Source of the DNA: an uncultured Verrucomicrobiota bacterium | GTDB lineage: Bacteria; Verrucomicrobiota; Verrucomicrobiia; Limisphaerales; UBA9464 | Assembly (NCBI GenBank): GCA_903907995.1 | Contig: CAIVQH010000041.1 | Span: 310,001 to 374,000, forward strand | Direction: 5' to 3' | Length of the DNA: 64,000 nt | Shown: one piece after another, positions 1 through 64,000 of the stretch | Layout: the number at the start of each line of letters is the position of its first letter | Position numbering within the stretch: position 1 is the stretch's first letter | The notes under the pieces: model-generated | Seen by the model: only the letters and a program-made list of their open reading frames with translations | Databases searched by the model: none | Told to the model about the DNA's origin: nothing | Program-made: the position numbers and the translations under genes

Positions 1-663
1 CAGTGTGTGGTCACCAATGCCACCGCCTCAATCACGAGCAACCCGGCAAACCTGGTCGTCAATGCGGCGGACCTGACCGTCAGCAGCGGGCGGGTTCTCC
101 CCAATCTCGGCGTTCCCGGCACCGCGTTCATCCGGACGATTGTGGTCACCAATCTGGGCAATGCGAGTTCGGCGCCCACGTTCGTGGACTTCTTTCTGAA
201 CCCGAAACCGAGCCAGTTCTCCGGTGGCACAAAACTCGGCTCGGTGGCCCTCCCCGGCCTCGGCGTCGGTGCCTCAACCAGCCTCCAGTTTGCCTATCAG
301 TCTCCCGCCGATGCGCCTCTGGGCACCTATTCGTTCTACTATGTCATTGATGGCCCCGACCTGGTCTCCGAACGCAATGAGGCCAACAACACCTTTGGCG
401 CCAATATCACCATCACCCGCATTGAGACCCATCCGCTGCCGGTGGCCAACGGCATCTTCCAGCTGCTGTTCCGCTACGCCGATGGCAGCACGCCGACGCT
501 CGACGGTTGGAAGATCCAGTGGCGCAGCGATCTGCCCCTAGGTGCTGACACGAATTGGAACACCTTCACCGCACCGCTGTATCTGACCAACGGTTTTGTC
601 GGCGTGAACGATACCAATGTCCTCCAGCAGCCGCGCCGTTATTTCCGCATCACCGGCCAGTAG
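1..663 (+). CDS. CARDB-type secreted protein, C-terminal part
   Basis: The frame is open from the first base, so the N-terminus lies outside the window and only about 220 residues are visible. Residues of roughly 20-135 have the look of a CARDB/APHP beta-sandwich: alternating hydrophobic strands, an 'N.G' turn, and the closing pattern SERNEANNTF seen in these adhesion-like domains. The last 70 residues (from HPLPVANG) form a separate small region ending in FRITGQ. CARDB domains occur in extracellular or cell-wall proteins; the specific role cannot be told. It ends 51 bp before the PQQ protein gene on the same strand. Confidence 0.7.
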   Translation, partial: QCVVTNATASITSNPANLVVNAADLTVSSGRVLPNLGVPGTAFIRTIVVTNLGNASSAPTFVDFFLNPKPSQFSGGTKLGSVALPGLGVGASTSLQFAYQSPADAPLGTYSFYYVIDGPDLVSERNEANNTFGANITITRIETHPLPVANGIFQLLFRYADGSTPTLDGWKIQWRSDLPLGADTNWNTFTAPLYLTNGFVGVNDTNVLQQPRRYFRITGQ

Positions 664-714
664 TGCCCAATTCGCGCTTGCGCGACTCAGTCCGGTTTCG
701 CTTGGGTTGCCTCG

Positions 715-2073
715 GTGACAAACTCTTCCCTCCGGGCCTTTAAGCGGCCTGTCCAAACCTGTCTCCTGTCCCTGCTCTGCCTGGCTTCGCCTCGGCTCAT
801 GGCCGATGACTGGCCGCAGTGGCTTGGGCCGCAGCGTGATGGTGTGTGGCGTGAGACCGGCATCGTGGAGAAGTTCCCCGAGGGCGGCCCGGCACGCGTC
901 TGGCAGACGGAGCTGGGTGCGGGCTATTCGGGACCGGCGGTGGTCGGCGGCAGGGTGTTCGTGATGGACCGGCTGGTGCCGGCGGAAACCCCGAAGCCGA
1001 AGAGCGCCTTTGATCTCGGGCAAATCCCCGGCAGCGAGCGCGTGCTGTGCTTCGACGCAGCCAACGGCAAGCAGCTCTGGAAACACGAATACGACTGCCC
1101 CTACACGGTGAGCTACGCCGCCGGCCCGCGCACGACGCCGCTGATGGCGGGAGGACGCGTGTTCGCGCTCGGCACCATGGGCAATCTGAGCTGCCTCGAC
1201 GCGGCGACCGGCAAGGTCGTCTGGGAGCGCGATTTCAAGAAGGACTTCGGACTGAAGATTCCCACGTGGGGCGTTTCCGCCAATCCGCTCCTCGACGGAC
1301 AGAAGCTCCTCTGCCTCGTGGGCGGCGAAGGCAGCGTGGCGGTCGCCTTTGACAAGGACACGGGCAAGGAGCTCTGGCGCGCCCTGTCCGCGAAGGAGCC
1401 GGGCTATGCCCCGCCGATGATCTACGAGTTCGGCGGACGGCGGCAGCTGATCCTGTGGCACGCGGAGGCGGTCAACGGCCTGGATCCGGAGACCGGCCAC
1501 GTGCTCTGGACGGAACCGTGGAAGCTCAACTACGGGATGGCCATCGCCACGCCACGCAAGCTCGGTGAGCAGCTCTATCTCTCCTGTTTTTACAACGGTT
1601 CCCTCATGCTTCGCTTCGAGCCGGGCAAGGAGGCTCCGGTGGTCGTCTGGCGCACGGCCAAGATGAGTGAGCGCGACACCACCCACCTGAACTGCACAAT
1701 GAACACCCCGTTCATCGACGAGGGTTATATCTACGGCGCGTGCAGCTACGGGCAGTACCGCTGCCTGCGGGCGGAAACTGGCGAGCGCCTGTGGGAAACC
1801 TACGAGCCCACGAGCGGAAAACCCGAACGCTGGGGCAACTGCTTCACGGTAAAGAACGGCAACCGGTTCTTCCTCTTCAGCGAAAAGGGCGACCTGATCA
1901 TCGCGAAGCTATCCCCTGAGAAATATGAGGAGATCAGCCGTGCGCATCTGCTGGAGCCGTTGAACACCGATCCCGGCCGGCCGGTGGTGTGGTCGCATCC
2001 CGCCTTCGCCAATCGCCGCGTCTATCTGCGCAACGACCACGAACTGGTGTGCGTGGATCTCGCCGCGAGATGA
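715..2073 (+). CDS. Secreted PQQ-binding-like beta-propeller protein
   Basis: A 452-residue protein with an N-terminal signal peptide (basic start, hydrophobic core LLSLLCLASP, cleavage near LMA-DDWPQW). The mature start DDWPQWLGPQRDGVW is the usual opening of PQQ-like beta-propeller proteins in Verrucomicrobia and Planctomycetes, followed by repeated 'AxxGKxxW' blades (e.g. DAATGKVVWERD, DKDTGKELWRA). These proteins are usually periplasmic and often do not bind PQQ; the role here is unknown. The start is GTG at 715, chosen because it gives a complete signal peptide. It is convergent with the ABM-domain gene, 7 bp apart. Confidence 0.85.
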   Translation: MTNSSLRAFKRPVQTCLLSLLCLASPRLMADDWPQWLGPQRDGVWRETGIVEKFPEGGPARVWQTELGAGYSGPAVVGGRVFVMDRLVPAETPKPKSAFDLGQIPGSERVLCFDAANGKQLWKHEYDCPYTVSYAAGPRTTPLMAGGRVFALGTMGNLSCLDAATGKVVWERDFKKDFGLKIPTWGVSANPLLDGQKLLCLVGGEGSVAVAFDKDTGKELWRALSAKEPGYAPPMIYEFGGRRQLILWHAEAVNGLDPETGHVLWTEPWKLNYGMAIATPRKLGEQLYLSCFYNGSLMLRFEPGKEAPVVVWRTAKMSERDTTHLNCTMNTPFIDEGYIYGACSYGQYRCLRAETGERLWETYEPTSGKPERWGNCFTVKNGNRFFLFSEKGDLIIAKLSPEKYEEISRAHLLEPLNTDPGRPVVWSHPAFANRRVYLRNDHELVCVDLAAR

Positions 2074-2080
2074 CCGGCGC

Positions 2081-2443
2081 TCAGCGCGTGACGCCGCACT
2101 CGTAGGCGAACCACGCCGGATTCAGGTCCGCCAGTGGCGCCTTCATCTTTTCCAGTTCGGCCGCCGGCCCGTGGATTTCCAGCCGGACGAGGTCGGTGCA
2201 TTTCAGCATCTCGCCGATCAGCGCGCCGACGTTTTCGAGGTGCGCCAGCGCGCCCTCGGCCCCGATGTACGACTCGCGGCAATGGATCACCTCGCCATTG
2301 ATCGTGAAGTTATACCCCAGGCACAGGGGTTCGGTGCTGGTGCGGGCGACAAACTGGGGCAGCAGCGCACGGGCTGCCGTCATCTGGCCCGGCTTGACCT
2401 GGAAGTAAGGATGGATGCTGACGGAATTGGGGTGGTGGCTCAT
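2081..2443 (-). CDS. Antibiotic biosynthesis monooxygenase-like (ABM/Dabb fold) protein
   Basis: About 120 residues starting MSHHPNSVSIHPYFQVKPGQ. The pattern of a ferredoxin-like dimeric alpha+beta barrel is visible: strand (SIHPYFQV), helix (MTAARALLPQF), strand with 'EPLCLGYNFTINGEVIHCRESY', helix (GALAHLENVGALIGEML) and last strand (DLVRLEIHG). This resembles putative quinol monooxygenases/ABM proteins. An in-frame start further upstream (2527) would run into the DUF2071 gene and adds unlike sequence, so ATG 2443 was chosen. It is the last gene of the minus-strand run headed by the GbsR regulator, separated by 37 bp from the preceding gene. Substrate unknown. Confidence 0.75.
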   Translation of the reverse strand: MSHHPNSVSIHPYFQVKPGQMTAARALLPQFVARTSTEPLCLGYNFTINGEVIHCRESYIGAEGALAHLENVGALIGEMLKCTDLVRLEIHGPAAELEKMKAPLADLNPAWFAYECGVTR

Positions 2444-2480
2444 GCGCGTGGACAAGCTTTCCGGCGGCCGCAAATCGCGG

Positions 2481-3236
2481 TCAAGCGGCGACTGAATGAT
2501 GCGGTTGAGGCCGGCCCATCCACACATCCCGGACGCCCGGCGACACGTTCGCCCCGATCAGCCGCGTTTCTTCCCACCAGGGGGCGAACTTCTGCAACAA
2601 ATCGTCCTCCTCAATCCACGCGCTGGCCTCAGCCTGCGGCCAGGGCGGATGCCAGATGCGAAAGAAGCGCTCGCGACCCCGGCCCGCCAGGAAGCAGGTG
2701 TGCCGTTCCAGCAGGAACTCATCCCGCGAACCGGGGGGCGCCGGAGCCCGCCCCTCAGTCGCGGCGGTCACTTGGTAGCCGAATTCCCCGCCGCCGGCTT
2801 CCCGCGACTGCACCCGGCCACGCCAGCGTGGGCAGTCCGGCGCGTGCCGAAACTCATGCCGGCCCCAATGATATGGCAGGCCGTAAAGGGCCGGCCCGAG
2901 CCGCGTCTGGAGCCAATCCGAGTTCCATTCGGCAAGGAACGAGATGCCCGGCTCGCCGTTCACCCGCACGTAGGTGCGCAGATTCAGGAACTCCTGCTCC
3001 CGAAACGGCCAGCACGCCCAGGCTCCCAAACAACCACCGCGCGCGAAGCGGAACCGCCGCATCGTGAACGCGACGAGCGACACGACCGCCTCGTCTTCCC
3101 ACAGATCGAGGGGGAATGCGCAATGCGGCTGCAACGCCCCCGCCGGCAGGGCGAAGTGGAGAAAGACGGGGGCATCCCAATCGCCGAAAAACAACGGTCG
3201 CCGTTCTCCCGCGATCAGACGATGACGCGCCACCAA
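2481..3236 (-). CDS. DUF2071 (YqjF-like) family protein
   Basis: A 251-residue protein with the DUF2071 look: N-terminal 'PVFLHFALPAGALQPHCAFPLDLWEDEAVVSLVAF' type core (shown here only as its theme: perilous hydrophobic strands around a W-x-D motif), then FLNLRTYVRVNGEPGISFL, which is the signature 'N.RTYV...G.PG..F' segment of the family. DUF2071 proteins have an acetoacetate-decarboxylase-like fold; the reaction is not known. The best available start is TTG at 3236; no ATG lies upstream before a stop. It is the second DUF2071 gene of this operon (the other is at 4253-4996), so the two are probably paralogs with different substrates or partners. Confidence 0.75.
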   Translation of the reverse strand: MVARHRLIAGERRPLFFGDWDAPVFLHFALPAGALQPHCAFPLDLWEDEAVVSLVAFTMRRFRFARGGCLGAWACWPFREQEFLNLRTYVRVNGEPGISFLAEWNSDWLQTRLGPALYGLPYHWGRHEFRHAPDCPRWRGRVQSREAGGGEFGYQVTAATEGRAPAPPGSRDEFLLERHTCFLAGRGRERFFRIWHPPWPQAEASAWIEEDDLLQKFAPWWEETRLIGANVSPGVRDVWMGRPQPHHSVAA

Positions 3237-3314
3237 GTGAAGACACGTCGGGCAAGGTTCAACGACCGGCGCCGGAGGGAAGTTCCTTTTTCATGGGGTG
3301 AAAGTGGTTTGGTT

Positions 3315-4256
3315 TCAGACCAACGAACCGGTCTGGGCAAGTTTCCGCAAGGCATCCGCCAAGACGGGGTGACGAAAGACGAAGCCTTGGTCGAGCAGCC
3401 TTCCGGGCACGACTCGCCGGCTTTTGATGATGAGCTCAGTCTCAGTCCGCAGCACGAACGCCCCGATTTCGAGCATCCAACGGGTTGCGGGCAGACCGAA
3501 GGGCACGCCGCAGATTTCACGCAGGCAGCGCATCAGCTCCCGGTTGGGGACCGGCTCCGGAGCGGCCAGGTTCACCGGTCCGCTGATAGCATCGCGGACC
3601 AGCAGCCATTCGATGGCGCGGAAGAAATCCTCCTCATGGATCCACGAGACATATTGCGCCCCGCTGGCCATCACCCCGCCGAGTCCGCAACGCGTGAGAC
3701 GGCGCAAGGTCGGAAATACCCCGCCGTGGGCACTGAGAACCATCGCGGTGCGGAGCGCCACTTTTCGCGTGGCCGGCGTGCAGGCCTCCTCAAGCATCCG
3801 CTCCCACGCCTGCGCCACCTCGACCGAGAAGGCGTCCTTCGCTTCCGGCGTCGCGCCGATCTCGCCGGCTTCGTCCATGCCATGATCGAGCGAATGCCGA
3901 TAGATGGTCGCGGTGCTCGAGTTGAGCCAGACGCGCGGCGGCCGGGCACAGGCGGCGATCGCCTCGCCGAGCACCCGCGTCGAGTTCACGCGCGAATCCC
4001 CGATGAGCCGGCGGTTGCGCGCGTGGTAGCGGCAATCCACCGACCGGCCGGCGAGGTTGATGACTGCGTCCGCTCCCTCCAGTTCTGCTGCCCACGGTCC
4101 GAGCTTCGTGCCGTCCCAGGCGACTTCACGCGCGAGACGTCCGCCCTGTGGATAACGTGTGAGCACGATCACTTCGTGTCCTTGTGAGAGGAATCGCCGG
4201 GCGAGCAACTGTCCCAGAAATCCGTTGCCGCCCGCGAGGATGATGCGGCGCTTCAT
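3315..4256 (-). CDS. TIGR01777-family NAD(P)-dependent epimerase (YfcH-like)
   Basis: A 313-residue short-chain-type sugar epimerase relative. MKRRIILAGGNGFLG contains the Rossmann GGxGFLG nucleotide loop (residues 9-15), followed by INLAGRSVDCRY, the 'NLAG..V..RW' hallmark of TIGR01777, and SWIHEEDFFRAI in the C-terminal half. Start codon ATG 4256 overlaps the stop of the upstream DUF2071 gene as ATGA, which decides the start over an ATG 6 bp upstream. A 570-residue reading of this frame reaching back to 5027 is an artefact of the open frame. The family is often found beside DUF2071 and DUF393 genes; substrate unknown. Confidence 0.87.
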   Translation of the reverse strand: MKRRIILAGGNGFLGQLLARRFLSQGHEVIVLTRYPQGGRLAREVAWDGTKLGPWAAELEGADAVINLAGRSVDCRYHARNRRLIGDSRVNSTRVLGEAIAACARPPRVWLNSSTATIYRHSLDHGMDEAGEIGATPEAKDAFSVEVAQAWERMLEEACTPATRKVALRTAMVLSAHGGVFPTLRRLTRCGLGGVMASGAQYVSWIHEEDFFRAIEWLLVRDAISGPVNLAAPEPVPNRELMRCLREICGVPFGLPATRWMLEIGAFVLRTETELIIKSRRVVPGRLLDQGFVFRHPVLADALRKLAQTGSLV

Positions 4257-4996
4257 AGCCATTCCCTTTCCATTCTGCGGTGCCCCAACGCCCGCCAGTG
4301 GTGGTGGATTCCGCGCATGACCAGCGCGCTGTCGAACCCGACGCTGCCGGACGGGAAGCTGGTCAGGTCGTTGAAATAACTCGATGCCACCGACTCGACC
4401 GCGAACGGCTGCGCGCTCCAACGCTCGCAAGCAAGTTCCAATCCTTCGCAGCAGTCCGTCCGGCTCGCGACTGACCAGCCCACCGCGCCGGCCTGGAAGA
4501 ATTCTGAGGCTTCCTCCAGCGAGCCAAAAACCGATGATCCCGGCAGCCTGGCCGCACTCCGGCCCGTGACGCTCAAAGTCGTTTCCCCATCGCGGCTGCA
4601 TAACGCCAGTGCGACCCGTTTGCCGTCGTCTTCCACATGGAAGTCCGCGGCGTGATGCCATCCCGGAAACAGACGTCCGCCTGCCAGGCGGTTTAGCCAG
4701 GTATCGGTGTCCCGACGCGGAATAAAGACGCCCTGACAACACCGGCCTTGCTCGGTCCATTCGACGGCGATGCGATGGGCTGCGTTCTCCGAGCTCAGGC
4801 CAAGGAATGCCGGCAGCCCCCGTGGCCGCACCTGTTCCAAGCGGATCAGGCAGATGCCGGCCATGCCAAAGCCGCGCACGAGTTTGGGCCGGAACGGCTC
4901 CGGCAAAAGCGCGGCCAGCACCTCCGGGCGCACGCAAAAATTTACCAGCAGCCTTCGCGCAATCACGCCCTGCATCACCGGCACGGGAAAGGTCAT
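4253..4996 (-). CDS. DUF2071-like protein (acetoacetate decarboxylase-like fold)
   Basis: A 247-residue protein starting MTFPVPVMQGVIARRLLVNF. The sequence has the DUF2071 / acetoacetate decarboxylase-like pattern: 'V....L..LLPEPFRPKLVRGFGMAGI', a conserved 'GLSSENAAHRIAVEW' segment and a later basic-aromatic stretch (TDTWLNRLAGGRLFPGWHHAADF). Start ATG 4996 overlaps the stop of the upstream membrane protein gene (ATGA), and its own stop overlaps the TIGR01777 start in the same way, so translation of the three is probably coupled. Exact biochemical function is not known. Confidence 0.7.
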   Translation of the reverse strand: MTFPVPVMQGVIARRLLVNFCVRPEVLAALLPEPFRPKLVRGFGMAGICLIRLEQVRPRGLPAFLGLSSENAAHRIAVEWTEQGRCCQGVFIPRRDTDTWLNRLAGGRLFPGWHHAADFHVEDDGKRVALALCSRDGETTLSVTGRSAARLPGSSVFGSLEEASEFFQAGAVGWSVASRTDCCEGLELACERWSAQPFAVESVASSYFNDLTSFPSGSVGFDSALVMRGIHHHWRALGHRRMEREWL

Positions 4997-5409
4997 GGCC
5001 GGCCTCCCTTCCAAGCCGCCCATCCATACACCACGGTCAGACAGACAAACACCACCGTCGTCGCGTGGTAGCCGAGGCGGAGCCAGCGGCTGGTCAGGTA
5101 GGGCCGCACATCGAAGACGAAGAACTGCACTCCCAGCCGGCCCAGCCAGAACAGCCCGATGAACACGCAGACGCTACGCGCCAGGGTGCCGCCCGCCGCC
5201 AGCGCCTCGGCGTTCACCAACGTGAGCACGCCGAACGCGGTCAGCACGTAGCCGATGTAGCCAAGATAGACCCAGAAGAGCTGTTGCAGGAAGGGCGAGA
5301 GCTTCGCCAGTTGCTCCCTCATGCCCGTGACCTTGGACATCGAGGCACCGGCAGTGAGGAGGCTGAGTTGGAGCAGGCCGGCGAAGCGGAGGAGCAGTTC
5401 CAGTTTCAT
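4993..5409 (-). CDS. Small integral membrane protein, four predicted segments
   Basis: 138 residues, very hydrophobic. Likely membrane segments lie at about residues 5-22, 44-66, 78-97 and 112-132. There is no family I recognise. Charged residues are confined to short loops (KVTGMREQLAK, DVRPYLTSRW, WKGGRP). It sits in the middle of the GbsR operon, 13 bp downstream of the wax-synthase-like gene and overlapping the DUF2071 gene start by ATGA. An anchoring or small-molecule transport role is possible but nothing in the sequence shows it. Confidence 0.65.
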   Translation of the reverse strand: MKLELLLRFAGLLQLSLLTAGASMSKVTGMREQLAKLSPFLQQLFWVYLGYIGYVLTAFGVLTLVNAEALAAGGTLARSVCVFIGLFWLGRLGVQFFVFDVRPYLTSRWLRLGYHATTVVFVCLTVVYGWAAWKGGRP

Positions 5410-5422
5410 GGTCAGACCTTTT

Positions 5423-6232
5423 TCAGAGCGCCCGGAGGAAGTGGAGAAACGGCAGCATGACGTGGCTAATGAACCGTTCGTGGAAGAGCAGTCCAGCCGG
5501 TGCCACCACGCAAAGCAGCGTGAACATCCAACCGAGCCCGCCGCGTCCCAGGCCGAGATTTTTAGCGACCGTCGTCCGCTCCGCGGTCACCCCCAGCGCT
5601 TGGAGGAGGAAATAGAGGGTGGGCAGGCCATACCCCGCCCGGGCGGGCACCGAGATGACGAGGTCATGGATCAGGCCCGACACGAGAAATCCGGCCCACA
5701 ACCCCGGCAGTGCTCCGAACCGTCGGCCCAGCGGCCGGAAGACATGTCGCACGACCAGTACGTGGAAGGCGTGGTTCCAGCGTTCGCCCCAGAACGTCGA
5801 AAGCGAAGTCGCGCGCTGCGGCGAGCGCATCAGGGGCGCGGCATCCACTCCCGCCTTCCGCCACTCCAGCGACAGCAGGTGGAAAGTTCCAAAGTGCAGG
5901 CATAAGATTCCACCGGCCATGCCGACCCAACCGGCCAGCAGCGGCGATATCGTGACGCATTCGCGGGCAACTCCCCACGTCAGCACCAGCCCCAGCAGCG
6001 TACACCCGAGCGCGTAGAACCATTCGGCCCGCTGTGGCCTGGCTACAGGTCGTCCGCGGTCGAGGAACCCGCGAGCGTCCATGCCGACCCACAGCAGGAG
6101 ATAAGCGGCCAACCGTCCATCCAAGCGTAGCCGCCGGTCCGTCGCCAGATCGGCCAAGGTGAGGAGTTTCGCCGCCCCGTAAAGGCCGAAGCAGAGCATC
6201 CACATCTCCACCCATGGCAGCAGGGCATTCAT
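5423..6232 (-). CDS. Wax-synthase-like MBOAT family membrane protein
   Basis: 269 residues with about seven to eight hydrophobic segments. Two features point to the wax-synthase branch of the MBOAT acyltransferases (PF13813-like): FWGERWN at 147-153 (the FWG.RWH/N motif) and SGLIHD at 185-190, whose H189 corresponds to the conserved membrane histidine of the family. The expected reaction is transfer of an acyl group to an alcohol at the membrane. Start ATG 6232 overlaps the stop of the DCC protein gene (ATGA); a longer frame back to 6403 is not needed. This is the main clue that the operon deals with lipids. Confidence 0.75.
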   Translation of the reverse strand: MNALLPWVEMWMLCFGLYGAAKLLTLADLATDRRLRLDGRLAAYLLLWVGMDARGFLDRGRPVARPQRAEWFYALGCTLLGLVLTWGVARECVTISPLLAGWVGMAGGILCLHFGTFHLLSLEWRKAGVDAAPLMRSPQRATSLSTFWGERWNHAFHVLVVRHVFRPLGRRFGALPGLWAGFLVSGLIHDLVISVPARAGYGLPTLYFLLQALGVTAERTTVAKNLGLGRGGLGWMFTLLCVVAPAGLLFHERFISHVMLPFLHFLRAL

Positions 6233-6684
6233 GGCAGTTCCAGGAACGTGGTGATGGCGTGGTGACGACGAGGTGGGGCGTGATGCGGCAGCGGGCACAC
6301 ATCGCCCAGGCAGTAGCGGTTCACCGCAATCCAGCGGTAAGCGGCCCTTGCCAGCGCATTGAAGCCTGGCCAACCGGCAAGGACTGCGAAGGGCCACAGC
6401 CACCAGACCGTGCGGCCCATCGCGATGAGAGCGTCCACCCCACCGAGCTGCGTTCCATCCGGCAGCAGCAGCTTCATCTCGGCGGGAAGCTCCCCCACGC
6501 CCAGTCCGAAGTATTGCCGCACCCAGTCCGTCTGGAGCATCGCAAAATCAAACCCGCGGCGGCGAAGCATCGGCCCCCAGCGCTCCACGCTCGCGCGGCA
6601 GATCGGGCAGATGCCGTCGTACAACACCCAGCCACGCAGGGGCATCGGAGTCAGCTTTTTCGGGGTGGTGGTGTCGGGGTCCAT
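6229..6684 (-). CDS. DCC-family thiol-disulfide oxidoreductase (DUF393)
   Basis: 151 residues. The YDGICPIC motif (C26, C29) near the N-terminus is the redox signature of the DCC/DUF393 family, followed by the usual 'LQTDWVRQYFGL' and 'LLPDGTQLGGVDALI' segments, and a hydrophobic C-terminal half (VWWLWPFAVLAGWPGFNALARAAY) suggesting membrane contact. A GGGAGA Shine-Dalgarno-like stretch lies just before the ATG at 6684, one of the few clear ones in the operon. It follows the regulator gene by 18 bp. Confidence 0.85.
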   Translation of the reverse strand: MDPDTTTPKKLTPMPLRGWVLYDGICPICRASVERWGPMLRRRGFDFAMLQTDWVRQYFGLGVGELPAEMKLLLPDGTQLGGVDALIAMGRTVWWLWPFAVLAGWPGFNALARAAYRWIAVNRYCLGDVCPLPHHAPPRRHHAITTFLELP

Positions 6685-6702
6685 GGGATCTCCCTTCGGG
6701 GC

Positions 6703-7236
6703 TCAGTTGCCGAGGCCGAGCAGTTTGCGGAGTTTGCCGGCCATCTTGGCCGCCTTGATGACCATGGGCGTCGGCCAGTCACGGACGTGTCCGTGACATT
6801 CGTTGACCAGCTCGAAGAAGCCGGCGAGGTCACCCAACCGCCGGGCACTGTGTTCGCTGGTTGCCTTGTCCTTGCGCGCCTCTTCCAAGCACTCCCGGAG
6901 CATGACGAGGGTGGGATCCAGCTCGCGCCGCTTCCGTTCCTCGGCGACCACGCGGAACATCTCGAACACGTCCGTCATGGTCTCGAAATGGTCGCGGCGG
7001 TCCCCGGCCAAGTGTACCATTTTAACGATGCCCCAGCCCTGCAGCTCCTTGAGACTGTTGCTCACATTCGAACGGGCGACCCCGAGCGTCTCCTGGATCT
7101 GCTCGGCATGGAGGGGCTTGGGGCTCAGGAAGAGCAGGGCGTGGACCTGGGCCACCGTGCGGTTGATGCCCCATTTGGCCCCCATCTCGCCCCAATGGAG
7201 GATGAATTTCTGTTCGACTGGCGTGAGGTTTGTCAT
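6703..7236 (-). CDS. GbsR/MarR-family transcriptional regulator
   Basis: 177 residues starting MTNLTPVEQKFILHWGEMG. The winged helix is clear: 'INRTVAQVHALLFLSPKPLHAEQIQETLGVARSNVSNSL' spans helices 2-4 (recognition helix near VARSNVSNSLKEL) and the wing follows (GIVKMVHLAGDRRDHFE). The FETM.DVFEMFR and ERKRRELDPTL segments are typical of the GbsR branch. An earlier in-frame start (7284) was rejected because a perfect palindrome at 7245-7262 lies between it and ATG 7236 and looks like an operator. First gene of the lipid-type operon, probably self-regulating. Confidence 0.85.
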   Translation of the reverse strand: MTNLTPVEQKFILHWGEMGAKWGINRTVAQVHALLFLSPKPLHAEQIQETLGVARSNVSNSLKELQGWGIVKMVHLAGDRRDHFETMTDVFEMFRVVAEERKRRELDPTLVMLRECLEEARKDKATSEHSARRLGDLAGFFELVNECHGHVRDWPTPMVIKAAKMAGKLRKLLGLGN

Positions 7237-7244
7237 ATCCGTTA

Positions 7245-7262
7245 TTTCTGTTAAGACAGAAA
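7245..7262. promoter_or_regulatory. Perfect 7-bp palindrome, candidate GbsR operator
   Basis: TTTCTGT and ACAGAAA form a perfect inverted repeat around a 4-base centre, 8 bp upstream of the regulator's ATG. On the minus strand a TTGACA hexamer lies about 20 bp further upstream (7279-7284 complement), so the palindrome would overlap the -10/+1 region. Size and position fit a MarR/GbsR dimer site used for autorepression. No -10 of good quality was found. Confidence 0.45.
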
Positions 7263-7276
7263 CATCAGAATAGACC

Positions 7277-7302
7277 GTTGTCAAAGATTTACTTTAAACA
7301 AC
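7277..7302. repeat. Imperfect inverted repeat upstream of the GbsR operon
   Basis: GTTGTCAAAG and CTTTAAACAAC are near-complementary arms around a 5-base centre. The minus-strand TTGACA -35-like hexamer is inside this repeat, so it could be a second regulator site or part of the promoter. Confidence 0.3.
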
Positions 7303-7383
7303 GAAGGAGCGAAGAAACAAGGGACCCACCAGAAAACGTCCACCTCTGGGGTTTCCTTGGTTCCTTTGTTTCTTGGTTGTTCC
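7301..7383. repeat. Inverted pair of 8-bp tandem arrays
   Basis: Left part 7302-7325 reads as octamers CGAAGGAG, CGAAGAAA, CAAGGGAC; right part 7353-7376 reads TTCCTTGG, TTCCTTTG, TTTCTTGG. The right part is roughly the reverse complement of the left, with about 28 bp between them. No gene lies inside. It resembles the arrays that bracket the four-helix-bundle gene at 41.7-42.2 kb, but with period 8. Confidence 0.5.
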
Positions 7384-7393
7384 AATCAATGCC

Positions 7394-7427
7394 AAAAAGG
7401 CGCGTCGCCCTGCGGCGACGCGCCTTT
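7394..7427 (-). terminator. Strong intrinsic terminator of the SNF2 gene
   Basis: A perfect 11-bp GC-rich stem (arms 7399-7409 and 7414-7424, 4-base loop) followed on the minus strand by a T run (complement of AAAAA at 7394-7398). It lies 26 bp past the SNF2 stop codon. On the plus strand it is followed only by TTTGAAAA, so it may work weakly in that direction too. Confidence 0.85.
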
Positions 7428-7449
7428 GAAAACCGGACTCCCTACCCGC

Positions 7450-10400
7450 TCAGTCCTCGCTGAACAGGTATTCGAGGTCGCTCTGCGACAGGTTGCTGGC
7501 GAAGCCCTCCTCACCGAGGACGTCGGAGATCGTCTGGGACTTCCGCTGCTGCAGCTCCCAGATCTTCTCCTCGACCGTGCCGGGGGCGATGAGGCGGTAG
7601 GCGTTGACGGTGCGCGTCTGGCCGATGCGGTGCGAACGGTCGATGGCCTGGGCCTCGACGGCGGGATTCCACCACGGATCGTAAAGCACCACATAGCTGG
7701 CGTTGGTGAGGTTCAGCCCCGTGCCGGCGGCGCGCAGCGAGAGCAGGAACACGCACGGATCGGGGTCGGCCTGGAAGGCGTTGACGACCTCCTGGCGGCC
7801 CTTGGTTTCGCCCGTGAGGATGTGCGTCTTGATGCCGCGCTCCTTGCAGGCGGACTCGAGCAGGCGGAGCATCTCCACGAACTGCGAGAAGAGCAGCACC
7901 TTGTTGCCGGACTGGAGCACGGGTTCGAGCAGTTCGAACAGGGTTTCCGTCTTGCCGCTGGCGCTGTCGTTGCCGACGAGCTTCGGATGGCAGCAGATCT
8001 GGCGCAGGCGCGTGAGCGCGGCCAGGACGTGCATCTTGGACTTCGCGACGCCCTTCTCCTGCAGGGTCTTCATCACCTGCTCGCGGCTGCGGCGCAGCTC
8101 GGCCAGGTACAGCTTGCGCTGGTCCTCGTCGAGGTCGCAGTCGCGGCGTTCCTCGATGCGGTCGGGCAGGTCCTTCGCGACCTGCTTCTTGAGCCGGCGC
8201 AGCATGAGCGGGCGCAGACGGGCGCTGAGGCGGCGGCGGGCCGCGTTGCCTTCCCACTCGGGACCCTCGCCCTTGGGCTCGTAAGTCTCATGGAAGGCAG
8301 CCTGGCTGCCGAGATACGCGGGCTGGATGAAGTCCACGATGCTCCACAGGTCAAGCAGCCGGTTTTCCAGCGGCGTGCCGGTGAGGGCGAGGCGCTGATC
8401 GGACTGCACTTCCTTCACCGCCTGGGTGACCTGCGCGTTCGGGTTCTTGATGAACTGGGCCTCGTCGAGGATCAGCGCGCGGAAGTCGAACTTGCTCAGC
8501 TCTTCCAGGTCGCGCCGCAGGATCGCGTAGTTCGTCACCACGATGTCGTTCTCGGGAATCTGCTTCCGGAGATTGTGCCGGGCCTGGCCGGATTGGAGCA
8601 CGAGCACCTTGAAGTGCGGCGTGAACTTCTCGGCCTCACGGCGCCAGTTGTGCAGCACGGAAGCGGGACAGAGCACGAGCGACGGTTTGCGGTCCTTCTT
8701 GTGCTGCTCATGCAGCCAGGTGAGCCAGGTGAGCGTCTGAAGGGTTTTCCCAAGGCCCATGTCATCGGCCAGGATGCCACCGAGATGCAGCCGTGAGAGG
8801 TTGCAAAGGAAGTCAAAGCCCTCCTTCTGGTAAGGACGGAGCTCCGCCCGGATGTTGTCGGGCAGCTTCGTGTCGGGCACACCCTTGAAGTCGCGCAGCT
8901 TCTCCTTGAGCGCGGCCACGGCCTTCTGCGTGCCCAGATCCTCCAGCGTCTTCTCGTCCAGATGGGTCGCGTGGATGAGCGAGGCCTTCTGGGCGTCGCC
9001 GCTGAGCCCTTCCAGGCCGAGCGAAGCGGCCGTCTCGTGGGCCTTGCGGTTTGCATCGGTGTCCAGTTCGACCCAGCCGCCATCGGGCAGCTTGACGAAG
9101 CGGGTGTTGGCCGCGGCGAGGCGCTGCACATCGGCGGCGGTGAGCTTCATGCCCTCGACCTCCCATTCGGCACTGACGCTGAGCCAGTCGATGCCGGAGC
9201 CCTTGAGCACCAGCTTCGGCTTCACGAGCTTGCGGTTCAGGAACAGGCGCTGGAACGACGGGTTGCCGAGGAAATCCGCCTCCTTCGGGCGGTCCGCCCA
9301 GGCGTTGGCGAGCTGGCTAAGGAAGGCCTCGTTCGCATCGCCGACCCACAGGCCGGGATCAGGGGTGAACCAGTCCAACTGCTGCAGCCAGAGGATCGCG
9401 GCGTGGACGCGCGGATCGTCGAGCAGTTCGGGACGCTCGGCATGCTGCTTGAGCGCCTTGGTGCGGGACCACTCATGGCCGTTCCACTGCCACTCGGAAC
9501 CGTCCCGGTCGCTCGTCGCGAGCAGCCGCAGGCGGACCACCTCGTCCGCCAGTTCGAACACGAACTGCGGCTTGGCGGTGTGGGTGATGCAAAGCTGGCT
9601 CCAGTCGGCCTCGGTGATCGTCTTGGCCTCGTGGCCATTGCCATGATCGCCGTTGGTACCGTTGGTGCCATTGCTGGAACGCGGCTTCGTGGTCTGCGAT
9701 TTCCGCAGCTCATTCAGCAGGCGGTGGGAGAGCTTTTTGACCGGCAGCACCGGGCGCTGGGCCCAAGGGCCAAGCAGTGAGGCGGGCGGCGCGTTGCGCA
9801 GGATGTAAAATTCGTTGTCCACCAGCACCAACTGGGGGGAGCCGACCATGAACTTGCACTCGGCCAGCGGGCGCGCCTGGCCGTCGGGAAGCGCCAGCAG
9901 ATGCGTGAAGCTGAGGTCGCCATCGACCGTTTCGAGATGGGGCCGGAGTTCCGCCAGCATCCCGTGGAACTGGAGATTGGTCGCCTGGCCGGCGAGCTCA
10001 AGCCGTGTGCCGTGGGCCCACATGGCGAGCCAGGTGAGCAGGTCCGCGCCTTCCAGCACGAGCACCTCGTTGTCCTTCACCTTGCCCGACCAGTTGGCGT
10101 GCATCCAGTCGATCACGGCCCAGTCATCGGCCGGGAACAGCTCGGCCTCATGCGCGGCGCGGGTGCGCAGGTCGCAGAGATCGGAGAGGAACTTCTCCTT
10201 CTCGCCCGAGCGCGAGCGGAACAGGAGAAACTTCACCGCCACCCGCCACTGGTTCACCGCGTCGCTCGCCCTCTGCGGCTCGCAGATGATCCGCAGCGCG
10301 GCCTTCGGCGCGTCCAGGTGGGTGTGCGTGGCCGGCAGCAGCCAGTTCTCCAGCTCCTGGACGAACTGCGTCTCCTTCTCGGACTGCTCGACCTCCTGGA

Positions 10401-10791
10401 AGCGGTCGAAGTTCGCGTAGGGCAGCAGCTCGGTCGGCAGCGAGCGGTTGGCGCGCAGGAACAGCATCGCGACCTCCTCCATCCGCGTCTTGCCCGCCGC
10501 TCCCTGGATGCGCGGCCACCATTCGGCCGCGCCGAAATCGTTCCGGCGCAGGTTGAGCTTTTCGAGGTAGTCGTCGAAGAGCAGGTAGGCCCGCTGCGGG
10601 TCGGCGCAAGCGGCCAGGAGTTTCAGCACGGCCTCACGCTCGGCGACCTTTTCTTTCGAGTCGGCAAGCTCACGGCGCAGGTCCGCGAAGGACCCGTAAG
10701 TCGTGTTGAGCACCTTGTGGTGCGCATCGTATTTTGAGGCGGCAGCGGATGGACGCGTTACCGGCGTGGTCTTTTTAGCAATTCTCGGCAT
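7450..10791 (-). CDS. SNF2-family DEAD/H helicase-like ATPase
   Basis: 1113 residues. The C-terminal half is a complete SNF2 motor: GGILADDMGLGKTLQT (motif I, near residue 675), LILDEAQFIKN (motif II, DEAQ, near 772), LTGTPLENRLLDLWSI (motif III), and a helicase C-terminal lobe with LLSLRAAGTGLNLT and DPWWNPAVEAQAIDRSHRIGQ (motifs V-VI). The first 550 residues are a long alpha/beta region of the type found in bacterial SNF2 proteins of the HepA/RapA-like group. Its role is ATP-driven remodelling of DNA- or RNA-bound protein. Monocistronic, with its own terminator; no methylase or restriction gene is beside it, so there is no sign of a defence island. Confidence 0.92.
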   Translation of the reverse strand: MPRIAKKTTPVTRPSAAASKYDAHHKVLNTTYGSFADLRRELADSKEKVAEREAVLKLLAACADPQRAYLLFDDYLEKLNLRRNDFGAAEWWPRIQGAAGKTRMEEVAMLFLRANRSLPTELLPYANFDRFQEVEQSEKETQFVQELENWLLPATHTHLDAPKAALRIICEPQRASDAVNQWRVAVKFLLFRSRSGEKEKFLSDLCDLRTRAAHEAELFPADDWAVIDWMHANWSGKVKDNEVLVLEGADLLTWLAMWAHGTRLELAGQATNLQFHGMLAELRPHLETVDGDLSFTHLLALPDGQARPLAECKFMVGSPQLVLVDNEFYILRNAPPASLLGPWAQRPVLPVKKLSHRLLNELRKSQTTKPRSSNGTNGTNGDHGNGHEAKTITEADWSQLCITHTAKPQFVFELADEVVRLRLLATSDRDGSEWQWNGHEWSRTKALKQHAERPELLDDPRVHAAILWLQQLDWFTPDPGLWVGDANEAFLSQLANAWADRPKEADFLGNPSFQRLFLNRKLVKPKLVLKGSGIDWLSVSAEWEVEGMKLTAADVQRLAAANTRFVKLPDGGWVELDTDANRKAHETAASLGLEGLSGDAQKASLIHATHLDEKTLEDLGTQKAVAALKEKLRDFKGVPDTKLPDNIRAELRPYQKEGFDFLCNLSRLHLGGILADDMGLGKTLQTLTWLTWLHEQHKKDRKPSLVLCPASVLHNWRREAEKFTPHFKVLVLQSGQARHNLRKQIPENDIVVTNYAILRRDLEELSKFDFRALILDEAQFIKNPNAQVTQAVKEVQSDQRLALTGTPLENRLLDLWSIVDFIQPAYLGSQAAFHETYEPKGEGPEWEGNAARRRLSARLRPLMLRRLKKQVAKDLPDRIEERRDCDLDEDQRKLYLAELRRSREQVMKTLQEKGVAKSKMHVLAALTRLRQICCHPKLVGNDSASGKTETLFELLEPVLQSGNKVLLFSQFVEMLRLLESACKERGIKTHILTGETKGRQEVVNAFQADPDPCVFLLSLRAAGTGLNLTNASYVVLYDPWWNPAVEAQAIDRSHRIGQTRTVNAYRLIAPGTVEEKIWELQQRKSQTISDVLGEEGFASNLSQSDLEYLFSED

Positions 10792-11058
10792 GGCAAACTG
10801 GCAAATAGAAGCAGTTCGTCATTATCTCTCTAAGGAGGCGGGGGACGGTCAACAGGAATTGTTTCTTTTGGAGCCGGACAAAAAGATTGTGTCAGCCGGC
10901 CTCCGGCTCGTTTTTCGAGGGTTGCCGCCCCGCAATTGGCACTGGGACAGGATCATCGACACCCAAAAGCAACCCTTTGCAGAAAGGATTTCCCAGTGAA
11001 AGCGGGCCGAAGATTGGCCGTCCAAATCAGGTCCGCGTCCGTCCCGATGAACTTGCCG
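10792..11058. other. 267-bp gap between SNF2 and purE genes
   Basis: Both neighbours are on the minus strand, so this gap should hold the SNF2 promoter. It is less GC-rich near 10800-10890. I see no open frame that looks coding, no strong hairpin and no repeat. Confidence 0.5.
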
Positions 11059-11565
11059 CTAGGCGACTAATGGCGGGGCGCTCGGATCGGAGGCGGCCAG
11101 CACGGCCTCCGTCTGTCCGGCGCGGAACCGCTCGTAGGCGGCGCGGTACTGCGGATATTTGCCGCCCAGAATGGTCGTGGCCAGCAGCGCGGCGTTGGTC
11201 GCCCCGGCTTTGCCAATCGCCAGCGTGCCAACCGGCACTCCCCCCGGCATCTGCACGATGCTCAGGAGCGAATCGAGGCCGTTCAGCGTCTTGGACTGCA
11301 CCGGCACACCAAGGACCGGCAGCGCCGTCTTGCTGGCGCACATGCCCGGCAGATGGGCCGCGCCGCCCGCGCCGGCGATAATTACCTCAATCCCCCGCCC
11401 CTCCGCCGTGGCGGCGTATTCAAACAGCAGGTCGGGCGTGCGATGGGCCGACACCACCCGCACCTCGTGCGGCACGCCCAGCGCCTCCAGCTGCGAGGCG
11501 GCGTGCTGCATGGTCTCCCAATCGGACTGGCTGCCCATGATGATGCCGACCAGAGGTGCCTTCAT
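11059..11565 (-). CDS. purE: N5-carboxyaminoimidazole ribonucleotide mutase PurE
   Basis: 168 residues, the normal length for class I PurE. Motifs: [13 protein letters not shown] (phosphate-binding GS.SD), SAHRTPD (catalytic histidine loop) and [15 protein letters not shown]. It carries out the N5-CAIR to CAIR step of purine synthesis in the cytoplasm. ATG 11565 fits the family start ([12 protein letters not shown]); the upstream in-frame ATG at 11607 adds residues unlike the family. purK is not adjacent, so the partner gene must be elsewhere. Confidence 0.95.
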
Positions 11566-11588
11566 TGATGATGCGAGGGGTTCAAAAT

Positions 11589-11620
11589 GAAAAATGCCCG
11601 CCGGCAATCTGCCGACGGGC
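11589..11620 (-). terminator. Intrinsic terminator of the PEP-CTERM gene
   Basis: An 11-bp stem with one mismatch (arms 11596-11606 and 11610-11620) followed on the minus strand by TTTTCATTTT. It lies 20 bp past the stop of the gene at 11640-12329 and upstream of purE. Confidence 0.7.
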
Positions 11621-11639
11621 GAAAGCTAAACCAATCCGG

Positions 11640-12329
11640 TCAGCGACGGCAACGCCGCCCGATCACAAATCCGAGCGTGAGCACACCGGTCACCCACCCC
11701 ATTGCCGCGGGCTCAGGAACGGCCGCCGACACAAATTCAAAATCATCGGCCGCCCAGTTGTCGGCAAACTGCGCCGGCGCGTGATGGTCAATCGTGTAGC
11801 CGGTGATGCCGCTCAGGCTCTCGAAACTGCTGGTGTCCACAAAGGTCATGGGCTCGGGCTGGGCGACATCGTAGCCGGCGGCCGTCCTCGGCAGATCATA
11901 GGTGATCGAGGCCAGCGTGGTGCCGTTGTGCAGGGCGTTGATCGTGATCTGGTCCGCCCCGACGCTGCCCACGAAACCATAATATTGGACTTCGCCAAAC
12001 CAGGCACCGGTCAGCACCTGCGTGGTCGTGAGCGAAACGCCCTGCGCCCCGTTGCCGCCGTTGGTGATGAAGTAGTCGCCCGAGTGCGGCAGGCCGAAGA
12101 CCGGTCCCGGCGTGCCCGGGTCCACGCGAGACAGGCGGCCGACCACCTCGACATTCGAGCCCCACATCACCCCGTCAAACAGCGAGCCCGTGCCGATGGC
12201 TTCCTGGATATCGACGGCTCCGGTCAGCGCCGGCGGGTTGGGCAAATCGTCGAAGGTGACGGTGATGGCCTTCGCCGGGGAAAGGGAAACCGCCAAGGCG
12301 GCCGCTGCGAGGAGATGTTTGGAGTTCAT
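11640..12329 (-). CDS. PEP-CTERM sorting-signal protein
   Basis: 229 residues: signal peptide MNSKHLLAAAALAVSLSPAKA, a beta-rich body (VTFDDLPNPPALTG..., SGDYFITNGGNGAQG) and a PEP-CTERM tail: VPEPAAMGW, a hydrophobic stretch (VTGVLTLGFVIG) and RRCRR. Such tails are recognised by an exosortase and the protein is placed at the cell surface; no exosortase gene is in this window. The body resembles the DUF642/'FDDLP' type surface proteins only loosely. ATG 12329 is preferred to GTG 12335. Confidence 0.8.
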   Translation of the reverse strand: MNSKHLLAAAALAVSLSPAKAITVTFDDLPNPPALTGAVDIQEAIGTGSLFDGVMWGSNVEVVGRLSRVDPGTPGPVFGLPHSGDYFITNGGNGAQGVSLTTTQVLTGAWFGEVQYYGFVGSVGADQITINALHNGTTLASITYDLPRTAAGYDVAQPEPMTFVDTSSFESLSGITGYTIDHHAPAQFADNWAADDFEFVSAAVPEPAAMGWVTGVLTLGFVIGRRCRR

Positions 12330-12414
12330 AGTCACGGGAGGGACCGTTTCGCGGGCGACTCAATCACCCCTTCAAGGGGGCCGCAATTCAGAAACCCGCC
12401 ACTCGCCCGAGCCC

Positions 12415-13722
12415 TCAAGGCTGCGAAATGCCAATCCCCGTTTCGGCCAGAATGGTACGAATCTGCGCCCGCTCGCTCGCGCCCAGATAGGCGTATCGAG
12501 GTTCGCTGTCGGGCGTCTCCAACACCCGCCGCAGTCGCGTGGCCACGCGTTGCTTCAGCGGTGGCGGCAGCTGCTGAAAGTAATCCGAACCGATCAAAGG
12601 GCTGCAGCGCAGGCGGAACACCCGCTGTTTCAGATCGAGTTCCCGCAGGGAATGGCCGTCCTTCGTCCTTGGACCGCTGGCCTCGTACTGCCGCGCGAAG
12701 GGGCCGCGCGTCGCAACCGCGCCCGGCGGCAGCGGCGCCTCCTCCATGAACAGCAGATGATCCAGCACGTCCTGCGCGGCGGCATCGAAAACGCGCCGGG
12801 CGCTGTCGTACGTGGGGACGTCGGTGATGGTCTCCTTCAGATCACGCTGGAGGTTCTGCTGGTATTGCAGGATGCGCCGGCATTGCAGCGCCGCCCGGGT
12901 CAGGGCGTTCTGCATCGCGCACTGGTGCTCGAATACCAGCAGGGCCACCACATCGCTCGTCGGCACTGGAAAGCGTTGCGGACCGGCCGATGCCGGAAGT
13001 TCGGCGAGGCTGCCGCCAAAATCCAGATCCGTGACGAGGCGGTCATCCTGTTCGCGCCCCAGCACGTTGCCCCGATGCTTCACCGGCCCCGCCCCGGTGA
13101 CAAACCAGCCGCCCCAGCGCTCGGCAAAGGGCGTGGCATCGTCCACGACCGTGGAACCGAGACTGTAGATCGGCTGTCCGCTGCGCGCGGTCGCGATCGA
13201 ACGGGAAAACACCGCCGGAATATCCCGGACAAAGGCCCCGCCGTGGCAGCGCAGGCAGTCCTGTTCCCGGGTGAAGCGCGGCTTCACGGTTCCCTGGGCG
13301 TGCGGATCGAAGTGGTAGAAGACCGGTCCCAGCTGCGGGTCGATGCTCGCGATTTCCATCAGCCCGCCCGGCACCCAGCCCACGTAACACGTGTCGGAAA
13401 AATAGATGGCGCGCGGATTCCCCGGATGGATCAGGGCAATCTGAAAACTGGTCTTGGAGAACACGACCATCTGGCTGGCTTCCGGCACTTCCAGCGCCTT
13501 CAGGAGCTGGCGTAGGATGTCGAGGTCGTCGCCCGTGAATTTCACCGCCCCGCTGGCCAGCCGTTCCTCCAGCCGGGCCACGGCGTCATGCGGAGCGGTC
13601 GAGGAATATGAAACCGGCGGCTGCTCGAACAGGTCGTCCTCCGCCCGCAACGGCTCCGCCAGCAGCATCGCCAGCAGACTGGCGAAACCTCCCCAGCGAT
13701 GGGCGTGGCGACTCTTCAGCAT
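12415..13722 (-). CDS. Secreted mono-heme cytochrome c-like protein
   Basis: 435 residues with a signal peptide (basic start, FASLLAMLLAEPLRA-ED). One heme c motif, CLRCH, at residues 156-160, with GGAFVRDIPAVFSRS after it. The rest is a large uncharacterised domain with many aromatic residues and no further CxxCH. It belongs to a conserved hypothetical group of Verrucomicrobia/Planctomycetes that I recognise only by this layout. Location should be periplasmic. A role in electron transfer is inferred from the single heme site. Stands alone on the minus strand. Confidence 0.7.
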   Translation of the reverse strand: MLKSRHAHRWGGFASLLAMLLAEPLRAEDDLFEQPPVSYSSTAPHDAVARLEERLASGAVKFTGDDLDILRQLLKALEVPEASQMVVFSKTSFQIALIHPGNPRAIYFSDTCYVGWVPGGLMEIASIDPQLGPVFYHFDPHAQGTVKPRFTREQDCLRCHGGAFVRDIPAVFSRSIATARSGQPIYSLGSTVVDDATPFAERWGGWFVTGAGPVKHRGNVLGREQDDRLVTDLDFGGSLAELPASAGPQRFPVPTSDVVALLVFEHQCAMQNALTRAALQCRRILQYQQNLQRDLKETITDVPTYDSARRVFDAAAQDVLDHLLFMEEAPLPPGAVATRGPFARQYEASGPRTKDGHSLRELDLKQRVFRLRCSPLIGSDYFQQLPPPLKQRVATRLRRVLETPDSEPRYAYLGASERAQIRTILAETGIGISQP

Positions 13723-13804
13723 GATTTCAGGACGAACACTGGCGGGAAGATATTCCGGCGACTGCCCCGAAATTGTCAGGCCCAGCCCATGGGTTGACGA
13801 ACCA

Positions 13805-14161
13805 TCACTGCTCCTTTGAATCTTCGTCCTCGAGGTGGAATTTGTGCAGCAGCCGGTGCACGAGCGGTGAAAGCACCGTCACGATGATCGACAGCACCAC
13901 CAGCCCGCTGAACAGCGCATAGGCCGTCGCGAACAGCTTGGCACCCGTCGTGGTGAGGGTTCCCACCGGTCCCATGCCGGTGAGGATCATCGCGGCATTC
14001 AGCAGCGCATCGACCCAGCCAAAGTCAGCGAACCAGTGATAGCCGATGGTGCCGATTCCCAGCGCCACCGCCACCAAGGCTGCCGCCAGGCCCAGACAGC
14101 CCGCGAACCGGCGACGGAAGCGTTTCGGACTCACCAACGGCTCATGCTTGCGCTCAAACAT
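13805..14161 (-). CDS. Small membrane protein resembling a two-segment ion channel
   Basis: 118 residues from ATG 14161 (MFERKHEPLVSPKRF). Two strong membrane segments (about residues 19-40 and 75-100) flank a loop ALLNAAMILTGMGPVGTL, whose placement resembles the pore helix and filter of two-TM channels; the typical TVGYG filter is not present (TGMGPVG instead). The tail is charged (HKFHLEDEDSKEQ). Similar proteins in this phylum are annotated only as membrane proteins. It is divergent from the TPR-like gene, with about 95 bp between starts. Confidence 0.6.
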   Translation of the reverse strand: MFERKHEPLVSPKRFRRRFAGCLGLAAALVAVALGIGTIGYHWFADFGWVDALLNAAMILTGMGPVGTLTTTGAKLFATAYALFSGLVVLSIIVTVLSPLVHRLLHKFHLEDEDSKEQ

Positions 14162-14257
14162 GGCCGCAGCGTGGCCTTTTGCCTTCGTCCCGTCGAGCCG
14201 GCTGAACCCGCTGGGCAATTCGCCAGGGCCATCGCATCCTCAGGGCCGATTTGGGAA

Positions 14258-16018
14258 ATGGCCGACGATCCATCATCTGCCTCTGAACTGGAATCCGCCG
14301 CCCGCCATCAGCGGGCCGTCCGACACGTCCGCCGCGAAGGCGCCAAGCAACGGTTTTACCGCCGGCTGTGCTGGGGCCTGCTGGGCGCAGCGTTGCTGGG
14401 CGGGCTCGGCTATGCCTCCTTTCATTTCCTCAAGCCCATGCGGGCGCGTCGCCTCGCGCAACAGGCGGTCGCGGCCTTCGGCCGGCATGATCTGGAGCGC
14501 GGCCGCGCTTCGCTGAACAGCGCGCTGAAGCTGGCCCCGAATGATCCCACTGTGCTCCGTCTCACGGCGCGCCTGCTCACGGCTGCCGGCTCGCCGGAGG
14601 GGCTGAAATACTGGCAGCGCCTGTTTTCCCTCGAAGCCGGTCCCGAGGCCGATCACCGGGCCTACCTGGAGCTGGCGCTGCGCTTCGACCGTGTCGCGCT
14701 GGCCTGGCCGGAGCTGACGAACCTGTTGCAGGCCCATCCCAGCGAAGTCGCCCTGCTTCATCGGGGAGTGCGGCTTTTCCTCACCACGCAATCCGTCCAG
14801 GACGCCGAGTCATGGGCCAGACGGGCCTGGCGGATCGCCCCGCAGGAAGCCACCAACCAGCTCATCCTCGGGGAAGTGCTGCTACAGTGCCCGCCCACGG
14901 CCAAACAGGATGAAGGCCGTCGCCTGCTCGTGCCACTGGCGCTGGGCCACGGCCCCGAACAGGTCAATGCCGCGCGCCTGCTCGCCGATGCCCCACGGCT
15001 GGAGCGGGCCGAAGGCTCGCAGATCGCCCGGGCGCTTCGTGAGCGGGTTCCGACCAGCCCTGAAAACCGGCTGCTCGCCGCGCAACTGGACCTGCCCGTT
15101 GAGCCCAAGGCCCGCACGCAGGCTCTGGACGCCCTCATCCGTGAATTCGGCCAGGAGGATGCCGTGCGCCCGAAGCTGGCCGACTGGTTGCTGCAACGGG
15201 ACGCCCCGGCGCAGGCGCTCGCCGTGCTGCCGGCGGATCGCGCGCTGACGAATTCCGTGTGGCTCGCCCTCCGGCTCGAAGCGCTGGCCAAGAACCGCTC
15301 GTGGGACGAACTGGCCGCGACCTTGGCCCGCCCGAATCTCCCCCTGCCCCCGCTGCTCGCCCACGTCTTCACCGGCTGGCGGCTCGCGGCGACCGGGCAT
15401 CCTCGCGAAGGCGAAGCCAGCTTTCTCCAGGCAATCCGTGCCGCTCCCAGCACCCCTGCCCTCACGGATCCGCTGCGCTTTCTGGCCCTTCAGGCCGAAA
15501 TCGCCTCCCTGCCTGCGGCGGCCGTCACCGCGTGGATTCAGCGCATGGACAATCCGTCCCTGGCCATCTCATCAGGTCGGGAAGCCGTGCGCCTGCTGGT
15601 CGGTCTGGATGACGAACCCCGCCTGCGCGACGTGCTGCGCCGCCTGCGCGACCTCCTGCCGGATGACCCGAGCGCGGGGGGTGAATGGGCCTGTGTGTCC
15701 GTCATGCTGAATGCCGAGGTCGCCAGCGCGCACGATCGGTTGGTGGAAGTGCATCGGTTGCGCGCGCAAAACGTCTCGTACCGCCTCGCCCTCGCCCTGG
15801 CCAAGTTGCGCCTCGGGAATCCCGCCGGGGCGCTCACCGTGGTGGAAGAAGCGCCCGTGGATTGGGCGGCACTGCTGCCGCGTGACCGCGTTGCCTACAT
15901 CGCCGTACTGGCCGCAAATCAGCAGCGTGCCGTCGCTCGCCAATTCGCCGCCAAGCTCGACCCGTCGAAGCTGAAGACGGCTGAACGCGCATTGCTCCAA
16001 CAGACGCTGGCGCAGTAG
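14258..16018 (+). CDS. Membrane-anchored TPR-like repeat protein
   Basis: 586 residues from ATG 14258 (MADDPSSASELES). A basic juxtamembrane stretch and one membrane segment (WGLLGAALLGGLGYASFHFL, about residues 34-53) are followed by a long alpha-helical region with TPR-like units, e.g. AFGRHDLERGRASLNSALKL and later LVEVHRLRAQNVSYRLALAL. Most of it should lie outside the cytoplasm. A longer frame back to 14036 overlaps the opposite gene and is rejected. Function unknown; such proteins often scaffold surface-polymer or cell-envelope systems. Confidence 0.75.
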   Translation: MADDPSSASELESAARHQRAVRHVRREGAKQRFYRRLCWGLLGAALLGGLGYASFHFLKPMRARRLAQQAVAAFGRHDLERGRASLNSALKLAPNDPTVLRLTARLLTAAGSPEGLKYWQRLFSLEAGPEADHRAYLELALRFDRVALAWPELTNLLQAHPSEVALLHRGVRLFLTTQSVQDAESWARRAWRIAPQEATNQLILGEVLLQCPPTAKQDEGRRLLVPLALGHGPEQVNAARLLADAPRLERAEGSQIARALRERVPTSPENRLLAAQLDLPVEPKARTQALDALIREFGQEDAVRPKLADWLLQRDAPAQALAVLPADRALTNSVWLALRLEALAKNRSWDELAATLARPNLPLPPLLAHVFTGWRLAATGHPREGEASFLQAIRAAPSTPALTDPLRFLALQAEIASLPAAAVTAWIQRMDNPSLAISSGREAVRLLVGLDDEPRLRDVLRRLRDLLPDDPSAGGEWACVSVMLNAEVASAHDRLVEVHRLRAQNVSYRLALALAKLRLGNPAGALTVVEEAPVDWAALLPRDRVAYIAVLAANQQRAVARQFAAKLDPSKLKTAERALLQQTLAQ

Positions 16019-16051
16019 TAGTTTCCAGCACGGGGCGCCATAGACCAGGCC

Positions 16052-16131
16052 TCCCATCTCCCATCTCCCATCTCCTGTCTCCTGTCTCCTGTCTCCATCT
16101 CCTGTCTCCTCGCCGCCGCCGCCGCCGCCCC
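16052..16131 (+). repeat. Heptamer array (TCCCATC/TCCTGTC) plus CCG tract
   Basis: TCCCATC occurs three times (16052-16072), then TCCTGTC three times (16073-16093), a 6-base unit TCCATC, one more TCCTGTC (16100-16106), and a run of CCG triplets (16111-16130). It fills the gap between the TPR-like gene and leuS. Units in one array change by substitution rather than staying identical. Confidence 0.85.
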
Positions 16132-16181
16132 ACATCCGCCATTGCCCGCCTTCGCGCTCCTGCCCTACGTTCCGCGCCCTT

Positions 16182-19100
16182 ATGTCGCGGCGACAGTATC
16201 CGTTTCACCTGATTGAACCGAAGTGGCAGCAGCGCTGGGAGGCCGAACAGACCTTCCGCGCGTGGAATCCGGGCGACTCCGTGCCCGCGAGCCATCCCTT
16301 CGGCGTGCGGCACGAATTGGCCGGCAAGGCCCCAGCCGCATCCGAGCTGCCCCCGAAGTTCTACATCCTCGACATGTTCCCCTACCCATCCGGAGCCGGG
16401 CTGCATGTTGGCCATCCCGAAGGCTACACCGCCACGGACATTCTCGCCCGCTACCGCCGCGCCTGCGGCTTCAACGTGCTGCACCCGATGGGCTGGGATT
16501 CCTTCGGCCTGCCCGCCGAGCAGTACGCGGTGAAGACCGGCCAGCACCCGCGGAAGACGACCGAGGCGAACATCGCGAACTTCACCCGGCAGATTCGATC
16601 GCTCGGCTTCAGCTACGATTGGACCCGCGAACTGGCGACGACCGACCCTGACTATTTCAAGTGGACACAGTGGATTTTCCTCCAGCTCTACAACTCGTGG
16701 TTCAATCCGGCGACGAACAAGGCCGAGCCGATTGAAACGCTGACCTACCCGCCGGAACTGAAACTGGTCATCGAGGATTGGAGGTCCATCACGCTCCAGC
16801 GTAACCCCGGCGATAATTCTTCCCCGGAGGATGACGACGAATTCCGCAAGGCCGCCCAAAAGGCGATGAATGAAGAAGTCGAACAAAGTCGCCGGGCCTA
16901 CCGCGATTCCAAGCGCCTCGCCTACGTCAGCGAAGCGCCCGTGAACTGGTGCCCCGAACTCGGCACGGTGCTCGCGAACGAGGAAGTCATCGACGGCAAG
17001 AGCGAGGTCGGCGGCTTCCCGGTCATCCGCAAGCCGATGAAACAGTGGATGCTCCGCATCACCGCCTTTGCCGAACGCCTACTGGCTGATCTCGACACCA
17101 TCGAGTGGTCCGATTCGCTGAAGGAAATGCAGCGGAACTGGATTGGGCGTAGCGAGGGAGCCCTGGTGGATTTCCAAGTCCAAGGCTCGACCTCCAAAAT
17201 CACCGTGTTCACCACACGGCCAGATACGCTCTTCGGCGCGACCTACATGGTGCTGTCGCCGGAACATTCACTGTTGAAGGAAATCGTCACGCCCGAGCAG
17301 GCGGCGGCGGTGAAGCAGTATCAGGAATTCGCCGCCGGCAAGTCGGACCTCGAACGGACTGAGCTTTCCAAGGAGAAGACCGGCGTCTGGACCGGCGCAT
17401 ATGCCCTGAACCCGGTTAATGGGGAGCAGATCCCCATTTGGATCGCCGACTACGTGCTCGCGAGCTACGGCACAGGCGCGATCATGGCCGTGCCGGCGCA
17501 CGACGAGCGGGACTTTGAGTTTGCGAAGAAGTTTGACCTTCAAATCAGGCCGGTTGTGTTGCCGTCGGCTGACTGGTTCTTAGAACTTCATAGTGAGTCT
17601 CAGAAGCATCTTCCAAAGCAACGGGATTGGGAGCGCATGATCGAGAAGGAAGGCCTCGGGTTGTTCCAAGCGATGGACAAATTGGCCGGGCAAATCGAGG
17701 CCATGTACCGGGAAAAGTGCCACGTCTTTCACAAACCTTTCGTCGGTGAAGGAAGCGCAATTGAATCGGCCAACGGCGAAATTTCCATCAATGGCCTGCC
17801 CACCCAGGAAGCCAAAGCCAAAATCACCGCCTGGCTCGAATCCAAAGGCCTCGGCAAGAAAACCGTGAACTTCAAGCTGCGCGACTGGCTCTTCAGCCGG
17901 CAGCGGTATTGGGGCGAGCCGTTCCCCATCGTCTGGAAGCGTGACGACGCCGGAAACCTCTACCACGAGGCCCTGCCCGAAAGCGCCCTGCCCCTCCTGC
18001 CGCCCGCGCTGGACGACTACAAGCCCACCGCCGACGGCCAACCGCCTCTCGCCCGCGCGAAGGACTGGCTCACGCTGTCTGACGGCTCGATTCGCGAGAC
18101 CAACACCATGCCGCAATGGGCCGGCAGTTGCTGGTACTACCTCCGCTACGCCGACAACAAGAACGCCGCCGCCTTCGTGAGTCCCGAGGCCGAAGGCTAC
18201 TGGATGGGCACCGCTTCTTCCCCAGACCCCAAATCCCAGACCCCATCCCCCAAACCCACGCCCGGCGTGGATTTGTACGTGGGCGGCACCGAGCACGCCG
18301 TGTTGCACCTGCTCTACGCACGGTTCTGGCACAAGGTGCTCTTCGACCTCGGCCACGTCTCGACCGCCGAGCCGTTCTTTAAGCTCGTCAACCAGGGCCT
18401 CATCCTCGGCGAGGACGGCCAGAAGATGTCCAAGTCGCGCGGCAACGTGGTGAACCCCGACGACGTGCTGAAGGAATTCGGCGCGGATGCCTTCCGGCTC
18501 TACGAGATGTTCATGGGGCCGTTGCAGGACGTGAAGCCGTGGAACACCCGTGGTGTCGAGGGCGTCTATCGCTTCCTCGGACGCGTGTGGCGGCTCTTCG
18601 TCGATGAAAAGGCCGAGACCGATTACGAGCAGGCCGAGACCGTCACCTCGGGAACCGGTTCGGCGAACGCCCTGCTGGGCATCATCAAACTGAGTGCCGC
18701 CATCAAGGACGAGCCGGGCACGCCCGCACAGCTCAAGGCGCTGCACGCCTGCATCAAGAAGGTCACGGAAGACCTCGATGCGCTGCGCTTCAATACCGCC
18801 ATCTCCACGATGATGATCTTCGTGAACGAGGCGATGGCCTGGCCCGTAAAGCCGTGGGCCGTGCTGCGCGACTTCCTGCTGCTGCTCGCCCCGTTCGCCC
18901 CCCATCTCGCCGAGGAGCTTTGGGAGAAGCTGCACGCGCTGCGAGCCGACCCCGCCGGGATTCCGTCCCTGAGTTACGCGGCCTGGCCCAAGTTCGATCC
19001 GGCACTGCTGGTCGAGGACACGCTGGAAATCCCGGTGCAGGTCAACGGCAAGCTGCGCGACGTCATCCGCGTGCCCGCCGGCGCGACGAACGCCGAGCTG

Positions 19101-19208
19101 GAGGAAGCCGCCAAGGCCGCCGAGAAGGCCCAGCCCTTCCTCGCCGGCAAGACGGTGAAAAAGGTGATTGTCGTGCCCAAGAAGCTCGTAAACCTCATTG
19201 TCGCCTGA
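16182..19208 (+). CDS. leuS: Leucyl-tRNA synthetase, long form with insertions
   Basis: 1008 residues, well above the usual 820-880. Class I motifs: [12 protein letters not shown] (HIGH form at 75-78) and KMSKS at 748-752; also [17 protein letters not shown] and [20 protein letters not shown]. Extra length comes from three places: about 60-70 residues between LQLYNSWF and [12 protein letters not shown], about 60 residues in the editing region ([19 protein letters not shown] onward, in DNA of lower GC), and a proline-rich stretch at 680-694 encoded by a heptamer array. The cysteines of the usual zinc site after NWCP are absent. Charges tRNA-Leu in the cytoplasm. Confidence 0.95.
18221..18262 (+). 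repeat. Heptamer array inside leuS
   Basis: Six 7-base units in a row: CCCAGAC, CCCAAAT, CCCAGAC, CCCATCC, CCCAAAC, CCACGCC. The 42 bases keep the frame and encode about 14 residues ([14 protein letters not shown]) immediately before the conserved VDLYVGG segment, where other LeuRS proteins have only a short W-x-P-VD connection. Confidence 0.8.
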
Positions 19209-19272
19209 ACGACGCCATTTGCCCCATTCCCGAGCGGTTAACTTTGCGCTAAGCTTCAGTCCGGTGACCAAA

Positions 19273-19416
19273 ATGACGAAACAAGAACAATGGGTGCTGC
19301 TGACGTTTCTGCTGCTCGTCGTGAGCGGGCTTGCCGGCAAGGTCTGGCTGGCGCGGCGTCCGCCTGCCGTGCTGCCGGCCCTGCCGGGCAGTCCGACCAC
19401 TGAACCCATGCGCTGA
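19273..19416 (+). CDS. Small single-segment membrane protein
   Basis: 47 residues: MTKQEQWVLLTFLLLVVSGLAGKVWL is a short cytoplasmic head and one membrane segment, followed by a basic and proline-rich tail (RRPPAVLPALPGS). ATG 19273 follows leuS by 64 bp and the stop lies 1 bp before the start of the next gene, which supports it as a real gene. Proteins of this shape are common next to the TIGR04138 gene type or competence-like helix-hairpin-helix genes, but no function can be assigned. Confidence 0.55.
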   Translation: MTKQEQWVLLTFLLLVVSGLAGKVWLARRPPAVLPALPGSPTTEPMR

Positions 19417-19417
19417 C

Positions 19418-19825
19418 ATGCCGAAGGATTTTGACGAAGCATTGGAGGCCGTGCTCCAGAAGGACCCGCGTTACCCGCGGGAGGCCTACCATTTTGTGCG
19501 CGAGGCGCTGGAGCATGCCCAGCAGGCGGCCAACCGCGCCAGCGCCGGTGAGACCCGCCACATCTCTGGTCAGGAGCTCCTCGCCGGCATCCGGGAATTC
19601 GCGCTCCGGCAGTTCGGCCCGATGGCCTGCTGCGTCCTCGACGACTGGGGCGTGAAGCGCTGCGAGGATTTCGGCGAGATCGTCTTCAACCTGATCGACC
19701 AGCACATCCTGTCAAAAACCGAGAAGGACAGCCGCGAGGACTTCAAGGGCGGCTACGACTTCACCGAGGCCTTCCGCCGCCCCTTCGAGCCGGCGCAGAA
19801 AAGCGGCCGGAACTGCCAGAATTAG
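19418..19825 (+). CDS. Minf_1886-type conserved protein of Verrucomicrobia/Planctomycetes
   Basis: 135 residues. The sequence (DPRYPREAYHFVREALEHAQ, HISGQELLAGIREFALRQFG, VLDDWGVKRCEDFGEIVFNL) matches the small conserved family TIGR04138 as I remember it, limited to Verrucomicrobia and Planctomycetes. The function is unknown. ATG 19418 directly follows the stop of the small membrane protein gene. It is one of the better lineage markers in the window. Confidence 0.8.
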   Translation: MPKDFDEALEAVLQKDPRYPREAYHFVREALEHAQQAANRASAGETRHISGQELLAGIREFALRQFGPMACCVLDDWGVKRCEDFGEIVFNLIDQHILSKTEKDSREDFKGGYDFTEAFRRPFEPAQKSGRNCQN

Positions 19826-20125
19826 TCTGGCCCATCGGGGACAAGAAGTACCGGCGACAGACCGTCGAATCAGCCCGCCGCCTCCTTTAAACCGGACCTC
19901 GGTGGCGCGAGCGTCCCTACGAGCCGAGGCCGCCCCAGCGAAGGTGGCCCGGCTCGCGGGGACGCTCGCCCCACCCGCACCCTTCCTTTCCCTCCGTCTC
20001 AAATGATGGAGCGAACTTCGGACGCGGAACCTCGGATTTCGATCTTTGGCCCTGCCGAATAATTACTACGCACCCGTACCAATTCATTTGCCAGCTTCCA
20101 CCGGTCGGCGAATCTTCCGGCCGTG
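19826..20125. other. 300-bp gap with a long hairpin, upstream of a PQQ protein gene
   Basis: Contains the long inverted repeat listed at 19901-19975. The last 100 bp, of lower GC content, should hold the promoter of the PQQ gene. No small coding frame is convincing. Confidence 0.5.
19901..19975. repeat. 75-bp long inverted repeat
   Basis: GGTGGCGCGAGCGTCCC (19901-19917) pairs with GGGGACGCTCGCCCCACC (19958-19975), and an inner GAGCCG/CGGCTC pair (19921-19926/19950-19955) extends the stem. No T run follows. It looks like a dispersed palindromic element rather than a simple terminator. Confidence 0.65.
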
Positions 20126-21253
20126 ATGAAGCCGTCCTCGCCCATTCGCCGCGTTGCCGCGCTCCTTTGCCTGCTGCTCGTCCCGCTGATGGTGCACGCC
20201 GCGTCCGACTGGCCGATGTTCCGGGGCCAGCCGTCCCTCGCCGGCACCAGTGACGCCAAGCTGCCGGGCAATCCGGTGCTGAAGTGGACCTTCAAGACCG
20301 GCGGCCCCGTGAAATCCTCGCCCGCCATTGTGGGCGGCAAGGTTTTCTTCGGCGCGGGCGATTCGAACCTCTTCTGTGTGAACCTCGCCGACGGCCAGAA
20401 GGTCTGGGCGTTCCACTCCGATGGTGGCATCGAGGGTTCGCCGTTGGTCCTGGATGGCCGGGTCTTCTTCGGTTCGGACAACACCAATTTCTTCGCCGTG
20501 GACGCCGTCACCGGCAAGGAGGCCTGGCGCTACGGGGTCGAGGACAAGATCCTCTCCAGCGCCAACTGGGTGCAGCCGGCGTCCGGCAATTCCCGGTCCG
20601 TGCTCGTGGGCTGTTACGACTACCGGCTCTACAGCTTCGACGCCGCCACCGGCAAAACGAACTGGATCTTCGAGACCGGCAACTACATCAACGGCTCCCC
20701 CGCCATCGGTGACGGCATGACCGCGTTCGGAGGCTGCGACGCCCTCATCCACGTGCTCGGCCTGGCCAAGGGTGAAAAAATCAAGGAGATCGAGGCCGGC
20801 GCCTACATTGCCGCCTCCGGCGCGCTGGTGGATGGCAAGCTGTATGTCGGCCACTACGAGAACGCCTTCCTGTGCGTGAACCTCAAGGAGGGCAAGATCG
20901 ACTGGACGTACAAGGACAGGGCCTTCCCCTACTTCTCCTCACCGGCAGTCACCAAAGATTTCGTGGTCGTTGGCAGCCGCGACAAACGCCTGCACTGCAT
21001 CCGGCGCGCGACCGGCGAAGGCGTGTGGACGTTCGCCACCCGCGGCAAGGTGGACAGCTCCCCCGTGGTCGCCGGCGACAAGATCGTGGTCGGCTCGGAC
21101 GATGGACGCCTCTACATCGTGTCGCTCGCGGACGGGAAGGAAGTCTGGAGCTACGAGATCGGCCAGCCGGTGCAGAGTTCCCCCGCCGTCGTGGATGGCT
21201 ACATCGTGGTCGGAAGCGAGGACGGTTCCGTTTATTGCTTCGGCACCAAATGA
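20126..21253 (+). CDS. Secreted PQQ-binding-like beta-propeller protein
   Basis: 375 residues with a signal peptide (MKPSSPIRRVAALLCLLLVP, cleavage after VHA) and then ASDWPMFRGQPSLAGT, the usual mature start. At least seven blades with the AADGKEVW-type signature are visible (LADGQKVWAF, AVTGKEAWRY, AATGKTNWIF, ATGEGVWTF, ADGKEVWSY), and repeated 'SSPAVVDGYIVVGSEDG' strands. Probably periplasmic; no catalytic partner is adjacent. The ATG at 20126 is chosen over the GTG 3 bp upstream. Confidence 0.85.
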   Translation: MKPSSPIRRVAALLCLLLVPLMVHAASDWPMFRGQPSLAGTSDAKLPGNPVLKWTFKTGGPVKSSPAIVGGKVFFGAGDSNLFCVNLADGQKVWAFHSDGGIEGSPLVLDGRVFFGSDNTNFFAVDAVTGKEAWRYGVEDKILSSANWVQPASGNSRSVLVGCYDYRLYSFDAATGKTNWIFETGNYINGSPAIGDGMTAFGGCDALIHVLGLAKGEKIKEIEAGAYIAASGALVDGKLYVGHYENAFLCVNLKEGKIDWTYKDRAFPYFSSPAVTKDFVVVGSRDKRLHCIRRATGEGVWTFATRGKVDSSPVVAGDKIVVGSDDGRLYIVSLADGKEVWSYEIGQPVQSSPAVVDGYIVVGSEDGSVYCFGTK

Positions 21254-21307
21254 AACCGCCGAGGCACACCGACAAGCACCGAAAACCGACGGTTAGCTCG
21301 CCTTGCC

Positions 21308-21324
21308 GCAACCCTCCGGGTTGC
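21308..21324. repeat. Small hairpin between PQQ and S10 peptidase genes
   Basis: GCAACCC and GGGTTGC pair around a 3-base loop. No T run follows, so a terminator function is uncertain. Confidence 0.35.
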
Positions 21325-21353
21325 AACGAATCCTTGAACCATAATTTCGACGC

Positions 21354-22976
21354 ATGAACCATTCCGAATCTAACGCCCATCGATTCGCAGAGCTTCCAGA
21401 GGTCCCATCCCAGACGGTCGCTTGGGCTTCGGCACTCTTTCTCTCCTGCCGACTGCTGCTCGCGGTCCTCGGCGGATCATTCATGACGACCGCCTTGGGC
21501 GACGAGGACAAGCCGGCCGCTGATGCGAAGAAGGAGGAGAACAAAAAGGAGGAGCCGAAGAAAATCGTCGGCGTCATCCCCGATGCGACGGCGAAACCGG
21601 TGCTCGTCACCAACACCGTCACCATTGCCGGGCAGGCGGTCACCTATCGGGTAGAGACCGGCATGTTGCCGCTGCTCAAGCCCGACGGATCGTCCAAGGC
21701 GTCGGTCTTCTACATCGCCTACACGCGGCTCGGGGAAACCAATGCCGCCACGCGACCGCTGATGTTCTGCTTCAACGGCGGTCCGGGTTCCTCCTCCGTA
21801 TGGCTGCATCTCGGCGGACTCGGACCGCGCCGGGTGAAGATGAACGAGGACGGCACCATGCCCGCCCCGCCCTTCGGATTGGTGGACAACGAATATTCCA
21901 TCCTGAAGGCCGCGGACCTGGTGTTCATCGATCCGGTGGCGACCGGTTACAGCCGGGCAACGAAGGACGAGAAGGCCGACCAGTTTTTCGGCCAGTCCCC
22001 GGACGTGGAATCGGTTGGTGAGTTCATCCGGCTGTGGACCACGCGCAACCTGCGCTGGCGCTCGCCCAAATACCTGTGCGGCGAAAGCTATGGTGTCTTC
22101 CGGGCCGCCGGGTTGGCGGAACATCTGCATTCGCGTTACGGGCTATACCTGAACGGCGTGGTGCTCCTTTCCGGCGTGCTCGACTTCGCCACGCTGCGGG
22201 AAGGGCCGGGCAATGACCTGCCGTCGCTCGTGTTTCTCCCGGCCTTCACCGCCACCGCGCAATTCCACAAGAAGCTGCCCCCCGACCTGCAGGCTGACCT
22301 GCCCAAGGCGCTCGCCGAGTCGCGCGAGTTCATCAAAAGCGAATACCCCGCCGCACTGCTCGCCGGAGCGTCGCTCCCGGCAGATACCCGCCAGAAGATC
22401 GTCGCCAAGCTGGCGCGCCTCACCGGGCTCAAGCCTTCCGTCATCGAGGACAACGACCTGCGCGTGGATTCGTCCGTCTTCCGCGAGATGCTCTTGCGCG
22501 ATGAGAATCTGATCATCGGCCGCTACGATGCGCGCATCACGGGCCGTGACGGTGACCGGTCAGCCAACGCGCCGCAGTTCGACCCTTCCTACGCTTCGAC
22601 CCTGGGCCCCTTCTCCGCCGCGATGAACGCCTATCTGCGCGAGGAGCTGAAGTTCGAGAACGACCAGCCCTATGAGATTCTTACGGGCGTCTCCCCGTGG
22701 AATTTCGACACACGCAACAGCTTCCCCAGTGCGGCGGACCGGCTGTCCTCGGCCATGAGCCAGAACGCCTACCTGCGCGTGCTCGTGCTCGGCAGCCGCC
22801 GCGATCTGGCCTGCCCCATCGACGGCATCCGCTACAGCATCGACCACCTCCAGCTCGCGCCCGAGCTGCGCAAGAACATCACCTACGCGGAATACGAGTC
22901 CGGCCACATGATGTACGTGAACCTGCCCGACCTGAAGAAACTCCAGCAGGACCTCGAAGGATTTGTGAAACCATGA
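21354..22976 (+). CDS. S10-family serine carboxypeptidase-like protein
   Basis: 540 residues. A membrane/signal segment near residues 22-50 (LFLSCRLLLAVLGGSFMTTAL) precedes a lysine/glutamate-rich linker. The S10 domain shows CFNGGPGSSSVWLHLGGLGP (oxyanion region), CGESYGVFRAAGLA with the nucleophile serine, RRDLACP for the aspartate and YESGHMMY for the histidine. The predicted activity is C-terminal residue release or peptide degradation in the periplasm. Its stop overlaps the next start (ATGA), so it heads a coupled plus-strand run. Confidence 0.88.
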   Translation: MNHSESNAHRFAELPEVPSQTVAWASALFLSCRLLLAVLGGSFMTTALGDEDKPAADAKKEENKKEEPKKIVGVIPDATAKPVLVTNTVTIAGQAVTYRVETGMLPLLKPDGSSKASVFYIAYTRLGETNAATRPLMFCFNGGPGSSSVWLHLGGLGPRRVKMNEDGTMPAPPFGLVDNEYSILKAADLVFIDPVATGYSRATKDEKADQFFGQSPDVESVGEFIRLWTTRNLRWRSPKYLCGESYGVFRAAGLAEHLHSRYGLYLNGVVLLSGVLDFATLREGPGNDLPSLVFLPAFTATAQFHKKLPPDLQADLPKALAESREFIKSEYPAALLAGASLPADTRQKIVAKLARLTGLKPSVIEDNDLRVDSSVFREMLLRDENLIIGRYDARITGRDGDRSANAPQFDPSYASTLGPFSAAMNAYLREELKFENDQPYEILTGVSPWNFDTRNSFPSAADRLSSAMSQNAYLRVLVLGSRRDLACPIDGIRYSIDHLQLAPELRKNITYAEYESGHMMYVNLPDLKKLQQDLEGFVKP

Positions 22977-24322
22977 GCTCCATCACCATCGCTCCGCCGC
23001 CGAAGACCGCCGGTCCGCCCATCCAAAAGGAGACGACCGCCGGCAACTACTTCGTCGCGAACTATCCGCCGTTCGCCTTTTGGAAGCAGGAGGCAATTCC
23101 CGAGTTCGAGGGGGCTCTCGAACGCCCGCCCCGCCCCGGCGTGCCGCTGGGCCTGTACACGCACATTCCGTTCTGCCGGAAGCGCTGCCATTTCTGTTAT
23201 TTCCGCGTTTATACCGACAAGAATGCCGACGACATCAAGGGCTACATCGACACGCTGCTGAAGGAGTTGGCCGTGTATGCCGCCAAGCCCGTCATCGGCG
23301 GTCGGAAGCCGAAGTTCATCTACTTCGGCGGCGGCACGCCCAGCTACCTCTCGCCCGACCAGCTGAAGTTCCTCACGGACGGCATGAAGCGCCTGCTGCC
23401 GTGGGATGAGACGGAGGAGGTCACGTTTGAAGGCGAACCCGGCACGCTGACCGACCACAAGCTTCGCGCCATCCGCGAGCTGGGCGTCACGCGGCTGAGC
23501 TTGGGCATCGAGCACTTCGACGACCACATCCTGGAGGTCAATGGCCGCGCGCATCGGTCGAAGGAAGTCCTGCGCGCCTACAACTACGCCCGCGAGATCG
23601 GCTTCCCCCAGATCAACATCGACCTCATCGCCGGCATGGTCGAGGAGACCGAGGAGAAGTGGAAGGAGGCGGTCGCCAAGGCCGTCGAGCTGCGGCCCGA
23701 CTCGGTCACGATCTACCAGATGGAGGTGCCCTACAACACGGGCATCTACCAGCAGATGAAGGCCGAGGGCAAACTCGTCGCGCCAGTCGCCGACTGGGCG
23801 ACGAAGCGCCGCTGGGTGGACTACGCCTACGGAAAGTTCGAGAAGATCGGCTACACCGTCACGAGCACCACGACAGTCGTGAAGGACCCGGCCAAGGTGA
23901 AGTTCCTCTATCGCCAGGGCCTCTTCAGCGGCGCGGACATCCTCTCCATCGGCGTGGCGAGCTTCGGCCATCTGAATGGCGTCCATTACCAGAATCACCA
24001 CGACTTCCAGCCCTATGTGGACGCCGTGAATGCCGGCCGACTGCCCGTGCACCGCGCCTACACGCTGCCGGATGATGAGCGCTACCTGCGCGAGTTCATC
24101 CTCCAGCTCAAGCTAGGCAGCGTCAGCGCCGACGCCTTCACCCGGAAGTTCGGACGCGATCCGCGCCAGGAGTTCGCCGCGCCGCTGGCGAGCCTAAAGG
24201 CGCAGGGCTTCCTTACGAGCGGAGACGATCGCATCGGCCTCACCCGCGACGCCCTGTTGCAGGTGGATCGCCTGCTACACGAGTTCTTCAAGCCGGAGCA
24301 TAATTCCGGAAGATATGCGTGA
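22973..24322 (+). CDS. HemW-like radical SAM protein (coproporphyrinogen oxidase family)
   Basis: 449 residues. The radical SAM cluster motif CRKRCHFC has cysteines at 68, 72 and 75 (CX3CX2C), preceded by LYTHIPFC as in HemN/HemW. FIYFGGGTPSYL (the GGE-like SAM segment) and EGEPGTLT, LSLGIEHFDD follow. The N-terminal 60 residues are longer than in HemW, and the C-terminal HemN-type domain ends in DGLLQ-like helices. Whether it makes heme, inserts heme or does a different SAM reaction cannot be decided. The start ATG 22973 overlaps the S10 stop. Confidence 0.85.
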   Translation: MSSITIAPPPKTAGPPIQKETTAGNYFVANYPPFAFWKQEAIPEFEGALERPPRPGVPLGLYTHIPFCRKRCHFCYFRVYTDKNADDIKGYIDTLLKELAVYAAKPVIGGRKPKFIYFGGGTPSYLSPDQLKFLTDGMKRLLPWDETEEVTFEGEPGTLTDHKLRAIRELGVTRLSLGIEHFDDHILEVNGRAHRSKEVLRAYNYAREIGFPQINIDLIAGMVEETEEKWKEAVAKAVELRPDSVTIYQMEVPYNTGIYQQMKAEGKLVAPVADWATKRRWVDYAYGKFEKIGYTVTSTTTVVKDPAKVKFLYRQGLFSGADILSIGVASFGHLNGVHYQNHHDFQPYVDAVNAGRLPVHRAYTLPDDERYLREFILQLKLGSVSADAFTRKFGRDPRQEFAAPLASLKAQGFLTSGDDRIGLTRDALLQVDRLLHEFFKPEHNSGRYA

Positions 24323-25056
24323 GGTTGGTCTCAACGTTCAGCCAATCGCCCAGCCACATGATTTCTTCCACCACTCACCAGGAAAAGCACTTCACCGCCA
24401 GCGAAATGGTGCGCGACATCGTCATCGGCATGGCCGACGGCCTGACCGTGCCCTTCGCGCTCGCCGCCGGACTCACCGGCGCCATCGCCCAGAGCAAGCT
24501 GGTGGTGACCGCCGGCTTTGCGGAAATCGCCGCCGGCTCCATTGCCATGGGCCTCGGCGGTTACCTGGCCGGCAAGAGCGCCTGCGAGCATTACGACAGC
24601 GAGCGGGCGCGCGAAGAGCGCGAGGTGGTCGAAAAGCCGGAGGCCGAGGTGCGCGAGGTTGAGGAGGTGTTCGCCGCCTACGGGCTAACGCAGGAGCAGA
24701 CACGCCCGGTCATCGAGGCATTTAAGCGCGACCCGAAGGCCTGGGTGGATTTCATGATGCGGTTCGAACTGGGGCTGGAGCAGCCCGATCCCAGCCGCGC
24801 CCTGAAGAGCGCACTCACGATCGCGTTGGCCTACGTGGCCGGTGGGCTCATACCGCTCACCCCCTACCTGCTCATTCACGAAGCGCACACCGCGCTGTTC
24901 GTCTCGGCCGGGGTGACGCTGGTGGCGCTGTTCTCCTTCGGCATGGTGAAAGGACACTTCTCCGGCACGCCCGCATTACGCAGCGGCGTCCAGACACTGG
25001 TCATCGGCGGGCTCGCGGCCGGGGCCGCCTTTGCCATCGCCAAACTCATCGCATGA
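24319..25056 (+). CDS. VIT1/CCC1-family iron/manganese transporter-like protein
   Basis: 245 residues if started at GTG 24319, which overlaps the previous stop (GTGA) and has GGAAG 6-7 bases upstream; ATG 24358 (MISSTTHQEKHFTASE) is the alternative and fits relatives equally well. VRDIVIGMADGLTVPFALAAGL and AEIAAGSIAMGLGGYLAGKS are the family's first two membrane segments; a charged cytoplasmic helix pair (residues 90-140, E-rich) forms the metal-collecting domain, and three more segments follow. Predicted proton-coupled export or sequestration of Fe2+/Mn2+. Confidence 0.85.
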   Translation: MRLVSTFSQSPSHMISSTTHQEKHFTASEMVRDIVIGMADGLTVPFALAAGLTGAIAQSKLVVTAGFAEIAAGSIAMGLGGYLAGKSACEHYDSERAREEREVVEKPEAEVREVEEVFAAYGLTQEQTRPVIEAFKRDPKAWVDFMMRFELGLEQPDPSRALKSALTIALAYVAGGLIPLTPYLLIHEAHTALFVSAGVTLVALFSFGMVKGHFSGTPALRSGVQTLVIGGLAAGAAFAIAKLIA

Positions 25057-27176
25057 GCCGATTTCGCCCAAGCAACCTCCTCGGTATGGGCCGATGGATC
25101 CCCCTGTTGCTGTGGGCTGGCCTCGCTGCCGGACTCACCCGTGCCGACTTCTATGTCGCTCCCGCCGGCTCCGACGCCAACGCCGGCACCAAGGCCAGCC
25201 CCTTCGCCACCCTGGAACGCGCGCGCGAGGCGGTCCGGTCGCTTAAGCAAACCGGCCAGCTCCCCCAGAACGGTCTGACCGTGTGGCTACGCCAGGGTGA
25301 TTTCGTCCGCACCAACGCCCTCGAACTCACCGAGGCCGACTCCGGCACCGGGAAAGCGCCGATCCTCTGGCAGGCGTATGGCGAAGAGCGTGTGCGGTTG
25401 GTCGGCGGGCGTGTGCTCACCGGTTTTCAGCCGGTGGCCGATGCCGCCGTGCTCGCCCGGCTCGACCCGGCCGCCCGCGATCACGTGCTGCAGCTCAACC
25501 TGCGTGCGCTGGGCATCACCGACTTCGGCGAGATGATGTCCCGCGGTTTCAACCGGCCCACGGCGCCGGCGCATTGCGAACTTTTCTTCGGCGGACGCCC
25601 CATGACGCTGGCGCGCTGGCCGGACGAGGGAACTTGGGCGAAAATTGCCGGTTTCCCCGCCGGCAAGGGCAAGGACGACGACCATGGCGGCGTGATCGGT
25701 GGACTGACCAACGGCTATTTCTACGCAGGCGACCGGCCCCGCCGCTGGCAAGACACCAGCGACCTGTGGGCGCATGGTTTCTGGGCGTATGATTGGGCGA
25801 ACTCCTACGAGAAGGTCGCCGCCATCGATCTCGATCAGCACCTCGTCAAGACCGCGCGACCTTTTGGCCACTATGGTTTCCGCACCGGCCAGCGCTTCTA
25901 TTTCCTCAACGTGCTGGAGGAGCTGGACCAGCCCGGCGAGTGGTTTCTGGATCGCAAATCAGGCATTCTCTACTTCTGGCCGCCCGGTCCGGTCACCTCG
26001 TCCGAGACCCTGCTCTCCCTCCTCCGACAGCCGATTTTCAAACTGACCCGGGCCAGCCACATCACCATCCAAGGACTCGTCCTCGAAGCCACCCGTGGCA
26101 GCGCCGTCGAGATCAGTGGCGGTACGGGCAACCGTCTTGTCGGCTGCCTCCTGCGGAATCTGGGCAATCTGGGCGTGGTCATCAACGGCGGCAAAGACCA
26201 CGGTGTGGCAGGCTGCGACATTCTCGACACCGGCGATGGCGGCGTCTCGCTGAACGGCGGCGATCGGCAGACTCTCACTCCGGCGGGACATTTCGTGGAG
26301 AACTGCCACTTCCAGCGCCAAGCCCGCTGGTCGAAGTGCTATGCCCCGGCGATTGAGATGACCGGCGTCGGCCTGCGCGCCTCGCACAATCTCATCCATG
26401 ACCATCCTCACGCCGGGATCATCTTCTGGGGAAATGACGTCCTGATCGATTTCAACGACATTCACCATATCGCGCTGGAGACAGGCGATGTCGGCGCCAT
26501 CTATACCGGGCGCGATTACTCGTTTCGCGGGAACCGGATCCGGAACAACTTCATCCATGAGACCGGCGGCGTGGGCATGGGTTCGATGGGGGTTTACATG
26601 GACGACTGCGTGAGCGGCACGGAGGTCTTTGGCAACATTTTCCAAAAGGTGCATCTGGCGATGTTCATCGGCGGCGGACGCGACCATCACGTGGAGACCA
26701 ATCTCTTCGTGGACTGCGAGCCGGCGGTGCAGGCGGACGGCCGCGGCCTCGACCGGGCCCCCGTGTGGCATGACATGGTGGATGGCTACATGCGGCAGAA
26801 GCTCGCCGCCGTGCCGGCCGCGCTCTACCGCGAACGGTACCCGGCCATCCGGTCGCTCGACGCCCATTACGGCGCGCCCGGAAGTCCGGCCATCACGGGT
26901 GCCGCTTTCAAGGGCGTGCCGCCGGAAGGCAACGTCATTGCGCACAATGTCTGCGTCGGCAACTGGCTCAACATCACCTGGAACGCGAAGCCGGAGCTGT
27001 TCGATGTGCGTGACAACTTCGTGTCCACGGACCCGATGCAGGTCGCACCGGCGGCGGATGGCTTCCGGCTGCCCAAAGATTCGCCCGCTTGGAAACTGGG
27101 GTTTCAGCCCATTCCGTTAGACCAGATCGGCCTGCGTGCCGATGCCACCCGTCAGCGCCTCGCCCACCTCCAATGA
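25053..27176 (+). CDS. Secreted right-handed parallel beta-helix protein
   Basis: 707 residues with a signal peptide (WIPLLLWAGLAAGLTRA). The mature protein opens DFYVAPAGSDANAGTKASPF, the standard start of DUF1565/parallel beta-helix proteins that act on or bind polysaccharides. Repeated strand-turn units occur at about 330-560 (HITIQGLVLEATRGSAVEI, NRLVGCLLRNLGNLGVVI, NLIHDHPHAGIIFWGNDVLI). A predicted carbohydrate lyase or binding role at the surface is inference; no catalytic site is sure. The start ATG 25053 overlaps the transporter stop by ATGA. Confidence 0.8.
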   Translation: MSRFRPSNLLGMGRWIPLLLWAGLAAGLTRADFYVAPAGSDANAGTKASPFATLERAREAVRSLKQTGQLPQNGLTVWLRQGDFVRTNALELTEADSGTGKAPILWQAYGEERVRLVGGRVLTGFQPVADAAVLARLDPAARDHVLQLNLRALGITDFGEMMSRGFNRPTAPAHCELFFGGRPMTLARWPDEGTWAKIAGFPAGKGKDDDHGGVIGGLTNGYFYAGDRPRRWQDTSDLWAHGFWAYDWANSYEKVAAIDLDQHLVKTARPFGHYGFRTGQRFYFLNVLEELDQPGEWFLDRKSGILYFWPPGPVTSSETLLSLLRQPIFKLTRASHITIQGLVLEATRGSAVEISGGTGNRLVGCLLRNLGNLGVVINGGKDHGVAGCDILDTGDGGVSLNGGDRQTLTPAGHFVENCHFQRQARWSKCYAPAIEMTGVGLRASHNLIHDHPHAGIIFWGNDVLIDFNDIHHIALETGDVGAIYTGRDYSFRGNRIRNNFIHETGGVGMGSMGVYMDDCVSGTEVFGNIFQKVHLAMFIGGGRDHHVETNLFVDCEPAVQADGRGLDRAPVWHDMVDGYMRQKLAAVPAALYRERYPAIRSLDAHYGAPGSPAITGAAFKGVPPEGNVIAHNVCVGNWLNITWNAKPELFDVRDNFVSTDPMQVAPAADGFRLPKDSPAWKLGFQPIPLDQIGLRADATRQRLAHLQ

Positions 27177-27739
27177 CCGCTACCGCCCAGCCTCATTCGC
27201 AGATCCAGCCGCTCGACGAATTCTACGCCCGCAAAGGCCGGGCACCGATGGAATTTGCACCTGTCGCCGCCGCCGAGATGCCGGAGCCCTACCGCACGCT
27301 GCTGGTGCATGAACGCGACATGACGCGCACGCTGGAACAGTTCCACGCCGGAGTGATCCACCTGCGGGTGCTGTCGAGCTACCACGAGGCCGACGCCTAC
27401 TGGCGTGAATCCGTGCTGGAACTCGACGGTTCCAACCGCGCGGTGGAATACGGCGCCATCAAGATCCATCTGGACCGGTTTCCCGAACCCTGGCGCACGC
27501 TGATCCTGGAGGAACGCCGCCCGCTCGGCGGCATCCTGAACGCCAGCGGCATCCGCTACACCAGCCGGCCCACGGCCCATCTCCGGTTCACCCCGGACGA
27601 GTTCATGACCCGCGCGTTGCATCTGAAGGACGGCACATTACTGTACGGTCGTCAAAACGCCCTGCGGGATGACTCCGGCCATGTTTTGGCCGAAATCATT
27701 GAAATCCTGCCGCCGGTCCCGGTGGCGGCCAACCGTTGA
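27173..27739 (+). CDS. Chorismate-lyase-like (DUF98/UbiC fold) protein
   Basis: 188 residues. The pattern RTLLVHERDMTRTLEQFHAG, YWRESVLELDGSNRAVEYGA, LILEERRPLGGILNASGI and ARALHLKDGT-like segments resembles the DUF98/chorismate pyruvate-lyase group (Rv2949c-like), including the conserved E-R-P-L-G near the middle. Relatives turn chorismate into 4-hydroxybenzoate. The start ATG 27173 overlaps the previous stop (ATGA). It sits directly before a halogenase-like flavoprotein, hinting that 4-hydroxybenzoate or a relative is the substrate of that enzyme. Confidence 0.65.
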   Translation: MTATAQPHSQIQPLDEFYARKGRAPMEFAPVAAAEMPEPYRTLLVHERDMTRTLEQFHAGVIHLRVLSSYHEADAYWRESVLELDGSNRAVEYGAIKIHLDRFPEPWRTLILEERRPLGGILNASGIRYTSRPTAHLRFTPDEFMTRALHLKDGTLLYGRQNALRDDSGHVLAEIIEILPPVPVAANR

Positions 27740-27747
27740 ACACAACC

Positions 27748-29022
27748 ATGACTGAACATTTCGACGCCATTGTCATCGGGGGCGGCCCTGCCGGCTGCGC
27801 CACGGCCTCCATTCTCGCCCAGCACGGTCACAACGTGGTCGTGCTCGAGCGCGAAAAATTCCCGCGGTATCACATTGGCGAGTCGCTCATCCCGTTCACC
27901 TACCCCGCCCTGGAGAAGCTCGGATTGGTGCCGCTGATGAAGGACTCCTGCTTCATCAAGAAATATTCGGTGCAGTTCGTTTCCCCGTCCGGTCGCGCCT
28001 CGCAGCCGTTTTATTTCTACAACCGCTACGACCGAGAGACCATCGCGCAGACTTGGCAGGTGCTGCGGAGCGAGTTCGACCAGATCCTCATGGACAACGC
28101 CCGCTCGAAGGGCGCGCAGGTGCGCGAGGAGGTCGAGGTTCTGGAAGTGCAGAAAGAAGGGGATCGCTTTGTCGGCGTGCGCGCGAAGGACAAGGATGGC
28201 AAGATCACCGAATACCGCGCGCCCATCACGGTGGACGCCAGCGGCCGGCAAGCGATCGCCTCCGTCCAGAATGGTTGGCGACGGGGCGACCCGAAGCTGA
28301 ACAAGGTCGCGGTGTGGACCTACTACAAGGGCGCCAAGCGCGACGAGGGCGTTGATGGCGGAGCCACCACCGTGGCATTTGTGCCCGACAAGGGCTGGTT
28401 CTGGTACATTCCCCAGCACAACGACTTCATCAGCGTCGGCGTGGTGGCCGAAGCGAAATACCTCACCCGCGACGGCGTGAAAGATCCGCAGGCGATCTTC
28501 GAGCGCGAGATCAAGCAGAACAAGTGGATCGAGGAGCATCTCGCCTGCGGAAAGAGCAATGGCGAGTACCGCATCACCGGCGAATACACCTTCCGCTCCC
28601 AATACTGTGCGGCGGACGGACTGGTGATGGTCGGCGACGCCTTCGGCTTCCTGGACCCCGTGTTCTCCTCCGGCCTGATGCTCGCCCTGAAGAGCGGCGT
28701 GCTGGCGGGCGAGACGATCCATGAGGCGCTCCTGGAGAAGGACTTCTCGGCGGCCAAGTTCACCGAGTACGGCCGGGTGATGAGCGAGGGCATCGAAAAC
28801 ATGCGCAAGCTCGTGTACGCCTTCTACGATCCGAAGATCAGTTTCCGCACCATGGTGGACCGGTATCCCGAAACGCACGGAATGCTCACCGACTGCCTTT
28901 CGGGGGACGTGAACAAGGACTATTCCGGCCTTCATCGCGCCAGCAGCGACTGGACCACCGTGCCCGACGACCTGCCCTACGGCATGCCCCTGCCCAGCCG
29001 GGAAGCAGCCGCCACCGCCTGA
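27748..29022 (+). CDS. Halogenase-like FAD-dependent oxidoreductase
   Basis: 424 residues. GGGPAG at 11-16 is the FAD-binding loop; YHIGESLIPF follows as in the PHBH/halogenase group. The motif WFWYIP at 217-222 fits the WxWxIP signature of flavin-dependent halogenases, and FIKKY around K71 is near where phenolic halogenases place their catalytic lysine. GDAFGFLDPVFSSGLM is the second FAD segment. It could be a halogenase or a related hydroxylase/reductase; the motif alone does not decide. ATG 27748 is chosen over the TTG at 27736 that overlaps the previous stop. Confidence 0.75.
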   Translation: MTEHFDAIVIGGGPAGCATASILAQHGHNVVVLEREKFPRYHIGESLIPFTYPALEKLGLVPLMKDSCFIKKYSVQFVSPSGRASQPFYFYNRYDRETIAQTWQVLRSEFDQILMDNARSKGAQVREEVEVLEVQKEGDRFVGVRAKDKDGKITEYRAPITVDASGRQAIASVQNGWRRGDPKLNKVAVWTYYKGAKRDEGVDGGATTVAFVPDKGWFWYIPQHNDFISVGVVAEAKYLTRDGVKDPQAIFEREIKQNKWIEEHLACGKSNGEYRITGEYTFRSQYCAADGLVMVGDAFGFLDPVFSSGLMLALKSGVLAGETIHEALLEKDFSAAKFTEYGRVMSEGIENMRKLVYAFYDPKISFRTMVDRYPETHGMLTDCLSGDVNKDYSGLHRASSDWTTVPDDLPYGMPLPSREAAATA

Positions 29023-29037
29023 TCCATCAAGGAGAGC

Positions 29038-30339
29038 GTGAATCTCATCCAGATCACTCCCGGGGCCGGCGGCATGTATTGCGGCAACTGCTTCCGCGAC
29101 AATGCGCTCGTCGCCGCGCTGCGCCGGCAGGGACACGACACCCTCATGGTGCCGTTGTACCTGCCGATGACGCTGGACGAGACCAGTACCGTCGCCCAGA
29201 CGCCGACCTTTTTCGGCGGGATCAACGTCTTTCTCGACCAGAAATCCGCCCTTTACCGGGGCGCGCCGAGCTGGTTGCGGCAACTGCTGGATTCCCCGGC
29301 CCTGCTGAAATGGGCCGCTGGTAAAACGGCCAAAACCAGGCCGGACGACGTGGGCGAACTCACGGTCTCAATGCTCCAGGGGGAGCAGGGCAACCAGGCC
29401 CGGGACCTGGAGGAGATGGTCTCGTGGCTGAAGCAGCTGCCGCGCATCGACGCCGTATATCTTTCAAATGCTCTCCTGGCCGGATTTGCGCGCCAGCTGA
29501 AGGAGGCGCTGGGCACCAAGGTGATCTGCTTTCTGCAAAGCGAGGAATCCTTCCTAGATTCGCTTCCGGATCCCTGGCGGGCGCAGGCCTGGGCCGCCCT
29601 CAAGGCCCGGGCGGCCGACCTGGATCTGTGGATCTCACCGAGCCGGTACTTTGCCGACCGCATGATCGAGCGGCTGGGCTTGTCTCCTGAACGCCTCCAG
29701 GTGGTGCCCAATGGCATCAGCTTGGAAGGCTACGACTCCCTGCCCCGACGGAAAGCCACGCAGCCGGGCGAACCGGTCACACTCGGTTTTTTCGCCCGCA
29801 TGTGTCCGGAGAAGGGCTTGGACACGGTCGTGGATGCCTTCATCCGGCTGCGCCAGGGCAAGCGACTGCCCCACCTCCGGCTCAAGATCGGTGGCGGCTG
29901 CGGTCCCAGCGACGAGAAATTTGTAGCCGTGCTGCGACAGAAGCTGGCGGCCGCAGGCCTGCTGGACGAGGTGAGTTTCCACCCCAACGTTTCCCGCGAG
30001 GAAAAGGTCGCCTTCTACGCCAGTTGCGATGTGCTCTCCGTGCCGGCGAAGATGAGCGAGTCCTTCGGGCTCTACGTCATCGAGTCGATGGCGGCGGCCA
30101 CCCCGCTCGTCCAGCCGGATGCGATCACCTATCCCGAACTGATTGCCGCGACCGGTGGCGGCGTCCTGTGCGGCCCCAATACCGCCGAAGCGCTCGCGAC
30201 CACGTTGGCGCCGCTGCTGTTGGACCCCGCCCGCCTGCGCGCGCTGGGTGACGCGGGACGGGAAGCCGTTTTCAGCCGCTACACCGACGAAGTGATGGCC
30301 GGGGAGATCGCCAACGTGACCCGCCGCCTGCTTCCGTGA
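29038..30339 (+). CDS. Group 1 / GT4-like glycosyltransferase
   Basis: 433 residues with a GT-B layout. The N-terminus MNLIQITPGAGGMYCGNCFRDN is the donor-side loop; the C-terminal domain has VTLGFFARMCPEKGLDTVVDAF and SESFGLYVIESMAAATPLVQ, the usual E-x7-E GT4 nucleotide-sugar site. GTG 29038 is preceded by AAGGAG, a good Shine-Dalgarno site. It lies 15 bp after the halogenase-like gene, so it probably glycosylates the product of that pathway or a lipid. Confidence 0.85.
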   Translation: MNLIQITPGAGGMYCGNCFRDNALVAALRRQGHDTLMVPLYLPMTLDETSTVAQTPTFFGGINVFLDQKSALYRGAPSWLRQLLDSPALLKWAAGKTAKTRPDDVGELTVSMLQGEQGNQARDLEEMVSWLKQLPRIDAVYLSNALLAGFARQLKEALGTKVICFLQSEESFLDSLPDPWRAQAWAALKARAADLDLWISPSRYFADRMIERLGLSPERLQVVPNGISLEGYDSLPRRKATQPGEPVTLGFFARMCPEKGLDTVVDAFIRLRQGKRLPHLRLKIGGGCGPSDEKFVAVLRQKLAAAGLLDEVSFHPNVSREEKVAFYASCDVLSVPAKMSESFGLYVIESMAAATPLVQPDAITYPELIAATGGGVLCGPNTAEALATTLAPLLLDPARLRALGDAGREAVFSRYTDEVMAGEIANVTRRLLP

Positions 30340-30378
30340 CAAGCGGACGGCCTTCCTTCAGCCTCGGGTTGCCACGCC

Positions 30379-30834
30379 ATGCCCTACGAGTTCAAAGCCA
30401 CCCGCCGCGTCGAGTTCAGCGACACCGATCTGGCCGGCATCGTCCATTTCTCCAACTTCTTCCGGTACATCGAGACCGTGGAGCACGCTTTCTGGCGCTC
30501 GCTCGGCGGCTCGGTGGTGATGACGCAGTTCGAGCAGCCGATCGGACTGCCAAGGGTCCATGCCTCCTGCGACTACAAGCGCCCGCTGCACTTCGAGGAC
30601 ATCGTCGAAATGCACCTGCTGGTGACGGAGAAAAAGACCCGCAGCCTCAGCTACCAGATCCGGTTTCGCCGGATCGAACCCGGTCCGGTCGAGGAAGTTG
30701 CCGTCGGCAGGCTGACCGTGGTGTGCGCCAGCAAAGGCCCTGATGGCAAGCTGCAGGCCGTGCCATTTCCGCCCGAACTGGCGGCCAAAATCGAGGTCGC
30801 ACCCCCGGAACTGCTGGCTCCCGAGCGGAGCTGA
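30379..30834 (+). CDS. 4HBT hotdog-fold thioesterase
   Basis: 151 residues. RVEFSDTDLAGIVHFSNFFRYIE is the 4-hydroxybenzoyl-CoA thioesterase-type active region (D15-T-D17 and H23). The fold continues with CDYKRPLHFEDIVEMHLLV. It should release an acid from an acyl-CoA or carrier-protein thioester in the cytoplasm. Last gene of the chorismate-lyase/halogenase/glycosyltransferase run, 39 bp after the glycosyltransferase; a YbgC-type housekeeping role is the alternative. Confidence 0.85.
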   Translation: MPYEFKATRRVEFSDTDLAGIVHFSNFFRYIETVEHAFWRSLGGSVVMTQFEQPIGLPRVHASCDYKRPLHFEDIVEMHLLVTEKKTRSLSYQIRFRRIEPGPVEEVAVGRLTVVCASKGPDGKLQAVPFPPELAAKIEVAPPELLAPERS

Positions 30835-30924
30835 ACTCCGGGGCATGACGTGGATCGCGCTCAGAAATCGGTCCGCCCTGTGTCCGATCGGGCAACCGGC
30901 GTGAAAATTCTGCGGGAAAAGCCT

Positions 30925-30952
30925 TTGACACTCGCCGGCAGTTTCCTAACGT
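30925..30952 (+). promoter_or_regulatory. Promoter of the tRNA-Ala gene
   Basis: TTGACA (30925-30930) and TAACGT (30947-30952) are separated by 16 bases, and the tRNA begins 20 bases after the -10. The -35 is perfect; the -10 matches TATAAT at four of six positions. Confidence 0.6.
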
Positions 30953-30971
30953 CGCGCCCGCTTTTGGATTT

Positions 30972-31047
30972 GGGGTCGTAGCTCAGTTGGTAGAGCACCA
31001 CAATGGCATTGTGGGGGTCAGGGGTTCGAATCCCCTCGGCTCCACCA
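30972..31047 (+). tRNA. tRNA-Ala, anticodon GGC
   Basis: 76 bases including an encoded CCA. The acceptor stem pairs GGGGTCG with CGGCTCC; the D arm is GCTC...GAGC, the anticodon stem CCACA/TGTGG with loop ATGGCAT (anticodon GGC), and the T arm AGGGG-TTCGAAT-CCCCT. Its final six bases (CCACCA) are also the first six of the left 121-bp inverted repeat, and its 3' half overlaps, antisense, the last codons of the serine recombinase. Confidence 0.95.
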
Positions 31048-32541
31048 GATCGAAAGTTGGTCGGAACCGCTCGCCGCGCATGACGCGGCGATGTTCGTTT
31101 CAGCCAATGAATTCCACGGTTTTGTGAAGGTAACGGTGAGGGATTGAGCGCGTAAAAGGCGGTTCGAACCTACCTTTTGGAGAAATGACTTCATTTCTAA
31201 CCCGTCCCCTTCAAAAACCAGTCTTTCAGCCTGATTTGCCTCCAGAATCCAGTTTCGCATGGGTTCTAACCTTTGGCTCCGGCTCTTCGCCAAGACGGCA
31301 ATCTGTCCCTCCAACTCGACCTTTCGCGGAACGAGTGGATTCTTCATTTCCCGGAACTCGGGCAGGTCAAGCGAACCGTCCGCGAAGGCGTTGTTGAGCC
31401 GGTCCAGCTTCGCCTTGAGCGCGTCCTGTTCGCCCTTGAGGCGTGCCAACTTCTGCTGCCTGGTATCGGTGGCTTCGGATTCCCAAGTTTCAATCCGGGC
31501 AAGGAAACGCTCCTTCCAAATCTCGGGCAGGATGACGAGCGCCACGTTACGCCGAATCTCTTCCGCCATACGTTCCTCGCGGACGAAGCCGCGTTCCTCG
31601 CACTGCTGCACCTTGCTCTTGCGGGTGCAATGGTAGTAGTGGAAGCGGAGGCCGCTCTTCTTGACGTGCCGCTCGGCGGTCACGGCAAAGCCACAGCAAC
31701 CACAGGTGGCAAAATGGCGGAAGAGAAAGCCCTTGTCGCGCCGGCTCTGACGCGGCCTGCCGACCGCCACCAGTGCTCGCTGGATGTCGTCGTAGGTCTG
31801 TTTCGTAATCATCGGCACATGCGCCCCTTGGTGAAGCTCCCCCTTGTGCTGGAAGACGCCGTAGTAAAATGGATTGCGGAGCATTTTGCCGATGGTCGAG
31901 AGCACAGGCGGCCGTTGTGAGCGGTAGCCGACGAGTCCCGCCGCCGCCAGTTCCCGGCGAAAGGCGGTCAATGAATACCTTCCGGTCGCGAAGCATTCCA
32001 AGAGGCGCTTCACCTTCGGGAAGTTTTCGGGATGCGCTTCGATGGTACGCAAGCGCGGCTCGTTGAAGTAACCGAGCGGAGCCTTGCTCGGGGCAATACC
32101 CCGGCGAAGCTTCTCGCGGATGCCGCTGCGAATGTTGGCGGCAAGGTCGCGAACATACTGGTTCGCCATGCCCAACTCGACGGCAATTGTGAGCACGTTA
32201 TCGGTCGGCAGATACACCCGGTCGGAGGTGCGGATTTCCTGGATCACACCGCGCTGAAGCAGGCCGATGATCCGGCCGCCGTCGTCGAAGTTGCGGGCGA
32301 GCCGGTCCAGTTTCCATGTTAAGATGGCGTTGGCTTCGCCCGCCTCGATGCGCCGGAGCATGTCGTTGAAAATCTCGCGCCCCGACTCCTTGGCGCTTTT
32401 GCTTTCGGTGAACGTGCGGACAACCTGCAACCCATGCTCCGCCGCCAGCCCGTCGAGTTCGGAGAGCTGACGTTCAATGGAGAGCATCTGGCGATCCTCG
32501 TCCTCGCTCGACTTGCGACCATAATTGAAGTGTTTAAGCAT
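31018..32541 (-). CDS. Large serine recombinase
   Basis: 507 residues from ATG 32541 (MLKHFNYGRKSSEDEDRQML). The resolvase domain has YGRKSS with the expected nucleophile serine (S11) and ILTWKLDRLARN; the recombinase domain follows (APLGYF..., MLRNPFYYGVFQHKGE), then a zinc ribbon with four cysteines (CGCC...C...C) and a coiled coil (LARLKGEQDALKAKLDRLNN). The last 40 residues are encoded by the left inverted repeat and the final seven (SRGDSNP) by the antisense of tRNA-Ala, where the stop lies. Probably acts on the flanking 121-bp repeats or on an attachment site in them. Confidence 0.9.
   Translation of the reverse strand: MLKHFNYGRKSSEDEDRQMLSIERQLSELDGLAAEHGLQVVRTFTESKSAKESGREIFNDMLRRIEAGEANAILTWKLDRLARNFDDGGRIIGLLQRGVIQEIRTSDRVYLPTDNVLTIAVELGMANQYVRDLAANIRSGIREKLRRGIAPSKAPLGYFNEPRLRTIEAHPENFPKVKRLLECFATGRYSLTAFRRELAAAGLVGYRSQRPPVLSTIGKMLRNPFYYGVFQHKGELHQGAHVPMITKQTYDDIQRALVAVGRPRQSRRDKGFLFRHFATCGCCGFAVTAERHVKKSGLRFHYYHCTRKSKVQQCEERGFVREERMAEEIRRNVALVILPEIWKERFLARIETWESEATDTRQQKLARLKGEQDALKAKLDRLNNAFADGSLDLPEFREMKNPLVPRKVELEGQIAVLAKSRSQRLEPMRNWILEANQAERLVFEGDGLEMKSFLQKVGSNRLLRAQSLTVTFTKPWNSLAETNIAASCAASGSDQLSIWWSRGDSNP
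31042..31162 (+). repeat. 121-bp inverted repeat, left copy
   Basis: Reverse complement of 33073-33193 with no mismatch when compared base by base. It begins CCACCAGATC and ends TAAAAGGCGG. It contains the last 40 repeat-encoded codons of the recombinase and overlaps the CCA end of the tRNA. A possible inner palindrome GCCGCGCATGACGCGGC is present. Confidence 0.95.
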
Positions 32542-32583
32542 GGACAAATCGTATCATATACCATAAGTAATTGCGAGAATAAA
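32542..32583. promoter_or_regulatory. Divergent promoter region of the recombinase element
   Basis: 42 AT-rich bases between the two start codons, in contrast to the GC-rich surroundings. On the plus strand TGGACA overlaps the recombinase start and TAAGTA lies 17 bases on; on the minus strand TATGAT is a good -10. Because the two promoters overlap, the genes are likely to be controlled together, perhaps by the HTH protein. Confidence 0.4.
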
Positions 32584-32994
32584 ATGAAGCAAACTAAGCC
32601 AGAAAAACTCGGCGAAAGCACGCTGCACCGATTGCGGGGCGATTCGCCGACAGAGCGTCTTTTGCATCGCCTCCATGCGGTCGCGCTCGTGCTGCATGGG
32701 CTTTCGGCCAGCGAAGTGGCGCGGGCGTTTGGCGACTCGCCCCGCGCAGTAGCTTATTGGGCCAAGCGCTTCCTGGAGCAAGGTATGGAAGGTCTGCATG
32801 AGGAGGCCCGTTCCGGGCGTCCACCCAAGCTCAATCCGACTCAAATGAAACATCTGCAAGGATTCCTCGAACAATCCGCAGCCGGATCGAAAGCGGCCCA
32901 AGCCCGCGCTCTCTCGGGCTTCATAAAGGCGCGCTTCCAAATCGAAATGTCCGTCTTTCAGTGCGCGCGAATTCTCGCGCGACTCAAGCCATGA
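32584..32994 (+). CDS. HTH protein resembling the N-terminus of IS630-type transposases
   Basis: 136 residues from ATG 32584 (MKQTKPEKLGESTLHRL). A helix-turn-helix is visible in LVLHGLSASEVARAFGDSPRAVAYWAKRF, followed by GMEGLHEEARSGRPPKLNP, the linker typical of IS630/Tc1-type transposase DNA-binding halves, and a second winged-helix-like part. There is no DDE catalytic domain. It is divergent from the recombinase inside the element, so it may be a regulator or directionality factor, or a domesticated transposase fragment. Confidence 0.75.
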   Translation: MKQTKPEKLGESTLHRLRGDSPTERLLHRLHAVALVLHGLSASEVARAFGDSPRAVAYWAKRFLEQGMEGLHEEARSGRPPKLNPTQMKHLQGFLEQSAAGSKAAQARALSGFIKARFQIEMSVFQCARILARLKP

Positions 32995-33072
32995 GGCGGT
33001 TTTCCTCGTTAACCGGTATGTGTCCCCCGGCTCGAAGCTGCTTGTGCCAGCCGAGACAGCACTGATGCTGTC

Positions 33073-33193
33073 CCGCCTTTTACGCGCTCAATCCCTCACC
33101 GTTACCTTCACAAAACCGTGGAATTCATTGGCTGAAACGAACATCGCCGCGTCATGCGCGGCGAGCGGTTCCGACCAACTTTCGATCTGGTGG
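33073..33193 (-). repeat. 121-bp inverted repeat, right copy
   Basis: Perfect reverse complement of 31042-31162. In this orientation it encodes the same 40 residues as the recombinase C-terminus (starting RLLRAQSLTVTF), then continues in frame into CLLAEVRAFFEESPS and a stop at 33241. That frame has no start region of its own, so it is not listed as a gene. Confidence 0.95.
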
Positions 33194-33254
33194 TGCTTAT
33201 TGGCCGAAGTTCGGGCCTTTTTCGAGGAAAGTCCGTCGTGAGAGGGGTTCCATA

Positions 33255-33280
33255 CCCCCTTCCACACCACTGGAAGGGGG
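33255..33280. repeat. Perfect 10-bp hairpin
   Basis: CCCCCTTCCA and TGGAAGGGGG pair around a 6-base loop. There is no T run, so it is not a standard terminator. It lies 62 bp outside the right inverted repeat. Confidence 0.55.
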
Positions 33281-33480
33281 GCCGGTTCAAAAACCGCCTG
33301 CCTAGCAAAGACTTTTGCACGAATTGGCGCGGTGGCGCATCCCCGAATTCGGTCGGTTTTTCCCCTCACGGGGCGGCACTTCGTTTGGGCTGCGCGCGGC
33401 GTGAGGCCGTGCTCGCCAAAAACCTCCCTCGTCGCTCACGCGACCCACGGGTTCACCCACCGACGAATTTGAATCTTTCT

Positions 33481-33515
33481 GTGAAAGAAATTGTTCAGAC
33501 CGCCGTGAGGCGGTC
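33481..33515 (-). terminator. Terminator-like hairpin after the gene remnant
   Basis: GACCGCC and GGCGGTC (33498-33504/33509-33515) form a perfect 7-bp stem with a 4-base loop; on the minus strand it is followed by AATTTCTTT. It lies 6 bp past the stop of the remnant at 33521, which suggests the remnant was once an expressed gene. Confidence 0.5.
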
Positions 33516-33520
33516 GCGCT

Positions 33521-33909
33521 TCAATCCGCTGTCATCTTGACCACCAGGCTTCGGACGGAGCATTGCCCGAAGCCGTTGCCAAAACTGTTCCCCACGAGGA
33601 ATTCCATCTGCAGGGTGCATTCGCCGGCGGGCGTTTGCATACTGCTGTAGAGAGGAGAGAATTTCATGGTCACGGAAACCGAATCCCCTGAGGCGATCTC
33701 GGTCGCCTCGGTGAAGCCGTTGTTCTGAAAGAGGGTGGCCGGAATTCCGGTCACGCTGCGGTTGACCGATTCGACCCCGTTCGGGGCGGTGATCGTCGGC
33801 GTCGAGGTGCCAAACATCCCGCCGCGCACGGCCACCCAAAGGGGTTTCTTTTTGGACAGGTTCACCAGCGTCATCGTCAACTGATACCCGTTGTTGTTGA
33901 CGGGATGCA
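33521..33909 (-). pseudogene. 3' remnant of a beta-rich secreted-type protein gene
   Basis: About 128 in-frame codons on the minus strand with protein-like composition (HPVNNNGYQLTMTLVNLSKK, TPTITAPNGVESVNRS, GECTLQMEFLVGNS), ending in a normal stop and a terminator. Upstream the frame runs into the antisense of the PEP-CTERM gene at 33920, where it loses all protein-like features, and there is no start codon at the junction. An internal ATG at 33874 would give 117 residues. The best reading is a gene whose 5' part was lost near 33910. Confidence 0.5.
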
Positions 33910-33919
33910 GCGTTAGGAG

Positions 33920-35812
33920 ATGAAAAACCAGAACAAACCGACCGCTTTCCGTTTTCAGCAGCCCCTGGCTGCCTCGCGTCCGCCCTGCTTCCGCTGGCTC
34001 GCCCGGGCCGCGCTGCTGGGTGCAACCGCCCTGCCGGCCATGGCCCAGCAGTATTTCACACCCGGCAACATCATCGTGAGCCGCAGTGTATATACCGGAA
34101 CGGCCGCGACCGTGACCTCCGGTGCGCCGCTGCCGGGCGGCGGTGTCGCCGTGTCCAATGGCACCTATCCCGCCGTCTTTCAAAACGAGACGCCCGATCC
34201 GAGCTTCGGTGTCACCTCGCCGATCTACCTCGACCAGCTCACGCCTTCCGGCACGCGGGTCAGCTCGCTCAACGTCACCAGCGCCCTGGGCGGCAATGTG
34301 AGCACCAGCTTCCTGTCCAAATCCGAGCTGGGTCTGAGCGTTTCGCCCGACGGTTCGGCGCTCACGTTCATGGCCTATGCGGCGCCGGCTAACACTTTGG
34401 ACGTCTCCAATTCCAACACTCCGGGCCATGTGGATCCTTCCAATCCCGTCGGCCTTACCTATCAGCGTTCCATCGTGCAGGTGGATGCGAACGGCAATGT
34501 GCAAAGCACCGCCGTGAACGCCTACACGGGCAACAATGGTCGCGCGGCGATCCTGGCCAATGGCAACTACTATCTGGTCGGCAACGGTGGCGGCAACAAC
34601 GGCACGGTGTCGGTTGCCGGCGCCAGCTTCGCCAACAACAGCACCACCATCACCGGCAGCACGACGGGGCTGGTCGCGGGGATGCCCGTGGTCAGCGCCG
34701 GCAAGATTCCGACGGGCGCGACGATCGCCTCGGTGGTGGATGCAACCCATTTTACCATCACCGCCGCCACGACGGCCAGCAGCTCCGGCACTACCCTGAC
34801 CGTCGGCACGACCACGGGGGCGACCCAGACCGCAATGATCAGCCAGAATACGGGCGTGCAGATGATCCCCGCCGGCAGCAGCGGCGACACCACCGTGGTC
34901 GGGGTCGCCAGCGGCAGCAGCAGCAGCACCACCGGCTACCAAAACGGGTTCAACATCACCCAGGCCGGTTTTGCGGCGGACAAGTCCGGCAAGGACAACA
35001 ACTTCCGGGGGGAGACGATCTACAACGGCACCCTCTACGTCACCAAGGGCAGCGGCAGCAACGGCATCAATACGCTGTACCAGGTCAATCCGTCCGGCGG
35101 TGGCTACGTGGACCCGGCCACCGGTGCCGGCCTGCCGACCTCCGCCAATGCCAGCAGCACCACGATCAACATCCTGCCGGGCTTCCCGGCCAACTCCGCC
35201 AAAACCGGCAAGGACAGCGCCAACAACGCCCAGCCGGTGTATCATCCGGATGGCATCTGGTTCGCCAACGCGACCACGCTCTATGTCGCCGACGAAGGCA
35301 CGGGCTCGGCAGCCGACATCGCCAACGGGGTCAACGTCGGAGCGGGCCTCCAGAAATGGAGCCTCGTCAACGGCACCTGGAAGCTCGATTACATCCTGAC
35401 CCAGGGCCTGAACCTGGGCGTGCAGTACAGCATCGCCAACGGGCCCAACGGTGAGGTTTACAATACCGCGTTCAACCCCGCCGCCGGCGGCCTGCGCCAG
35501 ATCACCGGCTTCGTCAACGGCGACGGGACGGTCAGCATCTACGCCACAACTTCCACGGTGAGTGCGCTGACGGATCAGGGTGCCGATCCAAACCAGTTGG
35601 TCGCCATCAGCGACCTCCTGAGCGCGACCACTTCCTCCGCAGTGTCGGGCGAGGCGTTCAACGTCTTGGAGACGGCCGGTTACGGCGAGGTCCTCCGCGG
35701 CGTGTCGGCGGCGGTGCCGGAAGCGAGCACCAACGCCGCGATCCTCGGTGGCCTCGGCCTGCTCGGCATCCTCGCCAGCCGCCGGCGCAAAGCCGCCAGC
35801 CCCAAGGCCTGA
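33920..35812 (+). CDS. Secreted PEP-CTERM-like propeller protein with an inserted beta module
   Basis: 630 residues with a long signal region (ending ALPAMAQQ). The body looks like a six- to seven-stranded-blade protein (FRGETIYNGTLYVTKGSG, HPDGIWFANATTLYVADEG, SIANGPNGEVYNTAF). Residues about 229-300 carry a different module rich in T/S/V (ASFANNSTTITGSTTGLVAG, ...IPTGATIASVVDATHFTIT), the 'TGL..GM.V...IP.GTTI..V' pattern found in phage and surface proteins. The tail VPEASTNAAILGGLGLLGI plus ASRRRK is a PEP-CTERM variant. No partner exosortase is in the window. Confidence 0.8.
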   Translation: MKNQNKPTAFRFQQPLAASRPPCFRWLARAALLGATALPAMAQQYFTPGNIIVSRSVYTGTAATVTSGAPLPGGGVAVSNGTYPAVFQNETPDPSFGVTSPIYLDQLTPSGTRVSSLNVTSALGGNVSTSFLSKSELGLSVSPDGSALTFMAYAAPANTLDVSNSNTPGHVDPSNPVGLTYQRSIVQVDANGNVQSTAVNAYTGNNGRAAILANGNYYLVGNGGGNNGTVSVAGASFANNSTTITGSTTGLVAGMPVVSAGKIPTGATIASVVDATHFTITAATTASSSGTTLTVGTTTGATQTAMISQNTGVQMIPAGSSGDTTVVGVASGSSSSTTGYQNGFNITQAGFAADKSGKDNNFRGETIYNGTLYVTKGSGSNGINTLYQVNPSGGGYVDPATGAGLPTSANASSTTINILPGFPANSAKTGKDSANNAQPVYHPDGIWFANATTLYVADEGTGSAADIANGVNVGAGLQKWSLVNGTWKLDYILTQGLNLGVQYSIANGPNGEVYNTAFNPAAGGLRQITGFVNGDGTVSIYATTSTVSALTDQGADPNQLVAISDLLSATTSSAVSGEAFNVLETAGYGEVLRGVSAAVPEASTNAAILGGLGLLGILASRRRKAASPKA

Positions 35813-35828
35813 GTTTCAGCCAAAACCA

Positions 35829-35857
35829 AAACCCCGCCGTTCTGCGGCGGGGTTTTT
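35829..35857 (+). terminator. Intrinsic terminator of the PEP-CTERM-like gene
   Basis: AAACCCCGCCG and CGGCGGGGTTT form a perfect 11-bp stem with a 5-base loop, then TTTTT. It lies 17 bp after the stop and probably serves the opposite VOC gene weakly through its A run. Confidence 0.85.
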
Positions 35858-35888
35858 CGTTTTTACGGAACGGTGTTCCCGACCTTCG

Positions 35889-36458
35889 TCAGGGCTTCTT
35901 GGCCGGGCCGACCAACTCGATGAAGGTTCCGTCGGGATCTTGGAACGTCACGAGCTGTGTGCCCCCGCCCAGTTCCACGGGCGACTCCACCAGCAGCTTT
36001 ACCCCGCCGGCCTTGAGCAGCCGCAGCGACTGCGTCATGTCGCCCACGTAGATCGTGAGGTAGTTCAGCCCCATCGTGGAATGGATGAACTTCCGTTCCG
36101 GCTTGGTCACGGCGACGTCCGGGAAGGACATCAGCTTGATCTTCGTGGCTGAATCCCCTTCACCCAGCTCGAAGACGCGGATTTTCACCGCCCGGCTGTC
36201 GGTCAGGCCGATTTTCTTGCCCATCGCGGCCGGCACGTTGAATCCCGGGATCTCACGGAAACCGATCACGTTGGTGTAAAACTGGGCGGCCTTGTCGAGG
36301 TCACTGACCACGATGCCCACGTCGATCACCGGCTTCGAAAAGGTCACTGCTGGCTCCTCCACGCGCACTCGCAACAGGCTCAGGGAGAATAACGCCGTCA
36401 GCAGCAGGGCCGTGAAGAGGCTGGTACGCCGGCGGGTGGAAACAGGGATTGAAGTCAT
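35889..36458 (-). CDS. Secreted or anchored VOC-superfamily protein
   Basis: 189 residues. An N-terminal membrane segment (LFTALLLTALFSLSLL) is followed by a vicinal-oxygen-chelate (glyoxalase/dioxygenase) domain: VIDVGIVVSDLDKAAQFYTN, GLNYLTIYVGDMTQSLRLL and LVTFQDPDGTFIELVG. Metal ligands expected for the fold (H/E) are only partly visible (E at the end of FIELVG), so it may be a binding rather than catalytic protein. It is divergent from the ABC transporter genes. Confidence 0.8.
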   Translation of the reverse strand: MTSIPVSTRRRTSLFTALLLTALFSLSLLRVRVEEPAVTFSKPVIDVGIVVSDLDKAAQFYTNVIGFREIPGFNVPAAMGKKIGLTDSRAVKIRVFELGEGDSATKIKLMSFPDVAVTKPERKFIHSTMGLNYLTIYVGDMTQSLRLLKAGGVKLLVESPVELGGGTQLVTFQDPDGTFIELVGPAKKP

Positions 36459-36522
36459 CCGTGAAGCCTACCCGCCGCCAATCACGGCTCAAGCGAAAGC
36501 GCCTCCTGGCTTCTGACTCCCG

Positions 36523-36543
36523 CTTTTTCCTTTTTCCTTTCTC
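36523..36543 (+). repeat. Three-unit heptamer array (CTTTTTC)
   Basis: CTTTTTC, CTTTTTC, CTTTCTC in succession, in the leader between the VOC gene and the first binding-protein gene. Confidence 0.6.
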
Positions 36544-36607
36544 CCCACTGGCTCTTAGCCTCGCCGGGTTGGCGGTCGTCCCGGCCGCCGGCATAACCGC
36601 AAAGACC

Positions 36608-37798
36608 ATGATGAAACTCTCGCCCGACACGTCCCGCCGTGGATTTCTCACCCTCGTCGCCGCTGCCGCTTTGTTGGCCGGCTGCAAACCCTCCGGCGGT
36701 TCCGGTTCCGGCGGAGATGCGGCCGGCGGGGGTGCCAGCACCATTGTCGTCGGCGAATTTGCCTCGCTGACGGGTACCGAGGCCACCTTTGGCAAGTCCT
36801 CGCACGAGGGCACCCTCCTGGCGATCGAGGAGCTGAACAAGGCCGGCGGCTTGCTCGGCAAGCAGTTCAGCCTGATCACCGAGGACAACCGCTCCACCGC
36901 CGGCGAATCGGTGACCATCGTGAAGAAGTTCATCAGCCGCGACCACGTGGTGGCGGTGCTCGGCGAGGTCGCCTCGGGCCGTTCCATGGAGGCCGCGCCC
37001 GTCTGCCAGCAGGCCGGCATCCCGATGGTTTCGCCCTCGTCCACCAATCCGAAGGTGACGGAGATCGGCGATTACATCTTCCGCGTGTGCTTCATCGACC
37101 CGTTCCAAGGGAAGCTGCTGGCGGACTTCGCCACCAAGACGCTCAAGGCGAAGAAGGTCGCCCTGCTCTCCGATGTCTCCTCGGCTTACAGCGACGGTCT
37201 CGGCCGCTTCTTCCGCGAAGGGTTCACCGCAGGAGGCGGCGAAATCATTTCCGAGCAGAAATACACGTCCAAGGACAAGGATTTCAAAGCCCAGCTCACC
37301 GCGATCAAGGCGGCCAGCCCTGACGCGATCTTCGTGCCCGGTTACTACACCGAGGCCGGCCTCATCGTCGCGCAGGCCCGTCAGCTCGGCATCACCCTGC
37401 CGATCTTTGGCGGCGACGGTTGGGAGGCTCCGGAGCTGATCCAGATCGCCGGCGGCGAGGCGCTCGCCAACACCTACTACTCGACCCACTACTCGCCGGA
37501 ATCCAGCGATGCCCGCGTGCAGACGTTTGTGAAGGCGTTCCAGGCCCGCTTCAACGGCGAGACGCCCGACGCCATGGCCGCCCTCGGCTACGATTCCGCG
37601 ATGGTCCTCGCCGATGCCATGAAACGCGCCGGCACCACCGACGGCGCCAAGGTCCGCGACGCCCTGGCCGCGACCAAGGATTACCCCTGCGTCACCGGCA
37701 AGACGACGCTCGACGCCGCCCGCAACGCCAGCAAGGCCGCCGTCATCATCACAGTGAAGGATGGCAAGTTTAAGTACCTCGAGACAATTCAGCCGTGA
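36608..37798 (+). CDS. Branched-chain amino-acid type ABC binding protein (LivJ-like), Tat lipoprotein
   Basis: 396 residues from ATG 36608 (MMKLSPDTSRRGFLTLV). The leader has a twin-arginine motif (SRRGFL) and a lipobox LLAGC, so it should be exported folded and lipid-anchored. The mature part is a periplasmic binding fold type I: IVVGEFASLTGTEATFGKS, GGLLGKQFSLITEDNRSTA, SPSSTNPKVTEIGDYIFRV. The frame upstream to 36449 is not needed. It is closely related to the next gene (37884), pointing to a tandem duplication. Ligand not determinable; aminoacid-like or amide compounds are typical. Confidence 0.9.
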   Translation: MMKLSPDTSRRGFLTLVAAAALLAGCKPSGGSGSGGDAAGGGASTIVVGEFASLTGTEATFGKSSHEGTLLAIEELNKAGGLLGKQFSLITEDNRSTAGESVTIVKKFISRDHVVAVLGEVASGRSMEAAPVCQQAGIPMVSPSSTNPKVTEIGDYIFRVCFIDPFQGKLLADFATKTLKAKKVALLSDVSSAYSDGLGRFFREGFTAGGGEIISEQKYTSKDKDFKAQLTAIKAASPDAIFVPGYYTEAGLIVAQARQLGITLPIFGGDGWEAPELIQIAGGEALANTYYSTHYSPESSDARVQTFVKAFQARFNGETPDAMAALGYDSAMVLADAMKRAGTTDGAKVRDALAATKDYPCVTGKTTLDAARNASKAAVIITVKDGKFKYLETIQP

Positions 37799-37807
37799 GG
37801 GGAATTG

Positions 37808-37884
37808 CGAGTGGCGAATTTCGAATGACGAGTGAGTCTTGCGGATGCGCACGATGAACTTTGAGCTTTGAATCTTGAGCTTCG
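37808..37884 (+). repeat. Heptamer array between the two binding-protein genes
   Basis: CGAGTGG, CGAATTT, CGAATGA, CGAGTGA (37808-37835), a non-repeated middle part, then AACTTTG, AGCTTTG, AATCTTG, AGCTTCG (37857-37884). The array ends on the first base of the second gene's GTG start. Confidence 0.7.
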
Positions 37885-39032
37885 TGAAACTGTTTCTGCG
37901 CACGCTCGCACTGCTCTGCCTGCTATGCGCCTTCGCCGGTTGCGGCCGAAAAGAGGCAGCCGCTCCTGGTGCCGCAACTCCCATCCGAATAGGCGAATTC
38001 TCCTCGCTCACCGGGCGCGAAGCCGGGCTCGGTCAATACACCCACATGGGCGTGCTGTTGGCACTGGAGGAGCTGGACGCCGCCGGCGGCCTGCTGGGCC
38101 GCCCGGTCGAGGTCATTGCCGAGGACACCCAGTCCAAGGCGGGTGAATCCGTCACGGCCACGCGCAAGCTCGTTAGCCGCGACCACGTCATCGCACTGAT
38201 CGGTGAGGGGGCTTCCGGCCGTTGTCTCGAAGGCGCACCGATCGCTCAGGCTGGCCGCGTGCCGCTGGTCACCCCGAGCGCGACCAATCCCAAGGTGACC
38301 GAGATCGGCGACTACATCTTCCGCGTCTGCTTCACCGATCCCTTCCAGGGCACGGTGATGGCGAAGTTCGCCCGCGACTCGCTCAAGGCGCGCCGCGTGG
38401 CCCTGCTCGTGGATGTCGGCGCCTCCTACAGCGTCGGCCTCGCGGAGTTCTTCAAGGAACGGTTCAAGGCCGATGGCGGCGAGATCGTGGCCGAGCAGAA
38501 ATTCGCCGGCGGCGACAAGGATTTCCGGGCCCAGCTCACGGCGATCAAGGCCGCCAATCCTGACGCCATCTTCGCCCCCTGCTACTACGGCGAAGCCGGG
38601 CTGATCCTGTTTCAGGCCCGTCAGCTCGGGATCACCCTTCCGATCCTCGGCGGCGATGGGTACGAGGCCCCCGAGCTGATCGAGGTCGCCGGGGCGGCGG
38701 CGGAGGGCGCCTACTTCCCCGTCCATTTCTCACTGGAGAGCACCGACACCCGGAGCCGTGATTTTGTCCAGAAGTTCACCGCTCGCTTCCAGAAGCCACC
38801 CACCGGAGTCTCCGCCCTTGGTTATGACGCCCTGATGCTCGTGGCCGACGCCATTCGCCGGGCTGGCACCACCGACGGCGCTGCGATCCGCGACGCCCTT
38901 GCCGCCACGCATGAATTCAGCGGCGTGACCGGCCGCATCACCATTGATTCCGCCCGCAACGCCCACAAGCCAGCCTCGATCATCCGGGTGCGGGACGGGC
39001 GTTTTCAGTTTGTCGAGACGGTCGCACCTTGA
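37884..39032 (+). CDS. Branched-chain amino-acid type ABC binding protein (LivJ-like), lipoprotein
   Basis: 382 residues from GTG 37884 (MKLFLRTLALLCLLCAFAGC); a TTG at 37875 is the alternative. The lipobox CAFAGC marks a lipoprotein, here without a twin-arginine motif. The rest is homologous along its length to the gene at 36608 (same VTEIGDYIFRVCF and GITLPILGGDGYEAPELI segments), but its signal peptide and some binding-site loops differ. Two binding proteins may deliver different ligands to one permease pair. Confidence 0.9.
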   Translation: MKLFLRTLALLCLLCAFAGCGRKEAAAPGAATPIRIGEFSSLTGREAGLGQYTHMGVLLALEELDAAGGLLGRPVEVIAEDTQSKAGESVTATRKLVSRDHVIALIGEGASGRCLEGAPIAQAGRVPLVTPSATNPKVTEIGDYIFRVCFTDPFQGTVMAKFARDSLKARRVALLVDVGASYSVGLAEFFKERFKADGGEIVAEQKFAGGDKDFRAQLTAIKAANPDAIFAPCYYGEAGLILFQARQLGITLPILGGDGYEAPELIEVAGAAAEGAYFPVHFSLESTDTRSRDFVQKFTARFQKPPTGVSALGYDALMLVADAIRRAGTTDGAAIRDALAATHEFSGVTGRITIDSARNAHKPASIIRVRDGRFQFVETVAP

Positions 39033-39086
39033 CCACCGGCAAGCCGGCCCGGCACGCTCGTCACAGCGCCGTGACGACGGTGCGCG

Positions 39087-39977
39087 ATGACCGAACTGCT
39101 GCAACAACTCATCAATGGCCTGTCCCTGGGTGCGATCTACGCGCTCATCGCGCTCGGCTACACGATGGTTTATGGGGTGCTGCGCTTCATCAACTTCGCC
39201 CACAGCGACGTCTTCATGATCGGCTCGTACGTAGGCTTTTACCTTGCCCCGAAGCTCGGTGCCGGCTCGGTACTGGGTGGGCTGGCGGTGCTGTTCAGCG
39301 CGATGGCCGCTTGCGCCCTCCTTGGCGTCATCATCGAAAAGCTCGCCTACAAGCCGTTGCGGAACCGCTCCACGCTCACCGTGCTCATCACGGCCATCGG
39401 CGTGTCGCTGCTGCTGCAGAACGGGGGCCAGAAGCTCTTCGGCCCGAATCCGCGCGCGTTTCCGAAGCTGTTCCCCGAAACGCAGCTTCACTTCGGCGAG
39501 CTCACCGTCTCCAGCAACCAGCTCATCGTGCTGGCGGTGAGCATCTTCCTGCTGGTCATGCTGTGGTGGATCGTCCACCGCACCCGCATCGGCACGGCCA
39601 TGCGCGCCCTGTCGTTCAACGCCACCGCCGCCTCGCTCGTGGGCATCAACAACGACGCGGTGATCTCGTTCACCTTCGCGCTGGGCTCCGCGTTGGCCGG
39701 AGCCGGTGGCATCCTGTACGCGATGAACTACCCGAGCATCGATCCGCTCATGGGCACGCTGCCGGGCCTGAAGGCCTTCGTCGCCGCCGTGCTCGGCGGC
39801 ATCGGCAATCTGCCCGGCGCGGCCCTGGGCGGACTGCTCATCGGCCTGGTGGAGACGTTCATCTCCGGCACCCGCGCTTCCACATTCCGCGACGCCATCG
39901 CCTTCGCCATCCTGATTCTGATCCTGCTGTTCCGCCCGGCGGGATTGCTGGGAAAGATGCGCGTGGAGAAGGTTTGA
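39087..39977 (+). CDS. livH: Branched-chain amino-acid ABC permease (LivH-like)
   Basis: 296 residues with about eight membrane segments. LLQQLINGLSLGAIYALIALGYTMVYGVL and INFAHSDVFMIGSY are the LivH signature; RTRIGTAMRALSFNATAASL and LKAFVAAVLGGIGNLPGAAL near the C-terminus contain the EAA-type coupling loop. It forms the inner-membrane channel with LivM. It starts 54 bp after the second binding protein. Confidence 0.95.
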   Translation: MTELLQQLINGLSLGAIYALIALGYTMVYGVLRFINFAHSDVFMIGSYVGFYLAPKLGAGSVLGGLAVLFSAMAACALLGVIIEKLAYKPLRNRSTLTVLITAIGVSLLLQNGGQKLFGPNPRAFPKLFPETQLHFGELTVSSNQLIVLAVSIFLLVMLWWIVHRTRIGTAMRALSFNATAASLVGINNDAVISFTFALGSALAGAGGILYAMNYPSIDPLMGTLPGLKAFVAAVLGGIGNLPGAALGGLLIGLVETFISGTRASTFRDAIAFAILILILLFRPAGLLGKMRVEKV

Positions 39978-39983
39978 ACACCC

Positions 39984-40922
39984 ATGCCTCCCAAATCCCA
40001 GCTCTGGCTTTTGGCAACCTTGGTGGTGGCGGGAATCGTCTCCGCCTTCTCTGGACGCATTGATCCCTACTTTCTCGATGTGGCGATGGGTGTGGGCATC
40101 GCCGTCACGCTGGCCGCGAGCCTGAACCTCATTAACGGCTTCACCGGCCAGTTCTCGCTCGGACACGCGGGATTCATGGCGGTCGGGGCCTACTCATCGG
40201 CGGTGATCACGACGAATTTCGGCCCGAAGCTCCTGCCGCTTGTGGGTGGTCAGGTCTGGATCCTCTTCCCGATTGCCCTCGTGGTCGGCGGCCTGCTCGC
40301 GGCGCTGGCGGGGCTTGCGGTCGGCGCGCCGTCTTTGCGGCTCAAGGGGGATTACCTCGCCATCGTCACCCTTGGTTTCGGGGAGATCATCAAGGTGATC
40401 TTCCAGAATGTCGATGCGGTGGGTGGCGCGCGCGGCCTGGTGGGCATACCGAACTACACGAACCTGTTTTGGACGTTCGGGGTTGCGGCCGTGACGGTCT
40501 ATGTCGTTTGGGCGCTGCTGAACTCCACCTATGGGCGCGGCTTCCTCGCGGTGGCCGATGATGAGGTGGCCGCCGAGGCGATGGGCCTGAATCCCACCCG
40601 CTACAAGATCACGGCCTTCGTCGTCGGGTCCTTCTTTGCCGGCGTGGCGGGCGGACTGTATGCGCACCTCAAGGGCTACCTGAATCCCGGCGGCTTCGAC
40701 TTCAACAAGAGCATCGAGATCGTGGTGATGGTCATCCTCGGCGGCATGGGCCGGCACGTGGGCGTGATCCTCGCGGCCATCCTGCTGACTGTGGTCCAAG
40801 AGCCGCTCCGCCAGCTCGGCGACTGGCGCATGATCCTCTACTCGCTGCTGCTCATCGTGCTGATGATCACCCGACCGCAGGGCCTGTTCGTCTGGCCACT
40901 GTGGAAAAAAAAGAACGCCTGA
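39984..40922 (+). CDS. livM: Branched-chain amino-acid ABC permease (LivM-like)
   Basis: 312 residues, about eight to nine membrane segments. INGFTGQFSLGHAGFMAVGAY and LRLKGDYLAIVTLGFGEIIK are the LivM signatures; FVVGSFFAGVAGGLYAHLKG and VVMVILGGMGRHVGVIL follow. The tail KKKNA is typical. It lies 6 bp downstream of livH. Confidence 0.95.
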   Translation: MPPKSQLWLLATLVVAGIVSAFSGRIDPYFLDVAMGVGIAVTLAASLNLINGFTGQFSLGHAGFMAVGAYSSAVITTNFGPKLLPLVGGQVWILFPIALVVGGLLAALAGLAVGAPSLRLKGDYLAIVTLGFGEIIKVIFQNVDAVGGARGLVGIPNYTNLFWTFGVAAVTVYVVWALLNSTYGRGFLAVADDEVAAEAMGLNPTRYKITAFVVGSFFAGVAGGLYAHLKGYLNPGGFDFNKSIEIVVMVILGGMGRHVGVILAAILLTVVQEPLRQLGDWRMILYSLLLIVLMITRPQGLFVWPLWKKKNA

Positions 40923-40929
40923 CCCGCCG

Positions 40930-41700
40930 ATGGCCCCGCTGCTCCAGCTCGACAACGTGACGATCCGCTTCGGCGGGCTGACGGCCGTGGGCGAGGTCTC
41001 GGCCACCGTGAACGAGCACGAACTCGTCGGCCTCATCGGCCCAAACGGCGCGGGCAAGACCACGGTGTTCAACATGGTCACGGGCGTCTATCAGCCCACC
41101 AGTGGCAACATCGCCTTCGGGGGCAAACCCACCGCCGGTCTGAAGCCCTTCGAGCTGACCGAACGAGGCATCGCCCGCACCTTCCAGAATATCCGCCTGT
41201 TTCCGAGTCTCACGGTCTTCGACAACGTCCGCGTCGCGTTCCACCTCCACCTGGAGCACGACGCCGTGCATTCGCTGTCGCGCGGGCCAAAGTTCCACCG
41301 CGAGGAAATCGGCCTGCGCGAGCGCACGCGGGAACTGCTCAGCATCTTCAACCTCGAACGCGTCCAGAATGAGCCGGCCAAAAGCCTGCCCTACGGCGAC
41401 CAACGCCGCCTGGAGATCATCCGCGCGCTGGCCACGCAGCCCAAGCTGCTGCTGCTCGACGAACCCGCCGCCGGCATGAACCCCGCCGAGAAGATCGAGC
41501 TGATGAAGCTCATCCAGTTCATCCAGGAAAAGTTCCAGCTGGCCATCCTGCTGGTCGAGCACGACATGAAGGTCGTCATGGGCATCTGCCAGCGCATCCA
41601 TGTGCTCGAATACGGCCGCAAGATCGCCGAAGGCACCCCCGCCGAGATCCGGGCCAACCCGGCCGTGATCGCGGCGTATCTGGGACAGGAGCACGCTTGA
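40930..41700 (+). CDS. livG: Branched-chain amino-acid ABC ATPase (LivG-like)
   Basis: 256 residues. Walker A GPNGAGKTTVFN, Q-loop RTFQNIRLF, signature LPYGDQRRLEIIRAL (an LSGGQ variant usual for LivG), Walker B KLLLLDEPAAGMNP and H-loop LVEHDM. A 'long' LivG-type region (FHLHLEHDAVHSL) is present. Its stop (TGA 41698-41700) is the last base pair before the heptamer array and four-helix-bundle insert. Confidence 0.95.
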   Translation: MAPLLQLDNVTIRFGGLTAVGEVSATVNEHELVGLIGPNGAGKTTVFNMVTGVYQPTSGNIAFGGKPTAGLKPFELTERGIARTFQNIRLFPSLTVFDNVRVAFHLHLEHDAVHSLSRGPKFHREEIGLRERTRELLSIFNLERVQNEPAKSLPYGDQRRLEIIRALATQPKLLLLDEPAAGMNPAEKIELMKLIQFIQEKFQLAILLVEHDMKVVMGICQRIHVLEYGRKIAEGTPAEIRANPAVIAAYLGQEHA

Positions 41701-41704
41701 GAGG

Positions 41705-41739
41705 GAAAAAGGTAAAAGTAAAAAGGCAAAAGTGAAGAA
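41705..41739 (+). repeat. Purine heptamer array, left of four-helix-bundle gene
   Basis: Units GAAAAAG, GTAAAAG, TAAAAAG, GCAAAAG, TGAAGAA follow the livG stop. The GTG start of the next gene lies in the last unit, and AAGG of the array is where its ribosome-binding site would be. Confidence 0.8.
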
Positions 41740-42118
41740 TGCCGGGCCATTGTTGCCACCTTCAGTACCAGACATTCAGCAGCGGACATTTTTGTTCGCA
41801 GTTCGGGTGGTGAAACTTTGTCGACGGCTCGAAGACTCGGGTGTGAGCCGCAATCTGGTGTGGCAGTTGCAGAAATCGGCTACCAGCGTGGGCGCGAATG
41901 CCGAGGAGGCACAGGCCGGCCAAAGCCGGGCCGACTTCATCAGCAAGAATGGCATCTGCCTGAAAGAAGCCCGTGAAACACATTATTGGCTTCGCCTGTT
42001 GCAGGCAGCCGAGGCCAGCGACGACTTGGAGCTGCCCGAGCTGGAACAGGAATCGCTGGAGCTATCGCGCATTTTCGGAGCCATCGTCACTTCGACCAAA
42101 CGCAATTCAGCACTGTAA
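41732..42118 (+). CDS. Four-helix-bundle protein (23S rRNA intervening-sequence / S23 type)
   Basis: 128 residues from GTG 41732. The sequence RTFLFAVRVVKLCRRLEDSG, SRNLVWQLQKSATSVGANAE and FISKNGICLKEARETHYWLR is the TIGR02436 (IVP/S23) four-helix bundle, the same fold as the Avd accessory protein of diversity-generating retroelements. Function of the free-standing forms is unknown. It is inserted between livG and livF, bracketed by heptamer arrays of opposite strand sense, and the array supplies its ribosome-binding site. No reverse transcriptase is in the window. Confidence 0.85.
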   Translation: MKNAGPLLPPSVPDIQQRTFLFAVRVVKLCRRLEDSGVSRNLVWQLQKSATSVGANAEEAQAGQSRADFISKNGICLKEARETHYWLRLLQAAEASDDLELPELEQESLELSRIFGAIVTSTKRNSAL

Positions 42119-42122
42119 CCTC

Positions 42123-42157
42123 CTTTTACCTTTTACCTTTTTCCTTTTTCCTTCACC
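42123..42157 (+). repeat. Pyrimidine heptamer array, right of four-helix-bundle gene
   Basis: CTTTTAC twice, CTTTTTC twice, CTTCACC once. The reverse complement (GTAAAAG, GAAAAAG) is the same unit family as the left array, so the two flank the gene as an inverted pair. livF starts 4 bp after the array. Confidence 0.8.
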
Positions 42158-42160
42158 CAC

Positions 42161-42868
42161 GTGCTCGAAGTCAAAAATCTCACGGTGAACTACGGCGCCA
42201 TCACGGCACTGCATGATGTGTCGTTGCGCGTTGAGGCCGGGACCATCGTGACCTTGATCGGTGGCAATGGCGCGGGCAAGACCACGACTCTGCGTGCGAT
42301 TTCAGGCATGGTGAAGCCGAAGGCTGGGCAGATCCTTTACGAAGGCCGCGACATCACAGGGGTGCCGCCGCACAAGCTCGTGGGCCAGGGCCTCGCCCAT
42401 TCGCCCGAGGGCCGGATGGTTTTCGCCAACCTGACCGTGCTGGAAAACCTGCGGATGGGTGCCTACCTCCAGCGCGACAAGGCGGTCATCGCCCGCGAGT
42501 TGGAATTCGTTTACGCCACCTTCCCCCGCCTGCAGGAGCGTGCGGCCCAGCTCGCCGGCACCCTCAGCGGCGGCGAGCAGCAGATGCTCGCCATCGGTCG
42601 CGCCCTGATGAGCCAGCCCAAGTGCCTGCTGCTGGACGAACCTTCGCTCGGCATCGCCCCGCTGCTGGTCAAATCCATCTTCGAGAAGATCGTGGAGCTG
42701 AACCGCACTCGAGGGCTCACGATCCTGCTCGTCGAACAGAACGCCAACCTGGCACTACAGGTCTCGAGCTACGGCTACGTGCTAGAGACCGGCCGCGTCA
42801 TCCTCGCGGGTGAGGCGGCCAGCCTGCGCGCCGACCCGAAGGTCCGGGAAGCCTACTTGGGGGGCTAA
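42161..42868 (+). CDS. livF: Branched-chain amino-acid ABC ATPase (LivF-like)
   Basis: 235 residues from GTG 42161. Walker A GGNGAGKTTTLR, signature LSGGEQQMLAIGRAL, Walker B CLLLDEPSLGIAP and H-loop LLVEQNAN, all in the compact LivF form. Normally livG and livF are a few bases apart; here 460 bp separate them, exactly the four-helix-bundle insert. Translation of livF may now depend on the pyrimidine array upstream, which offers no Shine-Dalgarno site. Confidence 0.95.
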   Translation: MLEVKNLTVNYGAITALHDVSLRVEAGTIVTLIGGNGAGKTTTLRAISGMVKPKAGQILYEGRDITGVPPHKLVGQGLAHSPEGRMVFANLTVLENLRMGAYLQRDKAVIARELEFVYATFPRLQERAAQLAGTLSGGEQQMLAIGRALMSQPKCLLLDEPSLGIAPLLVKSIFEKIVELNRTRGLTILLVEQNANLALQVSSYGYVLETGRVILAGEAASLRADPKVREAYLGG

Positions 42869-43108
42869 AAAGGCCCTTTCGGGTGGGGTTGGGACACGGT
42901 TTTGGCACTTGTCACACCCGGCTGTTCCATTGCGTCACACGACGGCACGCCCGAAACGGCCTTACGGGGCAGAAACGGCGATTTTTCAGGCATTTACGCC
43001 GATTCCAAGCCCCGTTTCGGTCCGGCATCACGATTGCAATAGTGCTGGCAGAGCGACGCCCGGAAGGCGGCGCACATTAAGTAACCAAAAAGCAAAACCA
43101 CACCCACT
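42869..43108. other. 240-bp upstream region of the Hsp20 gene
   Basis: No gene is visible. The region contains the candidate sigma-54 promoter at 43021-43040 and another GGCAC-type sequence near 42903 that lacks the second element. Confidence 0.45.
43021..43040 (+). promoter_or_regulatory. Candidate sigma-54 promoter of the Hsp20 gene
   Basis: GG at 43024-43025 and GC at 43036-43037 are separated by exactly 10 bases, and the -12 element reads TTGCA. The -24 part (CCGGCAT) is weaker than TTGGCAC. It lies about 70 bp before the start codon. Confidence 0.4.
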
Positions 43109-43564
43109 ATGAAACTGCTCATCCCCAATCGTCAGAACGGCTACGGACTCAACCCGCTGCTCAACCTCGGTCACGAACTGGACCGCCTGTTTGATGCCTC
43201 GCTCCGCAGCCCGGCCAGTCGCGAATACCAGAACACCTATGCGCCCGCGCTTGAACTGCGCGAGGACAAGGACAACGTGTTCGTCAGTGTCGAGCTGCCC
43301 GGCGTGGACAAGAAGGACGTCGAAGTCACGCTGCATGAGGGCGTGCTCACCATCTCCGGCGAACGCAAGCAGGAGACCGAGGTGAAAGAAGGCGAATACT
43401 TCCGCACCGAACGCAGCTACGGCCGCTTCCAGCGCCAGGTAGCCCTCGCCCAGCCGGTCGCGGCTGATGCCGTGAAGGCGGCCTACAAGGACGGCGTGCT
43501 GACCATTACGCTTCCCAAGACGCCTGAGGCCAAGCCCAAGCCGATCACCATCAGCGCGAGCTGA
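43109..43564 (+). CDS. Small heat-shock protein (Hsp20/alpha-crystallin)
   Basis: 151 residues. The alpha-crystallin domain spans about residues 45-140: ALELREDKDNVFVSVELPGV, GVLTISGERKQETEVKEGEY, RSYGRFQRQVALAQPVAADA, and the C-terminal KDGVLTITLPK. A short PKPITIS tail supplies the I-x-I-like anchor. It is an ATP-independent chaperone that holds unfolded proteins. Monocistronic with its own strong terminator. Confidence 0.95.
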   Translation: MKLLIPNRQNGYGLNPLLNLGHELDRLFDASLRSPASREYQNTYAPALELREDKDNVFVSVELPGVDKKDVEVTLHEGVLTISGERKQETEVKEGEYFRTERSYGRFQRQVALAQPVAADAVKAAYKDGVLTITLPKTPEAKPKPITISAS

Positions 43565-43587
43565 ACCGATAACGGCAAGGAATTCAC

Positions 43588-43620
43588 CCCGTGCGCTCCC
43601 ACCGGAGCGCACGGGTTTTT
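43588..43620 (+). terminator. Intrinsic terminator of the Hsp20 gene
   Basis: A perfect 12-bp stem (arms 43588-43599 and 43604-43615, 4-base loop) followed by TTTTT. It lies 23 bp after the stop. Confidence 0.9.
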
Positions 43621-43626
43621 GGTGTT

Positions 43627-45018
<1,392 letters not shown>

Positions 45019-45091
45019 GGGAGGAGTGTTTGCCAGGACGCGACGGGCGACAACTCCCCTTACAAAGATGCCGTCACGATTCCGGGGCCTT

Positions 45092-48000
45092 TCATGGTCC
45101 GGTGCGCTTCCGCGAGTCCAGCTGCTGCTGCAAATCGGCCGCGCGCTTTGCCCCGGCGGAAATGATGGCCGGCGGGAATTCCCGCTCCAAATTACCCAGG
45201 ACCGGCAGGGCCTTGCTTTCCAGCCGGCTTGCCAGCTTTATCCACGCGTAGCCCTCCACCGGGTCCTTGGGCACACCCCGCCCCTGACCATAGGACATTC
45301 CGAGGTTGTATTGCGCCGGGGCATATCCCTGATCGGCGGCCTTGCGCAGCCATTTCACAGCGGCAACATCATCGATGGCCGTGCCCTTTCCCTTGATCAG
45401 GGCGATGCCAAGATCGGCTTGGGCCCGATCCAGCCCCTGCTCGGCCGCCAGCCGGCACCATTTGATGGCCTCGGCCTCATCACGCTCCACTCCCAGCCCG
45501 TTCATATACAGCAGCGAGAGGTTATGTTGCGCCTTGGCGACGCCATGCTCAGCGGCCCGGCGGTACCACTTCACCGCCTCAGTGGTATCCTTCGCCAATC
45601 CACGCCCTTCATAATACGAGACACCAAGACTGAACTCGGCATCGGGCAGGCCCTGGTCCGCGGCCTTGCGAAACCATAGGGCCGCCTCGACCGGGTCAGG
45701 ACCGTCCCCGTGTCCGGTCATCAGCACCATGCCAAGGCTGTTTTGGGCCTTCGCGTCGCCTTTCACGGCCGCCTGCCGGTATCGCTTCGCCACCTCAACG
45801 TCGCTTTCCGGAATACCGCGTTTCCTGCCGGCCGCAGGGGATGAAAGCAGGACGTACATGCAGGCCAGCACGATCACAGCCGCCAATCCGCACGCCAAAG
45901 GCGTCACCCAAAAAAAACGCCCGCGATGACGACGGCGGCGCCGGGGAGCCTCCTCGTCGGCTTCCGGCCTGTGAAAGGGCCTGCGGACCAGAGCTTCTGG
46001 AGCATCGGTGACCGCAGTTTCTGGCGCTTCCGTCACCCCACCAATCCGGGTGGCGGTAGTCGCCGGGAGCGCTTTGGGCATTGGCGCAACCGGAGGGGCG
46101 GGATCAGCCGTCAGCGTGGGGCGCAGGGCCGGCTTTTGCGCGGGTGTGCCGGCAGGGTTGTCCGGGAGCGGCGGCAGTTTCCCAAAACTGGCGGGCAGGC
46201 GTCCCCGGCTGCAGCCGACGGGCAGCGACAGCGTCCCCACCGTTTCCTGCCAAAGCCGGGTGGCCAATTTGCGGTGCTCCGCCACCTGATCGGCCGGCAC
46301 CGAGTCGGCCAGCGTCGTCAGTTCGAAGTTCGTTTTCCAATATCCCTGGCTGCTGCGGCTGACCCGGATGAAGCTGAAATGGGGGCTCTGTATGCGCTCG
46401 CGCGGGGTGATCTTGAGCATCGGCAGGCGCGGTGACTCGACCTCAATCAGGTATGAGAAATTAAACGGAAAGGCCAGGGCGAACGGGGTCTTTCTCGGTT
46501 CAGGTCCGGGAACCGGCAGATAATTCCCGCTGAAGCCGGCGGCAATATTGCGGAACGCGCAAAATCCCGACTGGGCACGTTGCAGGAAGCCATTGATCTC
46601 AAAGACTTCCGCGAGCAGAAATTCATTCGTCTCCCGGTCGTCACGGCATTGCACCGTGCCGACGCGTGTGGCCTGGCCGAACCGGTTCGCACAAATCTTG
46701 AGCCTTTCTTTCGCAAAGGCTTCCTCCCCCATGGTCGCCAGCTGATTGCGGAGCGAATCGGCCGCCTCGCCGGACGCCTTCACATTCACGCCGAAATAGG
46801 AGAATTGTCCCGTGGTGTCCAGCAGTATGGATTCCCGTAAATCGTGGCGGCTGAGTTCAGGCCTTGGCCGCGGTTGATCCGCCAACCCGGACGTACCAGC
46901 CGCCACGGGGAGTCCCACCCCAAAATCAGGAATGTACCGGTTCAACGCTCCGCCGCCCTGAGTGCCGATGGTCGGGTCCACCCAGTATTTCTGCCCCTGC
47001 AGGGTAAACTCCACGACCACGTGATTGAACAGCGCCGGATCCGGCAACATGTCTGCGACCGCCTTTCTGGACCAGGCATGGACCAGCATGGGGACGGCTG
47101 GCACATTCAGGCTTTTCAAAAGGCACACCAGCAGCAGGGAGAGGTCCTTGCAGTCTCCGTAACGGCGACGGGCCACCACACCCGGCCGGGCCGGAACATA
47201 GCCGCTTTTCCCCAGGTCGGTGCCCAGATAACGGCAATCCGTCTGAACGAAGTCGATGGCCCGGCTGACCTGTTGCAGGGGATCATCGGAGGCGCTTCGG
47301 ATCTCACCAACCAGTTCGTCCAGCAAAGCCGAATTGTCTTCGAGATAATCGGCAGCGAAGGCGGCGGCCACGCTTTTCCAATCCGCACAGTCGGACACAT
47401 GAATCCAGGGAAAGGCGAGGTGCCAGCTGGGAGTGTAGGGTTCCGCTTTCGCCGCCTGGTAGGCAGAGCGCTCCCATTTCCATACCTTCAGCTCCCCATC
47501 GGCTTCCTCCACCGGCTGCAAATCTTCTGCCGACGATTCCCATTTCAGCGCACGGGAACCGGCAAACCGGACGGAAAAATGGAACCGGGAAATGGAAACT
47601 GACGCCGGGAGCGAGAAGAAGTTGAGGCAGTTCTCCCGCAGGAAATCGGGATCGTTCTCGGTTGTATACGACCATTCCAGCACATCTCCCGGACGGACAT
47701 CTTCCAGCACCAGCAGAATCGTGAACCGGCCGTGGATGTTATAACGTTCCAACCCTTCTTCACGCTGGATGATCCGCATTGTCGCCAGATCCAGCTGGTT
47801 GATTTCGGCATCTCCCCGTCGGAGCCGGACGAAATGCAGCACGATCTTTTGGGTGCGCGGCTCGAAGGCGATGGACCGTTGTGAATATTTCTGGACTGCC
47901 TGTGTGGTCTCCAGCCGGTACGCGAAATGACAATGATTCTGGTGCAGTTCCGCGTGAACCTGTTCGCTCAGGAGCAGATCGCTGACGTGCTCGGCCCCTT

Positions 48001-48118
48001 GCGACTTGAAGGCCAGGTCGAGGCTGAACGTCTGCGCCCAGTCCGGCACGGGGCCGACGGAAACGCGAGCCCGGGCGAGCTTCTGCGCCTCCAGGTCGTC
48101 GGTCGGAGTGGCATCCAT
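45092..48118 (-). CDS. DUF3857-transglutaminase-Sel1 fusion protein
   Basis: About 1008 residues from ATG 48118 (MDATPTDDLEAQK); ATG 48124 is two codons upstream. N-terminal DUF3857 (residues about 30-230), then a transglutaminase core with RRRYGDCKDLSLLL (cysteine), FNHVVVEF (histidine) and YWVDPTIG (aspartate). A middle part reaches a membrane segment (FFWVTPLACGLAAVIVLACM), after which six Sel1 repeats follow (KAQNSLGMVLMTGHGDGPDP and so on). Sel1 repeats after a transglutaminase are rare; orientation of the two halves across the membrane would decide whether they meet substrate on the same side. Confidence 0.85.
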   Translation of the reverse strand: MDATPTDDLEAQKLARARVSVGPVPDWAQTFSLDLAFKSQGAEHVSDLLLSEQVHAELHQNHCHFAYRLETTQAVQKYSQRSIAFEPRTQKIVLHFVRLRRGDAEINQLDLATMRIIQREEGLERYNIHGRFTILLVLEDVRPGDVLEWSYTTENDPDFLRENCLNFFSLPASVSISRFHFSVRFAGSRALKWESSAEDLQPVEEADGELKVWKWERSAYQAAKAEPYTPSWHLAFPWIHVSDCADWKSVAAAFAADYLEDNSALLDELVGEIRSASDDPLQQVSRAIDFVQTDCRYLGTDLGKSGYVPARPGVVARRRYGDCKDLSLLLVCLLKSLNVPAVPMLVHAWSRKAVADMLPDPALFNHVVVEFTLQGQKYWVDPTIGTQGGGALNRYIPDFGVGLPVAAGTSGLADQPRPRPELSRHDLRESILLDTTGQFSYFGVNVKASGEAADSLRNQLATMGEEAFAKERLKICANRFGQATRVGTVQCRDDRETNEFLLAEVFEINGFLQRAQSGFCAFRNIAAGFSGNYLPVPGPEPRKTPFALAFPFNFSYLIEVESPRLPMLKITPRERIQSPHFSFIRVSRSSQGYWKTNFELTTLADSVPADQVAEHRKLATRLWQETVGTLSLPVGCSRGRLPASFGKLPPLPDNPAGTPAQKPALRPTLTADPAPPVAPMPKALPATTATRIGGVTEAPETAVTDAPEALVRRPFHRPEADEEAPRRRRRHRGRFFWVTPLACGLAAVIVLACMYVLLSSPAAGRKRGIPESDVEVAKRYRQAAVKGDAKAQNSLGMVLMTGHGDGPDPVEAALWFRKAADQGLPDAEFSLGVSYYEGRGLAKDTTEAVKWYRRAAEHGVAKAQHNLSLLYMNGLGVERDEAEAIKWCRLAAEQGLDRAQADLGIALIKGKGTAIDDVAAVKWLRKAADQGYAPAQYNLGMSYGQGRGVPKDPVEGYAWIKLASRLESKALPVLGNLEREFPPAIISAGAKRAADLQQQLDSRKRTGP

Positions 48119-48205
48119 TGGCATGGGCGAGGATGGGCGGACGGGCGAACCGCTTTCAAAACCAAAAGCAGACGTCGGACATCGTATTATTCAGTCTGCC
48201 CTGTC

Positions 48206-48225
48206 CGTGGGCTGAAACCCGCGGC
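48206..48225. repeat. Short palindrome with CTGAAA loop
   Basis: CCGTGGG pairs with CCCGCGG (one G-T pair) around CTGAAA. Similar short palindromes occur at 58947-58964 and 58986-59005. Confidence 0.35.
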
Positions 48226-48283
48226 CACCTCCATTGAGGGGCTCTGCGACCGGGCCGGGTCCGCCCCGGCTAACATCCACCGT

Positions 48284-49486
48284 TCAGGCCATCGCCCGCG
48301 AGACACCACCGGCACGGATGGCATGGCGGCGCTGGAGTTCATGGATCGCCTTCACCACAACCGGGGCAGCCATCTCATGGACTTCAAATCCGCGTCCGAT
48401 CTCGCGCAGCAGCGTGATGGTGAGTTCGCCGCCGAGGTGCTCGCGGAATTCTTCCAGGCCGGTGACGACGCGCAGCTGCCCGTGTTCATCCTCGTGCAGC
48501 AATTCATTCACGAAGAGATCGAAGCCCAGACGCTCCAGCAGCACCAGGATGCGTTCCGCCTGATCCGGCTTCAGAAAGCCCTGCTCGCGGGCGTAGATCA
48601 CGTCGAGCGCGATGCCCACGGCCACGGCCTCGCCATGGCGCAGGCGGTATTCGGAAAGCTGTTCCAGCTTGTGCGCCGCCCAGTGGCCAAAATCCAGCGG
48701 GCGGGCGCTGCCCATCTCAAACGGATCACCGCCCGTGGCGATGTGATTCAGGTGCAGTTCAGCGCTGCGGAAAATCAGGCGCTGCATCGGCTCAGCGGCA
48801 AACCGGGCCAGTTCCCCGGCTGCCTGCTCCAGCCAGTTGAAAAACTCCGCGTCGCGGATGCAGGCAACTTTGACCGCCTCGACATAGCCGGCGCGCTTGT
48901 CGCGGGCCGAAAGCGTTTCCAGCAGATTGAAATCGTTGACGACGGCGAAGGGTGGGGCAAAGGCGCCGATGAAATTCTTCTTCCCGAAGGCGTTGATCCC
49001 GTTCTTCACGCCCACTCCCGAATCGGCCTGCGCCAGCGTCGTGGTGGGAATGCGGATGTGCCGTACCCCACGATGGGCCGTGGCTGCCGCGAGCCCGACC
49101 ATGTCGAGCACGGCACCGCCGCCAATGGCGACCACGTAGTTGTGGCGGTCGATGTGATGCCGGTCGATCAGGGCGTGCATCTCCGTGACCCGGAACGGCG
49201 TGTTTTTGACCGTTTCGCCTCCGATCATCAGCACGGGCGGGCACACCAGCTGCACCTGCTCCGCGTGCGCCGCGAACCAGGCCTCGATGCGGCCCGGCAA
49301 ACCGGACATCGCCTGGGCGAGCGATTCGTCGACGACGACCAGCACGCGGGCCCGGGGGCTGAAGGGCGCGGGCCGGCCATCCACCAGGATATCCGCCAGC
49401 AACGGGTTGGCCGGGGCGAACACCTCGTGCGTGAAATGCACCTGGTGCCGCCAGCGGACTTCGATGGTTCGCTCAAGGGAAGTCAT
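48284..49486 (-). CDS. Dehydroquinate-synthase-superfamily cyclase (EboD-like)
   Basis: 400 residues with the sugar-phosphate cyclase fold. NYVVAIGGGAVLDMVGLAAAT and HIRIPTTTLAQADSGVGVKNGIN carry the NAD and metal-binding motifs, FGHWAAHKLEQLS the C-terminal metal histidine, and GFEVHEM a tail typical of the Ebo-associated form. It could make dehydroquinate or an Ebo-type cyclic sugar product. aroB of the shikimate pathway is usually shorter (about 360), so the Ebo assignment is preferred, not proven. The alkaline-phosphatase-family gene lies nearby. Confidence 0.8.
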   Translation of the reverse strand: MTSLERTIEVRWRHQVHFTHEVFAPANPLLADILVDGRPAPFSPRARVLVVVDESLAQAMSGLPGRIEAWFAAHAEQVQLVCPPVLMIGGETVKNTPFRVTEMHALIDRHHIDRHNYVVAIGGGAVLDMVGLAAATAHRGVRHIRIPTTTLAQADSGVGVKNGINAFGKKNFIGAFAPPFAVVNDFNLLETLSARDKRAGYVEAVKVACIRDAEFFNWLEQAAGELARFAAEPMQRLIFRSAELHLNHIATGGDPFEMGSARPLDFGHWAAHKLEQLSEYRLRHGEAVAVGIALDVIYAREQGFLKPDQAERILVLLERLGFDLFVNELLHEDEHGQLRVVTGLEEFREHLGGELTITLLREIGRGFEVHEMAAPVVVKAIHELQRRHAIRAGGVSRAMA

Positions 49487-49526
49487 GAAAAAGCGTGGCA
49501 GTTCGACGACGCGGGACCGGATTTAT

Positions 49527-50432
49527 TTAGCGAACTTCACGCACGTCCAGCCAGAGCGTCGCGTGAAATTTCCCGCCGGGTGGCAGCACGATCACCTCGC
49601 CGTCACCACGGCCAAAGGAATTCGGCAGCGCGGTCCAGGGTTCGAGGCAGTAGAATGACTCCTCCGTGTTGCGCGACCAAAGCGCGGCGAAGCGGTATTC
49701 CGGGGAGGCGGCGAAATTCACGACCGTTTCCAGGCCGGCCGCCGGATCCACCAGCGCCAATTCCTTCTCCGCAAATTCACCGAGGAACACCGTGCCGCTC
49801 ACGTCCACCCCGGCACTCAGTTCCTGCGCCGGAAATGGCTCCTCGAAAAAGGATTCCGCCTTGCCGATCTGGTTGAACCGGGTCGCCCGCGAGATGCGGA
49901 TGAAGCAGCGGTTGCGCTCGCCGCCAGGAATGATCGGCACCGCCAGGTAGGGGTGGATGCCCGTGCTGAACGGCAGCGGTTGCGAATCGAGGTTCTCCAC
50001 GGACTGCAGCAGTTCCAGCCGCCCTCCGGTCAGCCGGTAGATCACCTCGTGACGAAAGGCGAAAGGATAGCTCGGTCGCGTCAGCTCGGAATCGGTCAGT
50101 TCCAGCGTGACGCTGGATTCGCTCTGAGCCGTGACCTGCCAAGGCACGCGTCTCGCGAAACCGTGTTGCGGCGACTGCCAGAGCCGGCCGTTGAGTTCGT
50201 ACTGCCCCTCCTTGCCCTGCGCCGTGTTGAAGCTCACGTGCGGGAACAGCAGCGGATTGCCGCCCCACATGCGCTCGGGATAGCGCGCGATGACCTCTTC
50301 GGGACAGTGCAGCGCTTCGACCAGGCCATGACCGGGCAGGCGCTTCGCATAGCGCACCAGCCAGCCACCCAGTTCAGGATAGACTGTGGCGAGGGCGTGA
50401 TCGCCGTCGCGGAGCGTGAGTGCGGTTGCCAT
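49527..50432 (-). CDS. Aldose 1-epimerase-family protein
   Basis: 301 residues with a galactose-mutarotase-like beta-sandwich: ERMWGGNPLLFPHVSFNTAQ, QHGFARRVPWQVT (the acid/base histidine) and FSTGIHPYLAVP (the TG.HPY motif with a second histidine), and late E in FYCLEPWTAL. It should interconvert sugar anomers. It lies 40 bp from the EboD-like gene on the same strand, so it may act on that product or simply on free sugars. Confidence 0.88.
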   Translation of the reverse strand: MATALTLRDGDHALATVYPELGGWLVRYAKRLPGHGLVEALHCPEEVIARYPERMWGGNPLLFPHVSFNTAQGKEGQYELNGRLWQSPQHGFARRVPWQVTAQSESSVTLELTDSELTRPSYPFAFRHEVIYRLTGGRLELLQSVENLDSQPLPFSTGIHPYLAVPIIPGGERNRCFIRISRATRFNQIGKAESFFEEPFPAQELSAGVDVSGTVFLGEFAEKELALVDPAAGLETVVNFAASPEYRFAALWSRNTEESFYCLEPWTALPNSFGRGDGEVIVLPPGGKFHATLWLDVREVR

Positions 50433-50486
50433 GGCACAAGGCTAAACGCCCTGCCCGCCCTTGGGAAGCCAGCAGCATCGGCCGGT

Positions 50487-50846
50487 TCAGGACGGCTGGT
50501 TTTTCGGAGTCTGCAGGTGGCCGGCCGCCACTTCCACCAGACGGCGACCGGAGATGCGCAGCCCCAGCCAATCACGGACCGGATTGACGCCATCCTCCTT
50601 CCGCACGCGCAGATCGTTGGCGATCGAGCTGACCTGAAAGACGGCATGCGCATCCCCCGCCTCGGAGATCACGGCGAAATCCGGCGCGAAAGCCCGGGGC
50701 CAGACGCTGCGGATCAGCATTGCGGCCGGACGCTTCCACCACGGGAGGCAGCGGGCAAAAAGCTCCCGCTCGAACTGTTCCGGAGCGATGCCAGATCGCC
50801 GGGAATAGACGTCGCGGAAGCTTGGCAATGGGTCGGGTTCAGCCAC
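50487..50846 (-). CDS. Conserved hypothetical protein
   Basis: 119 residues from GTG 50846. MAEPDPLPSFRDVYSRRSGI, RELFARCLPWWKRPAAMLIR and a positively charged middle resemble a small conserved group of Verrucomicrobia proteins that I cannot name. No signal peptide or membrane segment. It is 54 bp from the epimerase gene on the same strand, with no other context. Confidence 0.6.
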   Translation of the reverse strand: MAEPDPLPSFRDVYSRRSGIAPEQFERELFARCLPWWKRPAAMLIRSVWPRAFAPDFAVISEAGDAHAVFQVSSIANDLRVRKEDGVNPVRDWLGLRISGRRLVEVAAGHLQTPKNQPS

Positions 50847-50944
50847 GCCTCAATTTCGTGCACGCACACACACGCCGTCAATCCAATCAGCCCGCCGCCG
50901 TCAGTTAAATGTGTTTCTCAGGGACGGCCGTGACCCAAACCGCA

Positions 50945-51676
50945 TCACTTCGCCCCCTGTTGTACCCATTTTTTCACCAGCTCCAGCGACTTGGGCGGCA
51001 GCTTATGTTTCTCGGGCAACGGCAAATCCTCATCCAGGCCGGCCACGATGGTGATCAGCGGCGATTTCTTCAGGTCGCCCGGGGCGACCGCCTGCCCATA
51101 GTTCTTGCCGCCCTTCAACACGCCTTCAAGGGAGCCCACATCGAAGCCGCCCTTGGCCGACGCCCCCGAGTGGCAGGACCCGCACGCCGCCGCGAACACC
51201 GGCTGGATGTCCGTCGCGAAGGTGACCGGTTTCACCACCTCGGCAATGGGACCGTCGGGCCAGACCGCCCCCTGATCAATCCACGCACGCAGCAGACCGA
51301 TCTGCTCGCCGGTGAGCTTTTCGGACTGGCCGGGCTTGTCGCTCGGCGGGGGCATGAGCATCTCGTCTACCAACCCGGCGACCATGTGGATGAGCGCGCT
51401 CTGTTCGCTATGGCCAGCCACGATGGTCGGACCGTAGTCGGTCTCCTTGAACGCGCCCTCCTTCGTGTCACAGCGGTATTTCCCCTTCTGCTTTTGCGCG
51501 CCGTGGCAGGAGAAGCAGGACTCCTTGAGCAGCGGATAAACCTCCTGGGTGAAATCCACCTTGCGCGGCAGCGGCAGCGGCAGCTTCGACACATCCACCG
51601 GTTTGGGCTTCTTGTCCTCGGCAAACAGGGCGAGTGGCACGGCAAGCAGCAGTGGCAAAAGGCGCGTGGACTTCAT
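50945..51676 (-). CDS. Di-heme PSCyt1-type cytochrome c protein
   Basis: 243 residues with a signal peptide (MKSTRLLPLLLAVPLALFAE). Two heme c motifs, CFSCH at 54-58 and CGSCH at 165-169, each in the planctomycete-style cytochrome c (PSCyt1) setting with downstream SALIHMVAGLVDEMLMPP (the methionine ligand in MPP) and the corresponding second copy (LPLPEKHKLPP lacks the methionine). It is a periplasmic electron carrier or heme protein; it precedes, divergently, the porin gene. Confidence 0.85.
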   Translation of the reverse strand: MKSTRLLPLLLAVPLALFAEDKKPKPVDVSKLPLPLPRKVDFTQEVYPLLKESCFSCHGAQKQKGKYRCDTKEGAFKETDYGPTIVAGHSEQSALIHMVAGLVDEMLMPPPSDKPGQSEKLTGEQIGLLRAWIDQGAVWPDGPIAEVVKPVTFATDIQPVFAAACGSCHSGASAKGGFDVGSLEGVLKGGKNYGQAVAPGDLKKSPLITIVAGLDEDLPLPEKHKLPPKSLELVKKWVQQGAK

Positions 51677-51813
51677 GGCGATGCAGCTAAGCTAGCAAAG
51701 CCGGCGGCGATGCCAAGCCGCGGGCGATTCATTAGAGAATCCCAATGTTTGAGGCGTCCGGAATGATGATTCGGGGCTTGTTTGCCGGGGTGGCCTTCCC
51801 ACACTGAACGCCA

Positions 51814-53127
51814 ATGGAACGGTGGTGCCGAATCACAGCCTCGTGGATTGGCGCGGTAGGACTGCTCGTCCGGTCCGCGTCCGCCGAATCCACCGCCACC
51901 GACCCCGGCACGCAGCAGCAGCTCCGGCTCCTGCAACAGCAGAACGAGGCACTCCAGCAGCAGATGCTCCGGCAGCAAGAGATGATCGAAACCCTGAGCC
52001 GGAAGGTGGCCCAGCTCGAATCGTCCGGCGGCAGTGACCGGGACGCAACCGAACCGCCGCACAGCGAGGGAGGCTTCTCCACCGGCAAGCTCCACCTGAG
52101 CGGCGAAGGCCAGGTCGGTTTCTTCAACGCGGGGTCACACGGCCAGTTTCCGAACTCCGAATTCCGGATCGACGAGGCGAAGCTTTTCGTCGAGGCGCAA
52201 GTGTGGAATGACGTCTATTTCTTCAGCGAAATCAACCTGTTCCTCCGGGAGGAGGACGCGTATGAACTGCGGTCCGGCGAGCTTTATCTGGACGCGGAGA
52301 ACCTGTCTCAGCTCTGGGGCCAGGACCGGCAGCTCAACCTGAGGGCGGGCCGCATCGACATCCCCTTTGGCGAGGAATACCAGACGCACGATGCCATCGA
52401 CAATCCGCTGGTCTCCCACTCGGTCATGAACCTGTGGGGCGTCGATGAAGGGGTGGAACTCTACGGCGCGCTCGACCGCTTCCAATACGTGCTGGCCGTC
52501 CAGAATGGAGGCCACAGCGGTCTGCGTGATTTCAACCGCGACAAGGCGGTGGTTGCCCGCGTGGGCGTGGACCCCGCTAAATGGCTGCACCTGAGTGTCA
52601 GCGGCATGCGGACGGGCGCGCTCGACGTGAAGCAGGACCAGCTCTCGGAGCTGTGGCTGGGTTCCGGCCTTGTGCGACCGCTCGGCTCCGCGAAGACGAC
52701 GGTGTTTCGGACCGGCCTGCTGGAGGGCGATGTGCAGCTGAAGCTGCCGAGCACCACGGTGAAGCTGGCCGGTGGCATGCTGCAGTACAGTGACGACGAT
52801 CCCACCGCGGACAACCGGCGCCAGGTGTACTACTATTACGCCGAAGGCGTGCAGAAGCTGTACCGGGGCTTCTACGCCGCCGTGCGTTGGAGCCAGGTTT
52901 TCGCCGACAAGGGTTTCCCCATCGCCGGCAATGGCAATGTGGCCACCTACGCCTTCAGCCCGGTGCTGACGAAAGACCTCTGGCTGCTGAGCCTCGGGGT
53001 CGGGTATCGCTGGAGCGAACAGCTGGTGTTCAAAGTGGAGTACTCCCTGGAGCAGGGCCACACCATCAACGGCCCCGACCGCACCGCCGAGGACCTGCTC
53101 GCCGTGACCGCCGCCTTTGCCTTCTGA
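51814..53127 (+). CDS. Outer-membrane porin with N-terminal coiled coil
   Basis: 437 residues. A signal region is followed by a glutamine-rich coiled coil (LRLLQQQNEALQQQMLRQQ, 35-75) that should form a trimeric stalk, then a 14-18 strand beta barrel of the phosphate/succinate-selective porin type (FSTGKLHLSGEGQVGFFN, RIDIPFGEEYQTHDAI). It ends in aromatic F (AAFAF*), the outer-membrane insertion signal. Two bases separate it from the cupredoxin gene, so it is co-expressed with it. Confidence 0.8.
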   Translation: MERWCRITASWIGAVGLLVRSASAESTATDPGTQQQLRLLQQQNEALQQQMLRQQEMIETLSRKVAQLESSGGSDRDATEPPHSEGGFSTGKLHLSGEGQVGFFNAGSHGQFPNSEFRIDEAKLFVEAQVWNDVYFFSEINLFLREEDAYELRSGELYLDAENLSQLWGQDRQLNLRAGRIDIPFGEEYQTHDAIDNPLVSHSVMNLWGVDEGVELYGALDRFQYVLAVQNGGHSGLRDFNRDKAVVARVGVDPAKWLHLSVSGMRTGALDVKQDQLSELWLGSGLVRPLGSAKTTVFRTGLLEGDVQLKLPSTTVKLAGGMLQYSDDDPTADNRRQVYYYYAEGVQKLYRGFYAAVRWSQVFADKGFPIAGNGNVATYAFSPVLTKDLWLLSLGVGYRWSEQLVFKVEYSLEQGHTINGPDRTAEDLLAVTAAFAF

Positions 53128-53129
53128 TC

Positions 53130-53822
53130 ATGAAGCATCTCTCCATCTGGCTGGCGGGGGCGTTTGCCCTCACGGCCGAAATCCAGGCCGGCACCATCAC
53201 GGGCACCGTCAAGGCCCAGGGCAAGGAAGGCGCGGATGAGGGGGTTGCCGGCGGCAAATACGACAGCCGCAAGTACAAGTTCGCGGAGAGGGTGGATTAC
53301 ACTCAGATGCGGGACTTTGTGGTGTACCTTGAAGGGCTGCCCGGCACGAACTCACTGACGGACCAGACCGTCCAGGTGGTCACTTCGCGGAAGGTCAACC
53401 AGCAGGGCGCCGTATTCACCCCGCACGTCCTCCCGGTGGCCGTGGGTACCACCGTTGAGTGGCCCAACAACGATGACATCTTCCACAATGTCTTTTCGAT
53501 CTCGGACGCCAAGCAGTTCGACCTGGGACTCTACAAGCATCCCGAGGTAAAGCGGGTCACGTTCGACAAGCCGGGCCGCGTGGACGTCTTTTGCTCCATC
53601 CACAAGACGATGAACTGCACGATCCTCGTGCTGGAGAATCCTCATTTTGCCGTCACGGACGATCGCGGCCGCTATGTGATCCCAAATGTTCCGGCCGGGA
53701 CCTACCGCCTGCGGGCCTGGCACGAGCGCATGCCAGGACAGACCCGGGAGATCGTGGTGCCGGAAAACGGCGAAGTCAGTGCGGACTTCACCTTGGGCAT
53801 CACCAACCTGCCGAAGTACTGA
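53130..53822 (+). CDS. Secreted cupredoxin plus carboxypeptidase-regulatory-like domain
   Basis: 230 residues with a signal peptide (MKHLSIWLAGAFALTAEIQA). A plastocyanin-like copper site: H in NNDDIFHNVFS, then FCSIHKTMNC with cysteine, histidine and methionine (C-x2-H-x2-M). The last 60 residues (DDRGRYVIPNVPAGTYRLRA) are a CarboxypepD_reg-like beta-sandwich. It probably carries electrons or copper in the periplasm, and its place between a porin and a histidine kinase suggests a copper or redox role. ATG 53130 follows the porin stop. Confidence 0.85.
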   Translation: MKHLSIWLAGAFALTAEIQAGTITGTVKAQGKEGADEGVAGGKYDSRKYKFAERVDYTQMRDFVVYLEGLPGTNSLTDQTVQVVTSRKVNQQGAVFTPHVLPVAVGTTVEWPNNDDIFHNVFSISDAKQFDLGLYKHPEVKRVTFDKPGRVDVFCSIHKTMNCTILVLENPHFAVTDDRGRYVIPNVPAGTYRLRAWHERMPGQTREIVVPENGEVSADFTLGITNLPKY

Positions 53823-53828
53823 CCCGCG

Positions 53829-56105
53829 ATGCCCCACTCTGCACGACCAGTCCGGCTGAGCTTCCAGAGCAAGGTGCTGATCCCCGTGGTCGGCATCATG
53901 GTGCTGCTGGTCGTGCTGCCCACCTGGCTGGTGACCCGCCGCCTGTCGCGCCAGTTCGAGGCCGTCGCGGCGGGAAATCTGGCCACGGCCGACGCGGTCT
54001 TTCGGAACCTGCGGCCGATACAGGCCAGAAACCTCCTGCTGCGTTATCGCAATGCGGCCAACGACCCACGCTTCAAGGCGGCTGCGAAACTGGCCCACGA
54101 ACCAACGCTCCGCTTTCAGCTCAAGGAGTTGCTGGAGGAGCTCGGTGGCGATGCCGTCCTCTATTTCGACGCCCACGGCGAACCGGTCGCGAAAGCCAGC
54201 CGGCTGCCCGTTTTGGACCCCGCGCGGCTGGCTGGTCTGGGCGCCGATTCCATCCGGCAGGCCATTGGCAATGAGGCCAACGTCACCACGATTGATGCCG
54301 GTGGCCGGCTGTTTGATCTGGTTTCCGTTCCCGTCCTCGCGGGCGAAGAGGTTGTGGGCGGTCTCACCTTCGCCTCGGAACTGGGTGAGGAGGCGGTGCG
54401 GGAGTTCAAGCAGCTCACGCGCAGCGAGATTGTCCTGCTGGCGGGCAATCAGATCGCGGCGGGCACGCTCGCAGCCACCAATCTGACCGCCGAACTGGCA
54501 CAGACCGCTTCGGGCAAGGCAACGGCCCATCACGCGGACACGGTGACCGTGAACGGCGAGCACTTCATGTATCTGGCCGGTGAACTGGGCCAGGCCGCCT
54601 CCAGCCCGCACCTTGGCTATCTGCTGCTCAGCTCCTACGAACAGCCCCTGCTCGAATTGCAGGCCACGCAGCGGCAGTTTCTCTGGATCCAGCTCGCCGG
54701 CATCCTGCTGGGCACGACGGTGGTATGGCTCCTGGTGCGCCGCGTCACCAACCCGCTCCGCCAGCTCCGGGACAGCGCCGAGGCGGTCGGACGCGGCGAC
54801 TTCTCCCAGCGCGTCGAGGTGCGTTCCCGTGATGAGTGCGGTGAGCTGGCCGGCGTGTTCAACCGGATGACGTCAAACCTCAAGACCTCACGCGAACAGC
54901 TGGAAAAAACCGTCGAAACCCTGAGCTCCACCCAGGCCCAGCTCATCCAGAGCGAAAAGCTCCGCGCCATCGGCACGCTGGCAGGCGGCATCGCCCATGA
55001 TTTCAACAACATGCTCGGGGCCATTCTCGGCTTTGGTGAGCTGGCCCTCGAGGATGTGCCCCGCGAAAGCGCGGCCGCCCGGAATCTGCGGCAGGTGCTC
55101 AAGGCCGGGCAGCGGGCCAAGGACCTCGTGCGGCAGATTCTGGCCTTCAGCCGGCAGAGCGCCCCTCAGCGGGTCAAAGTTCGGTTGAGCGCCATTATCG
55201 ACGAAACCGTCCGGCTGTTAAGGGCCACGATCCCGGTCACCATCGGAATCCACACCCGGCTCAACACCACGGAGGATGTCGTGATCGCCGATCCCACGCA
55301 GCTCCACCAGGTGCTGATGAACTTGGGCACCAATGCCAGCCACGCCATGCGCGACGGGGGCGGTGAACTGACGTTCGCTCTGGACGAGTTCCATGTCCCC
55401 GAAAGCGGCGCTCCCGAAGCGCCCCAACTCAAGCCGGGGTCATACCTCCGGCTGCAGGTTGCCGATACGGGTCACGGCATGGAGCAGTCGGTGCTGGAGC
55501 GCATTTTCGAACCCTTCTTCACGACCAAGCCCGTGGGTGAAGGCACCGGCCTCGGCCTCTCCGTCGTTCATGGCATCATCGAAAATCATGGCGGTTTGAT
55601 CACCGTAAGGAGCGCTCCGGACAAGGGCACCACCTTCGCCATCTTCCTGCCGCACGTGCAGCTCGGAGCCCTGGTCGCGAACGATGGACCGGACGAACCC
55701 ATTCGCGGCGGCAATGAACGCATCCTGGTGGTGGATGACGAGGAGTCTTTGGCCAACATGCTGCAGCAGCGGCTTACGCGCCTGGGGTATGATGTGGTCG
55801 CACATCACGACAGCGTGGCCGCCCTCGACGAGTTCCGCACGACCACCACCCCGTTCAATCTGGTGATCACCGACCAGGCCATGCCGAAGCTGACCGGCAC
55901 AGGTCTGGCCGCGGAGGTGGTGCGGCTCCATGCCCACACGCCCGTCATCATCGTCACCGGCTCCTCGCACACCCTCTCCGAAGCGGAGCTGATGCGTCCG
56001 GCGGTCCGTGAGTACCTGACCAAACCCGTCAATTTTGCCGAATTGAGCCGGGCCATCCGCAAGGCCTTGGAAGAAAGACCGGAAGCACCGGGCTCGAGCA
56101 AGTGA
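53829..56105 (+). CDS. Hybrid sensor histidine kinase with receiver domain
   Basis: 758 residues. Two membrane segments (about 20-40 and 283-305) flank a periplasmic Cache-like sensor of 240 residues; HAMP follows (RRVTNPLRQLRDSAEAVGRG). The HisKA helix is GTLAGGIAHDFNNMLGAILG with H390, then HATPase (NLGTNASHAM, GHGMEQSVLERIFEPFFTT, GEGTGLGLSVVHGII), and a C-terminal receiver with D682 (VITDQAMP). It should pass phosphate to the adjacent receiver protein. Immediately downstream of the cupredoxin gene, so the sensor may respond to copper or redox state. Confidence 0.92.
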   Translation: MPHSARPVRLSFQSKVLIPVVGIMVLLVVLPTWLVTRRLSRQFEAVAAGNLATADAVFRNLRPIQARNLLLRYRNAANDPRFKAAAKLAHEPTLRFQLKELLEELGGDAVLYFDAHGEPVAKASRLPVLDPARLAGLGADSIRQAIGNEANVTTIDAGGRLFDLVSVPVLAGEEVVGGLTFASELGEEAVREFKQLTRSEIVLLAGNQIAAGTLAATNLTAELAQTASGKATAHHADTVTVNGEHFMYLAGELGQAASSPHLGYLLLSSYEQPLLELQATQRQFLWIQLAGILLGTTVVWLLVRRVTNPLRQLRDSAEAVGRGDFSQRVEVRSRDECGELAGVFNRMTSNLKTSREQLEKTVETLSSTQAQLIQSEKLRAIGTLAGGIAHDFNNMLGAILGFGELALEDVPRESAAARNLRQVLKAGQRAKDLVRQILAFSRQSAPQRVKVRLSAIIDETVRLLRATIPVTIGIHTRLNTTEDVVIADPTQLHQVLMNLGTNASHAMRDGGGELTFALDEFHVPESGAPEAPQLKPGSYLRLQVADTGHGMEQSVLERIFEPFFTTKPVGEGTGLGLSVVHGIIENHGGLITVRSAPDKGTTFAIFLPHVQLGALVANDGPDEPIRGGNERILVVDDEESLANMLQQRLTRLGYDVVAHHDSVAALDEFRTTTTPFNLVITDQAMPKLTGTGLAAEVVRLHAHTPVIIVTGSSHTLSEAELMRPAVREYLTKPVNFAELSRAIRKALEERPEAPGSSK

Positions 56106-56124
56106 ACGTACCGCCGCAAATCCT

Positions 56125-56493
56125 ATGCAACGCATTCTGATCATTGACGACGACGAGCAAGTGCGGGATTTGCTCAGCGAAATCCTCGGACGTGCCGGCT
56201 ACGAGGTCCTGGCCGCGAGCAATGGTGCCGAGGGGCTACGCCTTTACCGTGCGCAGCCCGCCGATCTGGTCATCACCGACCTGATCATGCCAGAGAAAGA
56301 GGGGATGGAGACCATCATCGCCCTGCGCAAGGACTTCCCCAAAGTACGCATCATTGCAGTGTCCGGCGGTGGTCGGAGCGGGGCCATCAGCTACCTGCCC
56401 ATTGCCAAATCGCTGGGGGCCGCTCGCACCGTCGCCAAGCCCTTCTCCAAGCAGGAGATTCTAGACGCCGTGCGGGAGACGCTCGCCACCTGA
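56125..56493 (+). CDS. Single-domain response regulator (receiver only)
   Basis: 122 residues with only a receiver domain: RILIIDDDEQVRDLL (acidic pocket), phospho-acceptor D52 (VITDLIMPE), VSGG with conserved serine near 80 and VAKPFS with the lysine near 104. There is no output domain, so it acts by protein contact or as a phosphate shuttle. 20 bp after the hybrid kinase. Confidence 0.92.
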   Translation: MQRILIIDDDEQVRDLLSEILGRAGYEVLAASNGAEGLRLYRAQPADLVITDLIMPEKEGMETIIALRKDFPKVRIIAVSGGGRSGAISYLPIAKSLGAARTVAKPFSKQEILDAVRETLAT

Positions 56494-56502
56494 GGCAGCC
56501 GA

Positions 56503-57069
56503 TCAGGGCGAAACCCTGGAATGCAGCAGGTAATGTGTCAGGGCCACCACCACCAGCGCGTGGCGGATGCGGCCGGTGCGGATGAGCCCGGGAATTTCCG
56601 CCACCGGAACGAGACGCAAGGCGATGTCTTCGGTGGCGTCGAATTCGACCGGGTGGCGCAGCTCACAGCCCTCCACCAGCAGGGTATGGCAGGTGTTGGT
56701 CTGGATGGCTGGGTTCGGGAAAATGCTGCCGATCAGCCGAGCCTGTGTCCCCTCGTAGCCCGTCTCCTCTCGCAGTTCCCGCAACCCACCCGCGACCGGG
56801 TCCGACTCATGCGGGTCCATCATGCCTCCAGGGATTTCCAGCTCGACCGTGTTCGAGCCGTGCCGGAACTGCTCGACCATCACCAGGTAGCCATCGGTCG
56901 TGATGGGCACAACGTTCACCCAGTTCACACATTCAATGGCAAAGAGATCATGCTGCCCGCCCGTCCGGGGATTCGTCTTCAGGTCAGAACGGATGCGAAA
57001 GATCCGGTAATCCGCCAGGACGGTGGAAGAAATCGTGGGCCAGGGACGGATGACTTGCGGCGAATTCAT
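56503..57069 (-). CDS. Nudix hydrolase (ADP-ribose pyrophosphatase type)
   Basis: 188 residues from ATG 57069. The Nudix box G-x5-E...RELREETGY lies near 82-105, with one residue more than usual between the first glutamate and the RE pair (eight instead of seven). The upstream EIPGGMMDPHE and downstream FPNPAIQTNTCHTL are those of the ADP-ribose/sugar-nucleotide group. It should cleave a nucleoside diphosphate derivative in the cytoplasm. Convergent with the receiver gene, 10 bp apart. Confidence 0.88.
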   Translation of the reverse strand: MNSPQVIRPWPTISSTVLADYRIFRIRSDLKTNPRTGGQHDLFAIECVNWVNVVPITTDGYLVMVEQFRHGSNTVELEIPGGMMDPHESDPVAGGLRELREETGYEGTQARLIGSIFPNPAIQTNTCHTLLVEGCELRHPVEFDATEDIALRLVPVAEIPGLIRTGRIRHALVVVALTHYLLHSRVSP

Positions 57070-57106
57070 GGTGCGAAGCGGCGTAACGAAGGCGGTGGCC
57101 AAGCCT

Positions 57107-57127
57107 GAAAACCGAAAACCGAAAACC
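57107..57127 (+). repeat. Three perfect GAAAACC heptamers
   Basis: GAAAACC is repeated three times without change between the Nudix gene and ureG. Confidence 0.8.
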
Positions 57128-57132
57128 TTGCC

Positions 57133-57867
57133 TCAGTGATGGTGATGATGCTCCACCCCGCACGCATGCTGCCAGGCGTGCAGCAGGTGGTCGATGATCT
57201 CATCCACGCCGCCGCCGTGTTTCACCTGCGCGAAGACAACCGGGCCCGGACCCCGCATGGCCTTGGCATCGCGCGCCATCACGTCCAGATCGGCTCCGAC
57301 GGCCACCGCCAGGTCGGTTTTGTTGATGACCAGCAGATCGGACTGCGTGATGCCGGGGCCACCCTTGCGGGGCACCTTGTCACCACCCGCGACGTCGATG
57401 ACGTAAATCGTGTAGTCCGCCAGTTCCCGGCTGAAGTGGGCCGCCAGATTGTCGCCCCCGGATTCGAGCAGCAGGATTTCCGGGTGGAAGAGGCGGTGCA
57501 GTTCCTCCAATGCCAGCAGGTTCGCCGAAATGTCCTCGCGGATGGCGGCATGCGGACACCCGCCGGTCTCCACCGCCCGAATGCGCGAGGCGTCGAGCGC
57601 CTGGTTGCGGATGAGAAATTCGCCATCCTCGCGGGTGAAAATGTCGTTGGTGACGGCGGCGATGTTCCGGTGTTCGCGCAGCCGACGGCAAAGCTGGAGC
57701 ATCAGCGCCGTCTTGCCACTGCCCACCGGGCCGCCCACGCCGACGGTGAACGCCCGCCGCTTGAAATCACGGTCCAGCGGCAGCTCGCGCTCATGGAAAT
57801 GACCGGGATGGTCGAGGTGCTCGTGAGTGTGGCCGCCGGGTCTGTGATGATGCTCGTGCGCGCTCAT
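57133..57867 (-). CDS. ureG: Urease accessory GTPase UreG, histidine-rich at both ends
   Basis: 244 residues from ATG 57867. [18 protein letters not shown] is the P-loop; [34 protein letters not shown] and [10 protein letters not shown] are typical of UreG. The N-terminus is rich in histidine (about 10 in the first 25) and the C-terminus ends in five, giving Ni2+ storage or delivery capacity. Urease structural genes are not in the window. It probably matures a urease that handles the urea from biuret/triuret breakdown. Confidence 0.93.
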
Positions 57868-57920
57868 GCGGGCGGAATTGGAATCGACCGGCCGGACAAT
57901 GGCAAACAATCAGGGGAAAT

Positions 57921-57948
57921 TACGAATCGCGAATGGCGAGTGACAAAT
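57921..57948 (+). repeat. Four-unit heptamer array upstream of ureG
   Basis: TACGAAT, CGCGAAT, GGCGAGT, GACAAAT: the same unit family as at 37808-37835. A short CTCACTG, ATCACTG pair follows around 57970. Confidence 0.6.
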
Positions 57949-57984
57949 GAAGACGCTCCGCACGCCCAAACCATCTCTCACTGA

Positions 57985-58377
57985 TCACTGACCTAATGAT
58001 TGCGCCGCGGTGTAGGCCCGCCAACCGCCATGCGAGGTGATCTCGCGCTGGCCTTCGCAGAGAAAGGCCTCGCCCAGCACCCCGAGCACCTCTTCGCCGT
58101 CGGACAATTTCACTTTGCCGATGGCAAGGCCGGCCGGTTCGCGCGACAGCACGGACGCCAGCCCGGCCGGCGGAACGCACCAGAGTTCGAGCGCGACTTC
58201 CACGCCGCCTTCGCGGAAGCGCATCATGGCCGGATGACGGTCGTTGATGGACCAGATCCGGTAGCAAGCCGCGGTCTTCGCCTCGCGGACGAACGTCGCA
58301 CCGACGGCCAGCAGGTTGGGATTGAGTTCCAGGCCGCGCATCAGCGTGCCGTTCACGGCCAGCAACAGGTCATTCAT
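57985..58377 (-). CDS. Allophanate hydrolase C-terminal-domain-like protein
   Basis: 130 residues. MNDLLLAVNGTLMRGLELNP, TAACYRIWSINDRHPAMMRF and EVALELWCVPPAGLASVL resemble the C-terminal (gamma-glutamylcyclotransferase-like) domain of allophanate hydrolase, here as a stand-alone protein lacking the amidase. Such proteins lie in biuret/cyanurate gene clusters. It overlaps the cupin gene by 8 bp. Whether the amidase half is elsewhere in the genome or the protein has another substrate cannot be seen. Confidence 0.7.
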   Translation of the reverse strand: MNDLLLAVNGTLMRGLELNPNLLAVGATFVREAKTAACYRIWSINDRHPAMMRFREGGVEVALELWCVPPAGLASVLSREPAGLAIGKVKLSDGEEVLGVLGEAFLCEGQREITSHGGWRAYTAAQSLGQ

Positions 58378-58762
58378 GAGTGGGGTTCGCCAGTTCGTCC
58401 GGCCCGAGAAAGCGGACCGGCTTTTCGTAGATCGCGAGCACGATGCAGCCGGCCTCGCTCAGGATACTGTGACTCGTGCCCGGGGGATTGATGATCAGCA
58501 TGCCCGCATCGGATCGGCTGTTCTCATCCACCTGCGAGCCCGAGAGCATGAAAATGTGCTCGTACCCGGTGTGCTCGTGAAGCGGCACGCGCGACCCGGC
58601 TCGGAAGCGCAACAGGGCCGCCGTCGGCCCGGTCTGGCCGTCGCCGTAGAGGCGGTAGATGTCCACGCCTTCCTGAAAGGGTTTCCATGGGAGCTTGTGC
58701 TGCCAGTCGGCGATCTGGAAGAGATCCTTGAGTTTGAGCACCCGGGCGGGGTCGTTTTCCAT
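58370..58762 (-). CDS. Cupin-domain protein
   Basis: 130 residues. PLHEHTGYEHIFMLSGSQVD is cupin motif 1 (H, H, E) and IINPPGTSHSILSEAGC motif 2 (H). A metal-binding small-molecule enzyme or sensor is likely. It begins 260 bp downstream of the biuret hydrolase gene and overlaps the next gene, so it is part of the same nitrogen run. Confidence 0.85.
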   Translation of the reverse strand: MENDPARVLKLKDLFQIADWQHKLPWKPFQEGVDIYRLYGDGQTGPTAALLRFRAGSRVPLHEHTGYEHIFMLSGSQVDENSRSDAGMLIINPPGTSHSILSEAGCIVLAIYEKPVRFLGPDELANPTHE

Positions 58763-58852
58763 GCGTTATGATGAAGAAGCCGGCGTGCGCAGAGTTTTTC
58801 ACCAAGAGGAAAAGCGGCAAGGAAGAACGGCGACCCGCATCGTCCACATACC

Positions 58853-58888
58853 AATCTTAATCCTAATCCTAATCTTACTCATAATCAT
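58853..58888 (+). repeat. Six-unit hexamer array
   Basis: AATCTT, AATCCT, AATCCT, AATCTT, ACTCAT, AATCAT. The period here is 6, but units drift by substitution as in the heptamer arrays. Confidence 0.7.
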
Positions 58889-58946
58889 TTCCACCACCAA
58901 GCACGCGGCAGCCCAGTGGTAAAGCCGGGATACGGGACTGCGGGGA

Positions 58947-58964
58947 AAACCGCTGAAGCGGTTT
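58947..58964. repeat. Perfect palindrome with GA loop
   Basis: AAACCGCT and AGCGGTTT with a 2-base centre; no T run on either side. Confidence 0.45.
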
Positions 58965-58985
58965 CCTCAGCGGAACGCGGGCTGT

Positions 58986-59005
58986 CACCGGGATAAATCC
59001 CGGTG
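58986..59005. repeat. Perfect 9-bp palindrome with AA loop
   Basis: CACCGGGAT and ATCCCGGTG around AA, 20 bp past the biuret hydrolase stop. It may slow or end transcription but lacks a T run. Confidence 0.5.
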
Positions 59006-59024
59006 TTAACGGGATGCGGTGGGA

Positions 59025-59705
59025 TCACTGGATCGCCTTGATGAAGGCCGCCGAATCGCCGACGGCCCCGAAGACGCCGCCCTGCATCTTGATCATCTTC
59101 AGCGCGGCGAGGTAGTTGCCGTAGTCGGTCGCGCCGGTGCAATCGGAGAGCATCAGGCATTCGTAGCCGCGGTCATTGGCCTCGCGCATGGTGGTGTGCA
59201 CGCACACGTCGGTAGTGATGCCGGCCAGGGCGATGTTCTGGATTCCCTTTCGCCGGAGCAGCATGTCGAGGTCCGTGGCGTAGAAGGAACCCTTCCCCGG
59301 CTTGTCGATGATGGCCTCGCCCGGCAGCGGGGCCAGCTCCGGGATCAGATCCCAGCCGGCCTCCCCGCGAATAAGGATGCGCCCACACGGCCCGCTGTCA
59401 CCGATTCCCGCCCCGATGCGCTGGCTGCGCCAACGCTTGTTTTCCGGCAGGTCCGCCAAGTCCGGCCGGTGGCCCTCGCGCGTGTGCATGATGTGAAAGC
59501 CCTTCGCCCGCGCCGCCGCCAGCACGCGCTGGATCGGTCCGATCGGCGCAAGGGTGAGCGAGAGGTCATACCCCATCTTGTCCACGTAGCCGCCGGGCCC
59601 GCAGAAGTCCGTCTGCATGTCGATCACGAGCACGACGGTGTTGTCCGGACGCAGTTCGCCGTTGTAGGGCCAGGGATAGGGATCGGCTTCGACGTAGTGT
59701 TTCAT
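59025..59705 (-). CDS. biuH: Biuret hydrolase-like cysteine hydrolase
   Basis: 226 residues of the isochorismatase-like fold. The sequence, from [16 protein letters not shown] through [16 protein letters not shown], closely follows the Rhizobium biuret amidohydrolase I remember, and the catalytic triad is D29, K135 and C168, each seven positions before the D36/K142/C175 of that enzyme. It should hydrolyse biuret to allophanate and ammonia. It is 93 bp downstream of the permease gene, in the sigma-54-type cluster. Confidence 0.85.
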
Positions 59706-59798
59706 CGGAAGGGGAAAAGGTTGGTTTCACTCAGGGTAAAGCGGCCGCGGCATTGCTGCCGCGACCGCCATCTACACAACACACACTGCAAACTCTGT

Positions 59799-61385
59799 TC
59801 AGGCGGTGACCGAGTGCGGCTGAGCCTCGCCCGACGGCTCGGGGTGCTCGGCCAGTTTCGGCGCCACCGCCACAAACTTCGCACAACCCGCCAGGACTGC
59901 GGCCACTCCGAGATAGCCCGCCGCCACCGGCAGGCTCTGACCGATGCCGATCTGCTCGCCGTGCATCAGGCCGAAGAAGGTCAGCACCGCCCCGGCCGCC
60001 GCGAACCCGGCCGCCTTCAGGAAATTCCGGTCGATGATGAAGGTCGCAATGGCCCCCAGCATCAGGCCGCCGAGGATGGAGCCACCGCCGAGAATCTGCA
60101 GGCCGTGGAAGAGCACGCCCTGGTTCTTCATCCCGCCGACCAGTTCCTCCGACACCTCGAAGATACCCGCCGCCGCGAGCGCGCCCTTGATGATGGTCAG
60201 GCCCCAGTTGGCGATGTGCGGCGCGAGCGAGAGGATGATCGCGGGTGCATGGCTCCGCGGCGTTTCCTGGAAGGCCTGCGAGCCGATCAGCATCGCGATA
60301 TAGAGGAGGATCGGCAGGATGGCGACGCTCGGAATCAGCGCCAGCATGACCGAAATCGTGCCAAACCAGCATAGCAGGATCACCAGGACGCCCGTGCCGG
60401 CGGAGTACCCGATGCGCCCGCCCATGGCCTTCCAGCCGGGGTGGCCGATGTACACGGCGTTGATGAAGGGGTTGCCCATCAGGCAGCCGATCAGGCTGAC
60501 CACGCCGTCGGCGGTGAGGACGCGGGTCGTCGGGAAGCTGTCGCCGGCCACCGCCGCGCTCTCGACGTTGTCGATGGCCTCGACGAGGTCGTAGATGCCG
60601 AACGGAATGGCGGTGACCAGGATCACGCCCAGAAACTCAAAGCCGGAGAACACATGGCCGAACGCCGGCAGCGGCACATGGAAGCCGAAGCTGGTCACGG
60701 AGTCCGTCAGCCCCTTCAGGCTCATGCCGCCATAGTTGAGGCCGAACGCGTTGGATCCCCACGCAATGAGCGTTCCGACGGCGATCGCGATGAGACCGGC
60801 CGGGATGCCACGGAAGTAACGGACACCACCGAACCAGCTCAGCAGGATGATCGCGAAACAGGTCAGGCCGATGACCGGCGTCATGAACATCTGCAACGCC
60901 GGGCTCATGGCGATGAATGTCACTGAGACGCCGGCCAGCGTGCCGAGCAGTGCCGCGCGCGGCGTGATCTTGCGGATGATCGGCGCGATGAAACCGCCGA
61001 TCATCAGCACAAAGCTCTGGATGAACACCCAGGTGAGCCCCGCCTCCCAGCCCTTCACCGGGTCGCCCGTCTTGATCTTGATGGGCAGCATGATCACGAA
61101 GACGACCACAAACATATGCGGCACGCTGATGCCCGAGGGCAGCGCGCACACGTCGGTCCGGCCCGTCTTCTTCGCGAGCTGATAGGCCAGCCACGCGTAG
61201 TAGAGCGTGGAAAGCAGCATCATCAGGCCGGTGGCCGGCAGGATGCGGCCGAAGACGAGGTCATCCGGCAGCTTGAGCACAAAGCGCAGGAGCGCCGTGA
61301 GTGTGAGCAGGTTGACGAGGATGTTGGTGCCAAAGCCGAAGAAGGCATTCCAGTCTCCGGGCACCCAGATTTTGGGTTTCATCAT
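59799..61385 (-). CDS. NCS2-type nucleobase/purine-like permease
   Basis: 528 residues, about 12-14 membrane segments. The N-terminus GDWNAFFGFGTNILVNLLTL and the repeat GTLAGVSVTFIAMSPALQMF, NPFINAVYIGHPGWKAMGGR and GFEFLGVILVTAIPFGIYD resemble the nucleobase-ascorbate (NCS2) group. It should import a neutral nitrogen-rich compound, here probably triuret, biuret or a related ureide, by proton symport. Start ATG 61385 (MMKPKIWV). 58 bp after the triuret hydrolase-like gene. Confidence 0.85.
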   Translation of the reverse strand: MMKPKIWVPGDWNAFFGFGTNILVNLLTLTALLRFVLKLPDDLVFGRILPATGLMMLLSTLYYAWLAYQLAKKTGRTDVCALPSGISVPHMFVVVFVIMLPIKIKTGDPVKGWEAGLTWVFIQSFVLMIGGFIAPIIRKITPRAALLGTLAGVSVTFIAMSPALQMFMTPVIGLTCFAIILLSWFGGVRYFRGIPAGLIAIAVGTLIAWGSNAFGLNYGGMSLKGLTDSVTSFGFHVPLPAFGHVFSGFEFLGVILVTAIPFGIYDLVEAIDNVESAAVAGDSFPTTRVLTADGVVSLIGCLMGNPFINAVYIGHPGWKAMGGRIGYSAGTGVLVILLCWFGTISVMLALIPSVAILPILLYIAMLIGSQAFQETPRSHAPAIILSLAPHIANWGLTIIKGALAAAGIFEVSEELVGGMKNQGVLFHGLQILGGGSILGGLMLGAIATFIIDRNFLKAAGFAAAGAVLTFFGLMHGEQIGIGQSLPVAAGYLGVAAVLAGCAKFVAVAPKLAEHPEPSGEAQPHSVTA

Positions 61386-61443
61386 ATCGCTTGCAGTGGG
61401 TTGGATTGGTGGTTGGGAAGCAGCAGAACGGGGCGGAAATGGC

Positions 61444-62103
61444 TCAGGAAAGCGCGGCGAGAATCTTCTCCGAGTCGGACACCCAGCCGAAGATGCCGCC
61501 CTGCGCCTTGATCATCTTCAGGCCCATTTCCTGGAACTCGGGAAAATAGGAGCCCACACAATCCGCCGGCACGAGGCAATCGTAGCCCCGGTCATTGGCC
61601 TCGCGGACGGTGGTGTTCACGCAGACTTCGGTAGTCACGCCCGTGACCACGAGCTGGGTGATGCCCCGGTTTTGCAGGATGGCGTGGAGGTCGGTCGCAA
61701 AGAACGCCCCCTTCCCCGGCTTGTCGATCACCGGCTCCGTCGGTAGCGGATACAGCTCGGCGATGATGTCGTGGCCGGCCTCGCCCCGCACCAGGATACG
61801 GCCCATCGGGCCGGCGTCGCCGATACAGGTCGCGCTGCGGCCGCGAATTTTCTTGGCCGGCGGCAGGTCGGTGAGATCGGGCCGATGCCCTTCGCGGGTA
61901 TGCAGCACCTGCAACCCCGCCGCACGCCACGCCGCCAGAAGCCGTTGGTTGGGCGCGATCGTACGGCGGAGTTGTGACACGTCATTGCCCAGCATTTCGC
62001 CGAAGCCGCCCGGTTCGAGAAAGTCACGCTGCATATCAATGATGAGCAGCGCGCACTTGGTGGGTTCGAACTCGAAGGCGTAAGGCTCGGCGTCGATCGT
62101 CAT
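61444..62103 (-). CDS. Isochorismatase-fold hydrolase, possible triuret hydrolase
   Basis: 219 residues of the same fold as the biuret hydrolase but clearly divergent from it. Triad D23, K128 and C161 (VTGVTTEVCVNTTVREANDR). Two such hydrolases with a permease is the layout of triuret/biuret breakdown, where the first releases carboxybiuret and the second handles biuret. The assignment to triuret is by context and by my memory of the triuret hydrolase group, not by a residue test. Confidence 0.7.
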   Translation of the reverse strand: MTIDAEPYAFEFEPTKCALLIIDMQRDFLEPGGFGEMLGNDVSQLRRTIAPNQRLLAAWRAAGLQVLHTREGHRPDLTDLPPAKKIRGRSATCIGDAGPMGRILVRGEAGHDIIAELYPLPTEPVIDKPGKGAFFATDLHAILQNRGITQLVVTGVTTEVCVNTTVREANDRGYDCLVPADCVGSYFPEFQEMGLKMIKAQGGIFGWVSDSEKILAALS

Positions 62104-62194
62104 GGATGAGGCTGGGTCAGGTTGAAGTGCCGCTAGTGAACGCTAGGCATCCGCCGAACGGACTGTCGGGTGCGGCAAGGCAGGCGCATATGGC

Positions 62195-63190
62195 TCAGAA
62201 GAAGGCGGAGAAACCGAGATAGACCTGGACGGTGTCACGCGTCGGCTTTCCGGGCGCATTGAAGGCATTCAGGTTATAGAGATTGTCGTCCACGAAGTTG
62301 ATGTACTTCACGCCCGCGTGAACGCTCCAGTGCCCATACCCGGCGGGCATGAAGTTCATCGGGAGCGTGGCTTTCACGCCCAGTTCGTAGAGTCCCACGG
62401 TGGAGCTGCTGTGGTAGAAATCCCCGTAAAACCGTTCATCTGGCAGCAGCACGCGCAGCGGCGCCTCCAGCTTCAGGCCGCCGGCATCTTTGAAGGTGTA
62501 GCCCGGAGCCACGCCGACATCGAAGTAGGAGCTGGAGCCGGGCGCGGGATGCTTGGCGTTGGGGTTGACCGGCGGCAGGCCGATCACGCCGCCGGGAAGC
62601 GCGGCATCCGTCGCCTTGCCCTCAAGCTCCTGCCAGTAGATGACGTAAGGGTGCAGCGCGAAGGCCCCGAGGTATTCGCTGTCATCGAAGCTGAGCTTCG
62701 ACTCCAGGTGATGCGACGTGCCGATGTCGAGGATCTGCTCGGCGAAGGCGGTGTAGGTCAGGTCGAGCTTGAAATGCTTGCCGAGGCCGAAGGAGAAGCC
62801 GGCGATCGGATCGATTTCCGTCCACGGCGTCTTCGGCTGGCTGCCGTACGGGCCATGCACCGAGACCTGGCTTGTACCGAGGTCGTTCCAAACACCGCCA
62901 ACGAGCGTGACGTCGTTGATGAATGAATCGCCCTTGTAGAGATTGACGAACGTGAGGAAGAGCGGCTCGATCGTGAGGCCCTTGTCCCGCACGAGCATGC
63001 CGCGCGGAGTCACATACTCGTTGGCGAGTTCTACCGCGAACAGGGCGTGGACCCGGGAGGGGGCATCGTCGGCCTGCAATTGGGAAACCCCGGAAGCGGC
63101 GATGGCCGTTAGGACCGCTGCGACCAGCAGGCGGGAGCCAAGGCGAAGAGGTTCGGTAGGGCGTTGGGAACTGGTATTGGTTGCCGTCAT
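62195..63190 (-). CDS. Outer-membrane beta-barrel protein of the nitrogen cluster
   Basis: 331 residues with a signal peptide (LLVAAVLTAIAASGVSQLQA). The rest is rich in alternating beta strands (GFSFGLGKHFKLDLTYTAF, YFDVGVAPGYTFKDAGGLKL, VKATLPMNFMPAGYGHWSVH) and ends in phenylalanines (LGFSAFF), as in outer-membrane barrels. It is the first gene after the candidate sigma-54 promoter and should let the nitrogen compound through the outer membrane. There is no clear Shine-Dalgarno site. Confidence 0.75.
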   Translation of the reverse strand: MTATNTSSQRPTEPLRLGSRLLVAAVLTAIAASGVSQLQADDAPSRVHALFAVELANEYVTPRGMLVRDKGLTIEPLFLTFVNLYKGDSFINDVTLVGGVWNDLGTSQVSVHGPYGSQPKTPWTEIDPIAGFSFGLGKHFKLDLTYTAFAEQILDIGTSHHLESKLSFDDSEYLGAFALHPYVIYWQELEGKATDAALPGGVIGLPPVNPNAKHPAPGSSSYFDVGVAPGYTFKDAGGLKLEAPLRVLLPDERFYGDFYHSSSTVGLYELGVKATLPMNFMPAGYGHWSVHAGVKYINFVDDNLYNLNAFNAPGKPTRDTVQVYLGFSAFF

Positions 63191-63244
63191 GGTGGCGTAA
63201 TTTCTTTGGGTTGCGCCAGAGTTGGGTTGCTGGCGACTCCCCTT

Positions 63245-63262
63245 AAGCCGGCCCCGTGCCAG
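63245..63262 (-). promoter_or_regulatory. Candidate sigma-54 promoter of the nitrogen cluster
   Basis: On the minus strand CTGGCACG holds the -24 GG, and the -12 GC follows after exactly 10 bases (CCGGCTT). The -24 half is perfect; the -12 half reads CGGCT rather than TTGCT. It lies about 55 bp before the ATG at 63190, next to a sigma-54 activator gene. Confidence 0.6.
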
Positions 63263-63336
63263 ATTATTGCAGGTGCGAAATCACCAATGTTTACTATCCT
63301 CCGTGAAAACCGGCCCGGACTCCGACGTGCTTTGGG

Positions 63337-63372
63337 CTGTTTCAGTTGTCGCCTGTGAAACACTTGAAACAG
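63337..63372. promoter_or_regulatory. Candidate activator binding site (UAS)
   Basis: TGTTTCA at 63338-63344 and TGAAACA at 63356-63362 form a perfect palindrome with 11 bases between; a further TGAAACAG follows at 63365-63372. It is about 75-125 bp upstream of the -24/-12 site, a usual distance for sigma-54 enhancer sites. Confidence 0.5.
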
Positions 63373-63417
63373 ATTCTCACCCCTGCCGTGTTTTCGCTCC
63401 GCGCTCGCAGGGTTTGT

Positions 63418-64000
63418 TCACAAAGCTGGCGGCACCTCTTCCTGGGCCAACTTCCGATAGATGCGCGTGCGGTGGACCCCGAGCAACCGCGCCGCGTCGG
63501 CGATATTTCCGCCTGTCTCCTGCAGGGCGCGCTGGATCAGCAGGTCCTCCGCCTCGGCCAGGTTCAGGGGCAGCGCTGCGACCGTGGCCTTGCGGTCCGT
63601 CCGCACGCCTTTGGCCGGCGGCAGGACGGCACCCGTCGGCAGGCCGAGGTGTTCGGGCCGGATGACATCGCCACCACTTTCGATCAGGCCCCGCTCGATG
63701 ACATTCTTCAGCTCCCGGACATTGCCGGGATAATCGTGACACTGCAGCGCCTCCAGGGCCTCGCTGCTGAAGGGCGGCGCCTTCAGTCCCATTTCGGCGG
63801 CGAACAGGCGCAGAAAATGGGTGGCCAGCAACGGCACGTCCTCGCGGCGTTCCCGCAGCGGTGGCGTGGCCACCACGTAACGCGCCAGTCGGAAAAAAAG
63901 ATCCTGCCGGAAAGTCCCCGCCGCGATGCGCGCGTCGAGATCCGCATTCGTCGCCGCGAGGATGCGGACATCGACCTTGCGCGGTTGCGAAGCGCCGACG
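63418..64000 (-). CDS. Sigma-54-dependent activator, C-terminal part
   Basis: The gene runs off the right edge; about 193 residues are visible. They include the end of the AAA+ domain (VDVRILAATNADLDARIAAG, the FRQDLFFRLARY arginine-finger region, LRERREDVPLLATHFL, DYPGNVRELKNVIERG) and a Fis-type HTH (GGNIADAARLLGVHRTRIYR). The GAFTGA loop and the sensing N-terminus are beyond the window. It lies directly above the nitrogen cluster and should activate its promoter. Confidence 0.9.
   Translation of the reverse strand, partial: VGASQPRKVDVRILAATNADLDARIAAGTFRQDLFFRLARYVVATPPLRERREDVPLLATHFLRLFAAEMGLKAPPFSSEALEALQCHDYPGNVRELKNVIERGLIESGGDVIRPEHLGLPTGAVLPPAKGVRTDRKATVAALPLNLAEAEDLLIQRALQETGGNIADAARLLGVHRTRIYRKLAQEEVPPAL

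Follow-up and report, generated by a model that had tools for sequence, protein, structure and literature searches.

The window (the whole stretch of 64,000 nt that was analysed) carries a pair of inverted repeat arms at 31039-31162 and 33073-33196, which are 124 nt long, 99% complementary and spaced 1910 nt apart. The mismatch-free part covers 121 nt (31042-31162 and 33073-33193), which confirms the 121-bp perfect inverted repeats claimed in the sequence-only reading. Among the pairs listed, the second-longest inverted pair within the same 9 kb reaches at most 30 nt and is 70-82% complementary. Since that pair is far shorter and less complementary, a chance origin of the arms is excluded. The serine recombinase and the helix-turn-helix (HTH) protein said to be enclosed by the repeats were both found as open reading frames (ORFs) between or across the arms. 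The left repeat holds the recombinase's own 3' end, as claimed, and the picture of the recombinase as a self-contained module between perfect repeats was likewise borne out. The features of the locus are listed below.

30972..31047, plus strand: tRNA-Ala(GGC), the integration target (ARAGORN; arm boundary)
31042-31047, plus strand: attL core CCACCA, the last six bases of tRNA-Ala(GGC) (arm boundary)
31042..31162, plus strand: A arm, adjoining the tRNA, attL half, coding for the recombinase up to ...WW (perfect inverted repeat; same position in relatives)
31018..32541, minus strand: large serine recombinase, 507 aa from ATG (ORF, Pfam domains, tail reading)
32584..32994, plus strand: 136-aa helix-turn-helix protein (ORF, profile search)
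33073..33193, minus strand: A' arm, the inverted copy of the A arm (perfect inverted repeat)
33188..33193, minus strand: core, minus-strand sequence CCACCA, of the inverted spare attP (two-module loci compared)
33194..33241, plus strand: conserved recombinase tail past the core, CLLAEVRAFFEESPS and stop (tail reading)
33194..33470, plus strand: B arm, where the cargo module starts, with an approximate right end (similar pieces in relatives)
33471..33917, no strand: remainder, cargo side truncated or replaced (ends where the same-genus genome G003 is collinear again)

The start of the left arm inside the 3' end of tRNA-Ala(GGC) was missed in the sequence-only reading, as were the run-on of the recombinase ORF into the antisense tRNA and the conserved B arm after the right arm.

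The recombinase ORF (31018-32547, minus strand) encodes 509 aa from a TTG start or 507 aa from the ATG at 32541. The protein matches PF00239, PF07508 and PF13408, each above its cut-off, so that a Resolvase catalytic domain is followed by Recombinase and zinc-ribbon domains as in large serine integrases (LSI). The profile of the recombinase family also matches the LSI chains 9dxh and 4kis. SCC elements carry the large serine recombinases CcrA and CcrB and insert at the 3' end of a conserved gene, and long inverted modules are not known to be part of them. Unlike in SCC, the targets here are tRNA and tmRNA genes. The window recombinase scores 55.0 bits against CcrB (cut-off 900) and 54.1 against CcrA (cut-off 700), far under both cut-offs, and membership of SCC was rejected. 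The HTH protein resembles the N-terminal part of IS630 transposases, with a score below the IS630 cut-off, and its homologues hold the same place in close verrucomicrobial relatives. It is a possible regulator or directionality factor.

The right side of the locus is less complete. Pieces of the B arm are 70-93% identical in four relatives (L091, L059, L112 and L105), and related copies lie on contigs C39 and C15 of the same genome. In this genome two contigs carry core, B arm and the tail WWWLLDIARTFFDENPS behind unrelated flanks, and two more tRNA-Ala genes have an A tail, both at contig starts. These are termini of additional copies. A second B arm was not found in the window, and attR and the cargo module could not be delimited there, the far end being lost or unrecognisable. 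The ORF at 33533-33877 (minus strand) has no Pfam match. The same-genus genome G003 has a decayed 53-bp A tail instead of a clean empty site. A search around the element for a direct repeat of the tRNA 3' end, the classical arrangement, found none; this led to the reading of a spare attP. The window itself has attL and the spare attP only, of the att sites.

The full design is seen in relatives from the Verrucomicrobia and Patescibacteria, and reads tRNA-core-[A]-recombinase-[A']-core(inverted)-[B]-cargo-[B']-core-flank. In this order attL lies at the tRNA, attR closes the opposite end, and an intact, inverted spare attP sits where A' meets B. In the Patescibacteria locus L264, attL is CCTCCCTTTCCGC|CAAAATTGG, attR is CTAATACACACCGC|AGAAGTGAAA and the internal attP is CTAATACACACCGC|CAAAATTGG. 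Its element-free relative L292 has the attB CCTCCCTTTCCGC|AGAAGTGAAA and no target duplication, which completes the quartet of attL, attR, attP and attB of a tRNA-targeted integrative element in a lineage other than the window's own. This empty site came from 28 genomes, 7 with a match. The same search gave one weak partial match in 74 genomes for L243, none among 3 genomes for L112, and none for L126, whose genus is represented by the L126 genome itself. Over 43 two-module loci the core is the same in attL, attP and attR in 31, while 8 match at one of the other two sites, 2 match at neither and 2 have no overlap at the core; the arms were defined as repeats, so the core match is partly built into the search.

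The arms could also be read as the ends of a terminal-inverted-repeat transposon with a serine transposase, since perfect, terminal-looking repeats flank the recombinase and HTH genes and several verrucomicrobial loci have no detected second B arm. This is very improbable, because the element continues to B' in 43 loci, attL and attR have a short core in common that runs the same way in both, and no target duplication is seen at the empty site. The two-module loci and the empty site thus contradict it.

In the Patescibacteria sample 53 of the 64 recombinases have A arms; in the genome_contigs set, with the window added, 35 of 63 do. A tRNA or tmRNA gene lies 3' of the recombinase in 54/64 and 44/63, respectively, and the targets span many tRNA isotypes. 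Recombinase matches shorter than 600 bp were skipped in the Patescibacteria sample, and those shorter than 450 bp in the earlier survey of relatives. Arms are absent in truncated close relatives (L060, L094-L097, L099) and in many distant ones. Of the 52 sample loci with enough sequence to either side, 43 have an A pair, which is at least 97% identical in 32. The median identity of A arms within a locus is 99.1%, with 37 of 88 rows at 100% (the rows count the contigs of L128/L221 and L132/L228 twice), and the lowest value is 78% (L257). The window arm is 80-87% identical to three arms elsewhere. This difference backs the earlier suggestion of recent duplication or ongoing recombination. Metagenome assemblies supply nearly all of the loci, and repeats as long as 100-150 bp are difficult to resolve in them. 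The source genome is a draft in 60 contigs, which would favour a chance duplication or an assembly artefact of one genome. However, the same arrangement recurs in dozens of independent assemblies with differing arm sequences, some of them on contigs about as long as a whole genome, and such an origin is scarcely credible.

The recombinase frame passes through the A arm into the antisense strand of tRNA-Ala(GGC), and in the integrated state of the window the last residues of the protein, SRGDSNP, come from the antisense tRNA. The tail CLLAEVRAFFEESPS joins the recombinase only when attP is intact. The conserved frame crosses the core into B, which places attP within the integrase gene, and only about 15-25 C-terminal residues, encoded in B, are exchanged. 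The attP reading showed the conserved tail in 59 of 91 loci, and 32 did not match its pattern. Among the controls on the same 91 loci, the integrated reading gave 1, the two other frames gave 1 and 3, and the reverse strand gave 6.

A first codon test used 31 segments picked by amino-acid pattern in the recombinase frame, a choice which favours synonymous changes. The test was therefore repeated with no residue selection on 74 non-redundant loci (from 91, of which 83 were usable), and it pointed in the same direction with a smaller synonymous contrast and a clear stop-codon contrast. In the recombinase frame, the nine codons past the arm include a stop in 6/74 loci; the counts for the two other frames and the reverse strand are 27, 21 and 23 out of 74. 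The synonymous share is 9.2% in frame compared to 5.0-6.7% elsewhere, a small contrast since the arm ends vary. L128 and L132 were left out of the analyses of tail and codons, their contigs being duplicated as L221 and L228.

The sequence-only reading had proposed an inverton-like element. Known invertons have short repeats around a promoter and are found in both orientations. The present elements share with them the inverted repeats and a recombinase, but have long attP-derived arms and an almost fixed orientation. The inverton did not stand as stated, since the repeats are halves of attachment sites, with attL at the tRNA and the spare inverted attP opposite. Relatives in the other orientation had been set as the test beforehand, and there are nearly none: a tRNA lies at the 5' side of the recombinase in 0/64 cases in the Patescibacteria sample, and in 4/63 of the genome_contigs set plus the window, with one more short case (L159). 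All five flipped contigs end within the recombinase, and misjoining across the repeat may have produced them. A recombinase module whose main function is to flip between the arms as a phase-variable switch would fit the long identical arms kept alike within loci, these five loci, and the cargo, in which the longest ORF runs opposite to the recombinase in 33 and with it in 9 of 43 loci. Still, the arms stop at the tRNA core and form part of the attP/attL/attR set, and this function seems improbable. A promoter-switching inverton was rejected as the main reading, with the arms ending at the tRNA core and the relatives almost all one way. Inversion in nature is possible, since the cargo side occurs in both orientations.

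The window probably carries an integrated member of a family of small, tRNA-targeted LSI elements with a spare attP. Its anatomy together with the tail swap is very likely, and can be followed fully in the sequences of relatives and partly in the window. The attP, composed of B half, short core and A half, sits within the 3' end of the recombinase gene. When it recombines with attB, the 3' end of a tRNA or tmRNA gene, attL is formed beside the tRNA and attR at the opposite end. With attP in this position, integration cuts off the B-encoded tail, so that the conserved last 15-25 residues or so are replaced by residues from the antisense tRNA. A second intact attP, nearly identical and inverted, lies at the other end of the recombinase module; the integrated element thus looks like two modules bounded by inverted repeats, one with the recombinase (A/A') and one with the cargo (B/B'). 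Of these parts, the window has the whole recombinase module and the spare attP, whereas of the cargo module it has the beginning.

The role of the tail swap and the spare attP in locking and restoring the element is a more tentative proposal, somewhat less likely than not. On excision the element would form a circle bearing two attP sites in inverted orientation. The tail swap may weaken or change the recombinase, in which case landing through the attP at its 3' end would lock the element in. The spare attP could then preserve site and tail as a master copy, and the A arms could recombine with each other, through inversion or gene conversion, to rebuild a full-length recombinase from it. If both attP copies functioned equally, half of the elements would be expected in the reversed orientation, and almost none are. 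The lock idea explains this near-fixed orientation without being tested by it.

Alternatively, the same integrative element may have a tail swap without effect and a spare attP that serves the circle or the promoter. Variants include inversion or copy-number control of a two-attP circle, similar to the 2-micron plasmid, and autoregulation of the recombinase by binding upstream of its gene. The A' arm stops roughly 30 bp upstream of the recombinase start in the Patescibacteria loci, which together with the varying cargo orientation is consistent with such roles. However, identical sequence of about 200-400 bp is unneeded for binding alone, and no replication gene was recognised in the 19 cargo proteins scanned of 42 listed. 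No free or circular form was found: viral contigs gave none, and matches in plasmids (34 records) and phages (282) were all below 60% identity, with 21-29% in the rows listed. Both this explanation and its variants are rather doubtful. An integron-like mechanism, in which the element's DNA would fold as a single strand to give a double-stranded attP, was dropped by reasoning only, since a serine recombinase acting on a hairpin would give hairpin-capped chromosome ends. An integron was rejected because it requires a tyrosine integron integrase and the recombinase here is a serine recombinase.

Several known systems resemble parts of this design. The sections of the paper on Dehalococcoides ssrA islands used here describe a large serine recombinase, DsiB, at the tmRNA 3' end, whose gene overlaps attP/attL with an unclear stop codon, and variable cargo (PMC3146451). 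The authors considered that dsiB may be fully functional on the circle only (PMC3146451). According to the same sections, those islands have 20-bp direct repeats, a six-gene integration module, a second small recombinase and insertion in the T-loop; the phrase "inverted repeat" is absent from the main text (PMC3146451). The present elements differ: they carry a single recombinase, insert at the CCA end and have a spare inverted attP, and conservation of their tail has been shown. In archaeal suicidal (SSV-type) integrases attP also lies in the integrase gene, which integration breaks, and the part of a review used here terms self-disrupting recombinases exclusively archaeal (PMC8371274). Those are tyrosine recombinases split into two large parts (PMC8371274, same part), whereas the serine recombinase here swaps only its last 15-25 residues or so and the spare attP and tail stay in the element; the SSV type was rejected on the split tyrosine recombinase, although attP lies in the gene in both. 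In mycobacteriophage BPs, as described in the sections used of PMC4557955, attP lies in a coding gene and integration alters the C-terminus, and hence the activity, of the protein. That gene encodes the repressor (PMC4557955, same sections), while here attP is in the recombinase gene and duplicated in inverted form, so integration-dependent immunity was rejected. A description of this architecture was not recognised in openly licensed papers, an absence which is weak evidence.

The complete two-module elements measure 2.3-8.2 kb (43 examples) and their cargo is not constant. The spacing of the A arms is steady at 1396-1893 bp while the cargo varies by locus. Fourteen of the 19 scanned cargo proteins have Pfam matches, which include transporters, an OLD-like AAA/TOPRIM protein, a DNA methylase and metabolic enzymes. 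The recombinase family is present in 181 of 379 sampled Patescibacteria genomes, a loose count at E <= 1e-60 with or without arms.

The genomes of Patescibacteria are very small, and few gene-exchange vehicles are known for them. The elements would provide a compact vehicle with one recombinase, many tRNA targets and freely changing cargo. It is conceivable, though on present evidence unlikely, that this gene vehicle of Patescibacteria and Verrucomicrobia is a self-locking, self-restoring integration switch. Each of the circle's two inverted attP sites would bear the true recombinase C-terminus and either could be used, with recombination continuing until the recombinase gene meets the tRNA; this joining would strip the tail and lock the element. 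Recombination between the A arms would restore an active recombinase from the spare attP, and the cargo may then leave. If so, the orientation of one module would be a memory of the on/off state. The design raises the questions of why two near-identical attachment sites stand head to head and why integration rewrites the integrase's own tail. The family accounts for recombinase genes annotated with an antisense-tRNA C-terminus, and would yield large serine integrases of many tRNA specificities.

The perfect 121-nt inverted repeat noticed in the sequence-only reading (31042-31162/33073-33193) was borne out, as was its pairing with a serine recombinase and an HTH protein. The locus comprises the following features.

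Features of the recombinase locus (window coordinates)
30972-31047: tRNA-Ala(GGC), called by ARAGORN
31039-31162 and 33073-33196: inverted arms A and A', 124 nt, 99% identical, spacing 1910 nt
Between or across the arms, minus strand: recombinase, 507 aa (ATG start) or 509 aa (TTG start)
Between or across the arms, plus strand: HTH protein, 136 aa
33194 to about 33470: B arm, adjoining A', with pieces 70-93% identical to B arms of the related loci L091, L059, L112 and L105

The domain set of the recombinase (Resolvase, Recombinase and zinc-ribbon) is that typical of large serine integrases, and the family profile matches the PDB chains of SPbeta YokA and A118 integrase. Given the position of the tRNA, the CCACCA that starts the left perfect arm is its last six bases. 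The recombinase frame crosses this arm and enters the antisense tRNA, ending in ...WWSRGDSNP. A B' copy was not found within the window. The same-genus genome G003 is collinear with the window only to 31100 and again from 33918, and its tRNA carries a decayed 53-bp A tail; therefore, the cargo side of the window element has been truncated or replaced. Downstream, at 36449-39032, two adjacent ORFs resemble ABC-transporter substrate-binding proteins, judging from sequence; the pair is a tandem duplication and cross-matches its G003 counterparts at 68-69% DNA identity.

Five full-length recombinases come from this order (window, G043, G282, G273 and G174), the other four being 63-64% identical to the window protein. 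All five have perfect arms (121, 65, 121, 111 and 121 bp, respectively), which are unlike one another in sequence, and their target is tRNA-Ala or tmRNA; G273 gave no ARAGORN call, but its arm adjoins sequence resembling that at the G282 tmRNA. Arms were not found at the truncated close relatives L060, L094-L097 and L099. A 114-bp repeat stands in five tandem copies near the G043 element (L059 14748-15317), and L098 has, besides its recombinase arms, another inverted repeat, about 200-253 bp long (94-96%), at 628-880, 9342-9540 and 11124-11376. A query taken from the flank of the G282 element and containing its B arm (L091 6528-6762) matches 22 of 49 genomes of the genus, at up to seven places in one genome (G247). 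Many of these hits lie in the B-arm portion, which suggests numerous elements or isolated remnants.

The family extends well beyond the order. The scan of the genome_contigs set gave 61 loci, mainly from Verrucomicrobia and Patescibacteria, with one from Planctomycetota, one from Acidobacteria and several unclassified records. Together with the window this set has 63 recombinases, of which 35 have an A pair and 44 a tRNA or tmRNA gene 3' of them. A family match is present in 181 of 379 Patescibacteria genomes, a loose count at E <= 1e-60. Sixty regions from among the stronger matches, most of them not near a contig end, hold 64 recombinases, of which 53 have an A pair, 54 a 3'-side tRNA or tmRNA and 31 a B pair. 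Where there was room on both sides (52 recombinases), 43 have an A pair, 32 of them at >=97% identity. Genomes G334, G329 and G333 carry 7-9 recombinase matches, some of them fragments, per 0.6-0.8 Mb, indicating repeated colonisation.

In many loci a second inverted pair, B/B', adjoins A' with an overlap of a few bases at a core. The order from the tRNA is tRNA-core-A-recombinase-A'-core (inverted)-B-cargo-B'-core-flank. This two-module architecture was seen in 43 loci, one of them verrucomicrobial (L112), with A-arm spacing of 1396-1893 bp, B-arm spacing of 511-6432 bp and a total length of 2.3-8.2 kb. The core string is the same at all three sites in 31 of the 43; it matches at one of the other two sites in eight and at neither in two, and two loci have no overlap. 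The core tracks the target: CCAC(CA) for Ala, TGCAC or GCACCA for Arg, CTGCCA for Glu, CAGCCA for Gln and CCGC for Ser. Taking all loci, armed or not, the 3'-side tRNAs represent 19 isotypes, and tmRNA is a target as well. The arms of one element mostly match each other, and arm sequences vary from element to element. In 33 loci the longest cargo ORF runs opposite to the recombinase and in 9 it shares its strand, although some of these ORFs may be antisense to the true gene; one locus lacks a cargo ORF of 80 aa. The tRNA-Val element L225 (G473:C1, an 802-kb contig) has perfect B arms of 226 bp, and its cargo includes a defence-like gene, an AAA ATPase with an OLD-like TOPRIM domain. Two serial elements lie behind tRNA genes (Ala, Ser) in L116 (JAKAHD010000005.1), the first carrying a sodium:solute symporter. 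A 17-kb stretch of a 1.05-Mb contig (L255, G504:C1:389000-406000) carries a pair of two-module elements, one at tRNA-Leu(gag) and the other, on the opposite strand, at tRNA-Gly(gcc).

An empty site in a relative reveals the integration junctions. L264 targets tRNA-Ser and lies on an 826-kb contig, in a genome about 0.8 Mb in size. In the relative G727 (L292), from the same family, the tRNA 3' end is fused straight to the flank, giving attB as CCTCCCTTTCCGC joined to AGAAGTGAAA. In L264, attL (the tRNA end) is CCTCCCTTTCCGC joined to CAAAATTGG, attR (the far end) is CTAATACACACCGC joined to AGAAGTGAAA, and the internal A'/core/B junction is attP, CTAATACACACCGC joined to CAAAATTGG. This is a textbook attB x attP reaction yielding attL and attR, with an intact, inverted attP remaining inside, and it establishes site-specific integration at tRNA 3' ends in these relatives. 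A further relative, G742, has tRNA-Ser(gct) with the same flank gene (75% identical) some 0.9 kb away, and no recombinase match was found in the 20 kb covered there. At L289 (G668:C1) 17033-19133, the L264 attR-flank sequence has two extra copies about 11-13 kb off (80% and 85% identical).

The recombinase frame can also be read across the spare attP into B, with tails WW-CLLAEVRAFFEESPS in the window, WW-CLLDKVRTFFDENPV in L105 and WW-DILNFARNYFEGN in L120. A broad tail pattern, composed, like a narrower one, after some tails had been seen, fits this attP reading at 59 of 91 loci, versus 1 for the integrated reading into the tRNA, 1 and 3 for other frames and 6 for the reverse strand; the narrower pattern gave 38 of 91 versus 1, 4 and 1 in controls. 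Synonymous codon differences in 31 non-redundant segments were 1182/3278 in frame versus 310/2921 and 204/2815 in other frames, although these segments were picked by the tail pattern and a residue-based choice favours a synonymous excess. An unselected test of 74 non-redundant loci took the nine codons past the arm. A stop codon interrupts the recombinase frame at 6 loci, the other two frames at 27 and 21, and the reverse strand at 23, and the synonymous share is 9.2% versus 6.3%, 5.0% and 6.7%. Therefore, the protein under selection is the attP reading. Integration swaps the last 15-25 residues of the recombinase for tRNA-antisense codons, and the spare inverted attP is kept in the element.

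The window genome also has sister copies. Its contigs C5 (tRNA-Ala TGC) and C60 (tRNA-Ala CGC) share an identical first 141 bases, covering A tail and tRNA end. C39 and C15 carry the core and B arm after unrelated flanks, as attR-like ends with tail WWWLLDIARTFFDENPS; C15 stops 140 bases past the core start and has one difference from C39. The shared stretch of exactly 141 bases suggests an assembler k-mer of 141 and at least two more copies left unclosed by assembly. If so, the 121-bp window arms fell below the length that would block assembly, and the orientation as assembled is probably correct. Compared with arms beside further tRNA-Ala genes, two of them in this genome, the window arm shows just 80-87% identity.

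These are tRNA-targeted large-serine-integrase elements, a known kind. Excerpts of PMC3146451 describe Dehalococcoides ssrA islands in which, much as here, a serine recombinase overlaps attP/attL, and whose authors propose that full function of the gene may be limited to the circular form. Archaeal suicidal integrases likewise have attP within the gene but are tyrosine recombinases; the review passages that describe them call integrase self-disruption exclusively archaeal (PMC8371274). In mycobacteriophage BPs, an excerpt reports, it is the repressor C-terminus that is altered upon integration (PMC4557955). No published account of an inverted spare attP was found among listings and abstract starts of the open-licence PMC literature.

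The recombinase module has a near-fixed orientation. A tRNA lies at the recombinase 5' side in 0 of 64 cases in the Patescibacteria sample and 4 of 63 in the genome_contigs set plus window; a fifth case, L159, is too short for the count. These five flipped loci read tRNA-A'-recombinase and may be misassembled across the repeat, since each contig ends inside the recombinase. The free form would be circular and carry two attP sites in inverted orientation. The spare attP could serve autoregulation, circle inversion or control of circle copy number. We slightly favour a role in storing the tail, which recombination between the A arms could restore. Only the product with a tail-less recombinase would be stable, which may explain the near-fixed orientation.
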